Made by a program: the position numbers and the translations under genes. From Gelria sp. Kuro-4 (GTDB lineage: Bacteria > Bacillota > DTU030 > DUMP01): a DNA stretch of 64,000 nt. Positions 1 through 64,000 of this stretch are shown in pieces. The notes under the pieces were generated by a model. It worked only from the letters and a program-made list of their open reading frames with translations. It had not been told where the DNA came from and searched no databases. The stretch's first letter is position 1. Each line of letters begins with the position of its first letter. The stretch spans positions 1,115,001-1,179,000 of the forward strand of contig NZ_AP024619.1 of assembly GCF_019668485.1 (NCBI RefSeq), in the 5' to 3' direction.

Positions 1-895
1 GCTCGCCCAGCCGGTCCAGGATCAGCGAACGGCGCAGTACCTCCAGCAGCCAGGAGCGGGGCCGTTCCCCTCCGGCCGTCTCTTCCAGCTTGAAGCGCTG
101 CGACCAAGCCACCAGCGGCCGCCAGAAAACCTGGTCCACCAGAACAATCAGGCCGGCCATGGTGAGGAGTGCGTAGAAGAGCGCCTGGGTGTTCCCTTCG
201 CTGGTGGCGGTGGCCAGGTAAGAGCCGATGCCGGGCAGGCGGATGTCCCGCCCCAGTACGGAGATGGCCTCGCTGGCGGCCAGGAAAAACCACCCGCCGC
301 CGAAGGACATCATGGCGTTCCACACCAGGGGTATGGCGGCGAACGGCAGCTCTACAGAGGTGAGGCGCCGCCACCAGTTGAGGCCGTAGACGGCGCTGGC
401 CTCTTTGAGATCCCGCGGGATGCTCCGGAGCGAGTAATAAAAGCTGAAGGTCATGTTCCAGACCTGGCTCGTAAAGATGGCGAAAATCGCGGCCAGCTCC
501 ACTCCAAGGGTGCTACCCGGGAAGAGAGCCATAAGCCCGGTTAAACTCACCGAGAGAAACCCGAGCACCGGGACCGACTGCAGCACGTCGAGCAGGGGAA
601 CGAGAATCTTGTCCGCCCCCGGCACGTACGCCGCCACGTAGCCGTAAACGACTGTAAAGAGAAAGGAAAGGACCAGCGCAATGACCATGCGCAGGAGCGA
701 ACGCGCCGCGTAGTAGGGCAGCTCACGCGGGTCGAGCGATAAACCGGGTCCCAGCGCCGTGGCCAGGGGTGCCCCCATCTGCCGCCCCAGGTGTATCAGT
801 AAGTAAAACAGGCCGGTGATGGCGACGAGCACGCAGAGGTCAATCCAGGGCGAGTGGCGCTTTTTCGGTAAATCCGGACGGACAAAAACCGGCAT
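1..895 (-). CDS. ABC transporter permease, 5' part only (COG4986-like)
   Basis: The gene runs off the left edge; about 298 N-terminal residues are visible. It starts at ATG 895 with GGGAGG seven bases upstream. The protein has a short basic N-terminus and then hydrophobic segments at about residues 20-37, 68-92 and 105-150. An EAA-type cytoplasmic loop (EASAVYGLNWWRRL, around 170-190) is the contact point for the ATPase. This is the binding-protein-dependent permease fold; the sequence style and long hydrophobic layout resemble the duplicated permease family COG4986, which is usually about 550 residues. The substrate is not shown by the sequence. Its leader carries an M-box Mg2+ riboswitch, so Mg2+ or another metal is a reasonable inference. 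The partner ATPase would lie to the left of the window. Confidence 0.85.
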   Translation of the reverse strand, partial: MPVFVRPDLPKKRHSPWIDLCVLVAITGLFYLLIHLGRQMGAPLATALGPGLSLDPRELPYYAARSLLRMVIALVLSFLFTVVYGYVAAYVPGADKILVPLLDVLQSVPVLGFLSVSLTGLMALFPGSTLGVELAAIFAIFTSQVWNMTFSFYYSLRSIPRDLKEASAVYGLNWWRRLTSVELPFAAIPLVWNAMMSFGGGWFFLAASEAISVLGRDIRLPGIGSYLATATSEGNTQALFYALLTMAGLIVLVDQVFWRPLVAWSQRFKLEETAGGERPRSWLLEVLRRSLILDRLGE

Positions 896-926
896 TCGCT
901 TGCCTCCCTGGGGTCCGGTGCTATAC

Positions 927-1118
927 TCACCATGCCCAGCCAGCGAGGCTTCTATGAATCGGCTTACAGCCGGCGGTGCGGGCGTATGTGGCTGCCCGCG
1001 GCAACGCCCGCATATAGGGCCTTGACGCAGTGCACGGCAATCCCTCCTCTAACGCAAGCTTTCGATACCTGCTTCTTCGGTAAGGATGATCCATCTGGGG
1101 TTCAGGGTCAGCGTCCAT
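927..1118 (-). CDS. Possible leader ORF between M-box and ABC permease (63 aa)
   Basis: This open frame starts at ATG 1118, 11 bases after AGGAGG, and stops 31 bases before the permease start. The first residues are MDADPEPQMDHP, followed by a basic stretch (RRSRYRK). The acid/proline-rich start resembles in style the Salmonella MgtL leader peptide, whose translation responds to Mg2+; no homology is claimed. It lies just after the riboswitch terminator, where a leader peptide would sit. The rest of the protein is low in recognisable features and may be non-coding. A second short frame with a better-spaced ribosome site is nested inside it (964..1035). Confidence 0.35.
   Translation of the reverse strand: MDADPEPQMDHPYRRSRYRKLALEEGLPCTASRPYMRALPRAATYARTAGCKPIHRSLAGWAW
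964..1035 (-). CDS. Possible 23-aa leader peptide with strong SD
   Basis: GTG 1035 follows GAGGAGGG with a six-base spacer, the best-placed ribosome site between the M-box terminator and the permease. The peptide is short (VHCVKALYAGVAAG then a basic tail) and ends at 964. It overlaps the 63-aa frame in another register. Only one of the two can be the main product, and either may be regulatory rather than functional as a protein. Confidence 0.25.
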   Translation of the reverse strand: MHCVKALYAGVAAGSHIRPHRRL

Positions 1119-1145
1119 CGCGCGCACCACCTCCTTTGTCGAACG

Positions 1146-1175
1146 AAAAGCCCCTCAACGGGTGAGGGGCATGCG
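1146..1175 (-). terminator. Intrinsic terminator of the M-box expression platform
   Basis: On the minus strand GCCCCTCACCCGTTGAGGGGC forms a strong hairpin followed by TTTTCGTT. It lies directly after the aptamer and before the downstream genes, as expected for a Mg2+-induced terminator. Confidence 0.85.
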
Positions 1176-1185
1176 CACTGCACCC

Positions 1186-1336
1186 TCCTCGTTGAGCTTT
1201 GGCACTGTACGACTTTGGCAGCGCCAGCCACGTTAGGTAAAACCTTAAGCCGGTAATACCTGCTCACCCATTGGTGTCTTTCGACATTTCCGGGCAGTGG
1301 CCTGTATTCGTACAGGAGCCTCGCCTAACAGGGTTT
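1186..1336 (-). ncRNA. M-box (ykoK leader) magnesium riboswitch
   Basis: The minus-strand transcript carries the conserved M-box blocks in order: GTTAGGCGAGGCTCC, a short hairpin, ACTGCCC, AAATGTCGAAAGACACCAAT, GGG, then a GTACAGTGCCAAAGCTCAACGA block at the 3' end. These match the B. subtilis mgtE leader almost base for base in the core. M-boxes bind Mg2+ and favour a terminator when Mg2+ is plentiful. Here the aptamer is followed by a terminator (1146-1175), two possible leader ORFs and an ABC permease rather than MgtE, CorA or MgtA. Confidence 0.94.
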
Positions 1337-1352
1337 ACCTTATTCTCTTTTA

Positions 1353-1381
1353 AGTTTATGCTTCCTCCCACCTTCTGTCAA
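1353..1381 (-). promoter_or_regulatory. Sigma-A promoter for the M-box transcript
   Basis: Read on the minus strand: -35 TTGACA (1376-1381), a 17-base spacer and -10 TAAACT (1353-1358). The start site would fall just before the M-box aptamer. Confidence 0.85.
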
Positions 1382-1520
1382 CCACCGCGCCCGGGGTCCG
1401 GCAGCAATTTCTGGCGACGAAGAAAGGAGAATTCGCGCCGGCGGAAAAAGGTCCGGCTGCAGCACCTTATAAAAGCTTAAAACTTAAAGTTCACTCCAAC
1501 CACATCTGACGGAATACCTC

Positions 1521-1529
1521 TGCTATAAT
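1521..1529 (+). promoter_or_regulatory. Extended -10 promoter for BTAD regulator
   Basis: TGCTATAAT is an extended -10 element. No good -35 is seen 17 bases upstream. It would give a leader of about 190 nt before the BTAD start. Confidence 0.6.
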
Positions 1530-1589
1530 AGGGATGAGTGGAGTATTATCGACCGGCACGGAGATCCGTTGCAAGGATGACTCCTGGAG

Positions 1590-1700
1590 GTACAAACGAA
1601 TACCTTAAAGCAGAGGCCAGGAACCGTCGCCCTTATTTGGGCGCTTGGGCGGCGGGGAGCCAGTAGCGCAACCGGCTGCCGCAAGGCAGCCGTTTGTATT
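1590..1700 (+). promoter_or_regulatory. Structured 5' leader ending in a terminator-like hairpin
   Basis: GTACAAACG at about 1590-1598 can pair with CGTTTGTA at 1691-1698, closing a domain. Inside it is a CGCCC/GGGCG hairpin (about 1629-1644) and a perfect stem CGGCTGCC-GCAA-GGCAGCCG (1673-1692) followed by TTTGTATT. The last stem plus U-rich tail looks like an intrinsic terminator only 24 bases before the regulator's start codon. The GTACAAACG pairing would compete with the terminator's tail. It does not match a riboswitch class I can name. Confidence 0.5.
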
Positions 1701-1723
1701 CTGATGTCAAGGAGGCGAGAGGT

Positions 1724-2521
1724 ATGCCTACGGCTGAAGACTACCCCATGCTCAAGATAGTTGCGCTGAATGGCTTCCGCGTCTGGGTGGGACAGGAGGT
1801 CATACCCGAGGCTGCCTGGCGCCAGACGAAGGTGGTGCTGCTGTTCAAGTATCTTTTGGTGCAAAAGGGGCTGGCGGTACCCCAGGAGGAGCTGCTCAAG
1901 GAGTTCTGGCCCAAAATGGAACCCAAGGCGGCGCGCCATAACTTCGCCGTTACGCTTTATACCCTGCGCTCGGTGCTGAACAAAGGAAAGAGTAATCGGC
2001 AGCGGCCGCAGCGCATAGTATACGAGCGCGGCTTGTGCCGCTTTAATGCGGACCTCCCCTACTTTTATGATGCAGAAGCCTTTGAACGCCGGGCTGAAGA
2101 GGGCCTGGGGGCCTTACGAACGGACAAAAACGCGGTGGCCAAGGAGAAACTCCTGGCGGCCCATGCCCTTTACCGGACGGACTTCCTCACGGAAAACCTG
2201 GAAGAGCGCTGGATCATTAAGGAAAGGCTGCGCCTCAGCGAGCTGTACCTGCGCGTTCTCGACGGGCTGGCGCATGTGTCGCTGACACTGAGGGAGTTTG
2301 CCGCTGCAGCCGATTACGCCGCCGAGCTCCTGCAGCGCGACCCGGTGTGCGAAGAGGCTTACCGCGTGCTCATTACCGCCCTGGCGGCAACCGGTAAGCG
2401 TACGGAGGCCCTGCGCCGGTATAAGGCCTGCCAGCAGATGCTGGAGCAGGAGTTTGGCCTGCTGCCGGCGCCGGAGACGCGCCGGCTCTACGAAAGACTG
2501 GTTTCCGGTGATTTAGTCTAG
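1724..2521 (+). CDS. BTAD-domain transcriptional regulator (SARP/AfsR-like)
   Basis: The 265-residue protein begins with a winged-helix OmpR/PhoB-type DNA-binding domain (about residues 8-95). It continues with an all-helical bacterial transcriptional activation domain (about 105-260) made of TPR-like repeats. Conserved features include LLFKYLLV, EFWP and KAARHNFAVTLYTLR. The start at ATG 1724 is preferred over upstream in-frame codons because AAGGAGG lies eight bases before it. No ATPase or sensor domain is attached, so it is a short SARP-type activator. A paralogue with the same layout lies at 58747-59580 next to an SLH surface protein. A terminator follows at once, so it is probably transcribed alone. 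Its target genes are unknown. Confidence 0.88.
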   Translation: MPTAEDYPMLKIVALNGFRVWVGQEVIPEAAWRQTKVVLLFKYLLVQKGLAVPQEELLKEFWPKMEPKAARHNFAVTLYTLRSVLNKGKSNRQRPQRIVYERGLCRFNADLPYFYDAEAFERRAEEGLGALRTDKNAVAKEKLLAAHALYRTDFLTENLEERWIIKERLRLSELYLRVLDGLAHVSLTLREFAAAADYAAELLQRDPVCEEAYRVLITALAATGKRTEALRRYKACQQMLEQEFGLLPAPETRRLYERLVSGDLV

Positions 2522-2555
2522 TGCGGTCGCAAGGGAGCAGGGGGCGAACCAGCTT

Positions 2556-2581
2556 GCCCCGGCTGTTGGCCGGGGCTTTTC
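2556..2581 (+). terminator. Intrinsic terminator after BTAD regulator
   Basis: GCCCCGGC and GCCGGGGC form an eight-pair stem with a five-base loop, followed by TTTT. Confidence 0.85.
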
Positions 2582-2686
2582 TGGGCCTGCAGCAGAGAGT
2601 GGAAGAGCTCAAGGCCCAAGCCTGCGGCGCACTGCTCATGCCTGGCGCTGGTAGTTGGGCCGGGCGTCAACTTTGCGGCCCGGGAG

Positions 2687-3850
2687 CTACTCATCCGGTG
2701 CCTGCGGGCCAGAGGACGGCTCCTCTTTCCCGCCGGCGTTGCCGGAGCCTGCGCCGGGCTCACCCTCCAATTTGGCGGCAGGGGCGGGGAGGGCGGCCCG
2801 CACAAACAGGGTTCGCAAGTAGCCGAAGGCGAGGGCGCCCATGAGCAGCAGGCCGGCGAAGCCGGCGGCCGGGTAAAGGGTGCCGACGATGGTGGAAAAG
2901 CCGAAGCGGGCCAGGATAAAGGCGGCGGCGCTTGCCAGAACGGCCAGCCAGCGGTAGGCCCGGCTGTCTGGTTCGGTAAGGCGCGAGGTGAAGCCGTACA
3001 GGCTGGCTACCGCCGTAGTATACACCTCTGCAAAGAGCACCACGCTGTAGAAGCTGCGGATGTAAGGCGAGATGAGCCCGGCCACGGCGATCATGGGTAC
3101 CTCCAGGCCGGCCACCTGCGGTGCCACCGTGAGGATGGCGGCGGCGATGGCCAGCACCCCTGCTCCCAGGCCCAGCCCGCCCCAAACGGCGCCCCGGCGC
3201 AGTGCCACCGCCCCGCTTAAGGCTCCGAGCGGCGCGAGCACCGCCACAGACAGGATCAGGTTGTAGGAGGTGTAAAGCAGCGCGGCCAGGGGCCAGTACG
3301 GCACGGCGGTCTTGGCCGGGTCAATCCAGGCCAGGTTGGCGGCCAGCCCCTGGGGCTGCGCCAGGATGGTAATAAGGCTCAGGCCGAGCACTGAGGCGAG
3401 AAGGACGGGGGCCACAAGGCTGATGGAGTCGATCACCCGGGAGATGCCCAGAAGCACCGTGGCCAGCGTGAGGCCGAGGAGCAGCAGGCCGCCTGCCAGG
3501 GCCGGCAGGCGGAACTGCTCGGTGAAGATGGCCCCGGAGCCGGCGGCCATGGTGACCAGGGCGCCGAAGAGGAAAAAGGTGATGATGAGGTCCATGGTTG
3601 TGCCGGCCCAGCGCCCGCCTGCCGCCTGGATCACCGGCAGGTGGGACTTGGCCTGGACCTTATGCCCCAGCTCCATGATGGCGAGACCGAAAAAGATAAA
3701 GAGGCCGGTTGCTAAGGCGGTGCCCAAGAGCCCCCACCCGCCGAAGGCGGAGAAAAACTGCAACACCTCCTGCCCGGAGGCGAACCCTGCCCCGACTACC
3801 GTTCCCACGTAGGTTAGAGCGATGGTGAAAGGTGAGAGCTTCTTCGCCAT
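2687..3850 (-). CDS. YkvI-like integral membrane protein (APC-superfamily fold)
   Basis: The 387-residue polytopic protein has about ten hydrophobic segments. Its N-terminus carries the family signature TYVGTVVGAGFASGQE, as in B. subtilis YkvI (COG3949), a relative of amino-acid/polyamine transporters. ATG 3850 follows AAGGAG with a seven-base gap. The C-terminal 30 residues are a hydrophilic Gly/Pro/Glu-rich tail. It lies downstream of codA on the same strand, but a terminator-like hairpin at 3918-3942 separates them, so it is probably not part of the cytosine operon. The transported substrate is not known for the family. Confidence 0.85.
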   Translation of the reverse strand: MAKKLSPFTIALTYVGTVVGAGFASGQEVLQFFSAFGGWGLLGTALATGLFIFFGLAIMELGHKVQAKSHLPVIQAAGGRWAGTTMDLIITFFLFGALVTMAAGSGAIFTEQFRLPALAGGLLLLGLTLATVLLGISRVIDSISLVAPVLLASVLGLSLITILAQPQGLAANLAWIDPAKTAVPYWPLAALLYTSYNLILSVAVLAPLGALSGAVALRRGAVWGGLGLGAGVLAIAAAILTVAPQVAGLEVPMIAVAGLISPYIRSFYSVVLFAEVYTTAVASLYGFTSRLTEPDSRAYRWLAVLASAAAFILARFGFSTIVGTLYPAAGFAGLLLMGALAFGYLRTLFVRAALPAPAAKLEGEPGAGSGNAGGKEEPSSGPQAPDE

Positions 3851-3913
3851 GCTCCGGCTCCTTTGCGGTGTGATCGAGGTTAGTATGGCCGCTTACGGGT
3901 ACCGGCAAACAGG

Positions 3914-3942
3914 AACGAAAAGGCCCCGGTGCCGCCGGAGCC
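3914..3942 (-). terminator. Terminator of codBA
   Basis: On the minus strand GGCTCCGG-CGGCA-CCGGGGCC is followed by TTTTCGTT, just after the codA stop. Confidence 0.75.
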
Positions 3943-3958
3943 TCAAACGTTCAGCGCC

Positions 3959-5245
3959 TTAGAGCTGGAACGTGATGTCTTCTGTTACGCCACCGCCCGC
4001 GAAGGTGGTGCGCCCCGGCGTGGTGCGCGCCACCACCTGCCCGCGGTGCAGCACCAGAAGGGCCGTGGCCTCGAGGCGCAGGGCCGTAACTTCGTCGGGA
4101 GCGGCCCAGAGAACCAGGTCAGCCGGCCGCCCGGGGGCGAGGCCGTAGTCCGCGCCCAGGGCCAGGGTGCGGGCCGCCCGTTCGCTCACCATGGCAAAGG
4201 CCTCATAAAGTTCCTGCCGCCCGCTCAGCTGGCAGGCGTGCACCCCCATGTGCGCCACCTGGAGCAGGCTGCCCCTGCCCAGCGGGTACCAGGGGTCCAG
4301 GATGTCGTCGTGGCCGAAGCTCACGTTCACCCCCGCCGCCAGGAGTTCTTTAACCTGGGTGAGCCCGCGGCGCTTGGGATAAGCGTCGAAACGCCCCTGC
4401 AGGTTCAGGTTCACCAGCGGGTTGGCCACGATGTTCAGCCCGGCGCGGCGCAGAAAGCCGGTGAGTTTGTAGGAGTAGGCGCCGTTATAAGAACCCATGG
4501 CTGTGGTGTGGCTGGCGGTCACGCGTGGCCCCAGGCCGCTGCGGATGGCCTGCGCGGCTACCGACTCCAGGAAACGCGACTGTTCGTCGTCGATTTCATC
4601 GCAGTGAATGTCCACCTTGCGGTCGTATTTCTCCGCCAGGCGGAAGATGATCTCGATGGACGCCACCCCGTCTTCGCGCGTCAATTCGTAGTGCGGGATG
4701 CCGCCTACGCAGTCCGCCCCCAGCCGCAGGGCCTCCTCCAGCAGGTCCCGGCCGCCTTCGTAGGCCAGAACGCCCTCCTGGGGAAAGGCGACGATTTGCA
4801 GCTCAACCCAGGGCGCCACCTCTTCTTTCAACTCCAGGAGCGCCTGCAGGGCGGTAAGCTTCGGGTCACAGACGTCCACGTGGGTGCGTACGAACCCCAC
4901 CCCCTGGCCAACCTCCCACTGGAGGGCGGTACGGGCCCGCTCTTTGACGTCGGCGCGGGTGAGGTCTTTTTTGCGCTCACTCCAAACGGCGATTCCCTCG
5001 AACAGGGTGCCGCTTGCGTTGTAACGGGGCTCGCCTGCGGTGAGCGCGGTGTCCAGGTGGACGTGGGAGTCGATGAGGGGCGGGGTGAGGAGGTTCCCCC
5101 GGGCGTCGACCACCTCCGCCCCTGCCTCCGCTGCCTTAAGCGTACCGGCGAGTTCTACCCGGGCGATGCGTTCCCCGCTGATCCGGACGTCCACGCGGGC
5201 GCCGGAGCCGGCCAGGCGCGCGTTTTTAATGAGTAGATCGGCCAT
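3959..5245 (-). CDS. codA: Cytosine deaminase
   Basis: This cytoplasmic amidohydrolase converts cytosine to uracil and ammonia in pyrimidine salvage. The 428-residue protein follows E. coli CodA closely over its whole length. Shared segments include DSHVHLDTALTAG (metal ligands), TLFEGI, THVDV, IVAFPQEG, the HCDEIDDEQSRF loop, VTASHTTAM and the metal-binding FGHDDILDPWYPLG. The start at ATG 5245 is chosen because GGAGG lies nine bases upstream and the sequence then opens as MADLLIKNARL, typical of the family. A longer open frame upstream overlaps codB and is not used. It is 16 bases downstream of codB and shares its PyrR-type control. Some relatives act on isopropylammelide or 5-methylcytosine, but the CodA match is strong. 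Confidence 0.95.
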   Translation of the reverse strand: MADLLIKNARLAGSGARVDVRISGERIARVELAGTLKAAEAGAEVVDARGNLLTPPLIDSHVHLDTALTAGEPRYNASGTLFEGIAVWSERKKDLTRADVKERARTALQWEVGQGVGFVRTHVDVCDPKLTALQALLELKEEVAPWVELQIVAFPQEGVLAYEGGRDLLEEALRLGADCVGGIPHYELTREDGVASIEIIFRLAEKYDRKVDIHCDEIDDEQSRFLESVAAQAIRSGLGPRVTASHTTAMGSYNGAYSYKLTGFLRRAGLNIVANPLVNLNLQGRFDAYPKRRGLTQVKELLAAGVNVSFGHDDILDPWYPLGRGSLLQVAHMGVHACQLSGRQELYEAFAMVSERAARTLALGADYGLAPGRPADLVLWAAPDEVTALRLEATALLVLHRGQVVARTTPGRTTFAGGGVTEDITFQL

Positions 5246-5261
5246 GTCGCTTCGCCTCCGC

Positions 5262-6542
5262 TTAAGCCGATTCGTGCCCGGCAGTGTGGCCGGCCGGCCG
5301 GACACAGCCGCGCCCGGCCAGGGGGGCCAGGAAGGTATGCAGGAGCGCGGCCCCAAGGATGCCGGCCAGCGGCGGCAGCCAGGGCACCAGGCGGGCCAGC
5401 GCCACACCGCCGGCCCAGGCGGCCAGGGCGGTCCAGTTAACGTCGGGCAGGTCGACATCGCTGAGCGCGGGATACTTCCCGCCGTGTACCAGGTAGTAAT
5501 CGGCCAGGATGACGCCGCCGATGGGCGGCAGGATGGAGCCCAGGAGCACCAGCCAGCTGACGAAGTTGTTATTCAGCCAGAGGGAGAAGAGCGTTCCCAG
5601 GACGCCGCTTACCAGCACAATCTTCTTCTTGGGAAACCCGGTGATGCTGGAGAGCCCCAGTCCCGAGGCGTAGAGGGCGTTGTCGTTGGTGGTCCAGATA
5701 TTGAGGCCGAGAAGGAGCACCGCCGGCCCCAGGAGGCCTTGGAGCATGAGGACCTCGGAGATGTCGGCCTTACCCGTTACGGCCGCTCCTGCCGCCCCGA
5801 AGAAGAACATGAGGGAGTTGCCGATGAGGAAGGCGATAATGGTGGCCGCTACGCCGGTGCGGCGCGTGCGGGCGTAGCGCACGAAGTCCGGCGTGAGCGT
5901 GCCGCCGCTGGCGAAGGAGCCCACCACCATGGTGAGTGCAGCGGCCACGCTGAGAGCGTTCTGCGGGGCGAGTCCCGCCAGCGCTCCGATTCCGCCCGCC
6001 GCCTCGACGGCGCGGCTCACCGAAAAGCTTCCCAGGAGGGCGATGGCCGGCACGGCGATAAAGCTCAAGATTTCCATGGCCTTGTAGCCGACGTAAGCGG
6101 TGGAGGTCATGAGCGCCCCGGCCAGCGCCAGGAGAAGGTACAGGTTCCAGCCGGTAGCCTTATAGATGGGCAGGGCGAACATGGCCACGCCGACACCGAA
6201 CCAGCCTATCTGGGTAGCCGCCAGGAGGAAGGAAGCCAGGGCTGAACCCCTACGGCCGAAGGCGTAGCGCGCCAAGAGGTGGGTGGAGAGGTTGGTACCG
6301 GCCGCAACGTCACCCAGAAGGCCGGTATAGAGGCCGAGGATGAGGTTGCCGCCCAGCACCACCAGCACCAGATCAGGCCAGAGCCGGAAGCTGGTGCCCA
6401 GCGTGCCCCCGGCCCACATGCTGGCGGAGAAGAAGGTGAAGCCGAGCATCACCGCCAGGACCGACCAAAAGCCGCGCTTCTTTTCCGCTGGAACGGGGGC
6501 GAGGGCGAAGTCTTCGTCCCGGACACAGTTTGACTTTGGCAT
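5262..6542 (-). CDS. codB: Cytosine permease (NCS1 family)
   Basis: The 426-residue membrane protein has about twelve hydrophobic segments and belongs to the nucleobase:cation symporter-1 family. It would bring cytosine into the cell for CodA. ATG 6542 follows GGGAGG with a seven-base gap; the sequence then reads MPKSNCVRDEDFALAPV, with the first membrane segment beginning near residue 25. Family-like segments include GFTFFSASMWAGG, LSTHLLARYAFG and the helix around TQIGWFGVG. The codB-codA order and 16-base gap mirror E. coli codBA. The leader contains a PyrR-binding attenuator, so uptake should fall when UMP/UTP is plentiful. Confidence 0.93.
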   Translation of the reverse strand: MPKSNCVRDEDFALAPVPAEKKRGFWSVLAVMLGFTFFSASMWAGGTLGTSFRLWPDLVLVVLGGNLILGLYTGLLGDVAAGTNLSTHLLARYAFGRRGSALASFLLAATQIGWFGVGVAMFALPIYKATGWNLYLLLALAGALMTSTAYVGYKAMEILSFIAVPAIALLGSFSVSRAVEAAGGIGALAGLAPQNALSVAAALTMVVGSFASGGTLTPDFVRYARTRRTGVAATIIAFLIGNSLMFFFGAAGAAVTGKADISEVLMLQGLLGPAVLLLGLNIWTTNDNALYASGLGLSSITGFPKKKIVLVSGVLGTLFSLWLNNNFVSWLVLLGSILPPIGGVILADYYLVHGGKYPALSDVDLPDVNWTALAAWAGGVALARLVPWLPPLAGILGAALLHTFLAPLAGRGCVRPAGHTAGHESA

Positions 6543-6583
6543 GCCAAGACCTCCCTGAAGAGCCTGCTGCCGGCCCGGGGCCA

Positions 6584-6621
6584 TACAAAAAACGCCCCCT
6601 GCCCGTGACGGCAAGGGGCGT
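6584..6621 (-). terminator. Attenuator terminator upstream of codB
   Basis: On the minus strand ACGCCCCTTGCC pairs with GGGCAGGGGGCGT and is followed by TTTTTTGT. It is the terminator arm of the PyrR-type attenuator. Confidence 0.85.
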
Positions 6622-6633
6622 TTTGGCCCGCTC

Positions 6634-6672
6634 TACGGGAACCTTGCCAGTCTCGCCGGACTCGCTTAAAGG
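6634..6672 (-). promoter_or_regulatory. PyrR-binding anti-antiterminator of codBA
   Basis: The minus-strand leader contains GAGTCCGGCGAGACTGGCAAGG, a good match to the PyrR RNA-binding loop (AGUCCnGnGAGGCU...AAGG in B. subtilis pyr leaders). It sits between the promoter and the terminator, so UMP-bound PyrR would block the antiterminator and stop transcription of codBA. Placing cytosine salvage under this control is sensible and is directly read from the RNA motif. Confidence 0.85.
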
Positions 6673-6688
6673 CCCTTGATTTTGTCTG

Positions 6689-6717
6689 ATTATACCACAG
6701 CGTGCCGGCGAGCACAA
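6689..6717 (-). promoter_or_regulatory. Promoter of codBA
   Basis: On the minus strand: -35 TTGTGC, a 17-base spacer, and an extended -10 TGGTATAAT. Confidence 0.8.
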
Positions 6718-6734
6718 GGGGGCAAGACCGCCCC

Positions 6735-6986
6735 CTAACTTTTTACGACGTCGTCCGCGCGTTCGCGGCCGCTGCCCTTGGGAGAAAAGGTCTTGCAGCA
6801 GGTTTCCATGCAATTTTCGGTTGGAGTGGGGCCCACGGCGGATGCCATGGGGGCGTCGATGCGGTCGGGCGCCTTGTCGGCAAAACTGTCGGCTGTGACC
6901 ATGATCATGTTCGCATCGCAGCGATTGCCGCTTTTCCAGTAGTGGCAGCTGTTGACGCTGCACATAATTTGTTGGTTTTGCGCCAT
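6735..6986 (-). CDS. DUF1540 small cysteine-rich protein
   Basis: The 83-residue protein starts at ATG 6986 behind GGAGG with an eight-base gap. It reads MAQNQQIMCSVNSCHYW and has cysteines at the spacing of DUF1540 proteins (C.V..C.YW...N.C.A), with a second cluster ENCMETCCKTF. This pattern suggests metal binding. Family members are common in spore-forming Clostridia, but no function is established. The upstream in-frame ATG at 7016 lacks a ribosome site. It is flanked by a small basic protein gene on the same strand, about 110 bases upstream. Confidence 0.8.
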   Translation of the reverse strand: MAQNQQIMCSVNSCHYWKSGNRCDANMIMVTADSFADKAPDRIDAPMASAVGPTPTENCMETCCKTFSPKGSGRERADDVVKS

Positions 6987-7099
6987 CTGTATCACCTCCT
7001 GCCCTATGATTCCCAAGAAGGGAGTCTGATTATGCGTCTTTTCCCAGCAGGGCGGGCGGCAGGAAAAGCGGCTTTTGTGCCTAATAAGTACTTAGGTAC

Positions 7100-7240
7100 T
7101 CAGGGATGCCACTCTTCACTGTCGACTTTGCGCTCATTCGGGTCCAGGGCCCGTTCGATCTCTTCGAAGCCGGCGGCGACGGTGCTGAAGGGCTGCGGCG
7201 GGGCCGTCCGGCCTTTTTTGCGGCCGTTTTTTCTCGGCAT
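7100..7240 (-). CDS. Small hypothetical protein (46 aa)
   Basis: The frame starts at ATG 7240 with GAGGAGGG seven bases upstream, a near-ideal ribosome site. The product begins with a very basic stretch (MPRKNGRKKGR) and ends acidic (ERKVDSEEWHP). I do not recognise a family. It is divergent from mrfA, with only 69 bases between the two starts. A much longer open frame on the same strand reaches into mrfA and is considered a shadow. Confidence 0.6.
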   Translation of the reverse strand: MPRKNGRKKGRTAPPQPFSTVAAGFEEIERALDPNERKVDSEEWHP

Positions 7241-7309
7241 TGACACTCCCTCCTCGTGGTTTAGTTTGCCCGCCCCGGCGGGAGTGATGCGGGAAAGGGG
7301 AACCAGGGT

Positions 7310-9634
7310 ATGGATGTAAACGCAATCCTGAGGGCGATTACGACCCATGACAGCTACGCCGGCCAGATAACCTACCGCCGGCACCTGCCGGAGCGCCCGG
7401 CGGCCTACGCCGAGCCGGCGGCGCCGCTGCCGGAGGAGCTCCAGGCCCGCCTGGAGCGCGCCGGGGTAAGGCGTCTCTATACCCACCAGGCGGCGGCGCT
7501 GGATGCCGCCCGGCGGGGAGAGAACATCGTGGTGGTAACGCCCACGGCCTCGGGCAAGACGCTCTGCTACAACCTGCCGGTCTTGACAGAGCTTGTGGCC
7601 GACCCGAGCGCCCGTGCCCTCTACATCTTTCCCACCAAGGCCCTCACCCAGGACCAACTGGAGGGGGTGCAGCGCTTCGGCCTTGTCCCGGCCGCCGTCT
7701 ACGACGGCGACACACCCGATACGGTGAAGGGCGACATCCGGCGCACGGCCCGCGTTGTGCTCACCAACCCGGACATGCTGCACCTGGGGATTCTCCCTAA
7801 CCACCTCAAGTGGCACGACTTTTTTGCCCACCTCAAGTTTGTGGTCGTCGACGAGATCCACGCCTACCGGGGCGTGTTCGGCACGCAGGTGGCCCACATC
7901 CTGCGGCGGCTGCGGCGCCTGGCGGCGCACCACGGCGCCGGCCCGCAGTTCATCCTTACCTCCGCCACCATCGCCAACCCGGCGGAGCACGCCCAGCACC
8001 TCACCGGGCTGCCGGTGACGCTCATCGCAGGAAGCGGTGCCCCCCAGGGCGCGCGGGACTTCCTCTTTTGGCGCGTACCCCAGCACACCACCTACCTGCG
8101 CGAGGCGGTGTGGCTTTTGGAGGTGCTCCTGGCGGAACGGGCGCGCACCATTGCCTTTGCCCGTGCCCGCCAGGTGGTGGAGCGCATCCTGCGCCAGGTG
8201 CGCCAGGAGCTCACGGCTCCCTTGGCCGGCCGGCTGGTGGGCTACCGGGGCGGATACCTGGCGGTAGAGCGGCGCGAGATTGAACACGAGCTTTTTTCCG
8301 GGCGGCTCTTAGGCGTGGTGACCACTAACGCGCTGGAACTCGGCATCGACGTGGGGGAGATGGAGGTCTGCCTTATCGCCGGCTACCCGGGGACCATCGC
8401 CTCCACCTGGCAGCAGGCAGGGCGGGTGGGCCGGCGCGAGCGCGACTCGCTGGTAATCTTTATCGCCGTGGCAAACCCCCTGGACCAGTACTTCCTACGC
8501 CACCCCGAGGCGTTTTTTGACAAGCCCACCGAGAGTGCCCTGATCGACGCGGCCAACCCATACCTGCTCTTGGGGCAGGCCCGCTGCGCCGCCCAGGAGC
8601 TGCCGCTGGCGCCGGCGGATCTCGCGCTCTGGGATCCGGTGCTGGTGGATCTGCTCACCCTCCTGGAGGAGGACGGCCAGGTGACGCGCGCCGACGGCCG
8701 CTGGTTTTACACCGGCCAGGATTACCCGGCGGAGAAGGTGAACCTGCGCACCACCGGGAGGACTTTCCAGCTGCGCGACCGGGGAGAGAAGAACCGCCTG
8801 GTGGGTACCATGGACGGGCATACTGCCTTCTCCGAGGCCCACCCGGGGGCCGTCTACCTGCACCAGGGCGAAACCTACCGGGTGGAGGAGCTGGACATTC
8901 CCGGCGAGACGGCCTACCTGCGCCGGGTGGATGTGGACTACTACACCATGGTGGGGCGGGAGAAGAGCACGGAGATCCTCGAGACCCTGGCCGAAAAAGA
9001 ACTCTACGGCCACCATTTTGCCGTGGGCCGGCTCAGGGTGCGCACGCGCGTCACCGGGTACATTAAAAAGCACGAACTCACCGGCCAGGTGCTGGGCGGG
9101 GAAAGCCTGTCTCTGCCCGAGGAGGTGCTGGAAACGGTGGGGATGTGGTTTTCACCGAGCGCAGAGCTGGCAGCCAAGGTCCAGGCGGCGGGGCTCGACT
9201 TCATGGGCGGGTTGCACGCCGTGGAGCATGCGGCCATTGCGCTGCTGCCCCTCTTTGCCATGTGCGACCGCAGCGACGTCGGCGGCCTCTCCACCACCAT
9301 CCATGCCCAAACGGGGGAGCCGACGGTGTTTATCCACGATGCTTACGAGGGCGGGGTGGGCTTCGCGGAAAAAGGCTACGAAAAGGCGGAAGAACTGCTG
9401 GCGGCCACCCTGGAGGCGGTGGCCACCTGCCCTTGTGAAAACGGTTGCCCGAGCTGCATCCACTCGCCCAAGTGCTCGAACTTCAACCGCCCGCTGGACA
9501 AGGAGGCGGCCATCCTGATCCTGCACGGGCTCCTGGGCCAAGAGTACCAGCCGGCGGCCCCTACGGGCGTCAAGGCCCTGGAGCGGGCCAACCTGGCCCG
9601 CTTAGTAGGGCGGTTGAAGGGGGCGACGGCATGA
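7310..9634 (+). CDS. mrfA: MrfA/YprA-type superfamily 2 DNA helicase with DUF1998/MZB tail
   Basis: The 774-residue protein is an ATP-driven 3'-5' helicase of the MrfA (YprA) family, which works with MrfB in a UvrABC-independent excision repair of mitomycin-type damage in B. subtilis. Helicase motifs are clear: Q-motif region YTHQAAALDAA, Walker A PTASGKT (near residue 80), Walker B DEIH (near 184), TSATI, and motif VI QQAGRVGR (near 366). The C-terminal DUF1998/MZB region has the four-cysteine cluster CPCENGCPSC-IHSPKC near residues 706-722, expected to bind a metal. ATG 7310 is preceded by AAGGGG. The stop overlaps the mrfB start (ATGA), showing translational coupling. Confidence 0.93.
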   Translation: MDVNAILRAITTHDSYAGQITYRRHLPERPAAYAEPAAPLPEELQARLERAGVRRLYTHQAAALDAARRGENIVVVTPTASGKTLCYNLPVLTELVADPSARALYIFPTKALTQDQLEGVQRFGLVPAAVYDGDTPDTVKGDIRRTARVVLTNPDMLHLGILPNHLKWHDFFAHLKFVVVDEIHAYRGVFGTQVAHILRRLRRLAAHHGAGPQFILTSATIANPAEHAQHLTGLPVTLIAGSGAPQGARDFLFWRVPQHTTYLREAVWLLEVLLAERARTIAFARARQVVERILRQVRQELTAPLAGRLVGYRGGYLAVERREIEHELFSGRLLGVVTTNALELGIDVGEMEVCLIAGYPGTIASTWQQAGRVGRRERDSLVIFIAVANPLDQYFLRHPEAFFDKPTESALIDAANPYLLLGQARCAAQELPLAPADLALWDPVLVDLLTLLEEDGQVTRADGRWFYTGQDYPAEKVNLRTTGRTFQLRDRGEKNRLVGTMDGHTAFSEAHPGAVYLHQGETYRVEELDIPGETAYLRRVDVDYYTMVGREKSTEILETLAEKELYGHHFAVGRLRVRTRVTGYIKKHELTGQVLGGESLSLPEEVLETVGMWFSPSAELAAKVQAAGLDFMGGLHAVEHAAIALLPLFAMCDRSDVGGLSTTIHAQTGEPTVFIHDAYEGGVGFAEKGYEKAEELLAATLEAVATCPCENGCPSCIHSPKCSNFNRPLDKEAAILILHGLLGQEYQPAAPTGVKALERANLARLVGRLKGATA

Positions 9635-10683
9635 GCCTGTTTGAGCGCCTGGCCCGGCTGCGGGCGGAGCGGGCGGCGGCAGGGGAAGCGGAAGCGGCCG
9701 GCGGCGCAGCGCCGGCGACCTGCCTGGAGCCGGCCGGGCTTAAACCGCGGGCGGCAGGCCTGGCGGGGCCACAAGAGGAGGACTCCTCCTCCCGGCCGCC
9801 GGTGCCGGCGGCGCGCTTCGGCGGCTGCGAGATCAAAACCGCCTGCGGCACCTTCTGCTGCCGTGCCCGCCCGTTGGCCGCGCGGCCGTCAGCCCTCCTG
9901 GCGCAGCCGGAACGCATCCTGGCCAACCTCAAGCTTGTCTGGGGGATCGGGCCGGTTACGGAGGCGGCGCTCAAGGCCCAGGGGGTGAGGAGCCTCACCG
10001 ACCTTACGGGACACCCGCGCTGGGGCGAGGAGGCGCGGCGCGTGCTGGCGCTCATCGCCGCGCGCCGGGCGACGGAGCTCAGGCGGCGCGGGGCGAGCGA
10101 CGCGGAGCTTTTGGGCCTCTTCCAGCCGGAGGAAGTGGCCTGCCTCGACATCGAGACCACCGGCCTCTGGGGCAACCAGCCGCTCTTTCTGGTGGGCCTT
10201 CTCAGGGCGGAGGGGGGAGGGCTGGTGCTGGAGCAGCTCCTGGCCCGCCACTACCGGGAGGAAAAGGCGCTCCTCACCTACCTGGCGGACGTTCTGGGCG
10301 GGGTAAGGACGGTGGTTACCTTTAACGGCAAGCGCTTCGACCTTCCTTACATTGAGCAGCGCTTCATCTACCATGGCCTGCCGCAACCGGCGGAACCCTT
10401 CCACGTGGACCTCTACTTCCACGCCCGGCGCCTGCCGCAGGACCTCCCGAATCGGCGCCTGGTCACGCTGGAGGAGCACCTCCTGGGGGCGGAGCGGGAA
10501 GGGGACGTGCCGGGGTACCTGGTGCCCACCATTTACCACCGCTTTGTGCGTACGGGCGAGGCGGAGCTGCTCTTGCCTGTGCTGCAGCACAATGCCCAGG
10601 ACGTGCTCTCCCTGGCCCGGCTGCTTTACCTGGTGGAGCAGGAGGGGAAGGAGGTGGGCGGCGGTGCCGTCCACTCAAGTTGA
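9631..10683 (+). CDS. mrfB: MrfB/YprB-type RNase H-like exonuclease
   Basis: The 350-residue protein is the DEDD-type nuclease partner of MrfA. Catalytic acidic residues are visible in CLDIETTG (near residue 171), FNGKRFDLPYI (near 233) and HNAQDVLSL (near 328), as in YprB. Residues about 105-150 look like a helix-hairpin-helix segment (WGIGPVTEAALKAQGV). The first 60 residues are low-complexity Ala/Gly/Pro-rich. The start at 9631 is set by the ATGA overlap with mrfA; a longer upstream frame lies inside mrfA. It would trim DNA around lesions opened by MrfA. The downstream methyltransferase gene overlaps its last 20 bases, so the three genes form one unit. Confidence 0.92.
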   Translation: MSLFERLARLRAERAAAGEAEAAGGAAPATCLEPAGLKPRAAGLAGPQEEDSSSRPPVPAARFGGCEIKTACGTFCCRARPLAARPSALLAQPERILANLKLVWGIGPVTEAALKAQGVRSLTDLTGHPRWGEEARRVLALIAARRATELRRRGASDAELLGLFQPEEVACLDIETTGLWGNQPLFLVGLLRAEGGGLVLEQLLARHYREEKALLTYLADVLGGVRTVVTFNGKRFDLPYIEQRFIYHGLPQPAEPFHVDLYFHARRLPQDLPNRRLVTLEEHLLGAEREGDVPGYLVPTIYHRFVRTGEAELLLPVLQHNAQDVLSLARLLYLVEQEGKEVGGGAVHSS

Positions 10684-12880
10684 GCCGCTCAAGGCGGCCT
10701 TAAGCGCGGCACTCGCCGGCTTAGGCGCGGACCGCCACTACAGCGAGGCCCTGGCGGCACTGGCCCAGGGCCTCTTTCTCTGGCAGCTGAAGGCGGACGG
10801 AGGCCCGGAAGACTTCGCTTCCTGGGGTGGGCCCTTTGCCGCGCCGGCCTGGCGCGGCCGCACCCCGGCGGCGGTTCGCACCCTACAGGCCGAGCTCAAC
10901 CGGCTGGCGCCGTCGGCGGCGGAACTCGGTGCGGCCCTGGAGGCGCTCCACTGGGAGCGCGGCAGCGGGAGCAGCAGGGAACGCGGGGTCTACTACACCC
11001 CGCCTGTTTTGGCCCGTTTCATGGCCCGCCTGGCCCTGCGGCTGTATTTTCAGGAACTGGCGCGGCCCCGCAGCCGCGAACGCGATCCGGGCGCACCGGT
11101 GTGCCTGCCGCCGACTCTGCGCTTAGCCGACCCGGCCGTGGGTGCCGGGGCCTTTCTCGCCGCCGCCCTGGCGGAGCTCAGCGCTCTCCCGGCGGATCTC
11201 CGGGGCGGGCGCGGTGTGCCGGAACTGCTCGGGTGCCTGGCGGGGCGGGACCGCGATGCTGAGGCGGTGTACCTTACGCGCGTGCGCCTCTGGCTCCTGG
11301 CGGCGGCGGAGGTGGCCCGGCGCGGCGGCCCGTTCCCGCCGCTTGCGGCCATCCGTAGCGGGGACAGCCTGAGCGAGGGGCCGGAGCCCGCCGACATCAT
11401 TCTAGAAAACCCACCTTACCTGCGCCAGGAAAACCTGAGTGCGGCGGAAAAAAATGCCCTGGCGGCGCGCTTCGGCCGCAGCCTGCCGCGACAGGCCGAT
11501 CTTTATGCCTACTTCCTGGCCAATCTTAAGAACGAACTTAAGCCGGGCGGGGTGGCCGTTTTAGTGACACCGGTGGCCTGGCTGGAGGTGGATTACGGGC
11601 GGGCGCTGCAGAAGGAACTGCTCAGGAGTTTTGAGATTCCCCTCATCATCACCTCCGCCTGTGAGCGCTGGTTCCACCAGGCGGCGGTCCATACGGCGGT
11701 GAGCGCCTTTGTCCGGCCGGAGGAGGCGGGGCGGCGCCCGCGGCGGCCGACGGCCCTGGTAAACCTTAGCCGGCCCCTGGCCGCAGCGGCGGAGGAAGTG
11801 GTGGCATCCGGCGGCCGCTTTCCTTCCGGCTGGAGCTGCGGCGAGGCCTACCGGGCGGTAAGTGTGCCCCGTACAGAGCTGAGTGCGCTCACGCAGCGGC
11901 GGAGGCCGGTGCGCGCCCGCTGGGGGACGCTGCTCCGGGCACCAGGGGTGTATTTCACCCTGCATGCCGCGGCGCCGGACGCCTGGGTGAGTGCCGGCGA
12001 GCTGGCCGAGGTGACGCGCGGCTTTACCAGCGGGGCCAATGCCTTTTTCTTCGTGCGCGATGTCACGGCGGAGGTGGAGCCTGCCGTGCGCACCGAACTG
12101 GGGGTTACTGCCGGCGGCGGCCTCCGGGTCATTGCGGCGCGGGGCCGGCGCCGGTACTTTGCCGTGGAAGAACGCTTTCTTTTCCCGCTTATCAAATCGC
12201 CGCGCGAGGTGGCCGGATATGTCATCCGGGAAGAAGACCTGGCGTGGCGGGTGCTGCTTCTGCCGCCGGACGAGGGATATGTCCAGGGGCTCCGGGCCGC
12301 GGAGTATATCCGCTGGGGTGAGGCGCAGGGGTTCGGCTGCCGGGCCACCGTGTGCTCCCGCTCCTTTTGGTGGAGCCTGCCCAAGCTCCTGCCGCCCCAG
12401 GTTCTGGCACGGCAGTTTTACGACCGGCGCTTTAATTTCCCCTACAACCCCAGCACGGCGCTGTGCGACCATACCTTTTATTACCTTACCGGCTGCGCCG
12501 ACCCGGAGCTCTTTGCTGCGCTCCTTAACAGCACCCTGACATACTTTCACGTGGAGCTCTGGGGCCGTTCCAATATGGGTGACGGGGTACTTACCTTTTA
12601 CGGGCCGGAGCTTTCCGATCTGCCGCTGCCGCGGCCGGAGCTGTTTGCGGGGGAGCGCGGCACAGAGTTGAAACGCGCTTTCCAGCGCCTCAGGGCGCGC
12701 GCGGTGCTGCCCGTAGAGGAAGAAGTGGAGCGGAGCGACCGGCGCGACCTGGACCTGAACGTTTTGGCCGGGCTGGGTTTGACGGGCCTTCCTGCGGCTT
12801 CCCTCCTGGCCGAGGTCTACAGCGCCCTCACCCGGCTCGTGGCGCAGCGTTTAGAGCGCTCCCGCCGGGGTCAGGTATAA
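10664..12880 (+). CDS. Eco57I/TaqI-type N6-adenine DNA methyltransferase
   Basis: The 738-residue protein has the gamma-class adenine methyltransferase layout. Residues about 100-130 carry the GVYYTPP entry motif. The SAM-binding motif I follows as DPAVGAGAF near 160, and the catalytic motif IV is NPPY near 248. A C-terminal half of about 350 residues resembles the TaqI-like target-recognition domain. No PD-(D/E)XK nuclease motif was seen, so it is probably a methylase only, or one needing a partner. GTG 10664 follows GGAGG at nine bases and overlaps mrfB by 20 bases; the longer frame starting at 10352 lies within mrfB. Being locked into the mrfAB operon is unusual and suggests a link between modification and the helicase/nuclease pair. 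Confidence 0.88.
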   Translation: MPSTQVEPLKAALSAALAGLGADRHYSEALAALAQGLFLWQLKADGGPEDFASWGGPFAAPAWRGRTPAAVRTLQAELNRLAPSAAELGAALEALHWERGSGSSRERGVYYTPPVLARFMARLALRLYFQELARPRSRERDPGAPVCLPPTLRLADPAVGAGAFLAAALAELSALPADLRGGRGVPELLGCLAGRDRDAEAVYLTRVRLWLLAAAEVARRGGPFPPLAAIRSGDSLSEGPEPADIILENPPYLRQENLSAAEKNALAARFGRSLPRQADLYAYFLANLKNELKPGGVAVLVTPVAWLEVDYGRALQKELLRSFEIPLIITSACERWFHQAAVHTAVSAFVRPEEAGRRPRRPTALVNLSRPLAAAAEEVVASGGRFPSGWSCGEAYRAVSVPRTELSALTQRRRPVRARWGTLLRAPGVYFTLHAAAPDAWVSAGELAEVTRGFTSGANAFFFVRDVTAEVEPAVRTELGVTAGGGLRVIAARGRRRYFAVEERFLFPLIKSPREVAGYVIREEDLAWRVLLLPPDEGYVQGLRAAEYIRWGEAQGFGCRATVCSRSFWWSLPKLLPPQVLARQFYDRRFNFPYNPSTALCDHTFYYLTGCADPELFAALLNSTLTYFHVELWGRSNMGDGVLTFYGPELSDLPLPRPELFAGERGTELKRAFQRLRARAVLPVEEEVERSDRRDLDLNVLAGLGLTGLPAASLLAEVYSALTRLVAQRLERSRRGQV

Positions 12881-12951
12881 ACTTCTTATCGTTTCTTACA
12901 TTTTTGAGAAAACCTGCTTACTTACTGTGCGGTCGGCCGGGAAACCTATAA

Positions 12952-13248
12952 GAAACTTTTCGGCCGGCGGGTAACAACTCCTTTGGGAGTTTCATCGACC
13001 ATCGGCACGGCTTTGCGACCGACGGAAAGAAGCTTTATACGATCGAGGACGGCGCCCGCTCCTGGACGGCCGTCACCATGAACCGAGAGTTTACGAACGT
13101 AAGCCGGCCGGCTTTTGTCTCCTCCCAGGCAGGTTGGGCTGTGGCCGACGATACCCTGTGGGAAACCCGGGACGGCGGGCGGACCTGGACTTCGCTTGGG
13201 CAGCAGCCACCTGCCGCCAGCGGCGCCAGCGGAAGAGGAAAAGCTTAG
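12952..13248 (+). pseudogene. Remnant of a BNR/YCF48-type beta-propeller protein
   Basis: There is no start codon with a ribosome site, but the frame ending at TAG 13246-13248 encodes a beta-propeller-like stretch. It includes GFATDGKKLYTIEDGARSW and GWAVADDTLWETRDGGRTW, the DGG.TW Asp-box typical of BNR and HCF136-like repeats. The reading frame opens after a stop at 12949 and holds about one and a half repeats, so it is a fragment of a larger gene. It sits between the methyltransferase and the SOS promoter. Confidence 0.65.
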
Positions 13249-13397
13249 GTCCTCGGTCCTTCCCTTGCGGCGCAGACGGTGCGTAAGGTGCCGTGAGGGA
13301 AGGACTTCGCGGCTTCGGCCGCCAAGGTATTTGGCGATCAGCCTACAGGCCTACAGTAAAAGTAGGCTGTTTTTCTTACCTTACCAGGATTATCCTC

Positions 13398-13426
13398 TTG
13401 TTCTACCCCTGAGGCGGGGGTATAAT
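13398..13426 (+). promoter_or_regulatory. Promoter of the SOS mutagenesis cassette
   Basis: -35 TTGTTC, a 17-base spacer and -10 TATAAT. The LexA box begins nine bases after the -10, covering the likely start site. Confidence 0.85.
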
Positions 13427-13434
13427 ATTTCTAT

Positions 13435-13448
13435 CGAACATACGTTCC
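13435..13448 (+). promoter_or_regulatory. LexA (SOS) box
   Basis: CGAACATACGTTCC matches the Gram-positive LexA/DinR consensus CGAACRNRYGTTYC exactly. Its position over the start site would let LexA repress the ImuB-DUF6504-DnaE operon until DNA damage. Confidence 0.92.
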
Positions 13449-13461
13449 AGAGGTGAGGGCG

Positions 13462-14505
13462 GTGTGGGTGGCACACGGATACCTCGAGGAGTTTAACCTG
13501 CTTCAAGGGGAAGAACTCCTGGCTGCCTGCGGCTTATTTACAGATAGGGTGGAGGGTGGGGCGGGACCGGAGTTTTTTCTTGACCTAACGCGCCTGCCGG
13601 AGCCAGAGAAGGCCGTAACGGAGCTACGGGAGCTTTTGGTGCCCGCCCTGGGCAGGCGCCTCTGCGCTTCCCTGGCGGCGAACAAGTTGGCGGCACGGGC
13701 GGCCACCCTGGCGCAGCGCGCCAGGAGGGTGTGCGGGGCCGACGGTATAGTGGTGGTCCCGCCGGGGAAGGAGGCGGCCTTTCTCGCCCCCCTGCCGCTT
13801 GCTTACCTCTGGCCGCTGCCGCCACGCCTGCGCGAGCGCCTGGGGCTCCTGGGACTAAAGACCATCGGGCAGGCGGCGGAGCTGCCGGAAGAGGAGCTGT
13901 ACCGCTTTTTCGGTCCGGAAGGGTACCGGGTGGCACAGCTCAGCCGCGGCCGTGACGGCAGCCGGGTGCAGGGCACACCGCCCGCTTACCTGGAGTATCG
14001 CTCTTCCTGGGCGGGGGAGGCCGACCGTGAGCGCCTTATAGCTTGGTGCGCCGCCGCAGCCGGCTACCTGGCCCGGGGAGAGGAGCGGCGCAGCGCCTGG
14101 GGGCGGCGCCTGGAACTCACCCTCTTTCCCGAAGCCGGCCCGCCCCTTACCGGGACGCGGGAGTTCAACCGGCCGGAGCTTACAGCCGCCGACCTGGGCA
14201 CGACCCTTAAGCGCCTGGTGCCGGCGGCGCTTCCCGGGCGCCTCAGCGCCGTGGCCGCCCGGCTCGGTCCACTGGCACCGCTCCTTCCCGGCCAGCTGAG
14301 CCTGCTGCCGGCCGTGTGCCCGCCCCGGACGCGGGCCCGGCTGCAGGATGTGCTGGCCCGGCTGGAGGAACGCTATCCCGGCCGCGTAAACTGGGGGAGC
14401 CGGTGGCCGGCCAGCCGCCGCGAGCAGGTGCTGGCGTTCTTCGACCCGCTGCGCCGCCCGGGGGCGGGAACGCGCAAAGAAGGCCACACCCGTGCGGCTG
14501 GTTGA
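13462..14505 (+). CDS. ImuB-like Y-family polymerase homologue (probably non-catalytic)
   Basis: The 347-residue protein aligns in style with the palm, thumb and little-finger parts of Y-family polymerases of the ImuB type. Visible features are FFLDLTRL in the palm remnant, a helix-hairpin-helix segment LGLLGLKTIGQAAELP near residue 135, and YRVAQLSRGRDG. The N-terminal catalytic Asp motif and the SxDE pair are missing, as in ImuB, which acts as a bridge in the translesion mutasome. The start is taken at GTG 13462, with GAGGTGA five bases upstream; GTG 13453 is possible. It is the first gene after a LexA box and overlaps the DUF6504 gene by 14 bases. Confidence 0.8.
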   Translation: MWVAHGYLEEFNLLQGEELLAACGLFTDRVEGGAGPEFFLDLTRLPEPEKAVTELRELLVPALGRRLCASLAANKLAARAATLAQRARRVCGADGIVVVPPGKEAAFLAPLPLAYLWPLPPRLRERLGLLGLKTIGQAAELPEEELYRFFGPEGYRVAQLSRGRDGSRVQGTPPAYLEYRSSWAGEADRERLIAWCAAAAGYLARGEERRSAWGRRLELTLFPEAGPPLTGTREFNRPELTAADLGTTLKRLVPAALPGRLSAVAARLGPLAPLLPGQLSLLPAVCPPRTRARLQDVLARLEERYPGRVNWGSRWPASRREQVLAFFDPLRRPGAGTRKEGHTRAAG

Positions 14506-14731
14506 CCGGCCCATCAGCGTGGCGGCGCCGGGCGGCCGTCCAGCGGCCTTCACCTGGCGGGGGAGGACCCTTACCGTCGGCGCTGTTTTGGAGGTTTGGG
14601 CCGACACCGGCGAGTGGTGGCGCGGCGAGCCCGAGAAGATCTTCTACCGCCTTACCGCCGCCGGCGGCCTTTACGAGCTTTACTTCGAACCTTCCTCGGC
14701 CGGCTGGCATCTCTACAAGGTCTATGATTAG
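14492..14731 (+). CDS. DUF6504 family small protein
   Basis: The 79-residue protein starts at GTG 14492 inside the end of the ImuB-like gene. Family-type features are the RPISV start, TWRGRTLTVGAVLEVW, a WW pair and the YELYFE..S..W.LYKVYD ending. In some actinobacterial ImuB/DinB-like proteins a related segment is attached to the polymerase, so a separate gene here suggests it works as an accessory subunit of the ImuB-like protein (inference). It lies between the ImuB-like and DnaE genes in the SOS operon. Confidence 0.78.
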   Translation: MRLVDRPISVAAPGGRPAAFTWRGRTLTVGAVLEVWADTGEWWRGEPEKIFYRLTAAGGLYELYFEPSSAGWHLYKVYD

Positions 14732-14794
14732 AAGGCCCTTCCCGCCCAGGAAGGGTCAGGCGATAAGCCGTTTCACCAGAAGGAGGGAATCCCG

Positions 14795-17700
14795 GTGGAG
14801 CCGGGGTTTGCGCACCTGCACGTGCACTCGCCGTTTTCTTTCCTGGACGGAGCAAGCCGCATTGCCGACCTGGTGCGGCGGGCAGCGGAGCTGGGGCAGC
14901 CGGCGCTTGCCTTGACGGACCACAACAACCTTTCCGGGGCGGTGCGCTTCACTCAGGCGGCCCGGGCAGCCGGAGTCAAACCCATCCTGGGGGCGGAGGT
15001 GACGCTGGCCGGCGGTTACCACCTGACCCTTCTCGCCCGGAACCGGCAGGGCTACCGGAGCCTCTGCCGGCTCCTCACCCGGGCTCACCTTGATCACCCC
15101 CGCGGCCGTCCGGTAGTGACCGGAGAAAACCTGGCCGCGCACCGGGAAGGCCTGGTAGCCCTCTCCGGCTGCCGGCGCGGCGAAGTGCCCGCCCTCATCC
15201 TCCAGGGGCGGCTGGCGGAAGCAAGGACGGCGGCCTGGCGCCTGCGCGACCTCTTTGGGCGCGAGAACTTCTACCTGGAGCTTATCCCGAACCTCCTTCC
15301 CGGCGACCGGGCGCTGCACCAGGCCTTGGCCGACCTGGGCCGGGCCTTAAACGTAAGGCTGGTGGCCACGGGCAATGTCCACTACGCCCGCAAAGAGGAC
15401 TTTCCCCTCCACGACCTTTTCACCTGTGTGCGCACCCAGACCACCGTCTCGGCCGTCCACCCGGAGCGCCCGCTCAACGCCGAGAACTACCTGAAGTCTA
15501 AGGAGGAGCTGGCGCAGCTTTTACCCGCTTACCCCCAGGCCTTAGCCGCGGCGGCCGCCTTGGCGGCATCGCTCGAACCTGCGCTCCCGGCGGGTGAGGC
15601 CCTTTTCCCGCGCTTTCCCGTGCCCCCGGGTGAAACGGCGGAGGGAATGCTGCGGCGCCTCACCCTCGCAGGAGCCGGGCGGCGTTACGGCCGCGTGACC
15701 ACAGCCCTGAGCGAGCGGCTAGAGCAGGAGCTCGGCGTCATCACCCGCCTGGGCTTTGCCGATTACTTCCTCGTGCTGTGGGACATCGTGCGCGCGGCGA
15801 AGGCGCGCGGCATCCGCTGCGCCGGGCGGGGCTCGGCCGCCGACTCGGTGGTGGCCTACTGCCTGGGGATCACCGAGGTGGACGCCTTCCGGCGGGAACT
15901 TCTCTTCGAACGCTTCTTGAGCGCAGAGCGGGCGGAGCGGCCGGACATCGACCTCGACATCGACGCCCGCTACCGCGACGACCTGGCTGCCTACCTGACC
16001 CAGCGCTACGGCGAAGACAAAGTGGCGGCCGTGGCCACCTACAACACCTTTCAGGCCCGCTCGGCGGTGCGCGACCTGGGGAAGGCCTTGGAGCTGCCCG
16101 CAGCGGAGTTGGACGCCCTGGCCAAGCGCCTGCCCTACTTCGTTCCCGCCGACGGCATCCGCGGTGCGCGCGAGCGGGTGCCGGAACTAAAAAACAGCTC
16201 CCTTCCCTGGGAGCGCTACGAGCGGCTGCTCGACTTTTGCGCTGCTGCCGCAGGCCTGCCCCGCCACCTGGGGACCCACCTGGGCGGCCTGGTGGTGGCC
16301 AGGGAACCCCTGGCCGACCTGGTGCCGCTGCAGCGGGCGGCCAAGGGAACGGTGGTTGCCCAGTTCGACAAGGACGATATAGAGGACCTGGGACTCGTTA
16401 AACTGGACCTTCTTTCCCTGCGCACCCTGAGCGCGGTGGACGAGACCTTAAAGGCGCTGGCGGCCAGCGGGCGGCCGCTTGCCTACGACCGCCTGCCCCT
16501 TGACGATAAGGCCACCTTTAAGATGCTGCGCGCCGCCGAAACCATTGGTGTCTTCCAGCTGGAAAGCCCGGCCCAGCGGGCGCTGCAGGGCCGCCTGGGG
16601 GCGGACAACATGGAGGACATTGTAGCCAGCCTGGCCCTGATCCGCCCTGGACCTATCAAGGGCAACATGGTGGAGCCCTTTGTCGCCCGACGGCGCGGGC
16701 AGGAGCCGGTTAGCTACCCCTACCCGGCGCTGGCGCCCATTCTCAAGAAAACCTACGGCGTAGTGCTCTTCCAGGAGCAGGTAATCGCCATCGCCACCGC
16801 CCTCGCCGGCTTCAGCGCCGGTGAGGCCGACCGGCTGCGGCGCGTTATGACCCACGCCCGCTCCCAGGCGGAGATGGCGGCCGTTGGCGCGGAGTTTGTG
16901 GCCCGGGCCATGGAGCGGGGCGTGCCGGCCGAGACGGCGCAGGCCATCTTCGACATGATCGCCGGCTACGCCAGCTACGGCTTCTGCGAGGCCCATGCCG
17001 CCGCCTTCGCCACCACCGCTTACAAGACGGCCTACCTCCTCTGCCACCACCCTGCCTACTACCTGGCCGCCCTTTTAAGCTGCCAGCCCATGGGCTTTTA
17101 CCCGCCCTGGGTGCTCATCGGCGAGGCGCGCCGGCGCGGCGTAATCGTGCTGCCGCCGGATGTGAACCGGAGCGGGGCGACCTGCACAGTGGAGAACGGC
17201 GCCATCCGGGTTTCCCTCCGCCGGGTGAAGGGCATGGAGGAGAAGGCGCTCCAGGCGCTGCTGGCCGCGCGCGCCCGCGGCCCCTTTACTTCCCTGGCCG
17301 ATCTTAAGGCGCGGGTGAGCCTCCCGGCCGACGTGCGGGAAAACCTCATCCTGGCCGGCGCCTGTAGCGCCTTCAACCCCAACCGCCGTGCCCTCCTCTG
17401 GGAGGATAAACTGGGACGGGCGCCGGCCAACGTGCCGGACTTTTCCTTGGGGGAGAAGATCTTTTACGAGTGGGACCTCCTCGGCTTTTCCCTGAGCGGT
17501 CATCCCTTGGCCTGCCTGCGCCCGCGCCTAGAGCAGGAAGGGGCGGTTGCCATCCAGGCGGCACGGCGCCTACCGGCAGGGCGCGCCGTGACGGTGGCGG
17601 GGCTGCCCATCCGCCCGCACCGCCCGCCCACCCGGAGCGGGCGCACGGTGGCCTTTTTCTCTCTGGAAGACGAAACCGGGCTGATCGACGTTACTGTATT

Positions 17701-17866
17701 CGAAGAGGTCTACCGGCGCTACGGCCAGCTGCTTTTCAGCGGCTCCTTCGCGCCGCTTAAGGTACACGGTCGCCTTGAGCGGCGCGGCGCCGCCCCCAGC
17801 CTTACTGCGACGGAGATCAAGGCATGCCGGCCTGACGCCGGCTTCGCCTGCCGCTTTTTCAGGTGA
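14795..17866 (+). CDS. dnaE2: DNA polymerase III alpha subunit, DnaE2/ImuC-like
   Basis: The 1023-residue protein has the PHP domain (HLHVHSPFSFLDG, residues about 7-20; TDHNN), the C-family polymerase core with the catalytic PDIDLDID near residue 383, GRGSAADSVVAYCLGIT near 346, fingers around RPGPI and the AAAFATTAYKTAYL segment. A C-terminal OB-fold follows (VTVAGLPIRPHRPPTRSGR, VTVF.EVY). The protein is short for a replicative DnaE and ends soon after the OB-fold, which fits error-prone DnaE2/ImuC. GTG 14795 follows GGAGGG at eight bases. Being last in the LexA-boxed operon with ImuB-like and DUF6504 genes points to damage-induced translesion synthesis rather than normal replication. Confidence 0.88.
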   Translation: MEPGFAHLHVHSPFSFLDGASRIADLVRRAAELGQPALALTDHNNLSGAVRFTQAARAAGVKPILGAEVTLAGGYHLTLLARNRQGYRSLCRLLTRAHLDHPRGRPVVTGENLAAHREGLVALSGCRRGEVPALILQGRLAEARTAAWRLRDLFGRENFYLELIPNLLPGDRALHQALADLGRALNVRLVATGNVHYARKEDFPLHDLFTCVRTQTTVSAVHPERPLNAENYLKSKEELAQLLPAYPQALAAAAALAASLEPALPAGEALFPRFPVPPGETAEGMLRRLTLAGAGRRYGRVTTALSERLEQELGVITRLGFADYFLVLWDIVRAAKARGIRCAGRGSAADSVVAYCLGITEVDAFRRELLFERFLSAERAERPDIDLDIDARYRDDLAAYLTQRYGEDKVAAVATYNTFQARSAVRDLGKALELPAAELDALAKRLPYFVPADGIRGARERVPELKNSSLPWERYERLLDFCAAAAGLPRHLGTHLGGLVVAREPLADLVPLQRAAKGTVVAQFDKDDIEDLGLVKLDLLSLRTLSAVDETLKALAASGRPLAYDRLPLDDKATFKMLRAAETIGVFQLESPAQRALQGRLGADNMEDIVASLALIRPGPIKGNMVEPFVARRRGQEPVSYPYPALAPILKKTYGVVLFQEQVIAIATALAGFSAGEADRLRRVMTHARSQAEMAAVGAEFVARAMERGVPAETAQAIFDMIAGYASYGFCEAHAAAFATTAYKTAYLLCHHPAYYLAALLSCQPMGFYPPWVLIGEARRRGVIVLPPDVNRSGATCTVENGAIRVSLRRVKGMEEKALQALLAARARGPFTSLADLKARVSLPADVRENLILAGACSAFNPNRRALLWEDKLGRAPANVPDFSLGEKIFYEWDLLGFSLSGHPLACLRPRLEQEGAVAIQAARRLPAGRAVTVAGLPIRPHRPPTRSGRTVAFFSLEDETGLIDVTVFEEVYRRYGQLLFSGSFAPLKVHGRLERRGAAPSLTATEIKACRPDAGFACRFFR

Positions 17867-18089
17867 TAATGAGTTGTTCGGCGGCTGCCTCACTGCCGGG
17901 CGCACGTGGGGTCGCATCGGTTGGCCGGGGCTTTCCGCTTCAGGCCGGGCCCTTCGAGGCTTCCAGCTCGGCGTCGCGGAAGCGGCAAGCAGGATAACTG
18001 GTACTTGGTGCGGAAACATACAGAAAGAACGCGGCCACAGCCGCTGCGCTTGAGAAATCCCTTAACTTGGACGAACGGAGCGATTTCGA

Positions 18090-18785
18090 ATGGCACAGTG
18101 CAAGAAGATTCTGGTGGTGGAAGACGAGGCGCGGATGCGGGACCTTTTGCGCCTCTACCTGGAGCGCGAGGGCTTTACAGTGGTCGAAGCCGCGGACGGG
18201 CGCCGGGCGCTCGAGAAGATCGCCCAGGAGGAGTTCGCCCTGGTGATTCTCGACGTGATGCTGCCGGAGCTGGACGGCTGGACGGTGTGCCGCAAGATCC
18301 GGCGCACGCGCGACGTGCCCATCATCATGCTCACGGCGCGGGGCGAGGAGATCGACCGCCTGACCGGCTTTGAACTGGGTGCCGACGATTACGTGGTGAA
18401 ACCCTTCAGCCCGCGGGAGCTGGTAATGCGGATCAAGGCGCTCCTGCGCCGGGCCTGCCCCCAGGCGGTGGAGAACAGGGAAGTTCTCACTTTCCCGGGC
18501 CTCAGCATCAATCGCCCGGCGCGGCGGGTGGAGGCGGCGGGGCAGGAGGTGCCCCTCACGCCCAAGGAGTACGACCTTCTTTACTTCCTGGCTTCCCAGG
18601 CGGGGAGGGTTTTTACCCGTGAGCAGCTCCTGGAGCAGGTCTGGGGGTACGATTTCTACGGCGACCTCAGGACGGTGGACACCCACATCAAGAACCTGCG
18701 CGAGAAACTCAAGAAGGCCGGCCAGGGGGCGGAGTACCTGGTGACCGTCTGGGGCGTGGGCTACAAGTTCGAGGTGAAGGCCTAG
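18090..18785 (+). CDS. OmpR-family response regulator
   Basis: The 231-residue protein has a receiver domain (residues 5-120). The acidic pocket is EDE near 11-13, the phospho-acceptor is Asp55 in LVILDVMLPELDGW, with Thr in MLTARG and Lys in VVKPF. A winged-helix output domain follows (about 132-229) with LTPKEYDLLYFLA, VWGYDF and the C-terminal YLVTVWGVGYKFE. It closely resembles WalR/PhoP/ResD-type regulators. The stop codon shares a base with the GTG start of the adjacent histidine kinase, so both are co-translated. The ribosome site (GGAG) is weak and 10 bases away. Stimulus and targets are not evident. Confidence 0.92.
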   Translation: MAQCKKILVVEDEARMRDLLRLYLEREGFTVVEAADGRRALEKIAQEEFALVILDVMLPELDGWTVCRKIRRTRDVPIIMLTARGEEIDRLTGFELGADDYVVKPFSPRELVMRIKALLRRACPQAVENREVLTFPGLSINRPARRVEAAGQEVPLTPKEYDLLYFLASQAGRVFTREQLLEQVWGYDFYGDLRTVDTHIKNLREKLKKAGQGAEYLVTVWGVGYKFEVKA

Positions 18786-20584
18786 TGCTGAAGAGCATTG
18801 TCAGCCGCCTCTGGCTCACCCTGGTCCTGGTGGTGGTGGCCATCCTGTTGGTGCTGGGGCTGCTTCTCTCTCAACTCTTCGACAACTTTTACTTCAACCT
18901 CCAGGCCCAGAACTTGATCCAGCAGGGGCAGAACCTGGGTAAACTCGTACTGACTTCGCCCAGTGACGCCGAGCTCTTGCGGGACCTCAGCCTAGTGGAG
19001 GATTTTCTTAACGCCAACGTCGTGATCATGAACAAAAGCGGCCTCATTCAAAGCGCCAGCCCGGGCATGATGCGCATGCACCGCTGGGGGCAGCAGGGCC
19101 GGCAGGCGCTGACGCCGCCCCAGGCCGCCGCCGTGCTGGCCGGCAAAACAGTGGTGATACGGGGCTACCAGCCGGGAGTGGACGCAACCGTCCTTACGGT
19201 GGCGGTACCGGTTAAGATGCAGGAAGATGTGGTGGGAGCGGTTTACCTGTACGCCCCGCTGGCACCCATCACGCGCACCATCGCCAATGTGCGCCGGCTT
19301 ATCCTTTACGGTATCCTGGTGAGCCTGGTGGTGGCTACGGTGGTGGCCTTCTTTCTTTCGCGCTCGCTTTCCCGCCCGCTCATCCGCATGCAGCGGGCGG
19401 CCCAGGCGATGGCGGCGGGCGACTTTTCCCCGCGCATAGCCGTGCAGTCGGACGACGAGGTGGGCCGCCTGGGCCAGGCCCTCAATCACCTGGCCCAGGA
19501 ACTGGCTCGTACCCTGGACGCCCTGGGGGCCGAGCGCAACCAGCTCGCAGGCATTTTGGGCAGCATGACCGACGGGGTGATCACCTTTGATGCCGAAGGC
19601 GGCGTGCTGCTCTTTAATCCGCCGGCGGCCCAGTACCTGGCACCCCTGGTGGAGCTGGCGGAGGGTCAGAAGCTGGGCGAAGAGCTGCAGCTTGCGCCCC
19701 TGGCTGAAGCTTTCCGGCAGGTGGTGGCAACAGGAGAGGTGCAGGGGGCCGAGGCGACGGTAGGTACCAGGGTGCTGGTTTGCCGCCTGGCGCCCCTGCG
19801 CGACCCCCGGGGCACGGTGCGCGCGGTGGTCTCCGTTCTCCTCGACATGACGCGGGAGCGGCGGCTGGAGGAAATGCGCCGGGAGTTTGTGGCCAACGTC
19901 TCGCATGAGCTGCGTACGCCGCTCACCTACCTTCAGGGCTATACCGAGGCCATCCTGGACGGGCTGGCGGCCGACCCGACGGAGGAGAAGAAGTACCTGG
20001 AGATCATCCTGGACGAGACGTTGCGGCTCAGGCGTTTGGTGAGCGACCTGCTGGACCTCAGCCGCATCGAGGCGGGACAACTGGTACTCGAGAAGGGTGA
20101 GGTCGACGTGGCGGAGCTTTGTCGGCAGGTGGCGGAGAAGGTGCGCCCGCTGGCAGAGGAGAAGGGGGTCCGGCTGGAGCTGGCGGTGCCGGCGTCACTA
20201 CCACCGGCCTGGGGGAGTGCCGACCGCCTGCAACAGGTCCTGATCAACCTCCTCGACAACGCCCTGCGCCACACGCCGGGCGGCGGCAGGGTGAGCGTTT
20301 GTGGCGAGGAAAGAGACGGGATGCTGGCCCTCAGCGTGCGAGACACCGGGCCGGGCATACCGCCCGAGGACCTGCCCTACATCTTTGAGCGTTTCTACAA
20401 GGTGGAGAAGGCGCGCACGCGCACCACAGCCGGCACAGGCATCGGCCTGGCCATAGTCAAAGGGGTGGTGGAGGCGCACGGCGGGCGCGTCTGGGCCGAA
20501 AGCACCCCAGGCCGCGGCACCACCTTTACCTTCACCCTTCCTCCAGCCGGCAGGAATACCGGCGCGGGCGGCGAAATAAATTAA
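18785..20584 (+). CDS. Membrane sensor histidine kinase (WalK/PhoR-like layout)
   Basis: The 599-residue protein has a first membrane helix at about residues 8-32, an extracytoplasmic sensor domain (about 33-170), and a second helix (about 172-200). HAMP (SRSLSRPLIRMQRAAQAM), PAS (NQLAGILGSMTDGVI) and HisKA domains follow, the last with the phospho-acceptor His in VSHELRTPL near residue 375. The HATPase domain carries INLLDNALRHTP, DTGPGIP, FERFYKVE and GTGIGLAIVKG. It would phosphorylate the overlapping response regulator. The domain order matches WalK and PhoR, but the signal is unknown. Confidence 0.92.
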   Translation: MLKSIVSRLWLTLVLVVVAILLVLGLLLSQLFDNFYFNLQAQNLIQQGQNLGKLVLTSPSDAELLRDLSLVEDFLNANVVIMNKSGLIQSASPGMMRMHRWGQQGRQALTPPQAAAVLAGKTVVIRGYQPGVDATVLTVAVPVKMQEDVVGAVYLYAPLAPITRTIANVRRLILYGILVSLVVATVVAFFLSRSLSRPLIRMQRAAQAMAAGDFSPRIAVQSDDEVGRLGQALNHLAQELARTLDALGAERNQLAGILGSMTDGVITFDAEGGVLLFNPPAAQYLAPLVELAEGQKLGEELQLAPLAEAFRQVVATGEVQGAEATVGTRVLVCRLAPLRDPRGTVRAVVSVLLDMTRERRLEEMRREFVANVSHELRTPLTYLQGYTEAILDGLAADPTEEKKYLEIILDETLRLRRLVSDLLDLSRIEAGQLVLEKGEVDVAELCRQVAEKVRPLAEEKGVRLELAVPASLPPAWGSADRLQQVLINLLDNALRHTPGGGRVSVCGEERDGMLALSVRDTGPGIPPEDLPYIFERFYKVEKARTRTTAGTGIGLAIVKGVVEAHGGRVWAESTPGRGTTFTFTLPPAGRNTGAGGEIN

Positions 20585-20635
20585 AGTGATCGGAAGAGCG
20601 GTCCGAAGACCGCCCTGGTGTCGGGGAGGTTTAGC

Positions 20636-21055
20636 ATGATCATAGCGGTTATCGACGGGCTGGGCGGCGGCATCGGCAGCCAGCTCATCGCCCAGCTCAA
20701 GACGAACCTCCCTGCGGGGAGCGAAATCGTTGCCCTGGGTACCAACTCCGCCGCCACCGCCGCCATGGTGCGTGCCGGCGCGGCCCGCGGAGCCTCCGGC
20801 GAAAACGCCATCCGGGTGACGGCCCGGGAAGTGGACGTCATCGTCGGGCCTTTGGGGATTATCATCCCCAACTCCATGATGGGCGAAATCACCGCTGCCA
20901 TGGCTGAAGCCGTGGTGGCCAGCCCGGCGAAAAAGCTGCTTCTGCCCGTGGCCCAGCCGCACGTGGAGCTGGTGGGCGTACCGGCGCAGCCGCTGGGTGC
21001 CCTTATCCGCGCGGCCGCCGAAAGGCTGGGGGAGCTGCCTAAGCCGGCGCGTTGA
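20636..21055 (+). CDS. DUF3842 family protein
   Basis: The 139-residue protein starts at ATG 20636 with GGGGAGG six bases upstream. It begins IIAVIDGLGGGIGSQLIAQL, a glycine-rich beta-alpha-beta start like a nucleotide-binding fold, and contains GTNSAATAAMVRAGA and GPLGIIIPNSMMGE. These match the DUF3842 family, found in many Clostridia, with no assigned function. It is 51 bases after the histidine kinase and may share its transcript. The following hairpin (21074-21093) could end the unit. Confidence 0.82.
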   Translation: MIIAVIDGLGGGIGSQLIAQLKTNLPAGSEIVALGTNSAATAAMVRAGAARGASGENAIRVTAREVDVIVGPLGIIIPNSMMGEITAAMAEAVVASPAKKLLLPVAQPHVELVGVPAQPLGALIRAAAERLGELPKPAR

Positions 21056-21073
21056 AGCCGTGTGGGCTGAACA

Positions 21074-21093
21074 GGGCCCGATGAATCGGGCCC
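21074..21093 (+). other. Perfect hairpin after the DUF3842 gene
   Basis: GGGCCCGAT and ATCGGGCCC form a nine-pair stem with a two-base loop and no T-run. A second GC-rich stem (GCGGCCGGTT/AACCGGCCCC region, about 21170-21196) lies nearer the ECF gene. They may be a terminator and a leader structure; neither matches a riboswitch I can name. Confidence 0.4.
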
Positions 21094-21225
21094 CAAGGGA
21101 CGGGAAAAGCGTAGGAGTGCAGTCCATTGTGCCGCCATTGCACACGAATGAGTTTTGGACCATGAAGGCCCGCGGCCGGTTCGAAAACCGGCCCCGGGCC
21201 TTACGTATTTGTGAGGAGGTAGAGT

Positions 21226-21762
21226 ATGAAAACACGTGACCTGGTCGTTGCCGGGCTGCTCATCGCCCTGGCCGTCACCCTGCCCCTGGCGGCCCACCTG
21301 ATCAAGGTGGGCGGGCCGGTGCTCCTGCCCATGCACATCCCGATTTTCCTGGCCGGCCTACTGCTCGGCCCCGGCCTGGCTGCCGCCGTGGGTGTGCTGG
21401 CGCCGCTCGTGAGTTTTTTCCTGACCGGAATGCCGCCGCTCTCCCCGCCCGTGCTGCCGCTCATGGTGGTTGAGCTGGCCACCTATGCCCTGGTCCTTTC
21501 CGTTCTTACCCGCCGCACGTCCTGGAGCATCTGGCTTACCCTGCCTGTTGCCATGCTGGCCGGCCGTGTGGCCCTGGGGCTTGCGGCTGCAGTCATCGGT
21601 CCCCTGTTCGGCTTCCACGTCAACCCCGTGTTTTACGTGTACGGCGCCCTGGTACAGGGGCTGCCGGGGTTGGCCCTGCAGCTCATCATTATCCCCCTGG
21701 TGGCGCTTCAGCTGCGGCGGAGCCACCCTGCCGTTATAGCGGGGGATATGGCCAAACCGTGA
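21226..21762 (+). CDS. ECF transporter S component
   Basis: The 178-residue protein has about six hydrophobic segments, the size and layout of the substrate-binding S subunit of energy-coupling factor vitamin transporters. It starts at ATG 21226 behind GAGGAGG (seven-base gap). Family-type features are LVVAGLLIALAVTLPL at the N-terminus and a GP.LLPMH.P.FLAGLLLGP segment. S subunits bind a vitamin or precursor and need shared EcfAAT modules encoded elsewhere. The neighbouring panCD genes hint at pantothenate or a precursor, but the genes are separated by a terminator-like stem and promoter, so this is only a suggestion. Confidence 0.82.
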   Translation: MKTRDLVVAGLLIALAVTLPLAAHLIKVGGPVLLPMHIPIFLAGLLLGPGLAAAVGVLAPLVSFFLTGMPPLSPPVLPLMVVELATYALVLSVLTRRTSWSIWLTLPVAMLAGRVALGLAAAVIGPLFGFHVNPVFYVYGALVQGLPGLALQLIIIPLVALQLRRSHPAVIAGDMAKP

Positions 21763-21785
21763 CGAAAAGTCTCGAAAATAAGCGG

Positions 21786-21821
21786 CGCGCCCTCGTCTGG
21801 GGCGCGCCCGTGTGCTATAAT
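21786..21821 (+). promoter_or_regulatory. Extended -10 promoter of panCD next to a GC-rich hairpin
   Basis: GGCGCGCC-ctcgtctg-GGGCGCGCC forms a strong hairpin ending near 21808, then TGCTATAAT (21813-21821) is an extended -10. The hairpin would end the ECF transcript while the promoter starts panCD. Confidence 0.6.
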
Positions 21822-21862
21822 GGAACGAAACGAGCTCCTGTAGAGAAGGGGTGAACTGCAGC

Positions 21863-22714
21863 GTGAACGTGGTAGAGACAATCGCCGGTGTACGGGAGCT
21901 GGTGCGGGCCGAGCGCCGGAGGGGGAAGAGCATCGGCCTGGTGCCTACGATGGGCTACCTGCACGAGGGGCACCTCAGCCTGATTCGGCGGGCGCGGACG
22001 GAGTGTGACTTTGTGGTGGTGAGCGTTTTTGTTAACCCACTCCAGTTTGGTCCCCAGGAGGACTATAACACGTATCCCCGCGACCTGAACCGGGACGCCC
22101 GGCTGGCTGCGGAAGCAGGTGCCGCTGTTATTTTTCACCCGGCGCCGGCGGAGATGTATCCGGAAGGCTTTCAGACCCATGTGGAAGTGGAAAGGCTCAG
22201 CCAGGGCTTGTGCGGTGCTTTTCGTCCGGGACACTTCCGCGGGGTGGCTACGGTAGTGACCAAGCTGTTTAATATTGTCACCCCCGACCGTGCCTATTTC
22301 GGCGAAAAAGACGCGCAGCAGTTGGCGCTGATTCAGCGGATGGTGCGCGACCTGAACCTCGATGTGGAGATCGTCCCCCTGCCCATCGTGCGCGAGAGCG
22401 ACGGCCTGGCGCTCAGCTCCCGCAACACCTACCTTTCCCCGGCGGAGCGGCGGGCGGCCACCGTGCTCTACCGGGCCCTCCTGCGCGGCCGCGACCTGAT
22501 TGCCGCCGGCGAACGCGACGGGCGGCGTGTGGGAGAGGCCGTACGCGGCACCCTCCAGGCCGAGCCCCTCGTCAGCCGCATCGATTATGTTGCGGTTGTG
22601 GATCCGGAAACGCTGGCGGAAAAGGCCGCCCTTTCCGGCCGCGTAATGCTGGCGGTGGCGGCCTATATCGGCAAGGTACGGCTTATTGACAACATCAGGG
22701 TGGTCGTCGACTGA
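21863..22714 (+). CDS. panC: Pantothenate synthetase
   Basis: This enzyme joins pantoate and beta-alanine with ATP to make pantothenate, on the route to coenzyme A. The 283-residue protein shows the family signatures [17 protein letters not shown] (ATP site, residues about 30-46), [12 protein letters not shown], the KLFNIV...YFGEKDAQQ segment and SSRNTYLS (KMSKS-like loop region). The start is taken at GTG 21863, with AAGGGGTG nine bases upstream; GTG 21851 is in frame but lacks room for a ribosome site. It overlaps panD by one base, so both are co-translated and make pantothenate together. Confidence 0.96.
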
Positions 22715-23091
22715 TGCTGCTCAACCTGCTCAAAGCCAAGATCCATCGCGCCACGGTTACGGCGGCGGACCTGCACTACGAGGGCAGCATCACGGTGGAC
22801 CGCGCGCTGATGGAGGCTGCCGGCCTGCTGGAGCATGAGCGAGTGCAGGTGGTGGACGTCGACAACGGTGTCCGGCTGGAAACATACGTCATACCCGGGG
22901 AGGCCGGGAGCGGTACCATCTGTCTTAACGGCGCGGCGGCGCGGTTGGTGCAACCGGGGGACAAGGTGATCATCATGGCCTACACCTGGGTGAGCGCTGA
23001 AGAAGCTCTGGGCTTCCGGCCGCGGGTTGTGCTGGTGGACCAGGCCAACAAAGTCAAGGAAATCAAGCTCCCAGGAGAAACTCCTCGATGA
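22714..23091 (+). CDS. panD: Aspartate 1-decarboxylase proenzyme
   Basis: The 125-residue protein supplies beta-alanine from aspartate for PanC. The self-cleavage site is present as YEGSITVD, with Gly-Ser at residues 24-25 giving the pyruvoyl group. Other conserved parts are KIHRATVT at the N-terminus, [22 protein letters not shown] and the IIMAY strand. The length is normal for the family. Its last 29 bases overlap the end of metX on the opposite strand, so the two transcripts converge without an intergenic terminator. Confidence 0.97.
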
Positions 23092-24166
23092 TGTAGCCCA
23101 GTTGATCGAATTCGATAAGAAAAGCGTCGTGGCCGTAGGGAGAGATGATCTCACGGTAGGCGGCGCTTTTCTTGTTGGCCCGAAGCGCCCGCACGATTTC
23201 CTTCTGCTGGTAGGGCGGGAAGAGAAAGTCCGAGCTGATGCCCACCATGAGGACTCGCGGGCGGTAGCCGGCCAGGGCGGCTGTAAGCGAAGGGTATCCT
23301 TCCTGGAGGTCGAACAGATCCATGGCTTTGGTGAGATACAGGTAAGAATCGGCATCGAAGCGCCGCACCAGTTTTTCGCCCTGGTAGGCCAGGTAGCTTT
23401 CCACCTGCAGGCGGCTGTCCAGGCGATACCGTTCCTCCGGCGGGCTGGCCCAGGCATGACCGAATTTCCTCCGCCAGGAAAGGTCGCTCTTGTAGGTGAT
23501 GGTGCCGATGGCCCGAGCCAGGGCCAGGCCCTGTACCGGGTCGAGCAAAATGGCCTGGCGTTGGGCGTAGTTCCAGGCCAGCGCCTGGGTGGAAAGGGCG
23601 GCGGCTGCACCGATGGCGACGACGTTTTCCACGAGCGCAGGGTAGGCCCGGCCCCACTCCAGGGCCTGCAGCCCGCCCAGGGAGCCGCCGGCCACGGCTA
23701 CCAGGCGCCTTACCCCCAGCTCCGCCAGGAGGCGGTGCTGCAGCTTTACCATATCGGCCACGGTGATCACCGGGAAGGAGCGGCCGTAGGGCCGGCCGGT
23801 GGCCGGGTGGAGGCTGGTCGGCCCGGTGCTCCCGGCGCAGCCGCCCAGGATGTTGCTGCAGATGACGTAGTAGCGTTCGGTGTCGAAGGCGCGGCCGGGG
23901 CCGATGAGCGGGTCCCACCAGCCGGGCGCCTTATCCTCCGGCGTGTGCCGGCCGGCGGCGTGCGCGTCGCCCGTGAGGGCATGGCAGATGAGAATGGCGT
24001 TGTCCCGCGCGGCGTTCAGCTCCCCATAGGTTTCATAGGCCACGGCCAGCGGGGCCAGGGTGGCGCCGCACGACAGGGTGAGGCCCTCCGGGAAGGTGAC
24101 GGAGCGGGTGTGCACCAGGCCGACGCCTTCCAGGTGCCTTTCTACTGTAAGGGGAGCTCCGGTCAT
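23063..24166 (-). CDS. metX: Homoserine O-acetyltransferase
   Basis: The 367-residue alpha/beta-hydrolase transfers acetyl (or succinyl) from CoA to homoserine for methionine synthesis. The active-site Ser lies in [14 protein letters not shown] (near residue 145), with the Asp in SSDFLFPP and the His in [10 protein letters not shown] near the C-terminus. Other family segments are [20 protein letters not shown] and [17 protein letters not shown] 24166 follows GGAGG with a seven-base gap. It is 12 bases downstream of metY and shares the SAM-I riboswitch. Some MetX proteins use succinyl-CoA; the pairing with metY makes acetylation more likely. Confidence 0.95.
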
Positions 24167-24178
24167 TTTGCCACCTCC

Positions 24179-25720
<1,542 letters not shown>

Positions 25721-25744
25721 TTTCCTGTGCAGTTGTTGCCATTA

Positions 25745-25773
25745 ACTATACACGCCGGCCACGGGTTTGTCAA
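25745..25773 (-). promoter_or_regulatory. Promoter of metYX
   Basis: On the minus strand: TTGACA, a 17-base spacer and TATAGT, about 25 bases before the S-box. Confidence 0.9.
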
Positions 25774-25802
25774 TACCCTACGGTTACGAATTCCTTCAAG
25801 CT

Positions 25803-26363
25803 TTAAGCCGGTCGGCCTGCAGCACTCTTAAAAAGGGGCAGCTTCTCGAGAAAGATGATGTCGTTGCGCTCTGCCGCCTCACCCTCAGCCAGAATGGCCG
25901 CCCGGGCCGCCACCGTGCCGCCGGCGCTCTTTACCAGGTGCTCTACCGCCTCCAGCGAGGCGCCGGTGGAGATCACATCGTCCACAACGGCCACCCGCCG
26001 GCCGCACACGGCGGCGGCGTCCTTCCCGTCCAAGCAGAGGATCTGCTTTTTCTGGGTGGTGATAGAGACCACCTCGGTGACCAGGGGGTCGATCATGTAG
26101 GGCTTAATGCTTTTTCTGGCCACGAGATAGCGCTTAAGCCCCAGGATGCGCGAAAGCTCCTGCGCCAGGGGAATGCCCTTGGCCTCGGCGGAGACCACGA
26201 AGTCCACCGGGGGCAGGCGCCGGGCGATCTCGGGTGCCGCGGCTTCCACCAGCTCGGCGTCGCCCAGGATGACAAAACTCGCAATGGCCAGGCCCGGTGC
26301 CACTTCCACCAGGGGCAGCTCCCGTTCCAGCCCGGCCACGCGCAAATGGTACGTTGCAGGCAT
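25803..26363 (-). CDS. Adenine/xanthine phosphoribosyltransferase-like protein
   Basis: The 186-residue type I PRTase carries the PRPP-binding loop VAVVDDVISTGAS (near residue 127) and an N-terminal FVVSAEAKGIPLAQEL segment like adenine phosphoribosyltransferase. It would convert a purine base and PRPP to a nucleotide. ATG 26363 follows GGAGG at seven bases. It lies 13 bases downstream of an NCS2 permease, in an operon with a PurR-type operator, so it most likely salvages the imported purine. Residues that select the base are not clear, and a PRPP-sensing regulatory role cannot be excluded. Confidence 0.82.
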   Translation of the reverse strand: MPATYHLRVAGLERELPLVEVAPGLAIASFVILGDAELVEAAAPEIARRLPPVDFVVSAEAKGIPLAQELSRILGLKRYLVARKSIKPYMIDPLVTEVVSITTQKKQILCLDGKDAAAVCGRRVAVVDDVISTGASLEAVEHLVKSAGGTVAARAAILAEGEAAERNDIIFLEKLPLFKSAAGRPA

Positions 26364-26376
26364 GGCACAACCTCCT

Positions 26377-27429
26377 TTACACTCCAAACAGCGCGATCAG
26401 GTACTTCATGGCTACCCCGGCCAGCATACCGAGGAAGGGGTCGGTGGTGGCGGTGACGGCCGCCGTCACTCCACCCACCAGGGGATCGGCCGTGACGGCC
26501 AGTTCGGCGTTGATGGGGAAGGTGACGATGGCGCCCAGCACCAGGAGAAAGCCGGCGATGGACTGCATAGGCACGTAACGGCCTAGCCGGGGCAGCAGTC
26601 CAGCCACCAGGATAAGGCCCATAAGAGACATCATTAAGGCACCGGACAGCAACGGGTGCGGTGCGGCCCCGGTGGCGGAGATGATGGATTCTACCGGTCC
26701 CCCGCCGAAGAGGGCGGAACCCAGGTCTGCCAGGCTGGAGACGATGGCCAGGTGGTCCAGGTTGAGGGTAGTCTTGGCGATAGAACCAGTGATATTACCA
26801 AAAGCGATGTTGGCACCGATGTTAAGGCAGATGAGGGCGGCGGCGCCGCGCAGCACGCGGGGCGTAGCGATAGGTCGCTGCAGAATGAAGCGCTCATACT
26901 CGCTGTTGTGGGCCACCGGGTTTACCTTGCCCAGCAGGTTGGCCACCATGGTGGAGACCGCTACCGAGGCCACGATGGTGTAGACCAGATTCTTGGTGGG
27001 CATGTAGACGAGAAGGGCAGTAGCGGCCGATACCAGTCCCACCGGCAGCTCTTCGCGCACCATGTTGACGGCCACTGCCGTGAGCACCACGCCTACGCCC
27101 GCCATCATGCCGTTGGTGACCACCGGCCCGACAAAGGTCACAATGGTCTGGAGAAGGCCCAGAATGCCGATCACGGTCATAACGGCACCTTCCCAAATCA
27201 GCATGGACAGACGTTCCTGGCGGTTTTGCCCCATGGTGCCCACCAGAGTAATCGTTTCCGCCTGGAAAGAGATGGGCGCAACCAGGCCGAAGGCCAGCGC
27301 GCCGGCGGCGCCAATGAAGAAGGCCACGGAGGTCGGAAGGGCAGCAAAACCGAAGGAGAGGGCGAGCAACCCCTGGGGAAGACCGTTGATGATGACTCCA
27401 AGCGCAGCCAGCAAGTCCTGTAGGCTCAA
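26377..27429 (-). CDS. NCS2-type purine/xanthine permease-like protein
   Basis: The 350-residue membrane protein has about ten or eleven hydrophobic segments. It has GLPQGLLALSFGFAALP near the start and GGGPVESIISATGA in the position of the NCS2 substrate-binding region. It starts at TTG 27429 with AAAGGAGG seven bases upstream; the longer open frame has no ribosome site and runs into the operator. It is shorter than most NCS2 proteins (about 430), missing part of the N-terminal region. The operon with a PRTase and paired PurR boxes supports purine uptake. Confidence 0.8.
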   Translation of the reverse strand: MSLQDLLAALGVIINGLPQGLLALSFGFAALPTSVAFFIGAAGALAFGLVAPISFQAETITLVGTMGQNRQERLSMLIWEGAVMTVIGILGLLQTIVTFVGPVVTNGMMAGVGVVLTAVAVNMVREELPVGLVSAATALLVYMPTKNLVYTIVASVAVSTMVANLLGKVNPVAHNSEYERFILQRPIATPRVLRGAAALICLNIGANIAFGNITGSIAKTTLNLDHLAIVSSLADLGSALFGGGPVESIISATGAAPHPLLSGALMMSLMGLILVAGLLPRLGRYVPMQSIAGFLLVLGAIVTFPINAELAVTADPLVGGVTAAVTATTDPFLGMLAGVAMKYLIALFGV

Positions 27430-27485
27430 GGTTTGTCCTCCTTTCTCGGCTTGGGCGAGGAGCGGGAGAAAAAAGAATATCCCGG

Positions 27486-27523
27486 CACGAACAATTAGCC
27501 AGGATGAACATAAATTGTTCGCT
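27486..27523 (-). promoter_or_regulatory. Paired PurR boxes (PurBox inverted repeat)
   Basis: CGAACAATT (27488-27496) and AATTGTTCG (27513-27521) form an inverted pair with 16 bases between. The core CGAAC and GTTCG are 24 bases apart. Sequence and spacing fit the Bacillota PurR operator. It lies just after the -10, covering the start site. Confidence 0.82.
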
Positions 27524-27526
27524 TCG

Positions 27527-27555
27527 AGTATAGCAGCAAGAACGCCGGCCGTCAA
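27527..27555 (-). promoter_or_regulatory. Promoter of the purine permease-PRTase operon
   Basis: On the minus strand: TTGACG, a 17-base spacer and TATACT. Confidence 0.85.
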
Positions 27556-27620
27556 GACGGTTGACGTCCAGGTTGTCCAGCGCACCACCAATAAGGCGCC
27601 CGGCCGGCCGTCGGCGCAAA

Positions 27621-27634
27621 TGCAGTATACTGCA
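27621..27634 (+). promoter_or_regulatory. Palindrome TGCAGTATACTGCA, possible activator site
   Basis: A perfect 14-bp palindrome lies 73 bases before a sigma-54-like promoter, the distance expected for an enhancer site. Related palindromes occur at 27890-27905 and 27922-27939. Confidence 0.5.
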
Positions 27635-27707
27635 GGCAGAGCGCTTCCGGGTTGCAGTGGCTTGCAGGGGACGAAAACAGGGAAAGCCGCGCCTGGTTGA
27701 CACAGAC

Positions 27708-27724
27708 TTGGCATGTTTTTTGCA
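27708..27724 (+). promoter_or_regulatory. Possible sigma-54 promoter
   Basis: TTGGCATGTTTTTTGCA matches the -24/-12 consensus TTGGCACGnnnnTTGCW, with the required ten bases between GG and GC. It points toward the amino acid dehydrogenase 374 bases downstream. No good sigma-A promoter was found in that gap. Confidence 0.55.
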
Positions 27725-27889
27725 AATAACAAGGGCGGTACCAAGTCGGTACCCACAAGAAGGCTGGTGGTCAAGAAAAGGGAAAACACGAAGAAGGGAA
27801 GGGGTGGTGTTCCGCCGATACCGCCGAGACCGGAGCGAAGCGTAAGGAGTTGCAGTATCCTGACCTGTGTCTGCAGTTTTGTTCGTATT

Positions 27890-27939
27890 CTGCAACATTT
27901 TGCAGCTTTGTTGTCCGTTAACCTGCATTATGTTGCAGG
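27890..27939. repeat. Two related 16-bp palindromes, CTGCA-N6-TGCAG
   Basis: CTGCAACATTTTGCAG (27890-27905) and CTGCATTATGTTGCAG (27923-27938) share the pattern CTGCAnnnnnnTGCAG and lie 17 bases apart. An imperfect third copy (TTGCAGTATCC...CTGCAG) is at 27850-27876. They look like binding sites for a dimeric regulator of the downstream dehydrogenase. The 540 bases between the purine promoter and the dehydrogenase hold no convincing gene. Confidence 0.55.
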
Positions 27940-28097
27940 GTGGAACCGTATCACAAGTGGGCAAGCGCCTTGACGATGGTACTAAAATCACCGGAGGAGA
28001 ACGGTGGATTCCCGGCGCGGTTCGCGCTTGAGGGGCCAAGAACTCTGCCGGCGGCGCAGCCGAAAAGATCGCTTAAATGTAGGGGGAGGCTTAGAAA

Positions 28098-29165
28098 ATG
28101 AGAGATGTCCTTAGAAATATGGAAGAGTACGATCACGAGCAAGTCTTGTTTGGTTATGACAAGGTATCCGGGCTGAGGTGCATCATCGCCATTCATAATA
28201 CAACCCTTGGGCCGGCTCTGGGTGGCCTTCGCATTTGGCCTTACAAGAACGAGGATGAGGCCTTGTTTGATGTTTTGCGCTTGTCCAGGGGAATGACCTA
28301 TAAGAATTCGGGGATGGGGCTCGACTTCGGCGGGGCCAAATCTGTGATCATCGCCGATCCCAATAAAGAAAAACCGGAGGAGCTGCTGCGTGCCTTCGGC
28401 CGCATGGTAGAAAGCTTAGGAGGCCGCTATATTACGGCCGAGGATGTCGGTAGTACTTTGGAAGACATGATGACGATTCGCAAGGAAACCAAATACGTGG
28501 CCGGGCTGCCTGAAACATCCGGAAATCCCTCGCCGGTGACTGCTTACGGGGTATTGCAGGCCATGCGCGCCACGGCAAAACACGTCTGGGGAAATGAAAG
28601 CCTGGAAAACAAAAAAGTAGCCGTCCAGGGCTGTGGTAACGTCGGCCTGAGCCTGATTGAACAGCTCATCCAGGCCGGTGCCACGGTATATGCTGCTGAT
28701 ATGTTCGAGAATAAGCTGCAGCGTGCTGTCAAAGCGGGAGCCATTCCTGTAGAACAAGACAAAGTTTTTGACGTTGAGGCTGACATATTTGCTCCTTGCG
28801 CTCTTGGAGCCGTTCTCAACGACGAGACTATTCCTAAATTAAAAGTCAAGGCAGTCTGCGGTTCAGCCAACAACCAGCTGCTGGAACCGCGCCACGGGAA
28901 AGCCCTTGCAGCCAGGGGGATCGTATATGCGCCGGATTTCATCGTCAACGGCGGAGGCGTAATCAACGTGGCGGAAGAGTTCGCCCCGGGTGGGTATAAT
29001 AAGGAGCGAGCGTACAAGAAAGCAGCAGGTATTTATGACATTCTCCTCAAGGTCTTTGCCATCGCCACCGAAAGGAAGATCGAACCGTACGAAGCTGCCA
29101 AGGTGTTGGCTGAAGAACGTATTCGGAAGGCACTGGAGCAAAAACGTATGTACCTGGGCAGGTAA
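28098..29165 (+). CDS. Leucine/valine dehydrogenase (Glu/Leu/Phe/Val dehydrogenase family)
   Basis: The 355-residue enzyme reversibly deaminates a branched-chain amino acid with NAD. The substrate domain has GPALGGLRIWPYKNEDEAL and the catalytic lysine region GMTYKNSGMGLDFGGAKSVI, matching leucine dehydrogenase. The NAD domain has VAVQGCGNVGLSLIEQL (GxGxxG, near residue 180) and DFIVNGGGVINVAEE. ATG 28098 follows AGGGGGAGG with a nine-base gap. Valine or phenylalanine cannot be ruled out as substrate. The gene is visibly richer in A and T than its neighbours. Its long upstream region carries a sigma-54-like promoter and palindromes; a hairpin ends the unit at 29193-29228. Confidence 0.9.
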   Translation: MRDVLRNMEEYDHEQVLFGYDKVSGLRCIIAIHNTTLGPALGGLRIWPYKNEDEALFDVLRLSRGMTYKNSGMGLDFGGAKSVIIADPNKEKPEELLRAFGRMVESLGGRYITAEDVGSTLEDMMTIRKETKYVAGLPETSGNPSPVTAYGVLQAMRATAKHVWGNESLENKKVAVQGCGNVGLSLIEQLIQAGATVYAADMFENKLQRAVKAGAIPVEQDKVFDVEADIFAPCALGAVLNDETIPKLKVKAVCGSANNQLLEPRHGKALAARGIVYAPDFIVNGGGVINVAEEFAPGGYNKERAYKKAAGIYDILLKVFAIATERKIEPYEAAKVLAEERIRKALEQKRMYLGR

Positions 29166-29192
29166 GCTCCTTTTGAGCCGCCGAATGCCGAA

Positions 29193-29228
29193 CAGGCCCT
29201 GTAAGCGCTGGATGGCTTACAGGGCCTG
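29193..29228 (+). terminator. Long hairpin after the dehydrogenase gene
   Basis: CAGGCCCTGTAAGC and GCTTACAGGGCCTG form a 14-pair stem with an eight-base loop, followed by a weak ATTGCGTT tail. It could act on both strands. Confidence 0.65.
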
Positions 29229-29334
29229 ATTGCGTTGGCAAACGTTTACGCACCGTCCAAAGTTGTTACCAGGGATTCTTCCGTCTTTACCCTTGGCCCC
29301 ATACTCAATGTGCTTGATTCATCCGGCTGCGGTT

Positions 29335-29739
29335 CTAAGCGCTGTCTGATGGGGGCGATGCCCCATAGTGTAAGGCGGGCACTTTTGCGCCGACAAACTC
29401 CAGCACCTTGCGAGCCAGTTCCAAGGCCGCTGCGGCATCCCTGGCCCCATAAGCCGCCGAAGGAATGCCGCCCGGAAGTCCATTGGGGTAGCGGGTGGGG
29501 ATATAGTACTTGTCGAGGAGGGCGGCCTCAGGAGCGATGCCTGCAAAAGAAGGGTCCTCAGAGGTGGCCTTGGTGGCCAGCTCAGCCACGGAGTGTCCCC
29601 AAGGATCCTCTCCGCACGAGTAAAGAAAAGCCTTGAGCGCCTTTTCGGCGCTTTGCTGGCAGAGGAAACAGGCGACGTTGAAGCGCTCACCCGAGGCGTT
29701 GAACTCGGCGTCGTCCAGGTCTTTTCTTGCCTGGGCCAA
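29335..29739 (-). CDS. HEPN-domain protein (toxin half of HEPN/MNT pair)
   Basis: The protein has the HEPN helical bundle, with RFNVACFLCQQSAEKALKAFL as its signature. In the usual family form the N-terminus reads like Y.EEAERWLAQAR.DL. That sequence continues upstream of 29739 in frame up to a stop near 29803, but contains no ATG, GTG or TTG. The only usable start is TTG 29739, with a weak ribosome site, unless coupling to the MNT stop is used. No clear RxxxxxH ribonuclease motif is seen, so activity is uncertain. It lies directly after the MNT gene and is A/T-richer than the surroundings. Confidence 0.75.
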   Translation of the reverse strand: MAQARKDLDDAEFNASGERFNVACFLCQQSAEKALKAFLYSCGEDPWGHSVAELATKATSEDPSFAGIAPEAALLDKYYIPTRYPNGLPGGIPSAAYGARDAAAALELARKVLEFVGAKVPALHYGASPPSDSA

Positions 29740-29755
29740 CCAGCGCTCAGCTTCT

Positions 29756-30112
29756 TCAGTGTATGGACGCCGCGTAGAGTACCACCCCTTCCTTTACCGC
29801 CCGTTGGACGAAAGGATTTTTTTGCTGAAGCTCGGTAAACTCTTCCGGCGTATAGCACAGGAGATCCAGGCTGACAGTAGGGAGAAGCCTTCGGTACAAA
29901 ACGTCAAGTCGTTCCAGGAATCCAAGGTTTGTCTCCCAAATAACCATGAGGTCGATATCGCTGTGCTTTTCCACCTTTTGGCCGGCCAGGGAGCCGAAAA
30001 GGATTACCATGTTAACGCCTGTCTCGGCAAGGATGCTTACTATTCTCTTGAGCTCAGCTGTCAGCTTCTCCCGACGCTGTGTGCGCAAAGCGGCACGTTC
30101 GGCTGCCGGCAT
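29756..30112 (-). CDS. MNT nucleotidyltransferase (antitoxin half of HEPN/MNT pair)
   Basis: The 118-residue protein has the minimal nucleotidyltransferase core: ILFGSLAGQKVEKHSDIDLMVI, with the GS and the paired Asp (DID) that bind metal and ATP. Known MNT antitoxins silence HEPN toxins by adding AMP to them. The start at ATG 30112 is set by AAGGCGG eight bases upstream; GTG 30121 is also in frame. Its last bases lead into the HEPN frame. The pair is probably a toxin-antitoxin module. Confidence 0.82.
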   Translation of the reverse strand: MPAAERAALRTQRREKLTAELKRIVSILAETGVNMVILFGSLAGQKVEKHSDIDLMVIWETNLGFLERLDVLYRRLLPTVSLDLLCYTPEEFTELQQKNPFVQRAVKEGVVLYAASIH

Positions 30113-30279
30113 GGAAACCACCGCCTTAGCGAGCGCTTTATGTACGATAATTCTAGCATAGTAATTCTACCAGAAGAAACTGCCCCGCACAAGCCCCGGA
30201 AGAACCCTTAAAGCCCAGTACGCAGATGTCCGCGGCTTCCAGGGTTTCGCAGCGCATGCCGGCCGGAAACCCTGCCCGC

Positions 30280-30308
30280 AATAAACCCCGGGGCGCATGC
30301 CCCGGGGT
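30280..30308 (-). terminator. Terminator of the DUF2680 gene
   Basis: On the minus strand CCCCGGGGC-atgc-GCCCCGGGG is followed by TTTATTG. Confidence 0.7.
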
Positions 30309-30352
30309 GGAGGAAGGGTTGCGGCAAGGAATCAGGAGGGGGTCGGTTTGCC

Positions 30353-30742
30353 CTAGCTTTGCGCAGCCGGCGCCGGAGAGGAGGGCGCATAGCCGGGACC
30401 GTAGCCCCAGCGCGCCGGGCCGCGCCCGAGACCGGCGTTTGGGCCGAAACCGCTGTGGCAGAACCCAGGGCCCATGCCCCAGCCGGGGCCGTACTGGAAG
30501 TTGTTCTCTTTCTGCCACTCGTACATCTGGTCAACGCGGTCCTTGGCGATCTTGGCCTGGTCGGGGGTGATCCGGCCCAGGTCCACGTACTTGTCGATGA
30601 TTTGTTTGCGCAGGTTCACCATTTGCTGGTAGAGGGCCGCCAAGTCAGCGGTGGTATCCTGCGTGTCTGTGGCGGCCAGCGCCGGGATGGCGGTCAGGGC
30701 CAGCACGAGGGCCGCAATGCCGAAGGCCAGGAGCTTCTTCAC
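30353..30742 (-). CDS. Secreted DUF2680 family protein
   Basis: The 129-residue product starts at GTG 30742 with AAAAGGAGG eight bases upstream. It has a signal peptide (VKKLLAFGIAALVLALTAIPALA) with an ALA-A cleavage site. The mature part begins with a short helical DUF2680 domain (LAALYQQMVNLRKQIIDKYV..GRITPDQAKIAKDRVDQMY). It ends in a Gly/Pro/Tyr-rich tail like those of periplasmic or surface-associated small proteins. The function is not known. A long inverted repeat lies just upstream (30766-30843). Confidence 0.82.
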   Translation of the reverse strand: MKKLLAFGIAALVLALTAIPALAATDTQDTTADLAALYQQMVNLRKQIIDKYVDLGRITPDQAKIAKDRVDQMYEWQKENNFQYGPGWGMGPGFCHSGFGPNAGLGRGPARWGYGPGYAPSSPAPAAQS

Positions 30743-30765
30743 GAACAGCGCCTCCTTTTTTGGTG

Positions 30766-30843
30766 GTTGGTCGTGAGTTGTCGGCCTTGCCGGAGGATCA
30801 CGCCCAGCCGGACGACGACCGATGACCAAGACTTACGACCAAC
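30766..30843. repeat. Inverted repeat GTTGGTCGTGAGT...
   Basis: GTTGGTCGTGAGTTGTCGG and CCGATGACCAAGACTTACGACCAAC are imperfect inverted copies enclosing about 34 bases. It lies between two divergent genes and may be a degenerate interspersed repeat. Confidence 0.45.
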
Positions 30844-30988
30844 GAGTGTGGTTTTGCGGTACGGTTACAGTATAACCCCGAATTTTGAGGAGAGTTTGAG
30901 CTGGATGTGAAGAATTTGTGAAGTATAGCCGGGAGGAAAAGCCAATAGGATAGTAGAAGCTGTGAGCAGTAAAAGGGGGGGGACCGGG

Positions 30989-32452
30989 GTGGTGAGAGGA
31001 GACCGGCGCCGGCTTTTCATCGCCGCAGCTGTTCTAGTTCTCTTGGGCCTGGGGCTTGCCATCCGCTGCGAGGCGCCCAGCGGTGCAGGCGGGCTCTTAC
31101 CGCCGCCTGCAGTGCCGCAGGTGGCGGGGCTGGTGCCGGCCGTTTACGACCTGGACGTTTCTCTGGACCCCGCCGGCGGCACGCTGCGCGGGGAGAGTCG
31201 GGTGGAGTACACCAACAACGAGGAAGTCCCCTTGGGCGAACTCTATTTCCACCTCTACCCCAATGCCGCCCCCTTTGCCCGGGATGTGGCGCGGCCCGGC
31301 CGCCTTACCGTCCACGGTGTGCGGCTGGGTGAACACCCGGCCCGCTGGGAGGCGCGCGCCACCCAGCTTAAGGTTGCCCTGCCGCAGCCGCTCGCGCCGG
31401 GAGAGAAAGCGGAGCTCACCCTTACCTGGGAGCTTACCGTGCCCGCTTATCCCGGGCGCTTGGGCGAAAACGACGGCATCATCAGCCTGGGGAACTGGTA
31501 CCCCATCCTGGCCGTTTATGATGCGGCCGGCTGGCACCTGGACCCGTACTACGAGCGCGGCGACCCCTTTTACAGCGAGGTGGCGCGCTACAAGGTGCAC
31601 CTCGCCCTGCCGGACGCCTACCAGGCGGCGGCCACGGGCAACCTCCGGGCCGTGCGCAACCTGCCCGGGCCCACCAAGGAACTCACCTGGGAAAGCGGCC
31701 TGGTGCGGGACTTTGCCCTGGCCATTAGCTCCGACTACCAGGCGCTGCGCACCCGTGCGGGGGAGGTCCTGGTGCAGTCCTATTTTCCCAAAGAGGAACG
31801 GGACGGCGGCCGGCGGGTTCTGGCGGCGGGGCGTGACGCCCTGGAGTTTTTCAGCTGCATCTTCGGCTCCTATCCGTACGACCAGTTCACGCTGGCGGCC
31901 ACCGGCTTTTACCAGGGGGGCATGGAATACCCCAACATCGTCTTTCTGGCGCGGCAGTTCTACGGGCCGGCGGACGCGGATGTCTTGGAGTACGTGGCTG
32001 TCCACGAAACGGCCCACCAGTGGTGGTACGGGGTGGTGGGGAACAACCAGGAGGAAGAGGCCTGGCTGGACGAGGGGCTTGCCGAGTTCAGCACCCTGCT
32101 CTTTTTCGAAAAGGTGCGCGGCCGAACCGCTGCCGGGACGCAGTCCCTTCTTAGCCTCTACGAGGCCTACCGCCAGGCCGAAGGCGACGGCGTCGTCCTG
32201 CAGCGCCTGGACGCGTTTCCCAGCGACCTGGCATACAACGCGTTGGTCTACGGCAAGGGCTGCCTGCTCTTTATCAAACTGCGCGAGGAGGTGGGGGAAG
32301 AGACGCTCCTGAAGATCCTGAGAACATATTACCAGCGCTTCGCCTACCGCACGGCCACCAGCCGGGACTTCATCCGCGTGGCGGAGGAGGTAAGCGGGCG
32401 GGACCTCAGTGCCTTTTTCCACCGCTGGCTGGAGAGTGCCGGCGAAAAATAG
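30989..32452 (+). CDS. Membrane-anchored M1-family metallopeptidase
   Basis: The protein is about 487 residues. A single N-terminal membrane segment (LFIAAAVLVLLGLGLAI) anchors it outside the cell. The gluzincin active site is HETAHQWW with the third zinc ligand in WLDEGLAEF 19 residues on, and GGMEYP stands for the GAMEN exopeptidase motif. An N-terminal beta domain precedes the catalytic part. The start is uncertain: GTG 30989 has a G-rich ribosome site, while GTG 30962 would add nine residues. It has no close operon partner; a Fur-family gene follows with its own promoter. Confidence 0.88.
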   Translation: MVRGDRRRLFIAAAVLVLLGLGLAIRCEAPSGAGGLLPPPAVPQVAGLVPAVYDLDVSLDPAGGTLRGESRVEYTNNEEVPLGELYFHLYPNAAPFARDVARPGRLTVHGVRLGEHPARWEARATQLKVALPQPLAPGEKAELTLTWELTVPAYPGRLGENDGIISLGNWYPILAVYDAAGWHLDPYYERGDPFYSEVARYKVHLALPDAYQAAATGNLRAVRNLPGPTKELTWESGLVRDFALAISSDYQALRTRAGEVLVQSYFPKEERDGGRRVLAAGRDALEFFSCIFGSYPYDQFTLAATGFYQGGMEYPNIVFLARQFYGPADADVLEYVAVHETAHQWWYGVVGNNQEEEAWLDEGLAEFSTLLFFEKVRGRTAAGTQSLLSLYEAYRQAEGDGVVLQRLDAFPSDLAYNALVYGKGCLLFIKLREEVGEETLLKILRTYYQRFAYRTATSRDFIRVAEEVSGRDLSAFFHRWLESAGEK

Positions 32453-32475
32453 CGTCCCTTTTTCACTCCAGCGGG

Positions 32476-32503
32476 TTTACTTTTGCTCTCAATATGGTAT
32501 ACT
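32476..32503 (+). promoter_or_regulatory. Promoter of the Fur-family regulator
   Basis: TTTACT, a 16-base spacer and extended -10 TGGTATACT. Confidence 0.65.
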
Positions 32504-32543
32504 ATTAGTAACTTTTATTGGCGATGCGACTGAGGTGAGAGCC

Positions 32544-33014
32544 ATGCTGGAAAAAGAGGATAAAGGGCGCGAGCTCAAGCGGCGCTCTACCCGGCAGCGC
32601 AAGGTGGTCCTCGAAGTGCTGCGCGGCACCAAGTCCCACCCTACGGCCGACTGGGTGTACGAAGAGGTGCGCAAGCGCATTCCCAACATCAGCCTGGGCA
32701 CGGTGTACCGCAACCTGAAGCTCCTGCGCGACATGGGCGAGATCATGGAGCTGGACTTCGGCAGCACGTACAGCCGTTTTGACGGCAACCCGGAGCCGCA
32801 TTACCACTTCACCTGCGTGGACTGCGCCCGGGTGCTGGACGTGGACATCCCGGTGGCTACCGAACTGGAGGACGAAGTGCGTAAGCGGCACGGCTGGGAG
32901 GTTTTTTCGCACCGGGTGGAGTTTTACGGCCTCTGTGCCGAGTGCAGCCGGCGCCGCCGGGAGGAACAGGAGAGGGGCGCCGGTACGGCCAAGGCCCAAG
33001 GTCAAGGCAGGTAG
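32544..33014 (+). CDS. Fur-family metal-dependent regulator (PerR-like)
   Basis: The 156-residue protein has an N-terminal winged helix (STRQRKVVLEVLRG, HPTADWVYEEVRK, SLGTVYRNLKLL) and a C-terminal metal-binding dimerisation domain. Ligand motifs are EPHYHFTCVDC and the structural-zinc second pair CAEC. The HYHF and CxxC layout resembles PerR, but iron, zinc or manganese sensing cannot be told apart here. The start is ATG 32544 behind GAGGTGAG; upstream in-frame codons lie before the promoter. A terminator follows, so it is probably monocistronic. Confidence 0.9.
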   Translation: MLEKEDKGRELKRRSTRQRKVVLEVLRGTKSHPTADWVYEEVRKRIPNISLGTVYRNLKLLRDMGEIMELDFGSTYSRFDGNPEPHYHFTCVDCARVLDVDIPVATELEDEVRKRHGWEVFSHRVEFYGLCAECSRRRREEQERGAGTAKAQGQGR

Positions 33015-33017
33015 AAG

Positions 33018-33055
33018 GGGTTACCCGCAGCCGGACCGCTGCGGGTAATTTTTTA
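33018..33055 (+). terminator. Terminator after the Fur-family gene
   Basis: TTACCCGCAG and CTGCGGGTAA form a ten-pair stem followed by TTTTTTA. Confidence 0.92.
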
Positions 33056-33062
33056 CCTTGGG

Positions 33063-33091
33063 TTGCATGATTAAACTACATAGCGTATAAT
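33063..33091 (+). promoter_or_regulatory. Promoter of carAB-argF
   Basis: TTGCAT, a 17-base spacer and TATAAT, overlapping the palindrome GTATAATTATAC. The same TTGCAT-N17-TATAATTATA layout precedes argG, suggesting shared control. No PyrR attenuator is present here. Confidence 0.8.
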
Positions 33092-33137
33092 TATACAAGA
33101 CGGGGTAAAAGAGAAGGCAGCGATAGGAGGAGAGACC

Positions 33138-34199
33138 ATGCACGGTACCCTTACCCTGGCGGATGGAACGAGTTTTAGCGGGGAGTCTTTCGGCGCGCCG
33201 CTGGCCACAACCGGCGAGGTGGTCTTCAACACCAGCATGGTGGGCTACCAGGAGATCCTCACCGATCCTTCATACTACGGCCAGATCGTCGTCTTGACGT
33301 ACCCCCTGGTGGGCAATTACGGCATCAACCGCGAGGACATGGAGGCCCGCCACCCCTTTGTCCGTGGCTTGATCGTCGGCGAGGCCTGTGCGCGCCCGAG
33401 CCACTGGCGCAGTGCCGAAACGCTGGCTGCTTTTTTGGCTGAGCACGGCATTCCCGGACTGCAAGGGGTGGATACGCGGGCGCTGGTGCGCCACCTGCGC
33501 GCCCACGGCACACTGACCGGGACAGTTTCCCCGGTTGGGGCGCCGGCCGCCGCGCCCCCTGCGCGCGAGGATCCGGTGGCGGCGGTTACAACTCCCACCC
33601 CCTATGTTCTCCCCGGCCCCGGCCCGCGGGTGGCGGTACTGGATCTGGGGGTGAAGCGCGGTATCCTGCGCGCCTTGCGTTCCCTGGGGTGTGAGGTACA
33701 CGTGCTCCCGGCCGCCACCCCGGCCGGCGAGATCCTGCGCCTTAAGCCGGCCGGCGTGGTGATCTCCAACGGTCCCGGCGACCCGGCGGCCCTCACCGGG
33801 CCCGTCGCTACGGTGGCGCACCTCCTTGGGCGGGTGCCCTTCTTCGGCATCTGCCTGGGCCACCAGCTCCTCGCCTTGGCCCTGGGCGGGCGGACCTACA
33901 AGCTGCCCTTCGGGCATCGCGGCGCCAACCACCCGGTGCGGGAAGAAGCCACCGGGCGGGTGTACATCACCTCCCAGAACCACGGCTACGCAGTGGACGC
34001 AGCGTCGCTGGGCGGCACGGGACTGCGCGTCACCCACCGCAACCTGAACGACGGCACGGTGGAGGGCCTGGAGCACCGCAACCTGCCGGCGTTCTCCGTG
34101 CAGTACCACCCGGAAGCCGCCCCCGGCCCGGAGGATTCCGCTTATCTCTTCCGGCGCTTCTTCGGGCTCCTTACGGAGGAGGCGCAAAAGAGTGCCTAA
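33138..34199 (+). CDS. carA: Carbamoyl-phosphate synthase small subunit
   Basis: The glutaminase subunit supplies ammonia from glutamine to CarB. The 353-residue protein has the N-terminal domain ([17 protein letters not shown]) and a class I amidotransferase domain with the nucleophile in [16 protein letters not shown] (near residue 240) and the His/Glu pair in [17 protein letters not shown] 33138 follows AGGAGGAGA. It overlaps carB by eight bases. Its position before carB and argF, with argG and argH beyond, suggests an arginine-dedicated enzyme. Confidence 0.96.
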
Positions 34200-37100
34200 A
34201 GACCCGAGCATTAAACGGGTGCTGGTGGTGGGCTCCGGGCCCATCGTCATCGGCCAGGCGGCCGAGTTTGACTATGCCGGCTCCCAGGCCTGCCGCGCCC
34301 TCAAGGAAGAGGGCGTAGAGGTGGTGCTGGTCAACAGCAACCCGGCCACCATCATGACCGACTACCACCTGGCCGATCGGGTGTACTTGGAGCCGCTCAC
34401 AGCCGAGTTCGTCGCGCGCGTCATCGCCGAGGAGCGGCCGGACGCGCTGCTGCCGGGCTTAGGCGGCCAGACCGGCCTCAATCTGGCCCGCGAGCTCAGC
34501 CTGAACGGGGTGCTCCAGCGTTACGGGGTACGCCTTTTGGGCACGCCGCTTACGGCTATCGAAAGGGCGGAGGATCGCGAGCTTTTTAAGGAGACCATGG
34601 CCGCCTGCGGCGAGGCGGTGCCGCCCAGCCAGGCCGTGGCGTCCATAGCGGAGGCCCAGGCCTTCGCCGCCCGGTGCGGTTTCCCCCTCATCGTGCGCCC
34701 GGCCTACACCCTGGGCGGCAGCGGCGGCGGGCGCGCCCGCAACCGGACGGAGCTCACCGAGGTGGTGCGCCGGGGCCTGAGGCTCAGCCCCATCGGCCAG
34801 GTGCTGGTGGAAAAGAGCCTGGAGGGCTGGAAGGAGATCGAGTACGAGGTGATGCGGGACGCCGGCGACAACTGCATCACCGTCTGCAACATGGAAAACC
34901 TGGACCCCATGGGCATCCATACCGGCGACAGCGTGGTGGTGGCCCCCTCGCAGACCCTCACCAACCGGGAGTACCAGCTCTTGCGCACCGCCGCCCTGAA
35001 GATTATCCGCACCCTGGGAATAGTGGGCGGTTGCAACATCCAGTTTGCCCTGGATCCCCAAAGCGAGCGCTACTACGTGATTGAGGTGAACCCGCGGGTG
35101 AGCCGCTCCAGCGCCCTGGCTTCCAAGGCCACCGGCTACCCCATCGCCAAGGTGACGGCCAAGGTGGCCCTGGGGCTCAGGCTCGACGAGATAAAAAACC
35201 CGGTGACGGGCGGGACCTGGGCCGCCTTTGAGCCGGCGCTGGACTATGTGGTGGTCAAGGTGCCGCGCTGGCCCTTTGACAAGTTCAAGCAGGGCGACCG
35301 CCGCCTGGGGACGCAGATGAAGGCCACCGGCGAGGTGATGGCGCTCGACCGCACCCTGGAAGGGGCGCTGCTTAAGGCGATCCGCTCCCTGGAGGTGGGG
35401 CTCACCCACCCCAGCGCACCTGCCCTGGAGCAGCTTTCCCGGGCGGAGCTGGCCGCGGCGCTCCAGGAGGTGCGCGACGACCGCCTGCTCCTGCTCTTTG
35501 CCGCCCTGCGCCGTGGCTTCAGCGTGGCGGAACTGGCCGGTGCCACCGGCATCGATCCTTTCTTCCTGGGTAAGCTCGAGAACATCGTGCTGCTGGAGCG
35601 GGAACTGGCCGCCGGCCTGACCCCGGAGCGTTTGGCGCGAGCCAAAAGGCTGGGCTTCAGCGATGCCGCCATCGCCCGCTTGAGCGGCGTACCAGCGGCG
35701 GCCGTGCGGCGCCTGCGCGCCGAACAGCGGCTGGCGCCGGCCTACAAAATGGTGGATACCTGTGCCGCCGAGTTCCGCGCCGCCACCCCGTACTACTACT
35801 CCACCTACGCCGGGTGTGACGAGGTGGCGGCGAGCCCCCGGGCCACGGTGGCGGTGCTGGGGTCCGGGCCTATCCGCATCGGCCAGGGCATTGAGTTCGA
35901 CTACTGCTCGGTGCAGGCCGTCTGGGCGGCGCGGGCGGCGGGTTATGAGACCGTGCTGATCAACAACAACCCGGAGACGGTGAGTACCGACTTCGACACC
36001 GCCGACCGCCTCTACTTTGAGCCGCTCCACCCGGAGGACGTCGGGGCGGTGCTGGAAAAGGAGCGGCCGGCGGGCATCATCGCCCAGTTCGGCGGCCAGA
36101 CCGCCCTCAACCTGGCGGTAGAGCTGGACGGGCGGTATCCTCTGCTCGGCACGGCGCCGGCGGGCCTGGCCGCCGCCGAAGACCGCGAGCTGTTCGACGC
36201 GCTCCTGGCCCGCCTGGGGCTGGCCCGCCCGGCGGGCGGGGCCGTCACCGACGTCAAGGCCGGCCTCGCCCTGGCGGAGCGGCTGGGGTTTCCGGTGCTG
36301 GTACGTCCTTCCTTTGTCCTGGGCGGGCGGGGGATGGAGGTGGTGGTCGGCGAGGCTGAGCTGCGCCGCTATCTGGAGGAAGCCCTGGCCGTCTCTCCCG
36401 GGCATCCCATCCTTATCGACCGCTACCTCCCGGGCAAGGAAATCGAGGTGGACGCCCTGGCCGACGGGGAAGAGGTGACCGTCCCGGGGATTATGGAGCA
36501 CATTGAGCGGGCGGGGATTCACTCAGGGGACAGCATCGCCGTCTACCCGGCACGCCTTACGCCCGCGCTCACAGAGAAGATTGTGGCCGCCACCCGCGCC
36601 CTGGCCCGTGGCCTTCAGGCCAAGGGCCTCATCAACATCCAGTTTGTTTACTACCAAGGCCGCCTGTACGTGATCGAGGCCAACCCGCGCGCCAGCCGCA
36701 CGGTGCCTTTCCTGAGCAAGGTGACCGGTCTGGCGCTGGTGCCGCTGGCCACGCGCCTGGGCCTGGGCGCCCGCTTAAGCGAGCTGGGCCTTGCCCCCGG
36801 GCTGGTCCCGCCGCGGCGGCTGGTGGCGGTGAAGGCACCGGTTTTCTCCTTCGGGAAGCTTACGCGGGTGGACCCGCGCCTGGGGCCGGAGATGAAGTCC
36901 ACCGGCGAAGTGCTGGGACTCGACCGGACGCTCCCCGCCGCCTTGTACAAGGCGCTCCTCGCCGCCGGGCAGGCGCTGCCGGCGGGAGGGACGATGCTCC
37001 TTTCGGTGGCGGACCGGGATAAGGAGGAGGTGCTGCCGGCGGCAAAAGAGCTTACGGAGCTGGGCTGGCGGCTCAGCGCCACGCCGGGGACGGCCCGCTG

Positions 37101-37395
37101 CCTGGCGGGGGAGGGACTGACGGCAGAGCAGCTGGAGCCGGCGGAGGCGCTGGAGCGGGTGCGGAGCGGAGAAGTGCACGCGGTGGTCTCCATCCCCAGC
37201 CACCGGCCGGGTGCCCCAACCTTTGGCTTCACCCTGCGCCGCCTGGCGGTGGAGTACGGCCTTCCCTGCTACACCTGCCCGGACACGCTCAGGGCCGCCC
37301 TCCTCGCCGCCCGCGCGCTCGCCGCCGGCGAGACCATCAACTGCGCCGACCTGAACTGGTACCTGGGAAAGGAGGACTCCCATGCAGAACCTTAA
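34192..37395 (+). CDS. carB: Carbamoyl-phosphate synthase large subunit
   Basis: The 1067-residue protein has two tandem ATP-grasp halves, each opening with a GSGPI-IGQ motif (residues about 15-22 and 557-565), and a C-terminal MGS-like regulatory domain (about 930-1060). Repeated signatures are [13 protein letters not shown] and [21 protein letters not shown] and [13 protein letters not shown], and INPR-type segments [17 protein letters not shown] and [17 protein letters not shown]. Full length and intact. It makes carbamoyl phosphate from bicarbonate, ammonia and two ATP. GTG 34192 overlaps carA; the 3' end overlaps argF by 14 bases. Confidence 0.97.
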
Positions 37396-38314
37396 GGGCC
37401 GGGACTTCATTACGCTGGCGGATTTCAGCCCGGAGGAGCTGCGCCAGCTCCTGGATTTTGCCCACTACCTCAAGCAGCAGCAAAAAATGGGTCTTGCCTG
37501 CCGGCCGCTTACCGGCCGCACCCTTGCCATGCTCTTTCACAAGCATTCCACGCGCACCCGCGTTTCCTTCGCCGTGGGCATGTACCAGCTGGGCGGGCAG
37601 GCCCTCTACCTGGGGGCGGACGAGCTGCAGCTGGGCCGCGGCGAGACGGCGGCCGACACCGCCCGCGTGCTTTCGCGTTATGTGGATGCCATCTTGATCC
37701 GCACTTATTCCCACGAACTCGTTAAGGAACTGGCGGCGGCGGCCGACGTGCCGGTGATCAACGGCCTTACCGACCTTACGCATCCCACCCAGGCCCTGGC
37801 CGACTTCTTTACCCTGGAAGAAAAAAAGGGGCGCCTGGCCGGCCTCAAGCTCGCGTACGTGGGCGACGGAAACAACGTGGCCCATTCCCTCCTCATCGGC
37901 GCCGCCAAGCTGGGTGTGAACATCAGCCTGGCCTGCCCGCCCGGCTACGAGCCGCAGGGGGAAATTGTAGCCATGGCGCGTGAGGCGGCGGCCAAGAGCG
38001 GGACCGCCGTCGCCGTCGGCACCGATCCCCGAGAAGCGGTGGCCGGCGCCGATGCCGTCTACACGGATGTCTGGACCAGCATGGGCCAGGAGGCGGAGAG
38101 CGCTGCGCGCCGCACCGCCTTCGCCGCCTACCAGGTAAACGCCGCGCTTATGGCCCGAGCCAAGCCGGACGCCCTGTTCCTCCATTGCCTGCCCTGCCAC
38201 CGGGGCGAGGAGGTGACGGCGGAAGTAGTGGACGGCCCCCAGTCCGCCGTCTTCGACGAGGCTGAGAACCGCCTGCACGCGCACAAGGCCATCCTGGCTG
38301 CAGTGATGCGCTGA
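37382..38314 (+). CDS. argF: Ornithine carbamoyltransferase
   Basis: The enzyme joins carbamoyl phosphate and ornithine to citrulline. The 310-residue protein has the carbamoyl-phosphate site STRTR (near residue 57), HPTQALAD near 136, the ornithine-binding DVWTSMGQE and the HCLP loop near 264. It overlaps the end of carB, so the carbamoyl phosphate made by CarAB is used by its operon partner. The stop is followed at once by the convergent end of a ferritin-like gene. Confidence 0.96.
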
Positions 38315-38318
38315 ACAC

Positions 38319-38684
38319 CTACTTCTTTTTTCCCTCTTCGACAGCTAAACCGTAGGGCGTCGTGCCGGGACCTCCGGGCATGCCTGGGCTGCCGGGGGGC
38401 AAGGGGGGCAGGGGCGGCATGCCGGGCATCTGGCCCATCATCTCCATCATCCGCCGGTGCTGCACCGGGTCCAGCATCATGATGGCGTGCATCAGCTCGG
38501 CCACGTGTTCCTTCTCATCGTTCATGTTGCGGCAGAAGATCTCCCGCAGGCGCGGGTCCATGGTTTCCATGGCATGGCGCTGGTACTGGTTGATGGCGGC
38601 CAGCTCGCCGATCAGGTCTTCCCGCAGGACAAGGAGCCGTTCGTCCAGGGTGCACACTTCGTCCATTTGATGGGGCGGGACCAT
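38319..38684 (-). CDS. Small ferritin-like diiron protein, EncFtn-like
   Basis: The 121-residue protein starts at ATG 38684 with AAAGGAGG eight bases upstream. It is two long helices (residues about 12-75) with LIGELAAINQYQRHA and FCRNMNDEKEHVAELMHAI. This gives one Glu and one ExxH, the half-ferroxidase site of encapsulated ferritins and short rubrerythrin-like proteins, which assemble by dimerisation. The C-terminus is Met/Pro/Gly-rich and ends PYGLAVEEGKKK. The ending faintly resembles encapsulin-targeting peptides but lacks a clear match. It sits alone on the minus strand between argF and argG. No encapsulin shell gene is in the window. Confidence 0.75.
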   Translation of the reverse strand: MVPPHQMDEVCTLDERLLVLREDLIGELAAINQYQRHAMETMDPRLREIFCRNMNDEKEHVAELMHAIMMLDPVQHRRMMEMMGQMPGMPPLPPLPPGSPGMPGGPGTTPYGLAVEEGKKK

Positions 38685-38753
38685 AATAAGACCTCCTTTA
38701 GTGCGTGTTCGTTGCCATTCCAGCATATGTCCGGTACGGCGGCGGCGTTCCGG

Positions 38754-38782
38754 TTGCATTTCTATACTCAGTTGTTTATAAT
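38754..38782 (+). promoter_or_regulatory. Promoter of argGH
   Basis: TTGCAT, a 17-base spacer and TATAAT, continuing as TATAATTATAATG. It matches the carA promoter in both hexamers, spacing and the overlapping A/T palindrome. Confidence 0.8.
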
Positions 38783-38824
38783 TATAATGTCATTGGGACC
38801 AGCAAGCGGAGGAGGAGAAACAGT

Positions 38825-40042
38825 ATGGGTGAGGTTAAAAAGGTGGTCCTGGCCTACTCGGGTGGCCTGGACACGTCCGTGATCATCCCCTGGCTCAAGG
38901 AAAACTACGGCTGCGAGGTTGTCGCCATGGCGGCCGACGTGGGGCAGGGGGAGGAGCTGGCACCCCTTAAGGAGAAGGCCATCGCCAGCGGGGCCAGCAA
39001 GATCTACATCGAGGACATCAAAGAGGACTTTGTGAAAAACTACGTCTTCCCCATGCTTAAAGCGGGCGCCGTCTACGAGGGCAAGTACCTCCTCGGTACC
39101 TCCATCGCCCGCCCGGTGATCGCCAAAAAGCTCGTGGAGGTGGCCCTGGCCGAGGGGGCCGACGCCATTGCCCACGGCTGCACCGGGAAGGGCAACGACC
39201 AGGTGCGCTTTGAGCTCACCGCCAAGGCTTTGGCGCCCCACCTCAAGGTGATCGCCCCCTGGCGCGAGTGGTCCCTCAAATCGCGCGACGAGGAGATCGA
39301 CTACGCCGTGGCCCACGGCATCCCGGTGCCCGTGACCAAGGCCAAACCCTACAGCATGGACCGCAACCTCTGGCACATCAGCTACGAGGCCGGCGTGCTG
39401 GAGGACCCGGCCTTTGAGCCCCAGGAAGACATGTTCCTCCTCACGGTCTCCCCGGAGAAGGCACCGGATACTCCTGAGTACGTGGAGATCGCCTTCGAGG
39501 CGGGCGAGCCGACCGCGGTGAACGGCGTCGCGTACGGCCCGGTGGAGCTGGTGGAAAAACTCAACGCCCTGGCCGGTAAGCACGGCATCGGCCGGGTGGA
39601 CCTGGTGGAGAACCGCCTGGTGGGCATGAAGTCCCGCGGCGTGTACGAGACCCCGGGCGGTACCATCCTCACCTTCGCCCACCGCGAACTGGAGTACCTG
39701 ACGCTGGACCGGGAGACCATGCACTACAAGGAGCTCATTGCGGCCAAGTACGCCGAGCTGGTGTACTACGGCCTCTGGTTTACCCCGCTGCGCGAGGCGC
39801 TGGACGCCTTTGTGGCGGTGACGCAAAAGCACGTCACCGGCACGGTGCGCCTCAAGCTCTACAAGGGGAACATCAGCGTGGCCGGCCGCACCTCGCCCTA
39901 CAGCCTCTACCGCGAGGACCTGGCCACCTTCGGCGCCGACGCCGTGTACAACCAGAAGGACGCCGAGGGCTTTATCAACCTCTTCGGCCTGCCGCTCAAG
40001 GTGCAGGGGCTGCTGAAGGCCGCGGAGGAGAAAAAGGCATGA
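38825..40042 (+). CDS. argG: Argininosuccinate synthase
   Basis: The enzyme condenses citrulline and aspartate with ATP. The 405-residue protein begins with the ATP pyrophosphatase P-loop [13 protein letters not shown] (residues about 7-19), followed by [28 protein letters not shown] and [12 protein letters not shown]. The start is ATG 38825 behind GGAGGAG; the upstream in-frame ATG lies before the promoter. It overlaps argH by four bases. Confidence 0.97.
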
Positions 40043-41430
40043 AGCTCTGGGGCGGCCGTTTCCGCAAGGAGACGGCGGCGGAGGTGGATGATTTCAACGC
40101 TTCCATCGGCTTCGACCAGCGCCTCTGGGAGGAGGACATCGCCGGGAGCCTGGCGCACGTGAAGATGCTGGCCCAGGTGGGGGTGCTCACGGCGGAGGAG
40201 GCCGCCGCCATCACCCGGGGCCTGGAGGAGATCCGCGCGGAGATAAAAAGCGGCGCCTTTACCTTCAGCCCGGAGTACGAGGACATCCACATGCACATCG
40301 AGCACCGCCTTATCGAAAAGATAGGCCCGGTGGGCGGTAAGGTCCACACCGCCAGGAGCCGCAACGACCAGGTGGCGCTCGACACCCACCTCTGGGTGAA
40401 GCGCCGGGTGGACACGGTGCTGGCGCTCATCACGGACTTTCAGTCTGCGCTGGTGGCCAAGGCGCGGCAGCATCAGGCGGCCGTCATCCCCGGCTACACC
40501 CACCTGCAGCACGCCCAGCCCATCCTCTTTGCCCACCACCTTCTGGCCTACTTCGAGATGCTGGAGCGGGACCGGGCGCGCTTTCTCGGCTGCCGGGAGC
40601 GGGCGGACCTGCTGCCGCTGGGGGCCGGCGCCCTGGCCGGCACCACCTTTCCCATCGACCGGGAGCTGGTGGCGCGCGAGCTGGGCTTCAAGGCCCTCTA
40701 CGAGAACAGCCTGGACGCGGTGAGCGACCGGGACTACATCGTCGAGTTTCTCGCCGCTTCCGCCCTCCTCATGGTGCACCTCTCCCGCCTGGCGGAGGAA
40801 CTCGTCCTCTGGTCGAGCCGTGAGTTCGGCTTCATTGAGCTGGACGATGCCTACAGTACCGGTTCCAGCATCATGCCGCAGAAGAAGAACCCGGACGTCC
40901 CCGAGCTGGTGCGCGGCAAGACGGGGCGCGTGGTGGGGCACCTGACGGCACTCCTTACTGTTCTGAAGGGCCTTCCACTGGCCTATAACAAGGACCTGCA
41001 GGAGGACAAGGAGGCGCTCTTCGACAGCGCCGATACCGTGTGCGCCGTGCTGCGCGTCTTCACCGGGCTCATCGCCGCGCTCAAGGTGAACGAGGAACGG
41101 ATGCTTGCGGCCGCGCGCGGCGATTTTTCCACCGCCACCGACCTGGCGGACTACCTGGCGCGCCGCGGCCTGCCCTTCCGAGAAGCGCATGCGGTAGTGG
41201 GCCGCCTGGTGCAGCAGTGCCTGGCAGCCGGTAAGACCCTTGAGGACCTTACGCTGGAGGAACTCCAGGCGGCCTCGCCCCTGTTCGGGCCCGACGCCAT
41301 GGCAGCGCTTACAGTGGAAGCGTCGGTCGCGGCACGCACATCGCGCGGGGGTACGGCCCCGGCGCAGGTGGCGGCGGCCCTGGCACGGGCGGAAGAGTTC
41401 CTGGCCGCCCGCCGGCGCGATGGGAAGTGA
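40039..41430 (+). CDS. argH: Argininosuccinate lyase
   Basis: The enzyme splits argininosuccinate into arginine and fumarate. The 463-residue protein has the fumarase/aspartase signature [16 protein letters not shown] near residue 277, KLWGGRF at the start, [14 protein letters not shown] and [13 protein letters not shown]. It overlaps argG by ATGA-type coupling and completes the arginine route from carbamoyl phosphate. A long GC-rich hairpin follows. Confidence 0.97.
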
Positions 41431-41452
41431 GGTAAGTTAACGGAAAACTGCC

Positions 41453-41488
41453 GCGGAGGCCGGGGGAAGGCTTTCCCCCGGCCTCCGC
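41453..41488 (+). terminator. Hairpin after argH
   Basis: GCGGAGGCCGGGGGAA and TTTCCCCCGGCCTCCGC form a 15- to 16-pair stem. There is no T-run after it, so it may be a weak or factor-assisted terminator. Confidence 0.55.
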
Positions 41489-41587
41489 GCTGTCACCAAA
41501 GGCCTCCCCCCCCAATACTATGGTGGAGGAGGGGGAGGGGAAGGTCGACCCCTCTCCCTCAAGAACTGCGAGGGAGGGGAACGATCG

Positions 41588-42679
41588 GTGAAAGGTAAGA
41601 TGTGGTTGGCAGCGGCCCTCACCGCCTGCCTGCTGGTGGCCGGGTGCAGCCCCGTCCGGCCACCCCAGGCGGAAACACCGGCTCCGGCCGCGGCCGCCCC
41701 TGCCGCCCCGGCTCCGGAGACGGGCTTGAAGCCGCTTTCGCCTGCGGTGACGGTGACTGTGGGTATGAAGCAGGTGGTCTCCGATGCCGGAATCCTAATC
41801 GGCATGGCCAAGGGGTACTACAAGGAGTTGGGTATTGAGATCAAGCCCGTACAGTTCAACACCGGCCAGGAGATGATCAACGCCCTGGCTGCCGGGCAGC
41901 TCGACGTGGGGGCCACCGTCACGGCCACGGGGCTATTCAACGCCATGCTGCGCGGTATCCCCATCAAGATTGTGGCCGACAAGGGCGTGAACGTCCCCGG
42001 CCGGGGCTACTACCGGCTCTGCCTGCGCCCGGAGGTGGCGAAGGCGATTAAGGACTACAAGGACCTCAAGGGCAGAAAGCTGGCCGTGGTGGGTACGGCC
42101 TCACTGGACGAGATCGCCCTGGATCGCTGCCTGAACGCCGGCGGGCTTTCCACCCAGGATGTGGACCTCCAGGTTATCCGGGCCTTCCCGGACATTGTGG
42201 CGGCCATGGCGAGCGGCAGCATCGACGGCGGCATGGTGATCGAGCCCTTTGTCACCCAGGGTATGGTCAAGGGCGTACTCGATCCCTGGAAGGACCCGTC
42301 CGAGTACGACCCGCACGCCCAGACGGCGCTCTTGGTCTACGGGCCGAGTATCACCGAGCGGCCCGAGGCGGCGGACCGCTTTATGGTGGCCTACATCAAG
42401 TCCCTGCGCGACTACAACGATGCCTTTTTCAAGAACAAGATGAAGGACGAGGTAATATCCATCCTGGCGAAGTGGTCCGTGGTCAAAGATAAGGCCCTCT
42501 ACGAGAAAATGTTCCCGGTGGGCCTTAACCCGGACGGCTACGCCCGCACCAAAGGGATCGAGCTGGACCTGGCCTGGTACAAGGCGCGCGGCCTCCTCAA
42601 GGGCGATCTGAAACTGGAGGACGTGCTGGATAACCAGTATGTCGACCGCGCCCTGAAGGTGCTGGGCAAATACCAGTAG
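41588..42679 (+). CDS. ABC transporter substrate-binding lipoprotein (NMT1/SsuA-like)
   Basis: The 363-residue protein has a lipoprotein signal with lipobox LLVAGC (Cys at about residue 20), then an Ala/Pro-rich linker. The periplasmic-binding fold of the SsuA/TauA/NMT1 group follows: VGMKQVVSDAGILIGMAKGY, a GLDVG-like AGQLDVGATVTATGL segment, and a SGSIDGGMVIEPF region. GTG 41588 follows GGGAGGGG at eight bases. It heads an operon with a permease and an ATPase. The group covers sulfonates, taurine, nitrate, bicarbonate and pyrimidine precursors; nothing here decides between them. Confidence 0.9.
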   Translation: MKGKMWLAAALTACLLVAGCSPVRPPQAETPAPAAAAPAAPAPETGLKPLSPAVTVTVGMKQVVSDAGILIGMAKGYYKELGIEIKPVQFNTGQEMINALAAGQLDVGATVTATGLFNAMLRGIPIKIVADKGVNVPGRGYYRLCLRPEVAKAIKDYKDLKGRKLAVVGTASLDEIALDRCLNAGGLSTQDVDLQVIRAFPDIVAAMASGSIDGGMVIEPFVTQGMVKGVLDPWKDPSEYDPHAQTALLVYGPSITERPEAADRFMVAYIKSLRDYNDAFFKNKMKDEVISILAKWSVVKDKALYEKMFPVGLNPDGYARTKGIELDLAWYKARGLLKGDLKLEDVLDNQYVDRALKVLGKYQ

Positions 42680-42761
42680 CGGCGCCCACGCGGCAGGAGG
42701 ACCGGGGCTGCGGTCCTCCTGCCCGGCGGCCTCTCCCTCAACCTATGGAGGTGAAGCGGCT

Positions 42762-43520
42762 GTGCGGGCAGAGGCAAAAGTGCTCTCCTTTTTTTCGCCC
42801 CTGCTTCTTGTCATCCTGTGGGAACTTTTGGCCCGCGGCGGCCTTATCGATATCCGGGTTTTTTCGGCACCGAGCCTCATAGTGCGATCCTTTGTTCCGG
42901 CACTCTTTTCGGGCGAACTCCTCTACCACACCTGGATCAGCGTGCGGCGCATCCTCCTCGGTTTTCTTGCCGGGGCCCTGCCCGGCGTGCTCTTGGGGCT
43001 GTCTATGGGGCTCTTTCCGCCGGTGCGGGCCCTGCTGCAGCCTATGATAGCCATCACCTTCCCTATTCCCAAGCTGGCCATCATGCCGATGATCATCCTG
43101 CTCTTTGGCCTGGGTGAGGCCTCGAAGGTGTTTACGGTGGCCATCGGCGTGTTTTACCTGGTGCTCATCAACACCGTGTCCGGGGTGCTCAACATCGACA
43201 AGATCTACCTGGATGTGGCCAAGAACTTCGGCGCCGGCCGCTGGAACTTTTACCGCACCGTGGCCCTGCCGGGGGCCCTGCCCATGATCTTCGCCGGTTT
43301 TAAGCTGGGCATGGGTACGGCTCTTATTCTCATCGTCGCCGCCGAACTTACGGCGGCCGGGGGCGGGCTGGGCGACTGGATCTGGCGGTCCTACGACATG
43401 TTCGATATCGAGCGCATGTTTACATCCCTCATCGCCTTGACCGTCCTGGGCTACCTGTTCTCTAACGCACTGGACCTCCTGGAACGGTGGGTGATACCGT
43501 GGAAATCGCCGCACGCGTGA
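42762..43520 (+). CDS. ABC transporter permease (SsuC/TauC-like)
   Basis: The 252-residue membrane protein has about six hydrophobic segments and the EAA loop in the form VAKNFGAGRWNFYRTVALPGALP (near residues 147-170; only the key part named here is the GxxxxxxxxxxALPGALP core). GTG 42762 follows GGAGGTG. It is 82 bases after the binding protein, with the ATPase start shortly after its stop. Together the three genes form an SsuABC-like importer. Confidence 0.9.
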   Translation: MRAEAKVLSFFSPLLLVILWELLARGGLIDIRVFSAPSLIVRSFVPALFSGELLYHTWISVRRILLGFLAGALPGVLLGLSMGLFPPVRALLQPMIAITFPIPKLAIMPMIILLFGLGEASKVFTVAIGVFYLVLINTVSGVLNIDKIYLDVAKNFGAGRWNFYRTVALPGALPMIFAGFKLGMGTALILIVAAELTAAGGGLGDWIWRSYDMFDIERMFTSLIALTVLGYLFSNALDLLERWVIPWKSPHA

Positions 43521-43555
43521 TCGGTGAGCCAGTGCCAGCAAGGAGGAGGTTAGAG

Positions 43556-44347
43556 GTGCAGCCGAACGGAGAGGCCATCGTCCTCACAGGCATCAGCAAA
43601 ACCTTCACCAGCCGCAGCGGAACGGTAGTGGCCCTGGACGACGTCAACCTCACCATCAAAGAGGGCGAGTTTCTCTGCATCGTCGGGCCGAGCGGGTGCG
43701 GTAAAACTACGCTGCTGCGTATCCTGGCCGGCCTGGAGGTGCCCACCGGCGGCCGGGTGGAGATTAGAGTACGGGAACCCGGCAAACCGGTCAACGCCAT
43801 GGTGTTCCAGGAGCAGTCGGTTTTCCCCTGGTACACGGTGAAGGAGAACGTGGCTTATGGCCTCGCCATGCGCGGGGTGCCGCGCAAAGAGCGCGAAGCG
43901 ATCGCCCTGCATTACCTGAAGATCACCGGGCTGAGCAAGTTCGCCCACGCTTACCCCCACCAGCTTTCCGGCGGCATGAAGCAGCGCGTGAGCGTAGCGC
44001 GCGCCTTTGCCAACGACCCCTCCATTCTTCTTCTGGATGAGCCGTTCGGCTCCCTGGATGAGCAGACGCGCGTCATCCTGCAGCAGGAGCTGCTGCGCAT
44101 CTGGGAGGGCACGCGCAAGACGGCCGTCTTCATTACCCACAGCATCGATGAGGCCCTGGGCCTGGGGGACCGGGTGCTGGTGATGACGGCCCGGCCGGGG
44201 CGCGTCAAGGCCATCCTGGAGGTGGACCTGCCGCGCCCGCGCGACCTCACCCTCATCCGCTCCCGGCCGCGCTTTCTGGAGCTGTTCGATACCATCTGGT
44301 TCTACCTGCGCGAAGAAGTGGCGAAAGCCACTGAGCTCAAAGCTTAG
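43556..44347 (+). CDS. ABC transporter ATP-binding protein (SsuB/TauB-like)
   Basis: The 263-residue ATPase has Walker A GPSGCGKTT (near residue 44), Q-loop VFQEQSVFPW, ABC signature LSGGMKQRVSVARAF, Walker B ILLLDEPF and the H-loop ITHSIDEA. The QEQ.VFPW.TV form is typical of the nitrate/sulfonate/taurine group. The start is GTG 43556, which has a strong AGGAGG six bases upstream; GTG 43487 would overlap the permease and lacks a site. It ends the three-gene transporter operon. Confidence 0.93.
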   Translation: MQPNGEAIVLTGISKTFTSRSGTVVALDDVNLTIKEGEFLCIVGPSGCGKTTLLRILAGLEVPTGGRVEIRVREPGKPVNAMVFQEQSVFPWYTVKENVAYGLAMRGVPRKEREAIALHYLKITGLSKFAHAYPHQLSGGMKQRVSVARAFANDPSILLLDEPFGSLDEQTRVILQQELLRIWEGTRKTAVFITHSIDEALGLGDRVLVMTARPGRVKAILEVDLPRPRDLTLIRSRPRFLELFDTIWFYLREEVAKATELKA

Positions 44348-44410
44348 GCCAGGACCTGCCAGAAAAAATGTTGCCGCCCGGAAAGGTTTTTCCGCCCCAG
44401 CCAGCGAAAG

Positions 44411-44416
44411 TATAAT
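44411..44416 (+). promoter_or_regulatory. -10 element before cdaA
   Basis: TATAAT with a poor -35 (TTTTCC, 17-base spacer). It is the only promoter-like signal between the ABC operon and cdaA. Confidence 0.5.
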
Positions 44417-44481
44417 GGGAAAGCGGATAAGATAGTAAAAGAAGCAGGAAACAGAAGCAAGAATTGGCAAGGTGAGGTCCC

Positions 44482-45288
44482 ATGCTGGAGCAGCTGCGCC
44501 ATCTGTCCCCCCTCGACATCCTGGATATTCTCATCGTCGCCTTCGTCTTTTACCGGGTCATTGTCTGGATCCGGGGCACGCGGGCGGTACAGCTCTTGAA
44601 GGGCCTCGCCGTGCTGCTTTTGGCGTATTTTTTTAGCCGCCGTTTCGGGCTGGCGGCGACCAGCTGGCTCCTCGACAAGGTTATGACGATGGGCCTCATC
44701 GCCGTGCCCATTATTTTTCAGCCGGAGCTCAGGCGCGGGCTGGAACAGCTGGGGCGCGGCCGGCTCTTCACGCCGGCCAGCCGCCTCTTGGGCGAGGAAG
44801 ACGTTTCCCGCATGATTCAGGAGGTGGTGCGGGCGGTGCAGGTGCTGGCCCGCAACAAGGTGGGGGCGCTCATCGTCCTCGAACGCCGGACGGGGCTCAA
44901 GGAAGTGGAAGAGACGGGCATCCCGCTGGATGCCTTGGTATCGGCGGAGTTTCTGGTCAACGTCTTCGTGCCCAACACGCCGCTCCACGACGGCGCCACC
45001 ATCATCCGCAACGACCGGGTGGTGGCGGCCGGGTGTTTCCTGCCGCTCACCGAGAACCAGGATCTCAGCAAGGACCTGGGAACGCGCCACCGGGCGGCGT
45101 TGGGCATCAGCGAGCAATCGGACTGCGTGGCCATTGTGGTCTCGGAGGAGACGGGTATTATCTCCGTGGCGCAGGAAGGCAGGCTGCGGCGGCACCTGGA
45201 CGAGGGCAGCCTGAAGGATCTGCTGGCAGGCATCTTCAAGCAGGAGGCGACGCTGCCCTTCCTGCGCTGGGGGTCATCGCATGGATAA
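44482..45288 (+). CDS. cdaA: Diadenylate cyclase CdaA
   Basis: The 268-residue enzyme makes c-di-AMP from two ATP at the membrane. Three hydrophobic segments fill residues about 10-80. The DAC domain follows, with the catalytic LHDGATII (near residue 168) and GTRHRAALGISE (near 200). ATG 44482 follows AAGGTGAGG. It overlaps cdaR by eight bases and is followed by glmM, the classic Bacillota cluster in which CdaR and GlmM modulate the cyclase and link osmotic control to peptidoglycan synthesis. Confidence 0.96.
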   Translation: MLEQLRHLSPLDILDILIVAFVFYRVIVWIRGTRAVQLLKGLAVLLLAYFFSRRFGLAATSWLLDKVMTMGLIAVPIIFQPELRRGLEQLGRGRLFTPASRLLGEEDVSRMIQEVVRAVQVLARNKVGALIVLERRTGLKEVEETGIPLDALVSAEFLVNVFVPNTPLHDGATIIRNDRVVAAGCFLPLTENQDLSKDLGTRHRAALGISEQSDCVAIVVSEETGIISVAQEGRLRRHLDEGSLKDLLAGIFKQEATLPFLRWGSSHG

Positions 45289-46519
45289 GTGGCTGCAAAA
45301 AGACGCTGTTGTCCGGGCGATGGCCCTCCTGCTGGCCTTTATCATGTGGCTCTTCGTGGTGAACGAGCAGAACCCTCAGGACACGCGCACCCTGCTGGTG
45401 ACGCCGGAGCTGCGCAACGTGCCCACGGGCCTGGTGCTCATGGGCGATGTCAAGCCGGTGGCCGTTAAGCTCAAGGGCCGCCGCAGCGAGCTTTACGCGA
45501 CCGGGGGACCGGAGCTGGGTGCCTACGTGGACCTCGCGGCGGCGACGGAGGGCGAGCAGTCTTACCCTGTGCACCTCGCCAGCGTGCCGCCCGATGTGGA
45601 GCTGGTGCAGATTGCCCCGCCGCAGGTGACGGTGAAGCTGGAGAGCATCGTGCAGCAGCAGCTCCCGGTGGAACTGGTGCTGCGCGGCACCCCGGCCGCC
45701 GGCTACGCGGCGGGGCCGCCGGTTTTGAGCCCGGTGCAGGTGCTGGTGGAGGGGCCGCGCAGCCGGGTGCGGCTGGCCAGCCGGGCCATCGTCCGCCTGG
45801 ACACGGAGGGGGCCAAGGACAACATCCGCGTGAGCGTGCCGGTGCAGATCCTGGACAGCAAGGGGGCGCCGGTGCCGGAGGGCCTGCGGATCAAACCTGA
45901 GGTGGTGGACGTGTCGCTCCCCGTGGCGCGCCTGCCGGCCAAGATGGTGCCGGTTAAGCCCCAGGTTTCCGGGGAGCCGGGCGAAGGATATAAGGTAAGC
46001 CAAGTCCTGGCCGAGCCTGCCACCATCATAATAAGCGGCCCGGCCGCCATGCTGGCCGAGATCACCAGTGTCTCCACCCTGCCGCTGGACATCAGCGGGG
46101 CGACCATGAACCGGAGCGGCGACATGCGGGTGGTGCTGCCCCAGGACGTGCGGGCCGAGGTGGAGCGGGTGCGGGTGACGGCGGTGATTGAGCCGCGCAC
46201 CATGCAGCGCACCCTCGAGGGCGTGGAAATCAAGGTGCGCGGCCTGGCGGAGAAGATGGCGGCGACCGTAGAGCCCAAAAGCGTGCGCGTTACCGTGGCC
46301 GGCCTTTTCCAGACGATGGCACCGCTGACTGCTGCCGACCTGAGCGCCTACGTGAGCGTTGACGGGCTGGGCCCGGGTGAACACGAGGTGACGGTGCACC
46401 TGAACCTGCCGGATGGTGTCCGGCAGGTGGGAATAGAGCCGGCGAAAGTGAAGATCATCCTGAAGGCGGAAGAGCCGCCGCCGGAAGAAAAGAAAACGGG
46501 TGAAAAGGATAAACCTTGA
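45281..46519 (+). CDS. cdaR: CdaR, YbbR-domain regulator of CdaA
   Basis: The 412-residue protein has one N-terminal membrane helix (AMALLLAFIMWLFVV) and an extracytoplasmic part made of about four YbbR repeats of some 85 residues, with VTVKLES, VLVEGP and RVTAVIE strands in matching places. The tail is a charged low-complexity stretch (EEPPPEEKKTGEKDK). YbbR proteins contact CdaA and tune c-di-AMP output. Start at ATG 45281 overlaps cdaA. Confidence 0.93.
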   Translation: MDKWLQKDAVVRAMALLLAFIMWLFVVNEQNPQDTRTLLVTPELRNVPTGLVLMGDVKPVAVKLKGRRSELYATGGPELGAYVDLAAATEGEQSYPVHLASVPPDVELVQIAPPQVTVKLESIVQQQLPVELVLRGTPAAGYAAGPPVLSPVQVLVEGPRSRVRLASRAIVRLDTEGAKDNIRVSVPVQILDSKGAPVPEGLRIKPEVVDVSLPVARLPAKMVPVKPQVSGEPGEGYKVSQVLAEPATIIISGPAAMLAEITSVSTLPLDISGATMNRSGDMRVVLPQDVRAEVERVRVTAVIEPRTMQRTLEGVEIKVRGLAEKMAATVEPKSVRVTVAGLFQTMAPLTAADLSAYVSVDGLGPGEHEVTVHLNLPDGVRQVGIEPAKVKIILKAEEPPPEEKKTGEKDKP

Positions 46520-46555
46520 AAGCTGTTGGAGACGAGTAGGACTAGGGGGATTCAT

Positions 46556-47890
46556 GTGGGTAGACTTTTTGGAACAGACGGCGTGCGCGGCGTGGCCAAC
46601 GCCGACCTTACCCCCGAGCTGGCCTTTGCGCTGGGCCGGGCCGGGGCTTACGTGCTGACGGACGGGCGTGACCGCTCCCGCCTGGTGGTGGGCCGGGACA
46701 CGCGGCGCTCAGGGGAGATGCTGGAAGCGGCGCTTACGGCGGGGATTCTGTCCGTGGGCGGCGAGGTGCTGAACGTGGGTGTGCTGCCTACGCCGGCCAT
46801 CGCCTACCTCACGCGGGCGCTGGGGGCCGATGCGGGGGTGGTGATCTCTGCCTCCCACAACCCGGTGGAGGACAACGGCATCAAGTTTTTCTCCGCCGAA
46901 GGCTACAAGCTGCCGGATGCGGTGGAGGATCGCATTGAGGCTCTGCTGGGCGAGGCGAACCTGCCGCGGCCCACCGGGGCCGGCGTGGGGATACGGCGGA
47001 GCGTAGCGGAGGCGGGTGAAGTATACCTTAAGCACCTTGACGCGGAGCTGGGGACGGATCTTTCCGGGCTCAAGATTGTGGTGGATGTGGCCCATGGAGC
47101 GGCGTACCAGGTGGCGCCCAAGCTGCTGCGCCGCCTGGGGGCGGAACTCACCGTCTTGAACAACGCTCCTACGGGTGTTAATATTAACGTGAACTGCGGC
47201 TCCACCCATCCTGAAGGCCTTAAGGAGGCGGTGCGGCAGGTGGAGGCCGCTGTGGGCCTGGCCTTCGACGGCGACGCCGACCGCCTTATTGCCGTGGACG
47301 AGCGCGGCGAGGTGGTGGACGGCGACCAGATCATGGCCATCCTGGCGCTGGCGCAGCGGGAGAAGGGCCGCCTGAAGGGGGAGGGGGTGGTGGCCACCTC
47401 CATGAGCAACCTAGGGCTGGAGCTGGCCCTGAAAAAGCACGGCCTTAGGCTCGTGCGCACCCAGGTGGGCGACCGCTACGTGTTGGAGGAGCTCCTGAGG
47501 CGCGGCTGGAACCTGGGCGGAGAACAGTCCGGTCACATCATCAACCTGAACCACAACACCACCGGCGACGGCCTAAGCACTGCGCTGCAGCTGCTAGGCG
47601 TGCTGGTGGAAAAGAAGGTGCCGCTTTCGGAGCTCGCGGCGGTGATGCCGCGCCTGCCACAGCTTTTGGTGAACGTCACCGTGAGCCGCAAAGACGGGTG
47701 GCGGGAAAACCCGGGCATCGCGGCGGCAATCCGGGAGGCTGAGGAGTGTTTGGCCGGGCGCGGCCGTGTGGTGGTGCGGCCCTCCGGGACGGAGCCCCTC
47801 ATGCGCATCATGGTGGAGGGCGAGGACGCCGGCCTTTTGCGGCGTCTGTGCGATGATCTCGCCGCCGTGATTACCCGCGAACTCGCGTAA
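46556..47890 (+). CDS. glmM: Phosphoglucosamine mutase
   Basis: The enzyme turns glucosamine-6-phosphate into glucosamine-1-phosphate for UDP-GlcNAc synthesis. The 444-residue protein has RLFGTDGVRGVAN at the start, the phosphoserine loop VVISASHNPVEDNG (Ser near 100), the metal loop FDGDADRLIA and the phosphate-binding RPSGTEPLMRIM. GTG 46556 is taken as start because AGGGGGA lies just upstream and the family begins near this residue. It is 36 bases after cdaR. GlmM can inhibit CdaA in related bacteria. Confidence 0.95.
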   Translation: MGRLFGTDGVRGVANADLTPELAFALGRAGAYVLTDGRDRSRLVVGRDTRRSGEMLEAALTAGILSVGGEVLNVGVLPTPAIAYLTRALGADAGVVISASHNPVEDNGIKFFSAEGYKLPDAVEDRIEALLGEANLPRPTGAGVGIRRSVAEAGEVYLKHLDAELGTDLSGLKIVVDVAHGAAYQVAPKLLRRLGAELTVLNNAPTGVNINVNCGSTHPEGLKEAVRQVEAAVGLAFDGDADRLIAVDERGEVVDGDQIMAILALAQREKGRLKGEGVVATSMSNLGLELALKKHGLRLVRTQVGDRYVLEELLRRGWNLGGEQSGHIINLNHNTTGDGLSTALQLLGVLVEKKVPLSELAAVMPRLPQLLVNVTVSRKDGWRENPGIAAAIREAEECLAGRGRVVVRPSGTEPLMRIMVEGEDAGLLRRLCDDLAAVITRELA

Positions 47891-48017
47891 GGGCGTGCTT
47901 CATGGCGCCCGTATCCCGCATAGATTACTGTAAGGGGGTGATGTGGAGGGAGAAAGAGCACAGCTGCCCTTACCAACGCGGAAAGGGGGAATGACCGGCG
48001 CCACGCAGGTTAAGATG

Positions 48018-48206
48018 GCGTTAAACGATCTCAAGCGCCCGAACTCCCCGGCGACGCCCGGCCGGCGGCGAACCGGCCCTCGGGGAGTTGACGAGGAAGG
48101 GGTTTATCGAAGTCTTCGGCGGATGCCCCTCGGGTTCTCACCGCCCGTAAGGCCTTCCTGAAAGCCCGGGAGCGATCTCGGGGACAAAGGGAACGCCAGG
48201 TGAAAA
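48018..48206 (+). ncRNA. glmS ribozyme
   Basis: The leader of glmS carries the conserved ribozyme blocks: AGCGCCCGAACT after the cleavage point (between A48034 and G48035), a variable stem, GTTGACGAGG, GGGTTTATCGA, TTCGGCGGATGCC, then GGTTCTCACCGCC and GACAAAGGGAACGCC. It is cut when glucosamine-6-phosphate binds, lowering glmS expression. Spacing to the glmS start is about 105 bases. Confidence 0.97.
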
Positions 48207-48312
48207 GGGTGTCTGTGCCCCGCGCGGCACGCTGTCCCACCCTTCCGGTGTGTCTTTGCCACGCCCGGAAGGCTTGGTTGAATTTTGCCTTAAATTAAGG
48301 AGGTTGAGCCGT

Positions 48313-50136
48313 ATGTGCGGCATTGTCGGTTATATCGGTCACCGTAAAGCGGTGCCCGTCCTGATTGAAGGTTTAAAGAAACTCGAGTACCGAGGCTACG
48401 ATTCCGCCGGCGTGGCGGCCGTGGTGGATGGCCGGATCTGGCTGGAGAAGGCGGTGGGGCGCCTGAGCGTGGTGGAGGAGCGCCTGCGGGACAAGGACAT
48501 CCCCGCCCGGGTGGGCATCGGCCACACCCGCTGGGCCACGCACGGCCGGCCGTCCGACGCAAACGCCCACCCGCACACCGACTGCACCGGCCGCTTCGCC
48601 GTCGCCCACAACGGGATCATCGAAAACTACGCCGACCTTAAAGCCGAGCTGGAGGAAAAGGGTCACACCTTCAAGTCCCAAACCGATACCGAGGTTTTGG
48701 CCCACCTCCTCGAGGACCTGTACAAGGGCGACCTGGTGCGCGCCGTGCGCCAGATGGTGGCCCGTCTGGAGGGCTCCTATGCCCTGGCCGTCCTGGCGGC
48801 CGACGAGCCCGATAAGGTGGTGGCGGTGCGGAAAGACAGCCCGCTCGTGGTGGGCCTCGGCCGGGGCGAGAACTTTCTCGCTTCCGACATCCCGGCCATC
48901 CTCGAGCACACCCGCGAGGTTTACATCCTACAAAACGGCGACATGGCCGTCCTTACCGCCGGCGGCGTAGAGCTTACGGACACCAAGGGCCTGCCCATCG
49001 CGCGCGAGGTCTTCCATGTGAAGTGGGATCCGGTACAAGCCGAAAAGGGCGGCTACGAGCACTTTATGCTCAAAGAGATTTTTGAACAACCCCGCGCCCT
49101 GCGCGACACCATGGCCGGCCGCCTGAAGAACAGCCACGTGGAGCTTAGCGAGGTCGGCATCGACGATGAGAGCATCCGTGCCCTGCCCAAGGCCTTTATT
49201 GTGGCCTGCGGCACCGCCTATCACGCCGGCCTGGTGGGCAAGTACGTCCTGGAGAAGCTGGCCCGCCTCCCGGCGGAGGTGGACATCGCCTCCGAGTTCC
49301 GCTACCGCGACCCGCTCCTTCGCCCCGAGGACCTGGTGATCATCATCAGCCAGTCCGGCGAGACAGCCGACACCCTGGCCGCCCTGCGCGAGGCAAAGCA
49401 GGTGGGGAGCCGGATCCTCGCCATCACCAACGTGGTGGGAAGCTCGGTCGCCCGCGAGGCGGACGACATCATCTACACCTGGGCCGGCCCCGAGATCGCC
49501 GTGGCCTCCACCAAGGCCTACACCACCCAGGTGCTGGCGCTGGTGCTCTTGGCGGTGCGCTTCGGCCTGGCACGCGGCACCTTGAGCGCGGAAAAAGCGG
49601 AGGAGATCACCGCGGCCCTCCGGCTGCTTCCGGACCAGGTGCAGGAGATTCTGGAGCAGGCGCCCGCCATCAAGGCGTTGGCCGAGAAGGTGAGCGAGAG
49701 CGAGCACGCCTTCTTCATCGGCCGCAGCATCGATTACGGCGTGGCCATGGAAGGGGCGCTCAAGCTCAAAGAGATCTCCTACCTCCACGCCGAGGCCTAC
49801 GCCGCCGGCGAGCTCAAGCACGGCACCCTCGCCCTCATCACCCGCGGCGTGCCGGTGATCGCCTTGGCCACGCAACCGGACATCTATGAGAAGATGCTCA
49901 GCAACATCCAGGAGGTAAAGGCGCGCGAAGGGCATGTGATCGCCGTCGCCCACGAGGGCGACCGCGGCATCACCCGCCTGGCCGACGAGGTCTTCTACAT
50001 CCCGCGCACCGTCAAACCCGCCTCCGCCGTCCTCACCGTCATCCCCCTCCAACTCCTCGCCTACTACGCCGCCGTCGCCCGCGGCTGCGACGTCGACAAA
50101 CCGAGAAATCTCGCCAAAAGCGTCACCGTAGAATAA
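48313..50136 (+). CDS. glmS: Glutamine-fructose-6-phosphate aminotransferase
   Basis: The 607-residue enzyme makes glucosamine-6-phosphate. Cys2 of MCGIVGYIGHRKAV is the glutaminase nucleophile. The N-terminal Ntn domain has HTRWATHG and HNGIIENY; two SIS domains follow with SQSGETADTLAAL and EISYLHAEAYAAGELKHGTLAL. ATG 48313 follows AAGGAGG. The longer frame starting at 48250 is not used because GlmS needs an exposed Cys2. It is controlled by the glmS ribozyme and completes the cluster with GlmM. Confidence 0.97.
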   Translation: MCGIVGYIGHRKAVPVLIEGLKKLEYRGYDSAGVAAVVDGRIWLEKAVGRLSVVEERLRDKDIPARVGIGHTRWATHGRPSDANAHPHTDCTGRFAVAHNGIIENYADLKAELEEKGHTFKSQTDTEVLAHLLEDLYKGDLVRAVRQMVARLEGSYALAVLAADEPDKVVAVRKDSPLVVGLGRGENFLASDIPAILEHTREVYILQNGDMAVLTAGGVELTDTKGLPIAREVFHVKWDPVQAEKGGYEHFMLKEIFEQPRALRDTMAGRLKNSHVELSEVGIDDESIRALPKAFIVACGTAYHAGLVGKYVLEKLARLPAEVDIASEFRYRDPLLRPEDLVIIISQSGETADTLAALREAKQVGSRILAITNVVGSSVAREADDIIYTWAGPEIAVASTKAYTTQVLALVLLAVRFGLARGTLSAEKAEEITAALRLLPDQVQEILEQAPAIKALAEKVSESEHAFFIGRSIDYGVAMEGALKLKEISYLHAEAYAAGELKHGTLALITRGVPVIALATQPDIYEKMLSNIQEVKAREGHVIAVAHEGDRGITRLADEVFYIPRTVKPASAVLTVIPLQLLAYYAAVARGCDVDKPRNLAKSVTVE

Positions 50137-50142
50137 AACCCA

Positions 50143-50182
50143 GTGCCGGGCGCCTGGGAATACTTCCCAGGCGCCCGGGCTG
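50143..50182. repeat. Palindromic element after glmS
   Basis: GGGCGCCTGGGAA and TTCCCAGGCGCCC form a 13-pair stem next to a CCGGG. It may end glmS transcription and belongs to the GGTGCCGGGCACCTGGG repeat family seen at 51033, 51610 and 52820. Confidence 0.65.
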
Positions 50183-50541
50183 TCCGTGTGGGGCCTGGTG
50201 GTCCTCATGCTGGCGGCCGCTCGGTCAGGCTCTAGCGCCCGCATAACTCGGCGAGAACTTACCAATACATTTCGAGTGGTCCGGCGGCTGCAGAAATAGC
50301 CATGCACCGAACCTTTGGGAAGTTGTTGAGGTGAGGAGGTTTTCTGTTCAAACGCTTCTTGCCAAGCGCTCGCGGCGGGCGCCTGGCAGCAGGGTTGAGA
50401 AGGTCCGATTGCGATGAAACAAAGTGACCCCGCTTTCGTCTAACAGGATGAGAGGAGCAAATGGTGCTCCGCCACGCTCCTTCTCTTGAGCAGGTTTTTC
50501 GACAGCTGTGCCGAAGATTTATCATAAAGGGGGTGGGGACG
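50183..50541. other. Intergenic stretch without a recognised gene
   Basis: About 360 bases between the glmS repeat and the nuclease gene. I see no convincing gene, no known RNA motif and no good sigma-A promoter. The frame from 50461 into the nuclease lacks a ribosome site. Confidence 0.5.
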
Positions 50542-50964
50542 GTGTCCGAGATTGAGGTGGAAGTGCAGGCTGTGGCGGTGGACCAAAGCGGCAACCACAT
50601 GGTGATGTTAGGTGACAAAGAGAAAAGGAAGCTGCTGCCGATAGTGATCGGCCCGGTGGAGGCCAGGGCGATTTGGATGAACCTGCAGGGAATCACCCCC
50701 GAACGCCCGCTGACCCACAACCTTCTTAAGCACCTGCTGGACCTGGTGGGCGCCAAAGTGCAAAAGGTCGTGATCACAGACATCAAGGACGGCACCTTCT
50801 ATGCTCTCCTCCATGTAGAATACGGCGGCGAAGTCCACAAGGTGGATGCGCGTCCCAGTGACGCCATCGCTCTGGCTCTGGCCTTTGACGCGCCTGTCTA
50901 TATCGACCTGCGGCTCATCGAGTTTACCTTGGACCCGGCCGACCTGAACATCCAGCACAACTAA
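50542..50964 (+). CDS. Bifunctional nuclease (BFN/DUF151) family protein
   Basis: The 140-residue protein has the compact BFN fold of bacterial DUF151 and plant bifunctional DNase/RNase: LLPIVIGPVEARAIWMNLQG, RPLTHNLLKHLLDLVGA, VVITDIKDGTFYALLHVE and the RPSDAIALALAFDAPVY ending that is the family hallmark. GTG 50542 follows AAGGGGGTG at six bases; upstream frame codons add 27 residues of no homology. The cellular role in Bacillota is not known. Confidence 0.88.
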   Translation: MSEIEVEVQAVAVDQSGNHMVMLGDKEKRKLLPIVIGPVEARAIWMNLQGITPERPLTHNLLKHLLDLVGAKVQKVVITDIKDGTFYALLHVEYGGEVHKVDARPSDAIALALAFDAPVYIDLRLIEFTLDPADLNIQHN

Positions 50965-51032
50965 CAAGACGATCTGGTCTCTAGGCCAACCGAAAGAAAG
51001 CCCGGCTTTGTCTGCGGGAGCTGTGTATCGCC

Positions 51033-51073
51033 GGTGCCGGGCACCTGGGGAGAAATCCCAGGTGCCCGGCACC
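51033..51073. repeat. Near-perfect palindrome GGTGCCGGGCACCTGGG
   Basis: GGTGCCGGGCACCTGGG and its exact inverse CCCAGGTGCCCGGCACC flank a seven-base loop, giving 17 paired bases. The right end touches the truncated PIN gene. Related elements lie at 50143-50182, 51610-51650 and 52820-52838. Confidence 0.75.
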
Positions 51074-51442
51074 CTACGTTATCCACGACGACATCCGGCG
51101 GTGACGAAGTGGCTGGGTTCCTTCGCTGACTCCCCTGAACGCTTAGCAACTTCGGTAATAAGCGTTGCTGAGTTTTTCACCGGCCTGCCACCGGCACAAA
51201 GGGCAGCGGCGCGGAAGTACCTCAGGGCCTTCACCGTTCTGCCCATTTCCTTCGAAGATGCCGTGCGGGCAGGGGAGATCCGGTGGGAATACCGGGGCCA
51301 GGGTGTTACCTTGGGTTTGCTGGATGCCCTGCAAGGGGCCTTGGCGGAACGGAGGAACTTGACGATAGCCACATCCAACGCCCGCCGCTTTCCCTGCGTA
51401 CCTACCTTTGACCCTCGGCTTTATGAGAGCCGGCTTGTTTAG
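51074..51442 (+). pseudogene. Truncated PIN-domain (VapC-type) toxin gene
   Basis: The frame ending at 51442 encodes the middle and end of a PIN protein: TSVISVAEFFTGLP (second acidic residue Glu), RAFTVLPISFEDAVRAGEI, LLDALQGALAERRNLTIATSNARRF. The N-terminal strand with the first catalytic Asp (LLDTSVLID in relatives) is absent. Upstream sequence is replaced directly by the palindromic repeat at 51033-51073. No VapB-type antitoxin is next to it. It is best read as a fragment. Confidence 0.7.
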
Positions 51443-51861
51443 AGCGGCTGTCACCACGCTAAGAGAGCCCGGCTTGCCGGCCAAGTCGGGCTTGCCTGTT
51501 ACCCGGCCCCTTCCCTTATGTGGCCCAAGGAAAGGGGACGCGTCTATCCTTCGAGGAAATGCAAAAGATCGCCGGGTCCATAAAGTAAAGCCCCGCAGCC
51601 GATCAAAACGGTGCCTGGCGCCGGGCGACACCACCAGGCGACGGGCACCGCTTCTCTTCGCACCGTATCACGGCAGAGGCAAGCAGGGCGCGGGTTGGGC
51701 ACTGCCCAAGGCATTTTTCTTGCTGACTGAGCCGGCGCTGGAGGCGGTGGGAGAAGGAATCCGGCCCGCCCTGGTGAAGTTAATGAAAGTCACAATTGAA
51801 CCGGCCTTGCTCTTAATGGCCCGGCAGGCCTGCTCCGGATAACGTAGAGGAGGAATAGTGA
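51443..51861. other. Intergenic stretch with one repeat element
   Basis: About 420 bases without a recognisable gene. It contains an imperfect palindrome near 51610-51650 (CGGTGCCTGGCGCCGGGCG...GGCGACGGGCACCG type) of the same family as 51033-51073. The open frame across it has no family resemblance. Confidence 0.5.
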
Positions 51862-52752
51862 GTGAGCGAGCGCGAGTTCTACCTGGTGGACGTGTTTGCC
51901 GAGGAAAAGTACGCCGGCAACCAGCTGGCGGTGTTCACGCAGGGTCACCTTTACACCGATGCCGAGATGCAGAAACTCACCAAGGAGATGAACTACTCCG
52001 AGAGCACCTTCATCTTTCCTTTGGAGAGCGCCGGCAATACCTTCAAGGTGCGGATCTTTACCCCGGCCCGGGAGGTGCCCTTTGCCGGCCACCCTACCCT
52101 GGGCACGGCCTATGTAATCCTCAAGGAGTTTGTGCGCGCGCCGGTGCCGGAGGTGGTGCTCGACCTTAAGGTGGGGAAAATCCCCGTGGCCGTAAGCTAC
52201 ACGGCCGCCGGGGAGATTGCAGACCTCGTCATGAAGCAGGTGGAGCCCACCTTTGGCCCTACGGTGGATGCGGCCGGCGCTGCCGCGGTTCTTTCGTTGC
52301 CGGCGGAGGCGGTGGACACGCGCTATCCCGTGCAGGAGGTTTCCACGGGCCTGCCCTTCCTCATCGTCCCGCTTACATCCCTGGCGCACGTGCGCGCCGC
52401 CCAGGTGAACCTGGACCGCTTGGCGCACCTGTGGGAGCGGCTGGAGGCGCGCGGCATCTTAGTGTTCGCGCCCGAGACGTACACTCCCGCCGGCCGGCTC
52501 AACGTCCGCGTGTTCGTCCACTACCTGGGGGTTCCGGAAGACCCGGCCACCGGGAGCGGCAACGGCTGCCTGGCGGGTTACCTGGTGCAGCACAACTACT
52601 TTGGCACCTCCAGTATTGACATCAAGGTGGAGCAGGGGTACGAGATCGGCCGCCCCTCCGCCCTTCGCCTCAAGGGCCACCTGGAAGACGGCCACATCAA
52701 CGTTTACGTCGGCGGCCGTGTCGTCCCCGTGGCCAAGGGGCGGCTGCTCTAG
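51862..52752 (+). CDS. PhzF-family isomerase/epimerase
   Basis: The 296-residue protein has the diaminopimelate-epimerase-like fold of PhzF proteins. The catalytic Glu is in MNYSESTFIF (near residue 45), FTPAREVPFAGHPTLGTAYV marks the first half, and EDPATGSGNGCLAGYLV the second. Start at GTG 51862, behind GAGGAGG with an eight-base gap. No phenazine genes are near, so the substrate is unknown. The next gene, a DSD/threonine-aldolase-like enzyme, may be co-transcribed, 112 bases on. Confidence 0.9.
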   Translation: MSEREFYLVDVFAEEKYAGNQLAVFTQGHLYTDAEMQKLTKEMNYSESTFIFPLESAGNTFKVRIFTPAREVPFAGHPTLGTAYVILKEFVRAPVPEVVLDLKVGKIPVAVSYTAAGEIADLVMKQVEPTFGPTVDAAGAAAVLSLPAEAVDTRYPVQEVSTGLPFLIVPLTSLAHVRAAQVNLDRLAHLWERLEARGILVFAPETYTPAGRLNVRVFVHYLGVPEDPATGSGNGCLAGYLVQHNYFGTSSIDIKVEQGYEIGRPSALRLKGHLEDGHINVYVGGRVVPVAKGRLL

Positions 52753-52864
52753 CAACGTGATCATGATCGCCTTAATGTGATCAAAGCGCCCCGAAATGCT
52801 CCCATCTACGGCCGGCACATTCCCAGGTTCCCGGCACCACCGCAAAAGGAGAGTGAGCAGGGAA

Positions 52865-53965
52865 ATGCGGGTTGAAGACATCGACACGCCGGCGCTGCTG
52901 GTGGATGTTGCTATCATGGAGGAGAACCTGCGCTGGATGCAGGCGAAGGCGGACCGCGCGGGGGTGAAGCTGAGGCCGCACACCAAGACGCACCGCACGC
53001 CGGCGCTGGCCAGACGCCAGGTAGAGCTGGGGGCGCACGGGATTACCGTGGCCAAGCTGGGCGAGGCGGAGGTGATGGTGGAGGCGGGCCTTAGCGACAT
53101 CTTCATCGCCAACGAGATCGTAGGACCGTTGAAGCTTACGCGCCTGCGCCGGCTGGCGCGCCGCGCGCGCCTGGCGGTGGCGGTGGACAGCCCAGTACAG
53201 GTACACGCGCTCGCGGAGACCTTCGCGAGCGAGGCGGAGCCGCTGGATGTGCTGATTGACGTGGATACAGGCGATGCCCGCACCGGGGTGCAGCCGGGGC
53301 AACCGGTCCTGGAACTGGCCCGCCTCGTCAGTGCTGCACCCGGCCTACGCCTCAGGGGCATCTATACTCACGAGGGCCACAGTTACGGCGCACCGGACGT
53401 GGCCGCGGTGCAGGCGGTCTTTCGCCGCAGCCAAGAGGATATGCTGGCCACGGCTGCTCTCCTGCGGCAACACGGCCTGCCGGTGGAAGAGATCAGTGTG
53501 GGCGCCACCCCGGCGCTCCTCGTGGCGGACATCCTGCCCGGCATCACCGAAATCCGCCCCGGTACGTACATCTTTCTTGACGCGGCGCAGGCCAACCTCC
53601 TGGGTACCTACGCGCGCTGTGCCCTCACTGTGCTGACCACGGTGACCAGCCGCCCCACCCCCGAGCGCGTGGTGCTGGACGCCGGGGTGAAGGCCCTTAC
53701 CGCCTTCGTGCGCGGCGCCGGCGTCTGCCAGACGCACGGGTACGGGGTGCTCAAGGGCCTGCCGCACCTCCACCTGGAGAAGCTGTCCGACGAGCACGGC
53801 GTCTTCACCGCGCTGCCCGGCCGTGCTTGGGCCATCGGCGACCGGGTTGAGATCATCCCCAACCACGCCTGCCCCACCTGTAACCTCTACGACCGCATCT
53901 ACGGCGTGCGGGACGGCCGAGTTGTCAACGCCTGGCCCATCCTGGCCCGCGGTGAATCTCGGTGA
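52865..53965 (+). CDS. D-serine dehydratase/D-threonine aldolase-like PLP enzyme
   Basis: The 366-residue protein has the alanine racemase-type barrel of fold-type III. The PLP lysine lies in LRPHTKTHRTP (near residue 42). The C-terminal metal site is IPNHACPTCNLYD, whose His and Cys bind zinc in D-serine dehydratase and a metal in D-threonine aldolase. Start at ATG 52865; the upstream frame has no better site. A D-amino-acid substrate is likely; the exact one cannot be told. Half a palindromic repeat lies just before it. Confidence 0.87.
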   Translation: MRVEDIDTPALLVDVAIMEENLRWMQAKADRAGVKLRPHTKTHRTPALARRQVELGAHGITVAKLGEAEVMVEAGLSDIFIANEIVGPLKLTRLRRLARRARLAVAVDSPVQVHALAETFASEAEPLDVLIDVDTGDARTGVQPGQPVLELARLVSAAPGLRLRGIYTHEGHSYGAPDVAAVQAVFRRSQEDMLATAALLRQHGLPVEEISVGATPALLVADILPGITEIRPGTYIFLDAAQANLLGTYARCALTVLTTVTSRPTPERVVLDAGVKALTAFVRGAGVCQTHGYGVLKGLPHLHLEKLSDEHGVFTALPGRAWAIGDRVEIIPNHACPTCNLYDRIYGVRDGRVVNAWPILARGESR

Positions 53966-54027
53966 CCAGAAGCTCGAACGGTGCCGAAGCATGGGTTAGA
54001 ACAGGAGAATTTGTTGATTTCTAGTTT

Positions 54028-54056
54028 TTGACTGCTTTTCCACCAAGCGGTATAAT
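54028..54056 (+). promoter_or_regulatory. Promoter of the MEDS-type sensor gene
   Basis: TTGACT, a 17-base spacer and TATAAT. Confidence 0.88.
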
Positions 54057-54098
54057 ATGTCAGGATGAGGGAGTACTGGCAAGACCGAGGAGAGGAGA

Positions 54099-54995
54099 GT
54101 GCACTCCTTGAGTGCCGGCGGCATGGAGTATCAAACAGCGGATCCAGCGTGGCGTCACGGGGTGGCTTTTACGCAGGGTGATCTTCTGCCGCAGCAGTTC
54201 GCCCTTGCCCCTGCTCCCCGTGACGCCAAGTTTATTTGGGCCAAACGCTCCAAACGCTCACCGGCAGCGAAGGACGGCTCGGAAACGGTTGTCCTGCCTG
54301 CCTGGGCCGGTGGGAAGGCGGTCGTCGTTTCCAGCGAGCGGCTCTACGCAGCACCGGGTAAAGGGTGGCGCGAGCGACTACTCACTTACTGGCGTAACGA
54401 GTGGAAAGAGGCCCGGGCAGAGGGGTACACGCAGCTCTTTGCCGTGGGTGAAGTGGATTTGCCCCTGCCGGTTCCGTTCCCGGAGGTGGTGCATTACGAA
54501 CGGGAAGTGGATGTCTTCCTGCACCAGGTGCCTTTTTCCGCGCTTTGTGTGTATGATCTCTTTCAGGTGAACCGCGGCCAGGCGCTGGACCTGATATATG
54601 CGCATGATTACTTCTCCATTGAGGTACTGCCGGGCAAAGTCTTCGGCCCCGTATCGCGCAGACAGCTGCCCCTTTCGGGGCAGCTGGCCGATCTGGTGGA
54701 TTTCGGCTTGGAACTGGCACGCCTGGGGCGGACCAAGAAGGCCCTCGCAGTAGAACAGGCCCGGCTGGCCGCCCTTTCGGATGCGTTGGCCGCCATCCTC
54801 GGCCGGTTAACCGACCAGCTGACGGTGGTGGCGGGTTTTGCAGAACTGGACTACCAGGTAGAAGCGGCGGCGAGGCGGGAACAGCCTCCCGTCCATCCCC
54901 TGCTGAGTGCTGCCCGCGAGGCGGCGGCTACTGTGAAAGACCTGGGGCACTGGCAGCAGCAGCTCATGCTGGCCATCGCCCGGCCCGACCCTTAA
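54099..54995 (+). CDS. MEDS-domain sensor-like protein with HisKA-like tail
   Basis: I recognise this only by pattern. The 298-residue protein has a middle part like the MEDS sensory domain (DcmR type): WRNEWKEARAEGYTQLFAVGE, VVHYEREVDVFLHQVPFSALCVYDLF, and HDYFSIE. The last 70 residues (LAAILGRLTDQLTVVAGFAELDYQ..AAREAAATVKDL) look like a HisKA helical hairpin, but the usual phospho-acceptor His is missing and no ATPase domain follows. GTG 54099 has GGAGAGGAGA upstream. It is monocistronic, with its own promoter and a terminator. It might bind a partner kinase or act as a stand-alone regulator. Confidence 0.6.
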   Translation: MHSLSAGGMEYQTADPAWRHGVAFTQGDLLPQQFALAPAPRDAKFIWAKRSKRSPAAKDGSETVVLPAWAGGKAVVVSSERLYAAPGKGWRERLLTYWRNEWKEARAEGYTQLFAVGEVDLPLPVPFPEVVHYEREVDVFLHQVPFSALCVYDLFQVNRGQALDLIYAHDYFSIEVLPGKVFGPVSRRQLPLSGQLADLVDFGLELARLGRTKKALAVEQARLAALSDALAAILGRLTDQLTVVAGFAELDYQVEAAARREQPPVHPLLSAAREAAATVKDLGHWQQQLMLAIARPDP

Positions 54996-55014
54996 TTCGC
55001 CTGCTCTGCCCGGC

Positions 55015-55045
55015 GACGCGGGTAAGTACCCGCGTCTTCTTTTTG
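55015..55045 (+). terminator. Terminator after the MEDS-type gene
   Basis: GACGCGGGTA and TACCCGCGTC form a ten-pair stem with a two-base loop, followed by TTCTTTTT. Confidence 0.88.
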
Positions 55046-55071
55046 TTTCAGCATGCGAACGATAGTATGAT
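55043..55071 (+). promoter_or_regulatory. Promoter of the NCS2 permease gene
   Basis: TTGTTT, a 17-base spacer and TATGAT, beginning in the T-run of the preceding terminator. Confidence 0.7.
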
Positions 55072-55091
55072 TGGCAGCAAAAAAGTTCGGA
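55055..55091 (+). promoter_or_regulatory. Paired PurR boxes
   Basis: CGAACGATA (from 55056) and AAAAAGTTCGG (to 55090) are inverted, with 24 bases between the CGAAC and GTTCG cores. This is the same core spacing as in the operator at 27486-27523, and overlaps the promoter's spacer and start region. Confidence 0.78.
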
Positions 55092-55179
55092 GCAGGCCTT
55101 GATTTCCAGCCGATAAACCCTTAGAATAAGGAATAGTTCGGGGATAGGGAAGAAGAACTGTACTCGAGGAGGTAGCGCA

Positions 55180-56538
55180 ATGTCGACGGTTGCAGAGGCG
55201 GAAAAAACTCCTGTGGAGCTCGGATCAGCCGGCGGCCTGCTGGAGCGGGTGTTTCACCTTTCCAAGTACAAGACCGATGTGCGCACCGAGGTTATGGCCG
55301 GGCTGGTGACTTTCATGACCATGGCCTACATTATTGTTGTCAACCCGGCTATTCTTTCGGCAGCCGGGATGCCCGTGCCGGCCCTTACGGTGACCACCAT
55401 CCTGGCCAGCGCTTTGGCCACCCTGCACATGGCCCTCTATGCCAACCGCCCCTTTGCCTTGGCCCCCGGCATGGGCTCCAACGCTTTCCTGGCCCTCACC
55501 CTGGTGGCGAGCGGCGTCACCGATTGGCAGACCGGGCTCGGCATGGTCCTTGTATCCGGTATCATCTTTGTGCTTCTCACCGTGGGCGGCCTGCGCGAGA
55601 TGGTGGTGAAACTGGTACCCACCACCATTAAGTTCGCCATCGGTTCCGCCGTCGGCCTCTTCATAGCCCTGCTCGGTTTTAAGAATGCGGGACTGGTTAC
55701 CGTGTCCAAGGCAACCGGCCTGCTGGCCCTGGGCAAGTTCTGGGAGCCCACGGCACTCCTCGCCATCATTGGCTTCTTTATTATCAGCGTGCTCATGGCG
55801 CTGCGCTTCCGGGGGGCGCTGCTGGCGGGCATTGCCCTCACCACGCTGGTCGGTATCCCCATGGGCATCACCAAGGTACCGCCTGCTCTCTTTTCGTTGC
55901 CGCCCAGCATCGCGCCGATTGCCTTAAAGGCTAACCTTCCGGGAGCGCTGAAATTGGCCTTCCTGCCGGCCATCTTCACCTTCTTCATGGGCGACTTTTT
56001 CTCCACCATGGGTACGGTTCTCGGCGTCGGCAGCAAGGCGGGCCTGCTGGACAAAGACGGCAACCTGCCGGAAATCCAGAAGCCGTTCCTGGTGGATGCC
56101 ATTCACACCTGCGTGGGGGCGCTCCTTGGAACCACCACGGTGACCACCTTTGTGGAGTCGGCCTCCGGCGTGGAAGCCGGTGGGCGGACGGGCCTCACTG
56201 CTCTGGTGACGTCCTTGGCCTTCTTCGCCACCTTGTTCCTCACCCCGCTGGCGGTGATGATCCCGACCGCCGCCACGGCGCCGGCCCTCATCCTGATCGG
56301 CCTGCAGATGATGTCCACCATTAAGAACGTGAACTTCGACGACTTCACCCAGGCGCTGCCGGCCTTCATCACCATCGTCGTGACCGTGTTCACCTTCAAC
56401 CTGGCCAACGGAATCTCGCTGGGTATCATCACCTACGTACTGCTTAACGTTTTCTCTGGGAAGTACCGCGAGGTTCCGGCCGGCCTGTATGTCCTCTGCG
56501 TGCCCCTCCTATACTACTTTTATTTGCTGAAGGCCTAG
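55180..56538 (+). CDS. NCS2 (AzgA-like) purine permease
   Basis: The 452-residue membrane protein has about 12 hydrophobic segments. Early conserved features are EVMAGLVTFMTMAYIIVVNP and ALAPGMGSNAFLAL, and later DFFSTMGTVLGVG and TTTVTTFVESASGVEAGGRTGL, the marks of the AzgA/PbuG group that takes up adenine, guanine and hypoxanthine. ATG 55180 follows GAGGAGG with a seven-base gap. A PurR operator lies in the promoter, and adenine deaminase follows 125 bases on, so adenine uptake and deamination are probably linked. Confidence 0.93.
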   Translation: MSTVAEAEKTPVELGSAGGLLERVFHLSKYKTDVRTEVMAGLVTFMTMAYIIVVNPAILSAAGMPVPALTVTTILASALATLHMALYANRPFALAPGMGSNAFLALTLVASGVTDWQTGLGMVLVSGIIFVLLTVGGLREMVVKLVPTTIKFAIGSAVGLFIALLGFKNAGLVTVSKATGLLALGKFWEPTALLAIIGFFIISVLMALRFRGALLAGIALTTLVGIPMGITKVPPALFSLPPSIAPIALKANLPGALKLAFLPAIFTFFMGDFFSTMGTVLGVGSKAGLLDKDGNLPEIQKPFLVDAIHTCVGALLGTTTVTTFVESASGVEAGGRTGLTALVTSLAFFATLFLTPLAVMIPTAATAPALILIGLQMMSTIKNVNFDDFTQALPAFITIVVTVFTFNLANGISLGIITYVLLNVFSGKYREVPAGLYVLCVPLLYYFYLLKA

Positions 56539-56572
56539 GCAAAAATCCTGTCAGCCTGTCCTGCGGGAGTAA

Positions 56573-56613
56573 CGGGGCCGGGGAAAAGCGCCGGCCCCGG
56601 CCTTCATGTTTTT
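56573..56613 (+). terminator. Terminator between permease and adenine deaminase
   Basis: GGGGCCGGGG and GCCGGCCCCGG arms form a strong stem, followed after CTTCATG by TTTTT. It may separate or partially attenuate the two genes. Confidence 0.6.
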
Positions 56614-56662
56614 ACGGTAAGATGTGTAGCAGCCAGGTTTAAGAAGAAAGCGAGGTCAGCCC

Positions 56663-58420
56663 ATGAACCGCTCAGAACTCATTGCAGCCGCGTTGGGACG
56701 ACGCCCCCTGGACCTGGTGATCCGGGACGTCCAGCTCGTCAACGTCTACACAGGGGAGATTTACCCGGCCGACATCGGCATCTCTCAGGGCTACATCGCC
56801 CATGTCACTGCCCCCGGGGAGGAGCACCTGGAAGGGGAAAACGTCGTCGCCGGGAACGGCCGCTATGCGGTGCCCGGCTTCATCGACACCCACGTCCACA
56901 TCGAAAGCAGCATGCTGACGAGCGCCAACTTCGCCCGGGCGGTGCTGCCCCACGGGACCACCACCGTGCTCACCGACCCGCATGAGATCGGCAACGTGCT
57001 GGGGCTCCGGGGTGTCAAGTACATGGTGGATTCCAGCGCCGGCCTGCCACTGCGCATCCTCATCCTGGCGCCCTCCTGCGTGCCTTCCGTCCCCGGCATC
57101 GAGACGGCGGGGGCGGACTTCACCGCCGCGGAGATCAGTACCATGCTGAAGTGGGACCGGGTGGTGGGCCTGGCCGAGGTCATGGACTACCTGGGCGTTA
57201 TCCACCAGACGCCGCGCATGAACGGCATCCTGGACGCAGTGCGGCAGAGCGGCGGGATCATCCAGGGGCACAGCCCCTTCCTGCGTGGCCGCCAGCTTTC
57301 CGCCTACCTCTGCGCCGGCCCGCACTCGGACCACGAGGTGGCCACGCCGGAGGACACCCTGGCGAAACTGCGCGCCGGAATGACGGTGGACGCCAAGGAA
57401 AGCTCCATTGCCAAGAACATTAAGGAAACGGTGGGCGTGTACCGAGGGCTCACCCTGCCGCCCAACTTCACCTTCTGCACCGACGACCGCGAGGCCGACG
57501 ACCTGCTCCACGAAGGGCACCTGGACTTTGTGCTGCGGCGCGCCATCGCCGAAGGCCTGTCCCCGGTGGCGGCCATCCGTATCGCCACCCTGCAGGCGGC
57601 TGCTCAGTTGGGCCTGAAGGAACTGGGCGCCATCGCTCCGGGGAAGGTTGCCGACATCGTACTCCTCGACGATCTCGAACAGGTGAAGGTGAGCGCCGTC
57701 TTTACCGGCGGGAAACTGGTGGCCCAGGCGGGCCGGCTGGTCGAGGAGCCGGCTGTGCCCTGCTTCCCCTTGGAGCGCGAGAACACGGTGCACCTGGGGC
57801 GGGAGCTTACGGAGGCCGACTTTGTACTGCGGGCGCCCGTGAAGGGCGGCACGGTCAAGACGCGCCTCCTGGCCTATGAGCCAGGCAACTTCGTCCGCAC
57901 GGAGTTTGAGGTGCGGGAGCTCCCCGTGGTGGACGGCGTAGTGGAGTACGGCCGGGTGCCCGGGCTGAACCTGGTTGCGGTGCTGGAACGGCACGGGCGC
58001 AGCGGCAACCGGGCCTACGGGGTGCTGAGCGGTTTCGGCCTGACGCGCGGTGCCATTGCCAGCACGGTGTCCCACGACTGCCACAACCTCACCGTGGTGG
58101 GAACCAGCGCCGCCGACATGCTCCTGGCTGTGCGCGAGCTGGCCGCCTGCGGCGGTGGGCTCATCTGCGTCCGGGACGGCCAGGTGCTGGCCAAGCTGGA
58201 GCTGCCCATCGCGGGGCTCCTCTCGCCGCTTACGGCGGAGGAGCTGGCCCCTAAGATCCAGCACATGAAGCGTACGCTGAACCAGCTGGGCCTGGCGGGC
58301 GTGAACCCGCTCCTGCGCGTGGCCACGCTGGCGCTGCCGGTGGTGCCGCGGGCCAAAATCACCGACAAAGGCTTGGTGGACGTGGAGACGCAGCAGCTGG
58401 TACCGCTCTTTCTCGCTTAG
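56663..58420 (+). CDS. ade: Adenine deaminase
   Basis: The enzyme converts adenine to hypoxanthine for purine salvage. The 585-residue amidohydrolase has GFIDTHVHIESSML (metal ligands, near residue 72), VLTDPHEIGNVLG, GHSPFL, the CTDDREADDLL segment with the metal-binding Asp, and a C-terminal SHDCHNLTVVGTS region. ATG 56663 follows a GCGAGG site at six bases. Length is normal. It is a natural partner of the upstream AzgA-like permease; a perfect terminator closes the unit. Confidence 0.95.
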   Translation: MNRSELIAAALGRRPLDLVIRDVQLVNVYTGEIYPADIGISQGYIAHVTAPGEEHLEGENVVAGNGRYAVPGFIDTHVHIESSMLTSANFARAVLPHGTTTVLTDPHEIGNVLGLRGVKYMVDSSAGLPLRILILAPSCVPSVPGIETAGADFTAAEISTMLKWDRVVGLAEVMDYLGVIHQTPRMNGILDAVRQSGGIIQGHSPFLRGRQLSAYLCAGPHSDHEVATPEDTLAKLRAGMTVDAKESSIAKNIKETVGVYRGLTLPPNFTFCTDDREADDLLHEGHLDFVLRRAIAEGLSPVAAIRIATLQAAAQLGLKELGAIAPGKVADIVLLDDLEQVKVSAVFTGGKLVAQAGRLVEEPAVPCFPLERENTVHLGRELTEADFVLRAPVKGGTVKTRLLAYEPGNFVRTEFEVRELPVVDGVVEYGRVPGLNLVAVLERHGRSGNRAYGVLSGFGLTRGAIASTVSHDCHNLTVVGTSAADMLLAVRELAACGGGLICVRDGQVLAKLELPIAGLLSPLTAEELAPKIQHMKRTLNQLGLAGVNPLLRVATLALPVVPRAKITDKGLVDVETQQLVPLFLA

Positions 58421-58445
58421 GGTTTAAGGGGTTTAAGCGCAGCAA

Positions 58446-58477
58446 AACCTCCCAGAAAGCTGGGAGGTTTTTTATTA
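58446..58477 (+). terminator. Terminator after ade
   Basis: AACCTCCCAG and CTGGGAGGTT pair around a short loop, followed by a run of T. Confidence 0.95.
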
Positions 58478-58746
58478 TGGTGGCGCCGGGTTTCGACTCA
58501 TGTCGCCCTAGGACAACATACCCATCAACAAAGAGTAAAATATAGGTCAATCCTACCAGAAGTGGGAGGAATTTGCTGCCCTGCGGCGAATGAGTACAGC
58601 GACGAAAACGAAGGATTCAGGTCCAACAAAAAATATCGCATTTATCCCACCCCGACCGTAGATGACGGGGTAGCCATGCTAGAATGGAGGCGGAGAAGAC
58701 CGAAGAAGCGGTACTGCGGTCGGCAAACTTGGGAGGGGGCTTAGCC

Positions 58747-59580
58747 GTGACCATCTCCTTGGCAACATCCTCTGGTTCATCTGCACCTACGCCCGCTGAG
58801 CTTACCATTTACTGTTTGAATGGCTTTCAAGTCCGTCGCGGGACCAACCCTATCCTCCCCCGCAACTGGAACCGGAAAAAGACCGCCCAGCTCTTCAAGT
58901 ACCTCTTGGTGGCAGAGCAGCCTGTGCCGGTGAATACCCTGCTCGAGGAGTTTTGGCCCGACCTCAAGGAGAAAGCGGCCCGCCATAACCTTGCCGTTAC
59001 TCTGTACAACCTGCGGCGGACGCTGGAGCCCGAGCGGGTACGCGGTGCGGGGTCCCACTTTGTTGTGAGCCTGGGGGACTATATTCAGCTCAATTGGGAC
59101 CGCGTGGCCTACTACGACGTAGAGAAGTTCCTGCGCGAGCGCCGCGAAGGCTTGAACTTTCTCGCCCAGGGCATGTTGCGCCAGGCGGCCTGCGCCTTCG
59201 CCGCCGCGTTTGACGTTTACAAGACGGATTTTCTCACCGATACCATCGAGCCCTGGGCTGCGGCCAAAAGGCAGCGGCTGCAGACGGCGTACCTGGACCT
59301 CTTGGAGCATCTGACCGACACGCTGATCAAGCTGGAGCGGCACAGCCAGGCCTTTGAATATGCGGGGCATCTGATTCAACTCGATCCCTGTAACGAGGAG
59401 GGACATCGCATGCTCATGGAAATCCTCATGGCCTTGGGGCACCGCTCCCAGGCCATAGCCCAGTATCACCACTGTCGGGACATCTTAAAGCGCGAACGAG
59501 GCATATCACCCGGCCCCCTAACCGAAGAACTGTACCGCCGCATCGCCAGCGGGGAGAGCCGTCAAGGTTCTCTCCGCTGA
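58747..59580 (+). CDS. BTAD-domain transcriptional regulator (second copy)
   Basis: The 277-residue protein has the same winged-helix plus BTAD layout as the regulator at 1724-2521. Shared features include FKYLLV, LLEEFWPDLKEKAARHNLAVTLYNLRRTL and the TPR-like C-terminal half with LIQLDPCNEEGHRMLMEIL. GTG 58747 follows GGGAGGGGG at seven bases; a longer frame from 58684 lacks a site. It lies immediately upstream of a giant SLH surface protein, which makes that gene a candidate target. The 270 bases between the ade terminator and this start hold no clear gene. Confidence 0.87.
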   Translation: MTISLATSSGSSAPTPAELTIYCLNGFQVRRGTNPILPRNWNRKKTAQLFKYLLVAEQPVPVNTLLEEFWPDLKEKAARHNLAVTLYNLRRTLEPERVRGAGSHFVVSLGDYIQLNWDRVAYYDVEKFLRERREGLNFLAQGMLRQAACAFAAAFDVYKTDFLTDTIEPWAAAKRQRLQTAYLDLLEHLTDTLIKLERHSQAFEYAGHLIQLDPCNEEGHRMLMEILMALGHRSQAIAQYHHCRDILKRERGISPGPLTEELYRRIASGESRQGSLR

Positions 59581-59609
59581 GTGCTTGTTAAGGAGGTGTT
59601 GATAAGGAG

Positions 59610-59660
59610 GTGATCGGCCTGCCGATTGCCGCGCTCGGCATCGCGTACCGACACGCGTAG
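59610..59660 (+). CDS. Possible 16-aa peptide between BTAD regulator and SLH gene
   Basis: Two AAGGAGG sequences (59590-59597 and 59604-59610) lie right after the BTAD stop. The frame GTG 59610 to TAG 59660 encodes MIGLPIAALGIAYRHA if used, with the first SD 13 bases upstream. It is short and hydrophobic. The spacing is poor and no homology is known. The remaining leader to 59807 has small hairpins but no named RNA motif. Confidence 0.2.
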   Translation: MIGLPIAALGIAYRHA

Positions 59661-59807
59661 CGAAGGGGGCGTTTGTATTGAGGTAGGGTTGCGAAGGTGG
59701 TTGGTTTCACGTTTTAAGTAAAGGGGTGGTGGCGGCTACAAGAAGTATAACTTCGGTGAAACGGGTGCGCATCAAGCCTAAATAAGCAGCCTGGAGGTGT
59801 ATCAAGG

Positions 59808-62800
59808 TTGTCACGTCGAGTGCGCAGATTCATTGCCGTGATTGCTGCCCTGGCTTTAGTCCTCTCGGCCTTCCCGTCCCTGGCTGCCCCACAGGCCGCG
59901 GACATCGCCGGGCACTGGGCCGAGCAGGCCATACGGCAGCTTATGGAAAAAGGGGCCGTTTCCGGTTTACCCGATGGGACCTTCCGGCCCGAACTAACGG
60001 TGACGAGAGCTGAATTCGTCACCATGGTGAACAAGAGCCTAGGCATCAGCCCGGTGTCCGGCCCCATTCGCTTCAGCGATGTCAAGGCGGGCGACTGGTT
60101 CGCCGGCCAGGTGGAGGCCGCAGCTGCCCGGGGCTATGTTACCGGTAACCCGGACGGTACCTTCAGCCCCTACCGCCCCATCACCCGCGAACAGGCGGCG
60201 GCCATGCTGGTGCGCGCCTTCGCTTTCCCCAAGCTGACCAGCGCCGCTGAGCAGGACGCCGCCCTGGCTCCGTTCAGCGATGCCGCGAGCGTCAGCGCCT
60301 GGGCCAAGGCGGACATGGCTACGGCGGTAAGCCTGGGCCTCATCGGCGGCTACACTCCCACCACCCTGGCACCGAAACCGGCCGGCCTTACTGATGCCGG
60401 TTGGCGCGCCTGGGAGACGGCCCGTACCACCGAGCAGCGCCAGGCCGTCCTGGCCAAGTACGGCAGCGCCGGCCTTATCACCCGTGCCCAGACCGCAGCC
60501 GTTATCGTGCGAGCCTTGGTCAAGGCCGAAGAGCTCAAGGCCGAGCAGCCCGAAGCCGGCGTCCCGGCCAAACTGGAGCTCGAGGCCAAGGACGACACCC
60601 TGCGCGTCGGCACTAAGGCCGAGATTACCGCCACCGTACTTGACGGCAATGATAAACCCGTCAAAGACGTAGAGGTTGCCTTCGAGGTTCTGCGGGACGA
60701 CAAAAAGGATCCCGTAGAAGAGAAGACCGTCACCACCAAGTCTGATGGTACTGCCTTCTTCACTTACACCGGCCCGGCCGAAAAAGCCACCGACACCGTT
60801 AAAGCCACCGCCGGCGACCTGGAGAAAGAGATCACCATCGACTGGTACAGGTCCACCGGCGGCGGTGGAGGAGGCGGCGGTGGTGGCGGCACCGAGCCTA
60901 CCGTCTACGCTATCTCGGGTGCTGTGAAGGATGATAAGGGCCAGGCCGTCCCTCGGGCCAAAGTAGAGCTTTATGCCGCAGGTAGCTTAGCACCTACTGC
61001 CACGAGGACGACGGACTTAAACGGTGAATTCGATTTTGGCAGCTATGCACCGGGGAGTTACAAGCTGAGCGTCCAAAAGCAAGACGGGGACAGTTACCTT
61101 GTTGGCTATAAGGACTTCTCCATTGCCAACACTCCCATCAGCGCCGAGATCACCGTAAGGAAGGCACTGGTACTAACCGGGACACTGGTGGACAACGAAG
61201 GGAATCCGCTCACCAACACTCCCGTTGTCGCCACCCTGAACCCCATCTTCCGTACCGTCACCGACAGCGTCTATGGCAACTTCATTCTGCCTGTTGCAAC
61301 TGGAGGCGGCGTTCCTGAGGGCAGTTACCAGGTCAAGGCTGTTTCTAACAAGCTTCCTGATACTCCGATTGTCGAAATCCCGAGCAGCGCGCCGGCAGAA
61401 GTCACGATAGAACTTGGAACCGTGACTGCGGTTGCGGAGGACGAGACTCCAGAGATCAGGATCACCGGCGCTACTGAAGCCACTGAAGGCAAAGACGTCA
61501 CCCTAACGGTTTACGTATACGCGGGCGAAGGACTATCGGCAGAGTACCGGATCTTAGACCCGAGCGGGAAGCTGACCGGCCCCACGAAACTGGACACTAA
61601 CCAAGAAGAAGTCATTACCATTAAAGATGTTGCAGCTGGCACGTATACCGTTTATGTACTCGTTAAAAAGACTGTAGGCTCTGAGGTAGCCATTATTGCC
61701 ACTAAGACACGCGTTATAACGGTTGAAGCTCTCGAAGACACCACAGCCCCGATGGTAGCCAGTACTGATCCTCTCAACAATGCAACCGGCGTCCCGGTAG
61801 ACAAGGTCATCACGGTGACCTTCAGCGAGGACGTGCAGGAGGGTGCTAGCTTCGGCCAGATCGCCCTCAAGGACGCTGCCGACACCACGGTGGAGTGCAA
61901 CGTGACCCTGAGCGGCAAGGTGCTGACCATCGACCCGAACGCTGACCTTGACTACAGCACCATCTACACCGTGACCATCCCTGCCGGCGCGGTGAAGGAC
62001 CTGGCGGGTAATGACCTAGAGGCGGAGTACACCTTCAGCTTCACCACGGCGGCTGCGACGGACACCGACGCTCCGACGGTAGCTGCCACCTCCTGGGCCG
62101 ACTATGAGGGCGCGGGGACCGAAGGCGACCGAAAAGCTATCACCGATCCTGCGGCAGTGACCGAGCTGCGGCTGACCTTCAGCGAACCGATTAAATTCGC
62201 TGGTACGATCCAAGAAGAGCAGCAGCAGGGCGCAGCGGTGCAGGTCACAGCTGCCTACGTCGATGAAAGCGACAACAAGGTACTGGTACTCGAACTGAAC
62301 AACAAGGCCGGCTTACCGTACGACCATGCTGGCTTTGTCTGGCTCGAGGCCACGGACGTAGAGGACCTGGCGGGCAACCCCATGGAAGCCCCCTACGTGA
62401 TCTACTACCAGACGGCCAAACAGCCTGTACAACAAGGCGTCTGGGAGGCCACGACCGGGATCGGTGCCCATGAAGGCAAGGTCTACGAAGAGTACGCGCT
62501 CAAGGTCGGCGACAAGGTCATCGACCTGAGCGCGGGCAAGGTCAAGAGCATCACCGTGCTTGAGCCGAATGCTGCCGAGCCCAAGACACTCGAGCCCAAC
62601 ACCGACAGCACCCTCTGGTTCAAGGTCGAGAAAGCGGCGGGCGACTACGAGTTCACCATCGTCGACAACAGCGATATCACCTACACCGCCACCCTGAATT
62701 GGAGCGGGCCGACGGAAGTTGCGGCTACGACAACGGGTCAAGAGGGTGAGCACGCAGGCGCATACTACGTCGAGTACAAATTCATGGTGGACGAAGATAC

Positions 62801-64000
62801 GCAGCTTGACCTGTCGAGCTTCACCAAGATGTACCAGCTGAAGCCGGATGACAGCGTGGCCGAGCTCACCGCCAATACCGACCAGACCCTCTGGTTCAAG
62901 ACCACGGGCCAGATTCCAGGCACCCACGTCTTCCTCGTGAAGAAGGACGGCGTCTGGTACCGGGCCGAGATCGAGTGGGGCGCCGTTGAGGCTGCCTGGG
63001 AGGCTACGACCGGGATCGGAGCCCACGACGGCAAGGTCTATGAAGAGTACCAGCTCAAGGTTGGCGACAAGGTCGTCGACCTGAGCACGGGCAACGTCAA
63101 GAGCATCAAGGTGCTTGAGCCTGGCGCCACCGAGCCCAAGACGCTCGAGCCCAATGCTGACAGCACCCTCTGGTTCAAGATCCAGAACAAGGGCGGGGAC
63201 TATGTCTTCACCGTCGTCGATAAGAATGATATTACCTACACCGCGACCCTCAAGTGGACTGCCCCGACGGAAGTAACTGCTACCAAGACCGGTTTGGAAG
63301 GAGACCACGATGGAGTTCACTACGTCGAGTACGAGTTCTTCAAGGCCGATAACAGCAGGCTCAACCTCTCCGAGTTTACCAAGATGTACCAGATCAAGCC
63401 GGATGACAGCGTGGTTGAGCTTACTGCCAACACTGACAGCACCCTCTGGTTCAAGACCACCGGTCAGGTGGAAGGGACCCACACCTTCCTCGTGAAGCAG
63501 GGTGGCACCTGGTATGTGGCCACCATCGAGTGGGGTGCCATCGAAGCCAGCTTTGCTGGTACCGAGAGGATCGGCGCCCACGACGGCAAGGTCTACGAAG
63601 AGTACCAGCTAAAGGCGGGCGACAAGGTCATCGACCTGAGCGCGGACAACGTCCAGAGCATCACGGTGGTTGAGCCTGGCGCAACCGATCCCAAGACGCT
63701 CGAGCCCAACACCGACAGTACTCTCTGGTTCAACGTCCAGAGCGCGGCGAGTGACTATAAGTTCACCGTCGTCGACAAGAACGACATCACCTACACCGCG
63801 ACCTTGGTCTGGGCCGGGCCGACGGCAGTGACCGCTGAGACTACCGGCCAGGAGGGCGAGCACGAAGGGAACTACTACGTCGAGTACGAGTTCCTCAAGA
63901 CGGACGGTAGCCGGCTTGACCTCTCGAGCTTCGACGCCATGTACCAGATCAAGCCGGACGGCAGCGTCTACGAGCTCACCGCCAACACGGACGCGACCCT
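59808..64000 (+). CDS. Large SLH-domain surface protein, 3' end beyond window
   Basis: The start is TTG 59808 with GGAGGTG eight bases upstream. A signal peptide (FIAVIAALALVLSAFPSLAA) is followed by SLH repeats at about residues 30-75 and 87-135, and a third with an insertion at about 154-240; these bind the cell-wall polymer. Next come an invasin-like Ig domain (about 255-345), an 11-glycine linker (351-361), two carboxypeptidase-regulatory-like beta domains (about 368-545) and two Big_5/SbsA-type Ig domains (about 644-870) with the P.NNATGVPVDK.ITVTFSEDV form. From residue 879 there are 185-residue tandem repeats. At least 1397 residues are visible. It is probably an S-layer or S-layer-anchored protein, with the BTAD gene upstream as a possible regulator. 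Confidence 0.92.
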   Translation, partial: MSRRVRRFIAVIAALALVLSAFPSLAAPQAADIAGHWAEQAIRQLMEKGAVSGLPDGTFRPELTVTRAEFVTMVNKSLGISPVSGPIRFSDVKAGDWFAGQVEAAAARGYVTGNPDGTFSPYRPITREQAAAMLVRAFAFPKLTSAAEQDAALAPFSDAASVSAWAKADMATAVSLGLIGGYTPTTLAPKPAGLTDAGWRAWETARTTEQRQAVLAKYGSAGLITRAQTAAVIVRALVKAEELKAEQPEAGVPAKLELEAKDDTLRVGTKAEITATVLDGNDKPVKDVEVAFEVLRDDKKDPVEEKTVTTKSDGTAFFTYTGPAEKATDTVKATAGDLEKEITIDWYRSTGGGGGGGGGGGTEPTVYAISGAVKDDKGQAVPRAKVELYAAGSLAPTATRTTDLNGEFDFGSYAPGSYKLSVQKQDGDSYLVGYKDFSIANTPISAEITVRKALVLTGTLVDNEGNPLTNTPVVATLNPIFRTVTDSVYGNFILPVATGGGVPEGSYQVKAVSNKLPDTPIVEIPSSAPAEVTIELGTVTAVAEDETPEIRITGATEATEGKDVTLTVYVYAGEGLSAEYRILDPSGKLTGPTKLDTNQEEVITIKDVAAGTYTVYVLVKKTVGSEVAIIATKTRVITVEALEDTTAPMVASTDPLNNATGVPVDKVITVTFSEDVQEGASFGQIALKDAADTTVECNVTLSGKVLTIDPNADLDYSTIYTVTIPAGAVKDLAGNDLEAEYTFSFTTAAATDTDAPTVAATSWADYEGAGTEGDRKAITDPAAVTELRLTFSEPIKFAGTIQEEQQQGAAVQVTAAYVDESDNKVLVLELNNKAGLPYDHAGFVWLEATDVEDLAGNPMEAPYVIYYQTAKQPVQQGVWEATTGIGAHEGKVYEEYALKVGDKVIDLSAGKVKSITVLEPNAAEPKTLEPNTDSTLWFKVEKAAGDYEFTIVDNSDITYTATLNWSGPTEVAATTTGQEGEHAGAYYVEYKFMVDEDTQLDLSSFTKMYQLKPDDSVAELTANTDQTLWFKTTGQIPGTHVFLVKKDGVWYRAEIEWGAVEAAWEATTGIGAHDGKVYEEYQLKVGDKVVDLSTGNVKSIKVLEPGATEPKTLEPNADSTLWFKIQNKGGDYVFTVVDKNDITYTATLKWTAPTEVTATKTGLEGDHDGVHYVEYEFFKADNSRLNLSEFTKMYQIKPDDSVVELTANTDSTLWFKTTGQVEGTHTFLVKQGGTWYVATIEWGAIEASFAGTERIGAHDGKVYEEYQLKAGDKVIDLSADNVQSITVVEPGATDPKTLEPNTDSTLWFNVQSAASDYKFTVVDKNDITYTATLVWAGPTAVTAETTGQEGEHEGNYYVEYEFLKTDGSRLDLSSFDAMYQIKPDGSVYELTANTDAT
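62442..64000 (+). repeat. 555-bp tandem coding repeats in the SLH protein
   Basis: Units begin at 62442, 62997 and 63552, exactly 555 bases (185 codons) apart. Each has two halves of about 92 residues that resemble one another (TGIGAHEGKVYEEY... and TGQEGEHAGAYYVEY..., both ending in TLWFK). The third copy is cut by the window edge. Copies differ by scattered substitutions, so they are old enough to have diverged but stay in register. Confidence 0.9.

Follow-up and report, generated by a model that had tools for sequence, protein, structure and literature searches.

Among the systems closest to the one described here is the BkdR arrangement of Bacillus, in which the activity of the ptb-bcd-buk operon promoter drops in the absence of sigma-54 or of BkdR (PMC4428206). 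Control of the bkd operon by BkdR and sigma-L in Bacillus subtilis and B. thuringiensis is mentioned in the same article with reference to Debarbouille 1999. A second relevant case is RocR, which, as cited in PMC4941409 from Belitsky and Sonenshein 1999, activates B. subtilis rocG from 1.5 kb downstream. In the Clostridiales, 39 groups of enhancer-binding proteins (EBPs) are listed in PMC6615313, where LeuR and ZypR come nearest by function.

The locus analysed here precedes a leucine dehydrogenase (LeuDH) gene in a 64 kb stretch of the Gelria sp. Kuro-4 genome, which we call the window. In our view this region very probably serves LeuDH as its sigma-54 promoter and enhancer, as part of a BkdR-type regulon for branched-chain amino acid catabolism, and works by the mechanism set out below. 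Like the Bacillus bkd system, it combines a sigma-54 promoter, a PAS-AAA+ activator encoded beside ptb, LeuDH or buk genes, and a role in branched-chain amino acid catabolism. Unlike in Bacillus, the Kuro-4 LeuDH lies ~0.74 Mb from the activator gene, there is a ferredoxin oxidoreductase instead of the BKD dehydrogenase complex, and BrnQ and a second EBP join the regulon. The Clostridiales groups share with it the control of amino acid fermentation by sigma-54 through an EBP and a UAS, often with multiple sites, but none of the 39 groups listed in PMC6615313 has ptb-LeuDH-VOR targets. ZypR (tyrB-iorAB-butK) is given there a TGT-N10-12-ACA motif, different from the TGCA-N6-TGCA found here, and LeuR is described as controlling leucine reduction. 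The TGCA-N6-TGCA motif is absent from the running text of that article, which presents its motifs in figures and supplements. The main texts of the openly readable papers searched state no UAS consensus for activators of the BkdR type, and the motif may be new.

The gene itself (28098-29165, plus strand) encodes a 355-residue protein of the Glu/Leu/Phe/Val dehydrogenase family (PF02812/PF00208), preceded by a ribosome-binding site read from the sequence, GGGGGAGG (28082-28089, plus strand). Its closest solved structures are the leucine dehydrogenases 6acf, 3vpx and 1leh, the first two being among the top PDB matches with E < 1e-118. The best NCBIfam model, the tryptophan dehydrogenase ScyB, falls far under its cut-off (383 versus 600 bits). 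Because the solved relatives are leucine dehydrogenases and the ScyB model fails by this margin, leucine dehydrogenase is the best assignment for the predicted product.

The promoter, TTGGCATG-TTTT-TTGCA (full string TTGGCATGTTTTTTGCA), occupies 27708-27724 on the plus strand, with the -24 GG and -12 GC at the fixed spacing, in agreement with the -24/-12 spacing claimed in the first-pass annotation. With a weight matrix derived from 54 sigma-54 sites, taken from relatives and from the Kuro-4 genome but not including the LeuDH promoter, it is the top sigma-54 match of the window at 24.2 bits; the runner-up, AGGCATTTTTCTTGCT at 51709 (plus strand), reaches 12.4 bits. The genome encodes one sigma-54 gene (G000:C1:2562025-2562501; PF04552, E 3e-60) and 15 strong sigma-54 activator domains. 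No plus-strand sigma-A-type promoter was found in the control region, and we infer a transcription start near 27735.

Flanking this promoter are four copies of a palindrome whose unifying core is TGCA-N6-TGCA, the only copies in the window, all listed without strand. When the 538-bp region was shuffled 5000 times with its dinucleotides preserved, the core occurred on average 0.017 times and never more than twice. UAS1, ATGCAGTATACTGCAG (27620-27635, centre ~-107, 19.1 bits), contains the perfect palindrome TGCAGTATACTGCA at 27621-27634, which ends, as had been noted, 73 bases upstream of the promoter. UAS2, TTGCAGTGGCTTGCAG (27652-27667, centre ~-75), is the weakest of the four at 10.0 bits and had been overlooked; it lies 32 bp, or ~3 helical turns, from UAS1. 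Two or three related palindromes had also been claimed downstream, and we found two of the CTGCA-N6-TGCAG form, CTGCAACATTTTGCAG (27890-27905, centre ~+163, 20.5 bits) and CTGCATTATGTTGCAG (27923-27938, centre ~+196, 21.4 bits, the highest UAS score in the window), spaced 33 bp or about three helical turns apart. A repeat search added two degenerate half-sites, TGCAGTATCCTG (27851) and TGCAGTTTTGTT (27872), within 27849-27883, for which no statistical weight is claimed. When the window is scored with a UAS matrix derived from other genomes, the four palindromes take the first four places, the next match scoring 5.4 bits. Searching for CTGCA-N6-TGCAG with one mismatch allowed was too noisy (135 matches per strand versus 57 in the control); the motif is described as TGCA-N6-TGCA with C, A or T in front of it and a spacer usually starting with A.

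The palindrome, whose lack of conservation had been named as grounds for rejecting it, stands upstream of a sigma-54 promoter in all nine of the nearest LeuDH orthologs (62-81% identical, from genomes of the same family and class), and thus in 10 of 10 genes with Kuro-4. Its distance to the -24 element is 76-135 bp in the orthologs, and 89 and 57 bp in Kuro-4. The UAS1 core GCAGTATACTGC recurs at the LeuDH gene of four family relatives (L155-L158), where CTGCAGTATACTGCAT is also kept. This LeuDH is absent from the two genomes of the same genus (drafts, 92% and 90% complete), so that the genus itself gives no footprint.

Within the Kuro-4 genome, two of the 17 strict sigma-54 promoters have a TGCA-N6-TGCA within 300 bp, that of LeuDH and one at 1878551, between the gene of a PAS-AAA+-Fis activator and an operon encoding a butyrate-kinase-type acetokinase (buk) and three subunits of a 2-oxoacid:ferredoxin oxidoreductase (POR/VOR-type). 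A third promoter, CGGCATTATTCTTGCA (17.6 bits, two sites), precedes the gene of a BrnQ-type transporter (PF05525), which is followed by a second activator gene. All three promoters share the core GCAGTATACTGC. Genome-wide, 14 UAS matches are strong. Seven of them have a sigma-54 promoter nearby and belong without exception to the LeuDH, brnQ and buk loci; the other seven have no such promoter within 400 bp. The genome search for palindromes beside other -24/-12 motifs, proposed in the first-pass annotation, thus found them again only at branched-chain amino acid genes (brnQ, buk), and the regulon ties the uptake, deamination and oxidation of these amino acids together.

The EBP, previously left as possibly unknown with a search for a BkdR/RocR-type activator suggested, is identifiable. 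The PAS-AAA+-Fis protein upstream of the buk operon (571 aa, G000:C1:1878664-1880376) has the PAS, AAA+ and Fis-type HTH domains of a BkdR-type activator (PF00989, PF00158, PF02954) and is the likely activator of the LeuDH promoter. Its orthologs are present in all family genomes searched (69-83% identity, with one 76% fragment, in G005, at a contig end), and show 59-70% identity beyond the family where present. The BkdR-like protein was found in all 12 nearest genomes, three times as a partial match, and 100 of 398 genomes sampled from the phylum, roughly one in four, carry a match with E below 1e-140.

The sites accompany this gene far beyond Kuro-4. Within 420 bp after the stop codon, 41 of 51 activator orthologs have a TGCA-N6-TGCA, in 34 of these 41 together with a sigma-54 promoter; the set omits loci without an automatic stop-codon call (21 of 32 long EBP loci), and several loci outside it, read separately, agree. 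Downstream of the 51 orthologs the spacing of 6 was seen 56 times, compared with 1-11 times for other spacings from 0 to 9 and with a mean of 0.14 in mononucleotide shuffles. Smaller peaks at spacings of 10 and 20 are probably due to sites standing in arrays. The first recognised gene after the activator is that of Ptb (23), LeuDH (16), Buk (3) or VorA (1) in 43 of the 51 cases, and the Kuro-4 activator has a neighbourhood of the same kind. In Caldibacillus (L083), a member of the Bacillaceae, the ortholog is 61% identical, and two sites, a sigma-54 promoter and LeuDH come after it. From the predicted domains, the gene neighbourhood and this Caldibacillus ortholog, we assign the control of LeuDH to a BkdR-type regulon. 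The first-pass annotation was thus right on the control elements and on the kind of activator, and the analysis provides a precise, testable candidate binding motif for a BkdR-type activator found in a quarter or so of the phylum genomes sampled.

The following mechanism can be proposed. Sigma-54 RNA polymerase would sit on 27708-27724 as a closed complex, while the BkdR-like activator would bind as one dimer per TGCA-N6-TGCA palindrome. On sensing its ligand, which is probably an amino acid or keto acid of the branched-chain type, the activator would oligomerise, loop over and open the LeuDH promoter. The same protein and motif would drive the operon of the BrnQ transporter and that of butyrate kinase and 2-oxoacid:ferredoxin oxidoreductase, and with activator and motif shared by three loci, uptake, deamination and oxidation would therefore be induced together. 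The control of LeuDH is a standard sigma-54 enhancer system, tied here to a specific regulator and motif.

The two sites between promoter and gene set this locus apart. Upstream sites are present at 46 of 48 promoters of the regulon, and sites between promoter and gene at one, that of the Kuro-4 LeuDH; the bracketed layout was unseen in the 47 others. In the nine nearest LeuDH orthologs the stretch from promoter to start codon is free of such sites, and the downstream pair, which outscores the upstream one, is without counterpart in the relatives, so that comparison lends no support to a function for it. The description of the control region as unusually loaded therefore holds for the two downstream sites, and not for the upstream part, as one to three upstream sites are normal in the regulon. 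The pair makes the LeuDH promoter a natural test of enhancer position. That BkdR-type sites on both sides act as a two-sided enhancer, or else hold a downstream-bound activator as a built-in brake, is a proposal we make tentatively, at somewhat less than an even chance.

Three readings of the pair at ~+163 and ~+196 can be ranked, namely additional enhancer sites, a relict and a brake, although sequence alone cannot decide between them. We lean slightly towards the first, in which they would most likely serve as extra downstream enhancer sites for the same promoter. This is the simplest reading because EBPs can act from downstream, as RocR does at rocG, and because there is neither a second sigma-54 promoter nor a signal of RNA structure. 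As described in PMC4941409, in the rocG case, too, an amino acid dehydrogenase gene has activator sites downstream of its sigma-54 promoter; the case differs in that its site lies 1.5 kb downstream, beyond the gene, whereas the Kuro-4 pair lies inside the 5' leader and is joined by upstream sites.

Rather unlikely, in our view, is that we see a relict here, or sites of a second promoter since lost after a promoter duplication. The leader is ~200 bp longer than in the orthologs and the extra segment has no match in the Kuro-4 genome or in seven family genomes, which fits a relict; the half-sites, however, are perfect and score above UAS2, which argues against decay, and the best plus-strand sigma-54 score in 27725-28110 is only -3.8 bits, at 27879. 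We also rejected a second promoter behind the downstream sites, GGGCAAGCGCCTTGAC near 27957, picked by eye and lying outside the ten best matrix matches of the region, as well as the idea that the leader segment had been copied from elsewhere, given the zero matches in these eight genomes.

Less probable still is a brake, whereby activator bound at +163/+196 would block elongation or compete with the upstream sites and so tune LeuDH. Both sites score high (21.4 and 20.5 bits) and lie in the transcribed leader, and EBPs can repress, as SoxR does on its own promoter (PMC4941409), but in the account given by the same source the RocR sites downstream of rocG activate, and nothing in the Kuro-4 region favours repression over activation.

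A different question is whether the palindromes belong to the second EBP (G000:C1:485135-486538) rather than to the BkdR-like protein, which we regard as very unlikely. The gene of this EBP follows brnQ at a distance of 155 bp, and the brnQ promoter has two of the sites. However, no genome searched, not even those in which the sites are conserved, has an ortholog of this EBP that exceeds 45% identity. The BkdR-like protein, by contrast, occurs in all of the 12 nearest genomes, and the sites accompany its own gene across the phylum. The recognition helix also differs, being IPRSRLYRRL in the brnQ-linked protein versus SxRxLYYKL in the site-bearing group. Lacking a close ortholog in the relatives and having a different helix, the brnQ-linked protein is the less likely binder, though it might share the sites. 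It is adjoined by genes of a MaoC-type dehydratase, an enoyl-CoA hydratase and a CoA-transferase (L042:4283-7112, plus strand), beside which there is a weak -24/-12-like site, TGGCACGCTCCGTGCT, at L042 4217; these genes are a possible target of the brnQ-linked activator.

That the CTGCA repeats are hairpins of a leader riboswitch or attenuator can be set aside as scarcely credible: the palindromes can form hairpins and one was flagged as terminator-like, but the leader has no Rfam family at gathering score and otherwise chance-level matches, its folding z is -0.6, no conserved, covarying leader structure was seen in the orthologs, and the relatives' palindromes lie upstream of the promoter and are therefore not transcribed from it.

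The surroundings of LeuDH offer some minor observations. Between it and the gene of a secreted-looking DUF2680 protein (30353-30829, minus strand), convergent to LeuDH, a HEPN-domain protein and a nucleotidyltransferase are encoded in tandem (29335-30121, minus strand; PF05168, PF18765), likely a HEPN-MNT toxin-antitoxin pair. Two family relatives (L155, L157) have a DUF2680-like reading frame near LeuDH, seemingly without the intervening pair, which suggests that the pair is an insertion. On the other side, a divergent membrane protein gene (26377-27429, minus strand; no Pfam or NCBIfam match) adjoins an adenine-phosphoribosyltransferase-like gene (25803-26387) and has a sigma-A-type promoter, TTGACG-N17-TATACT, upstream at 27555-27527. 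Known cis-RNAs in the window are an M-box (1177-1339, minus strand), a c-di-GMP-II element (1603-1686, plus strand), a SAM riboswitch (25611-25720, minus strand) and a glmS ribozyme (48023-48207, plus strand).
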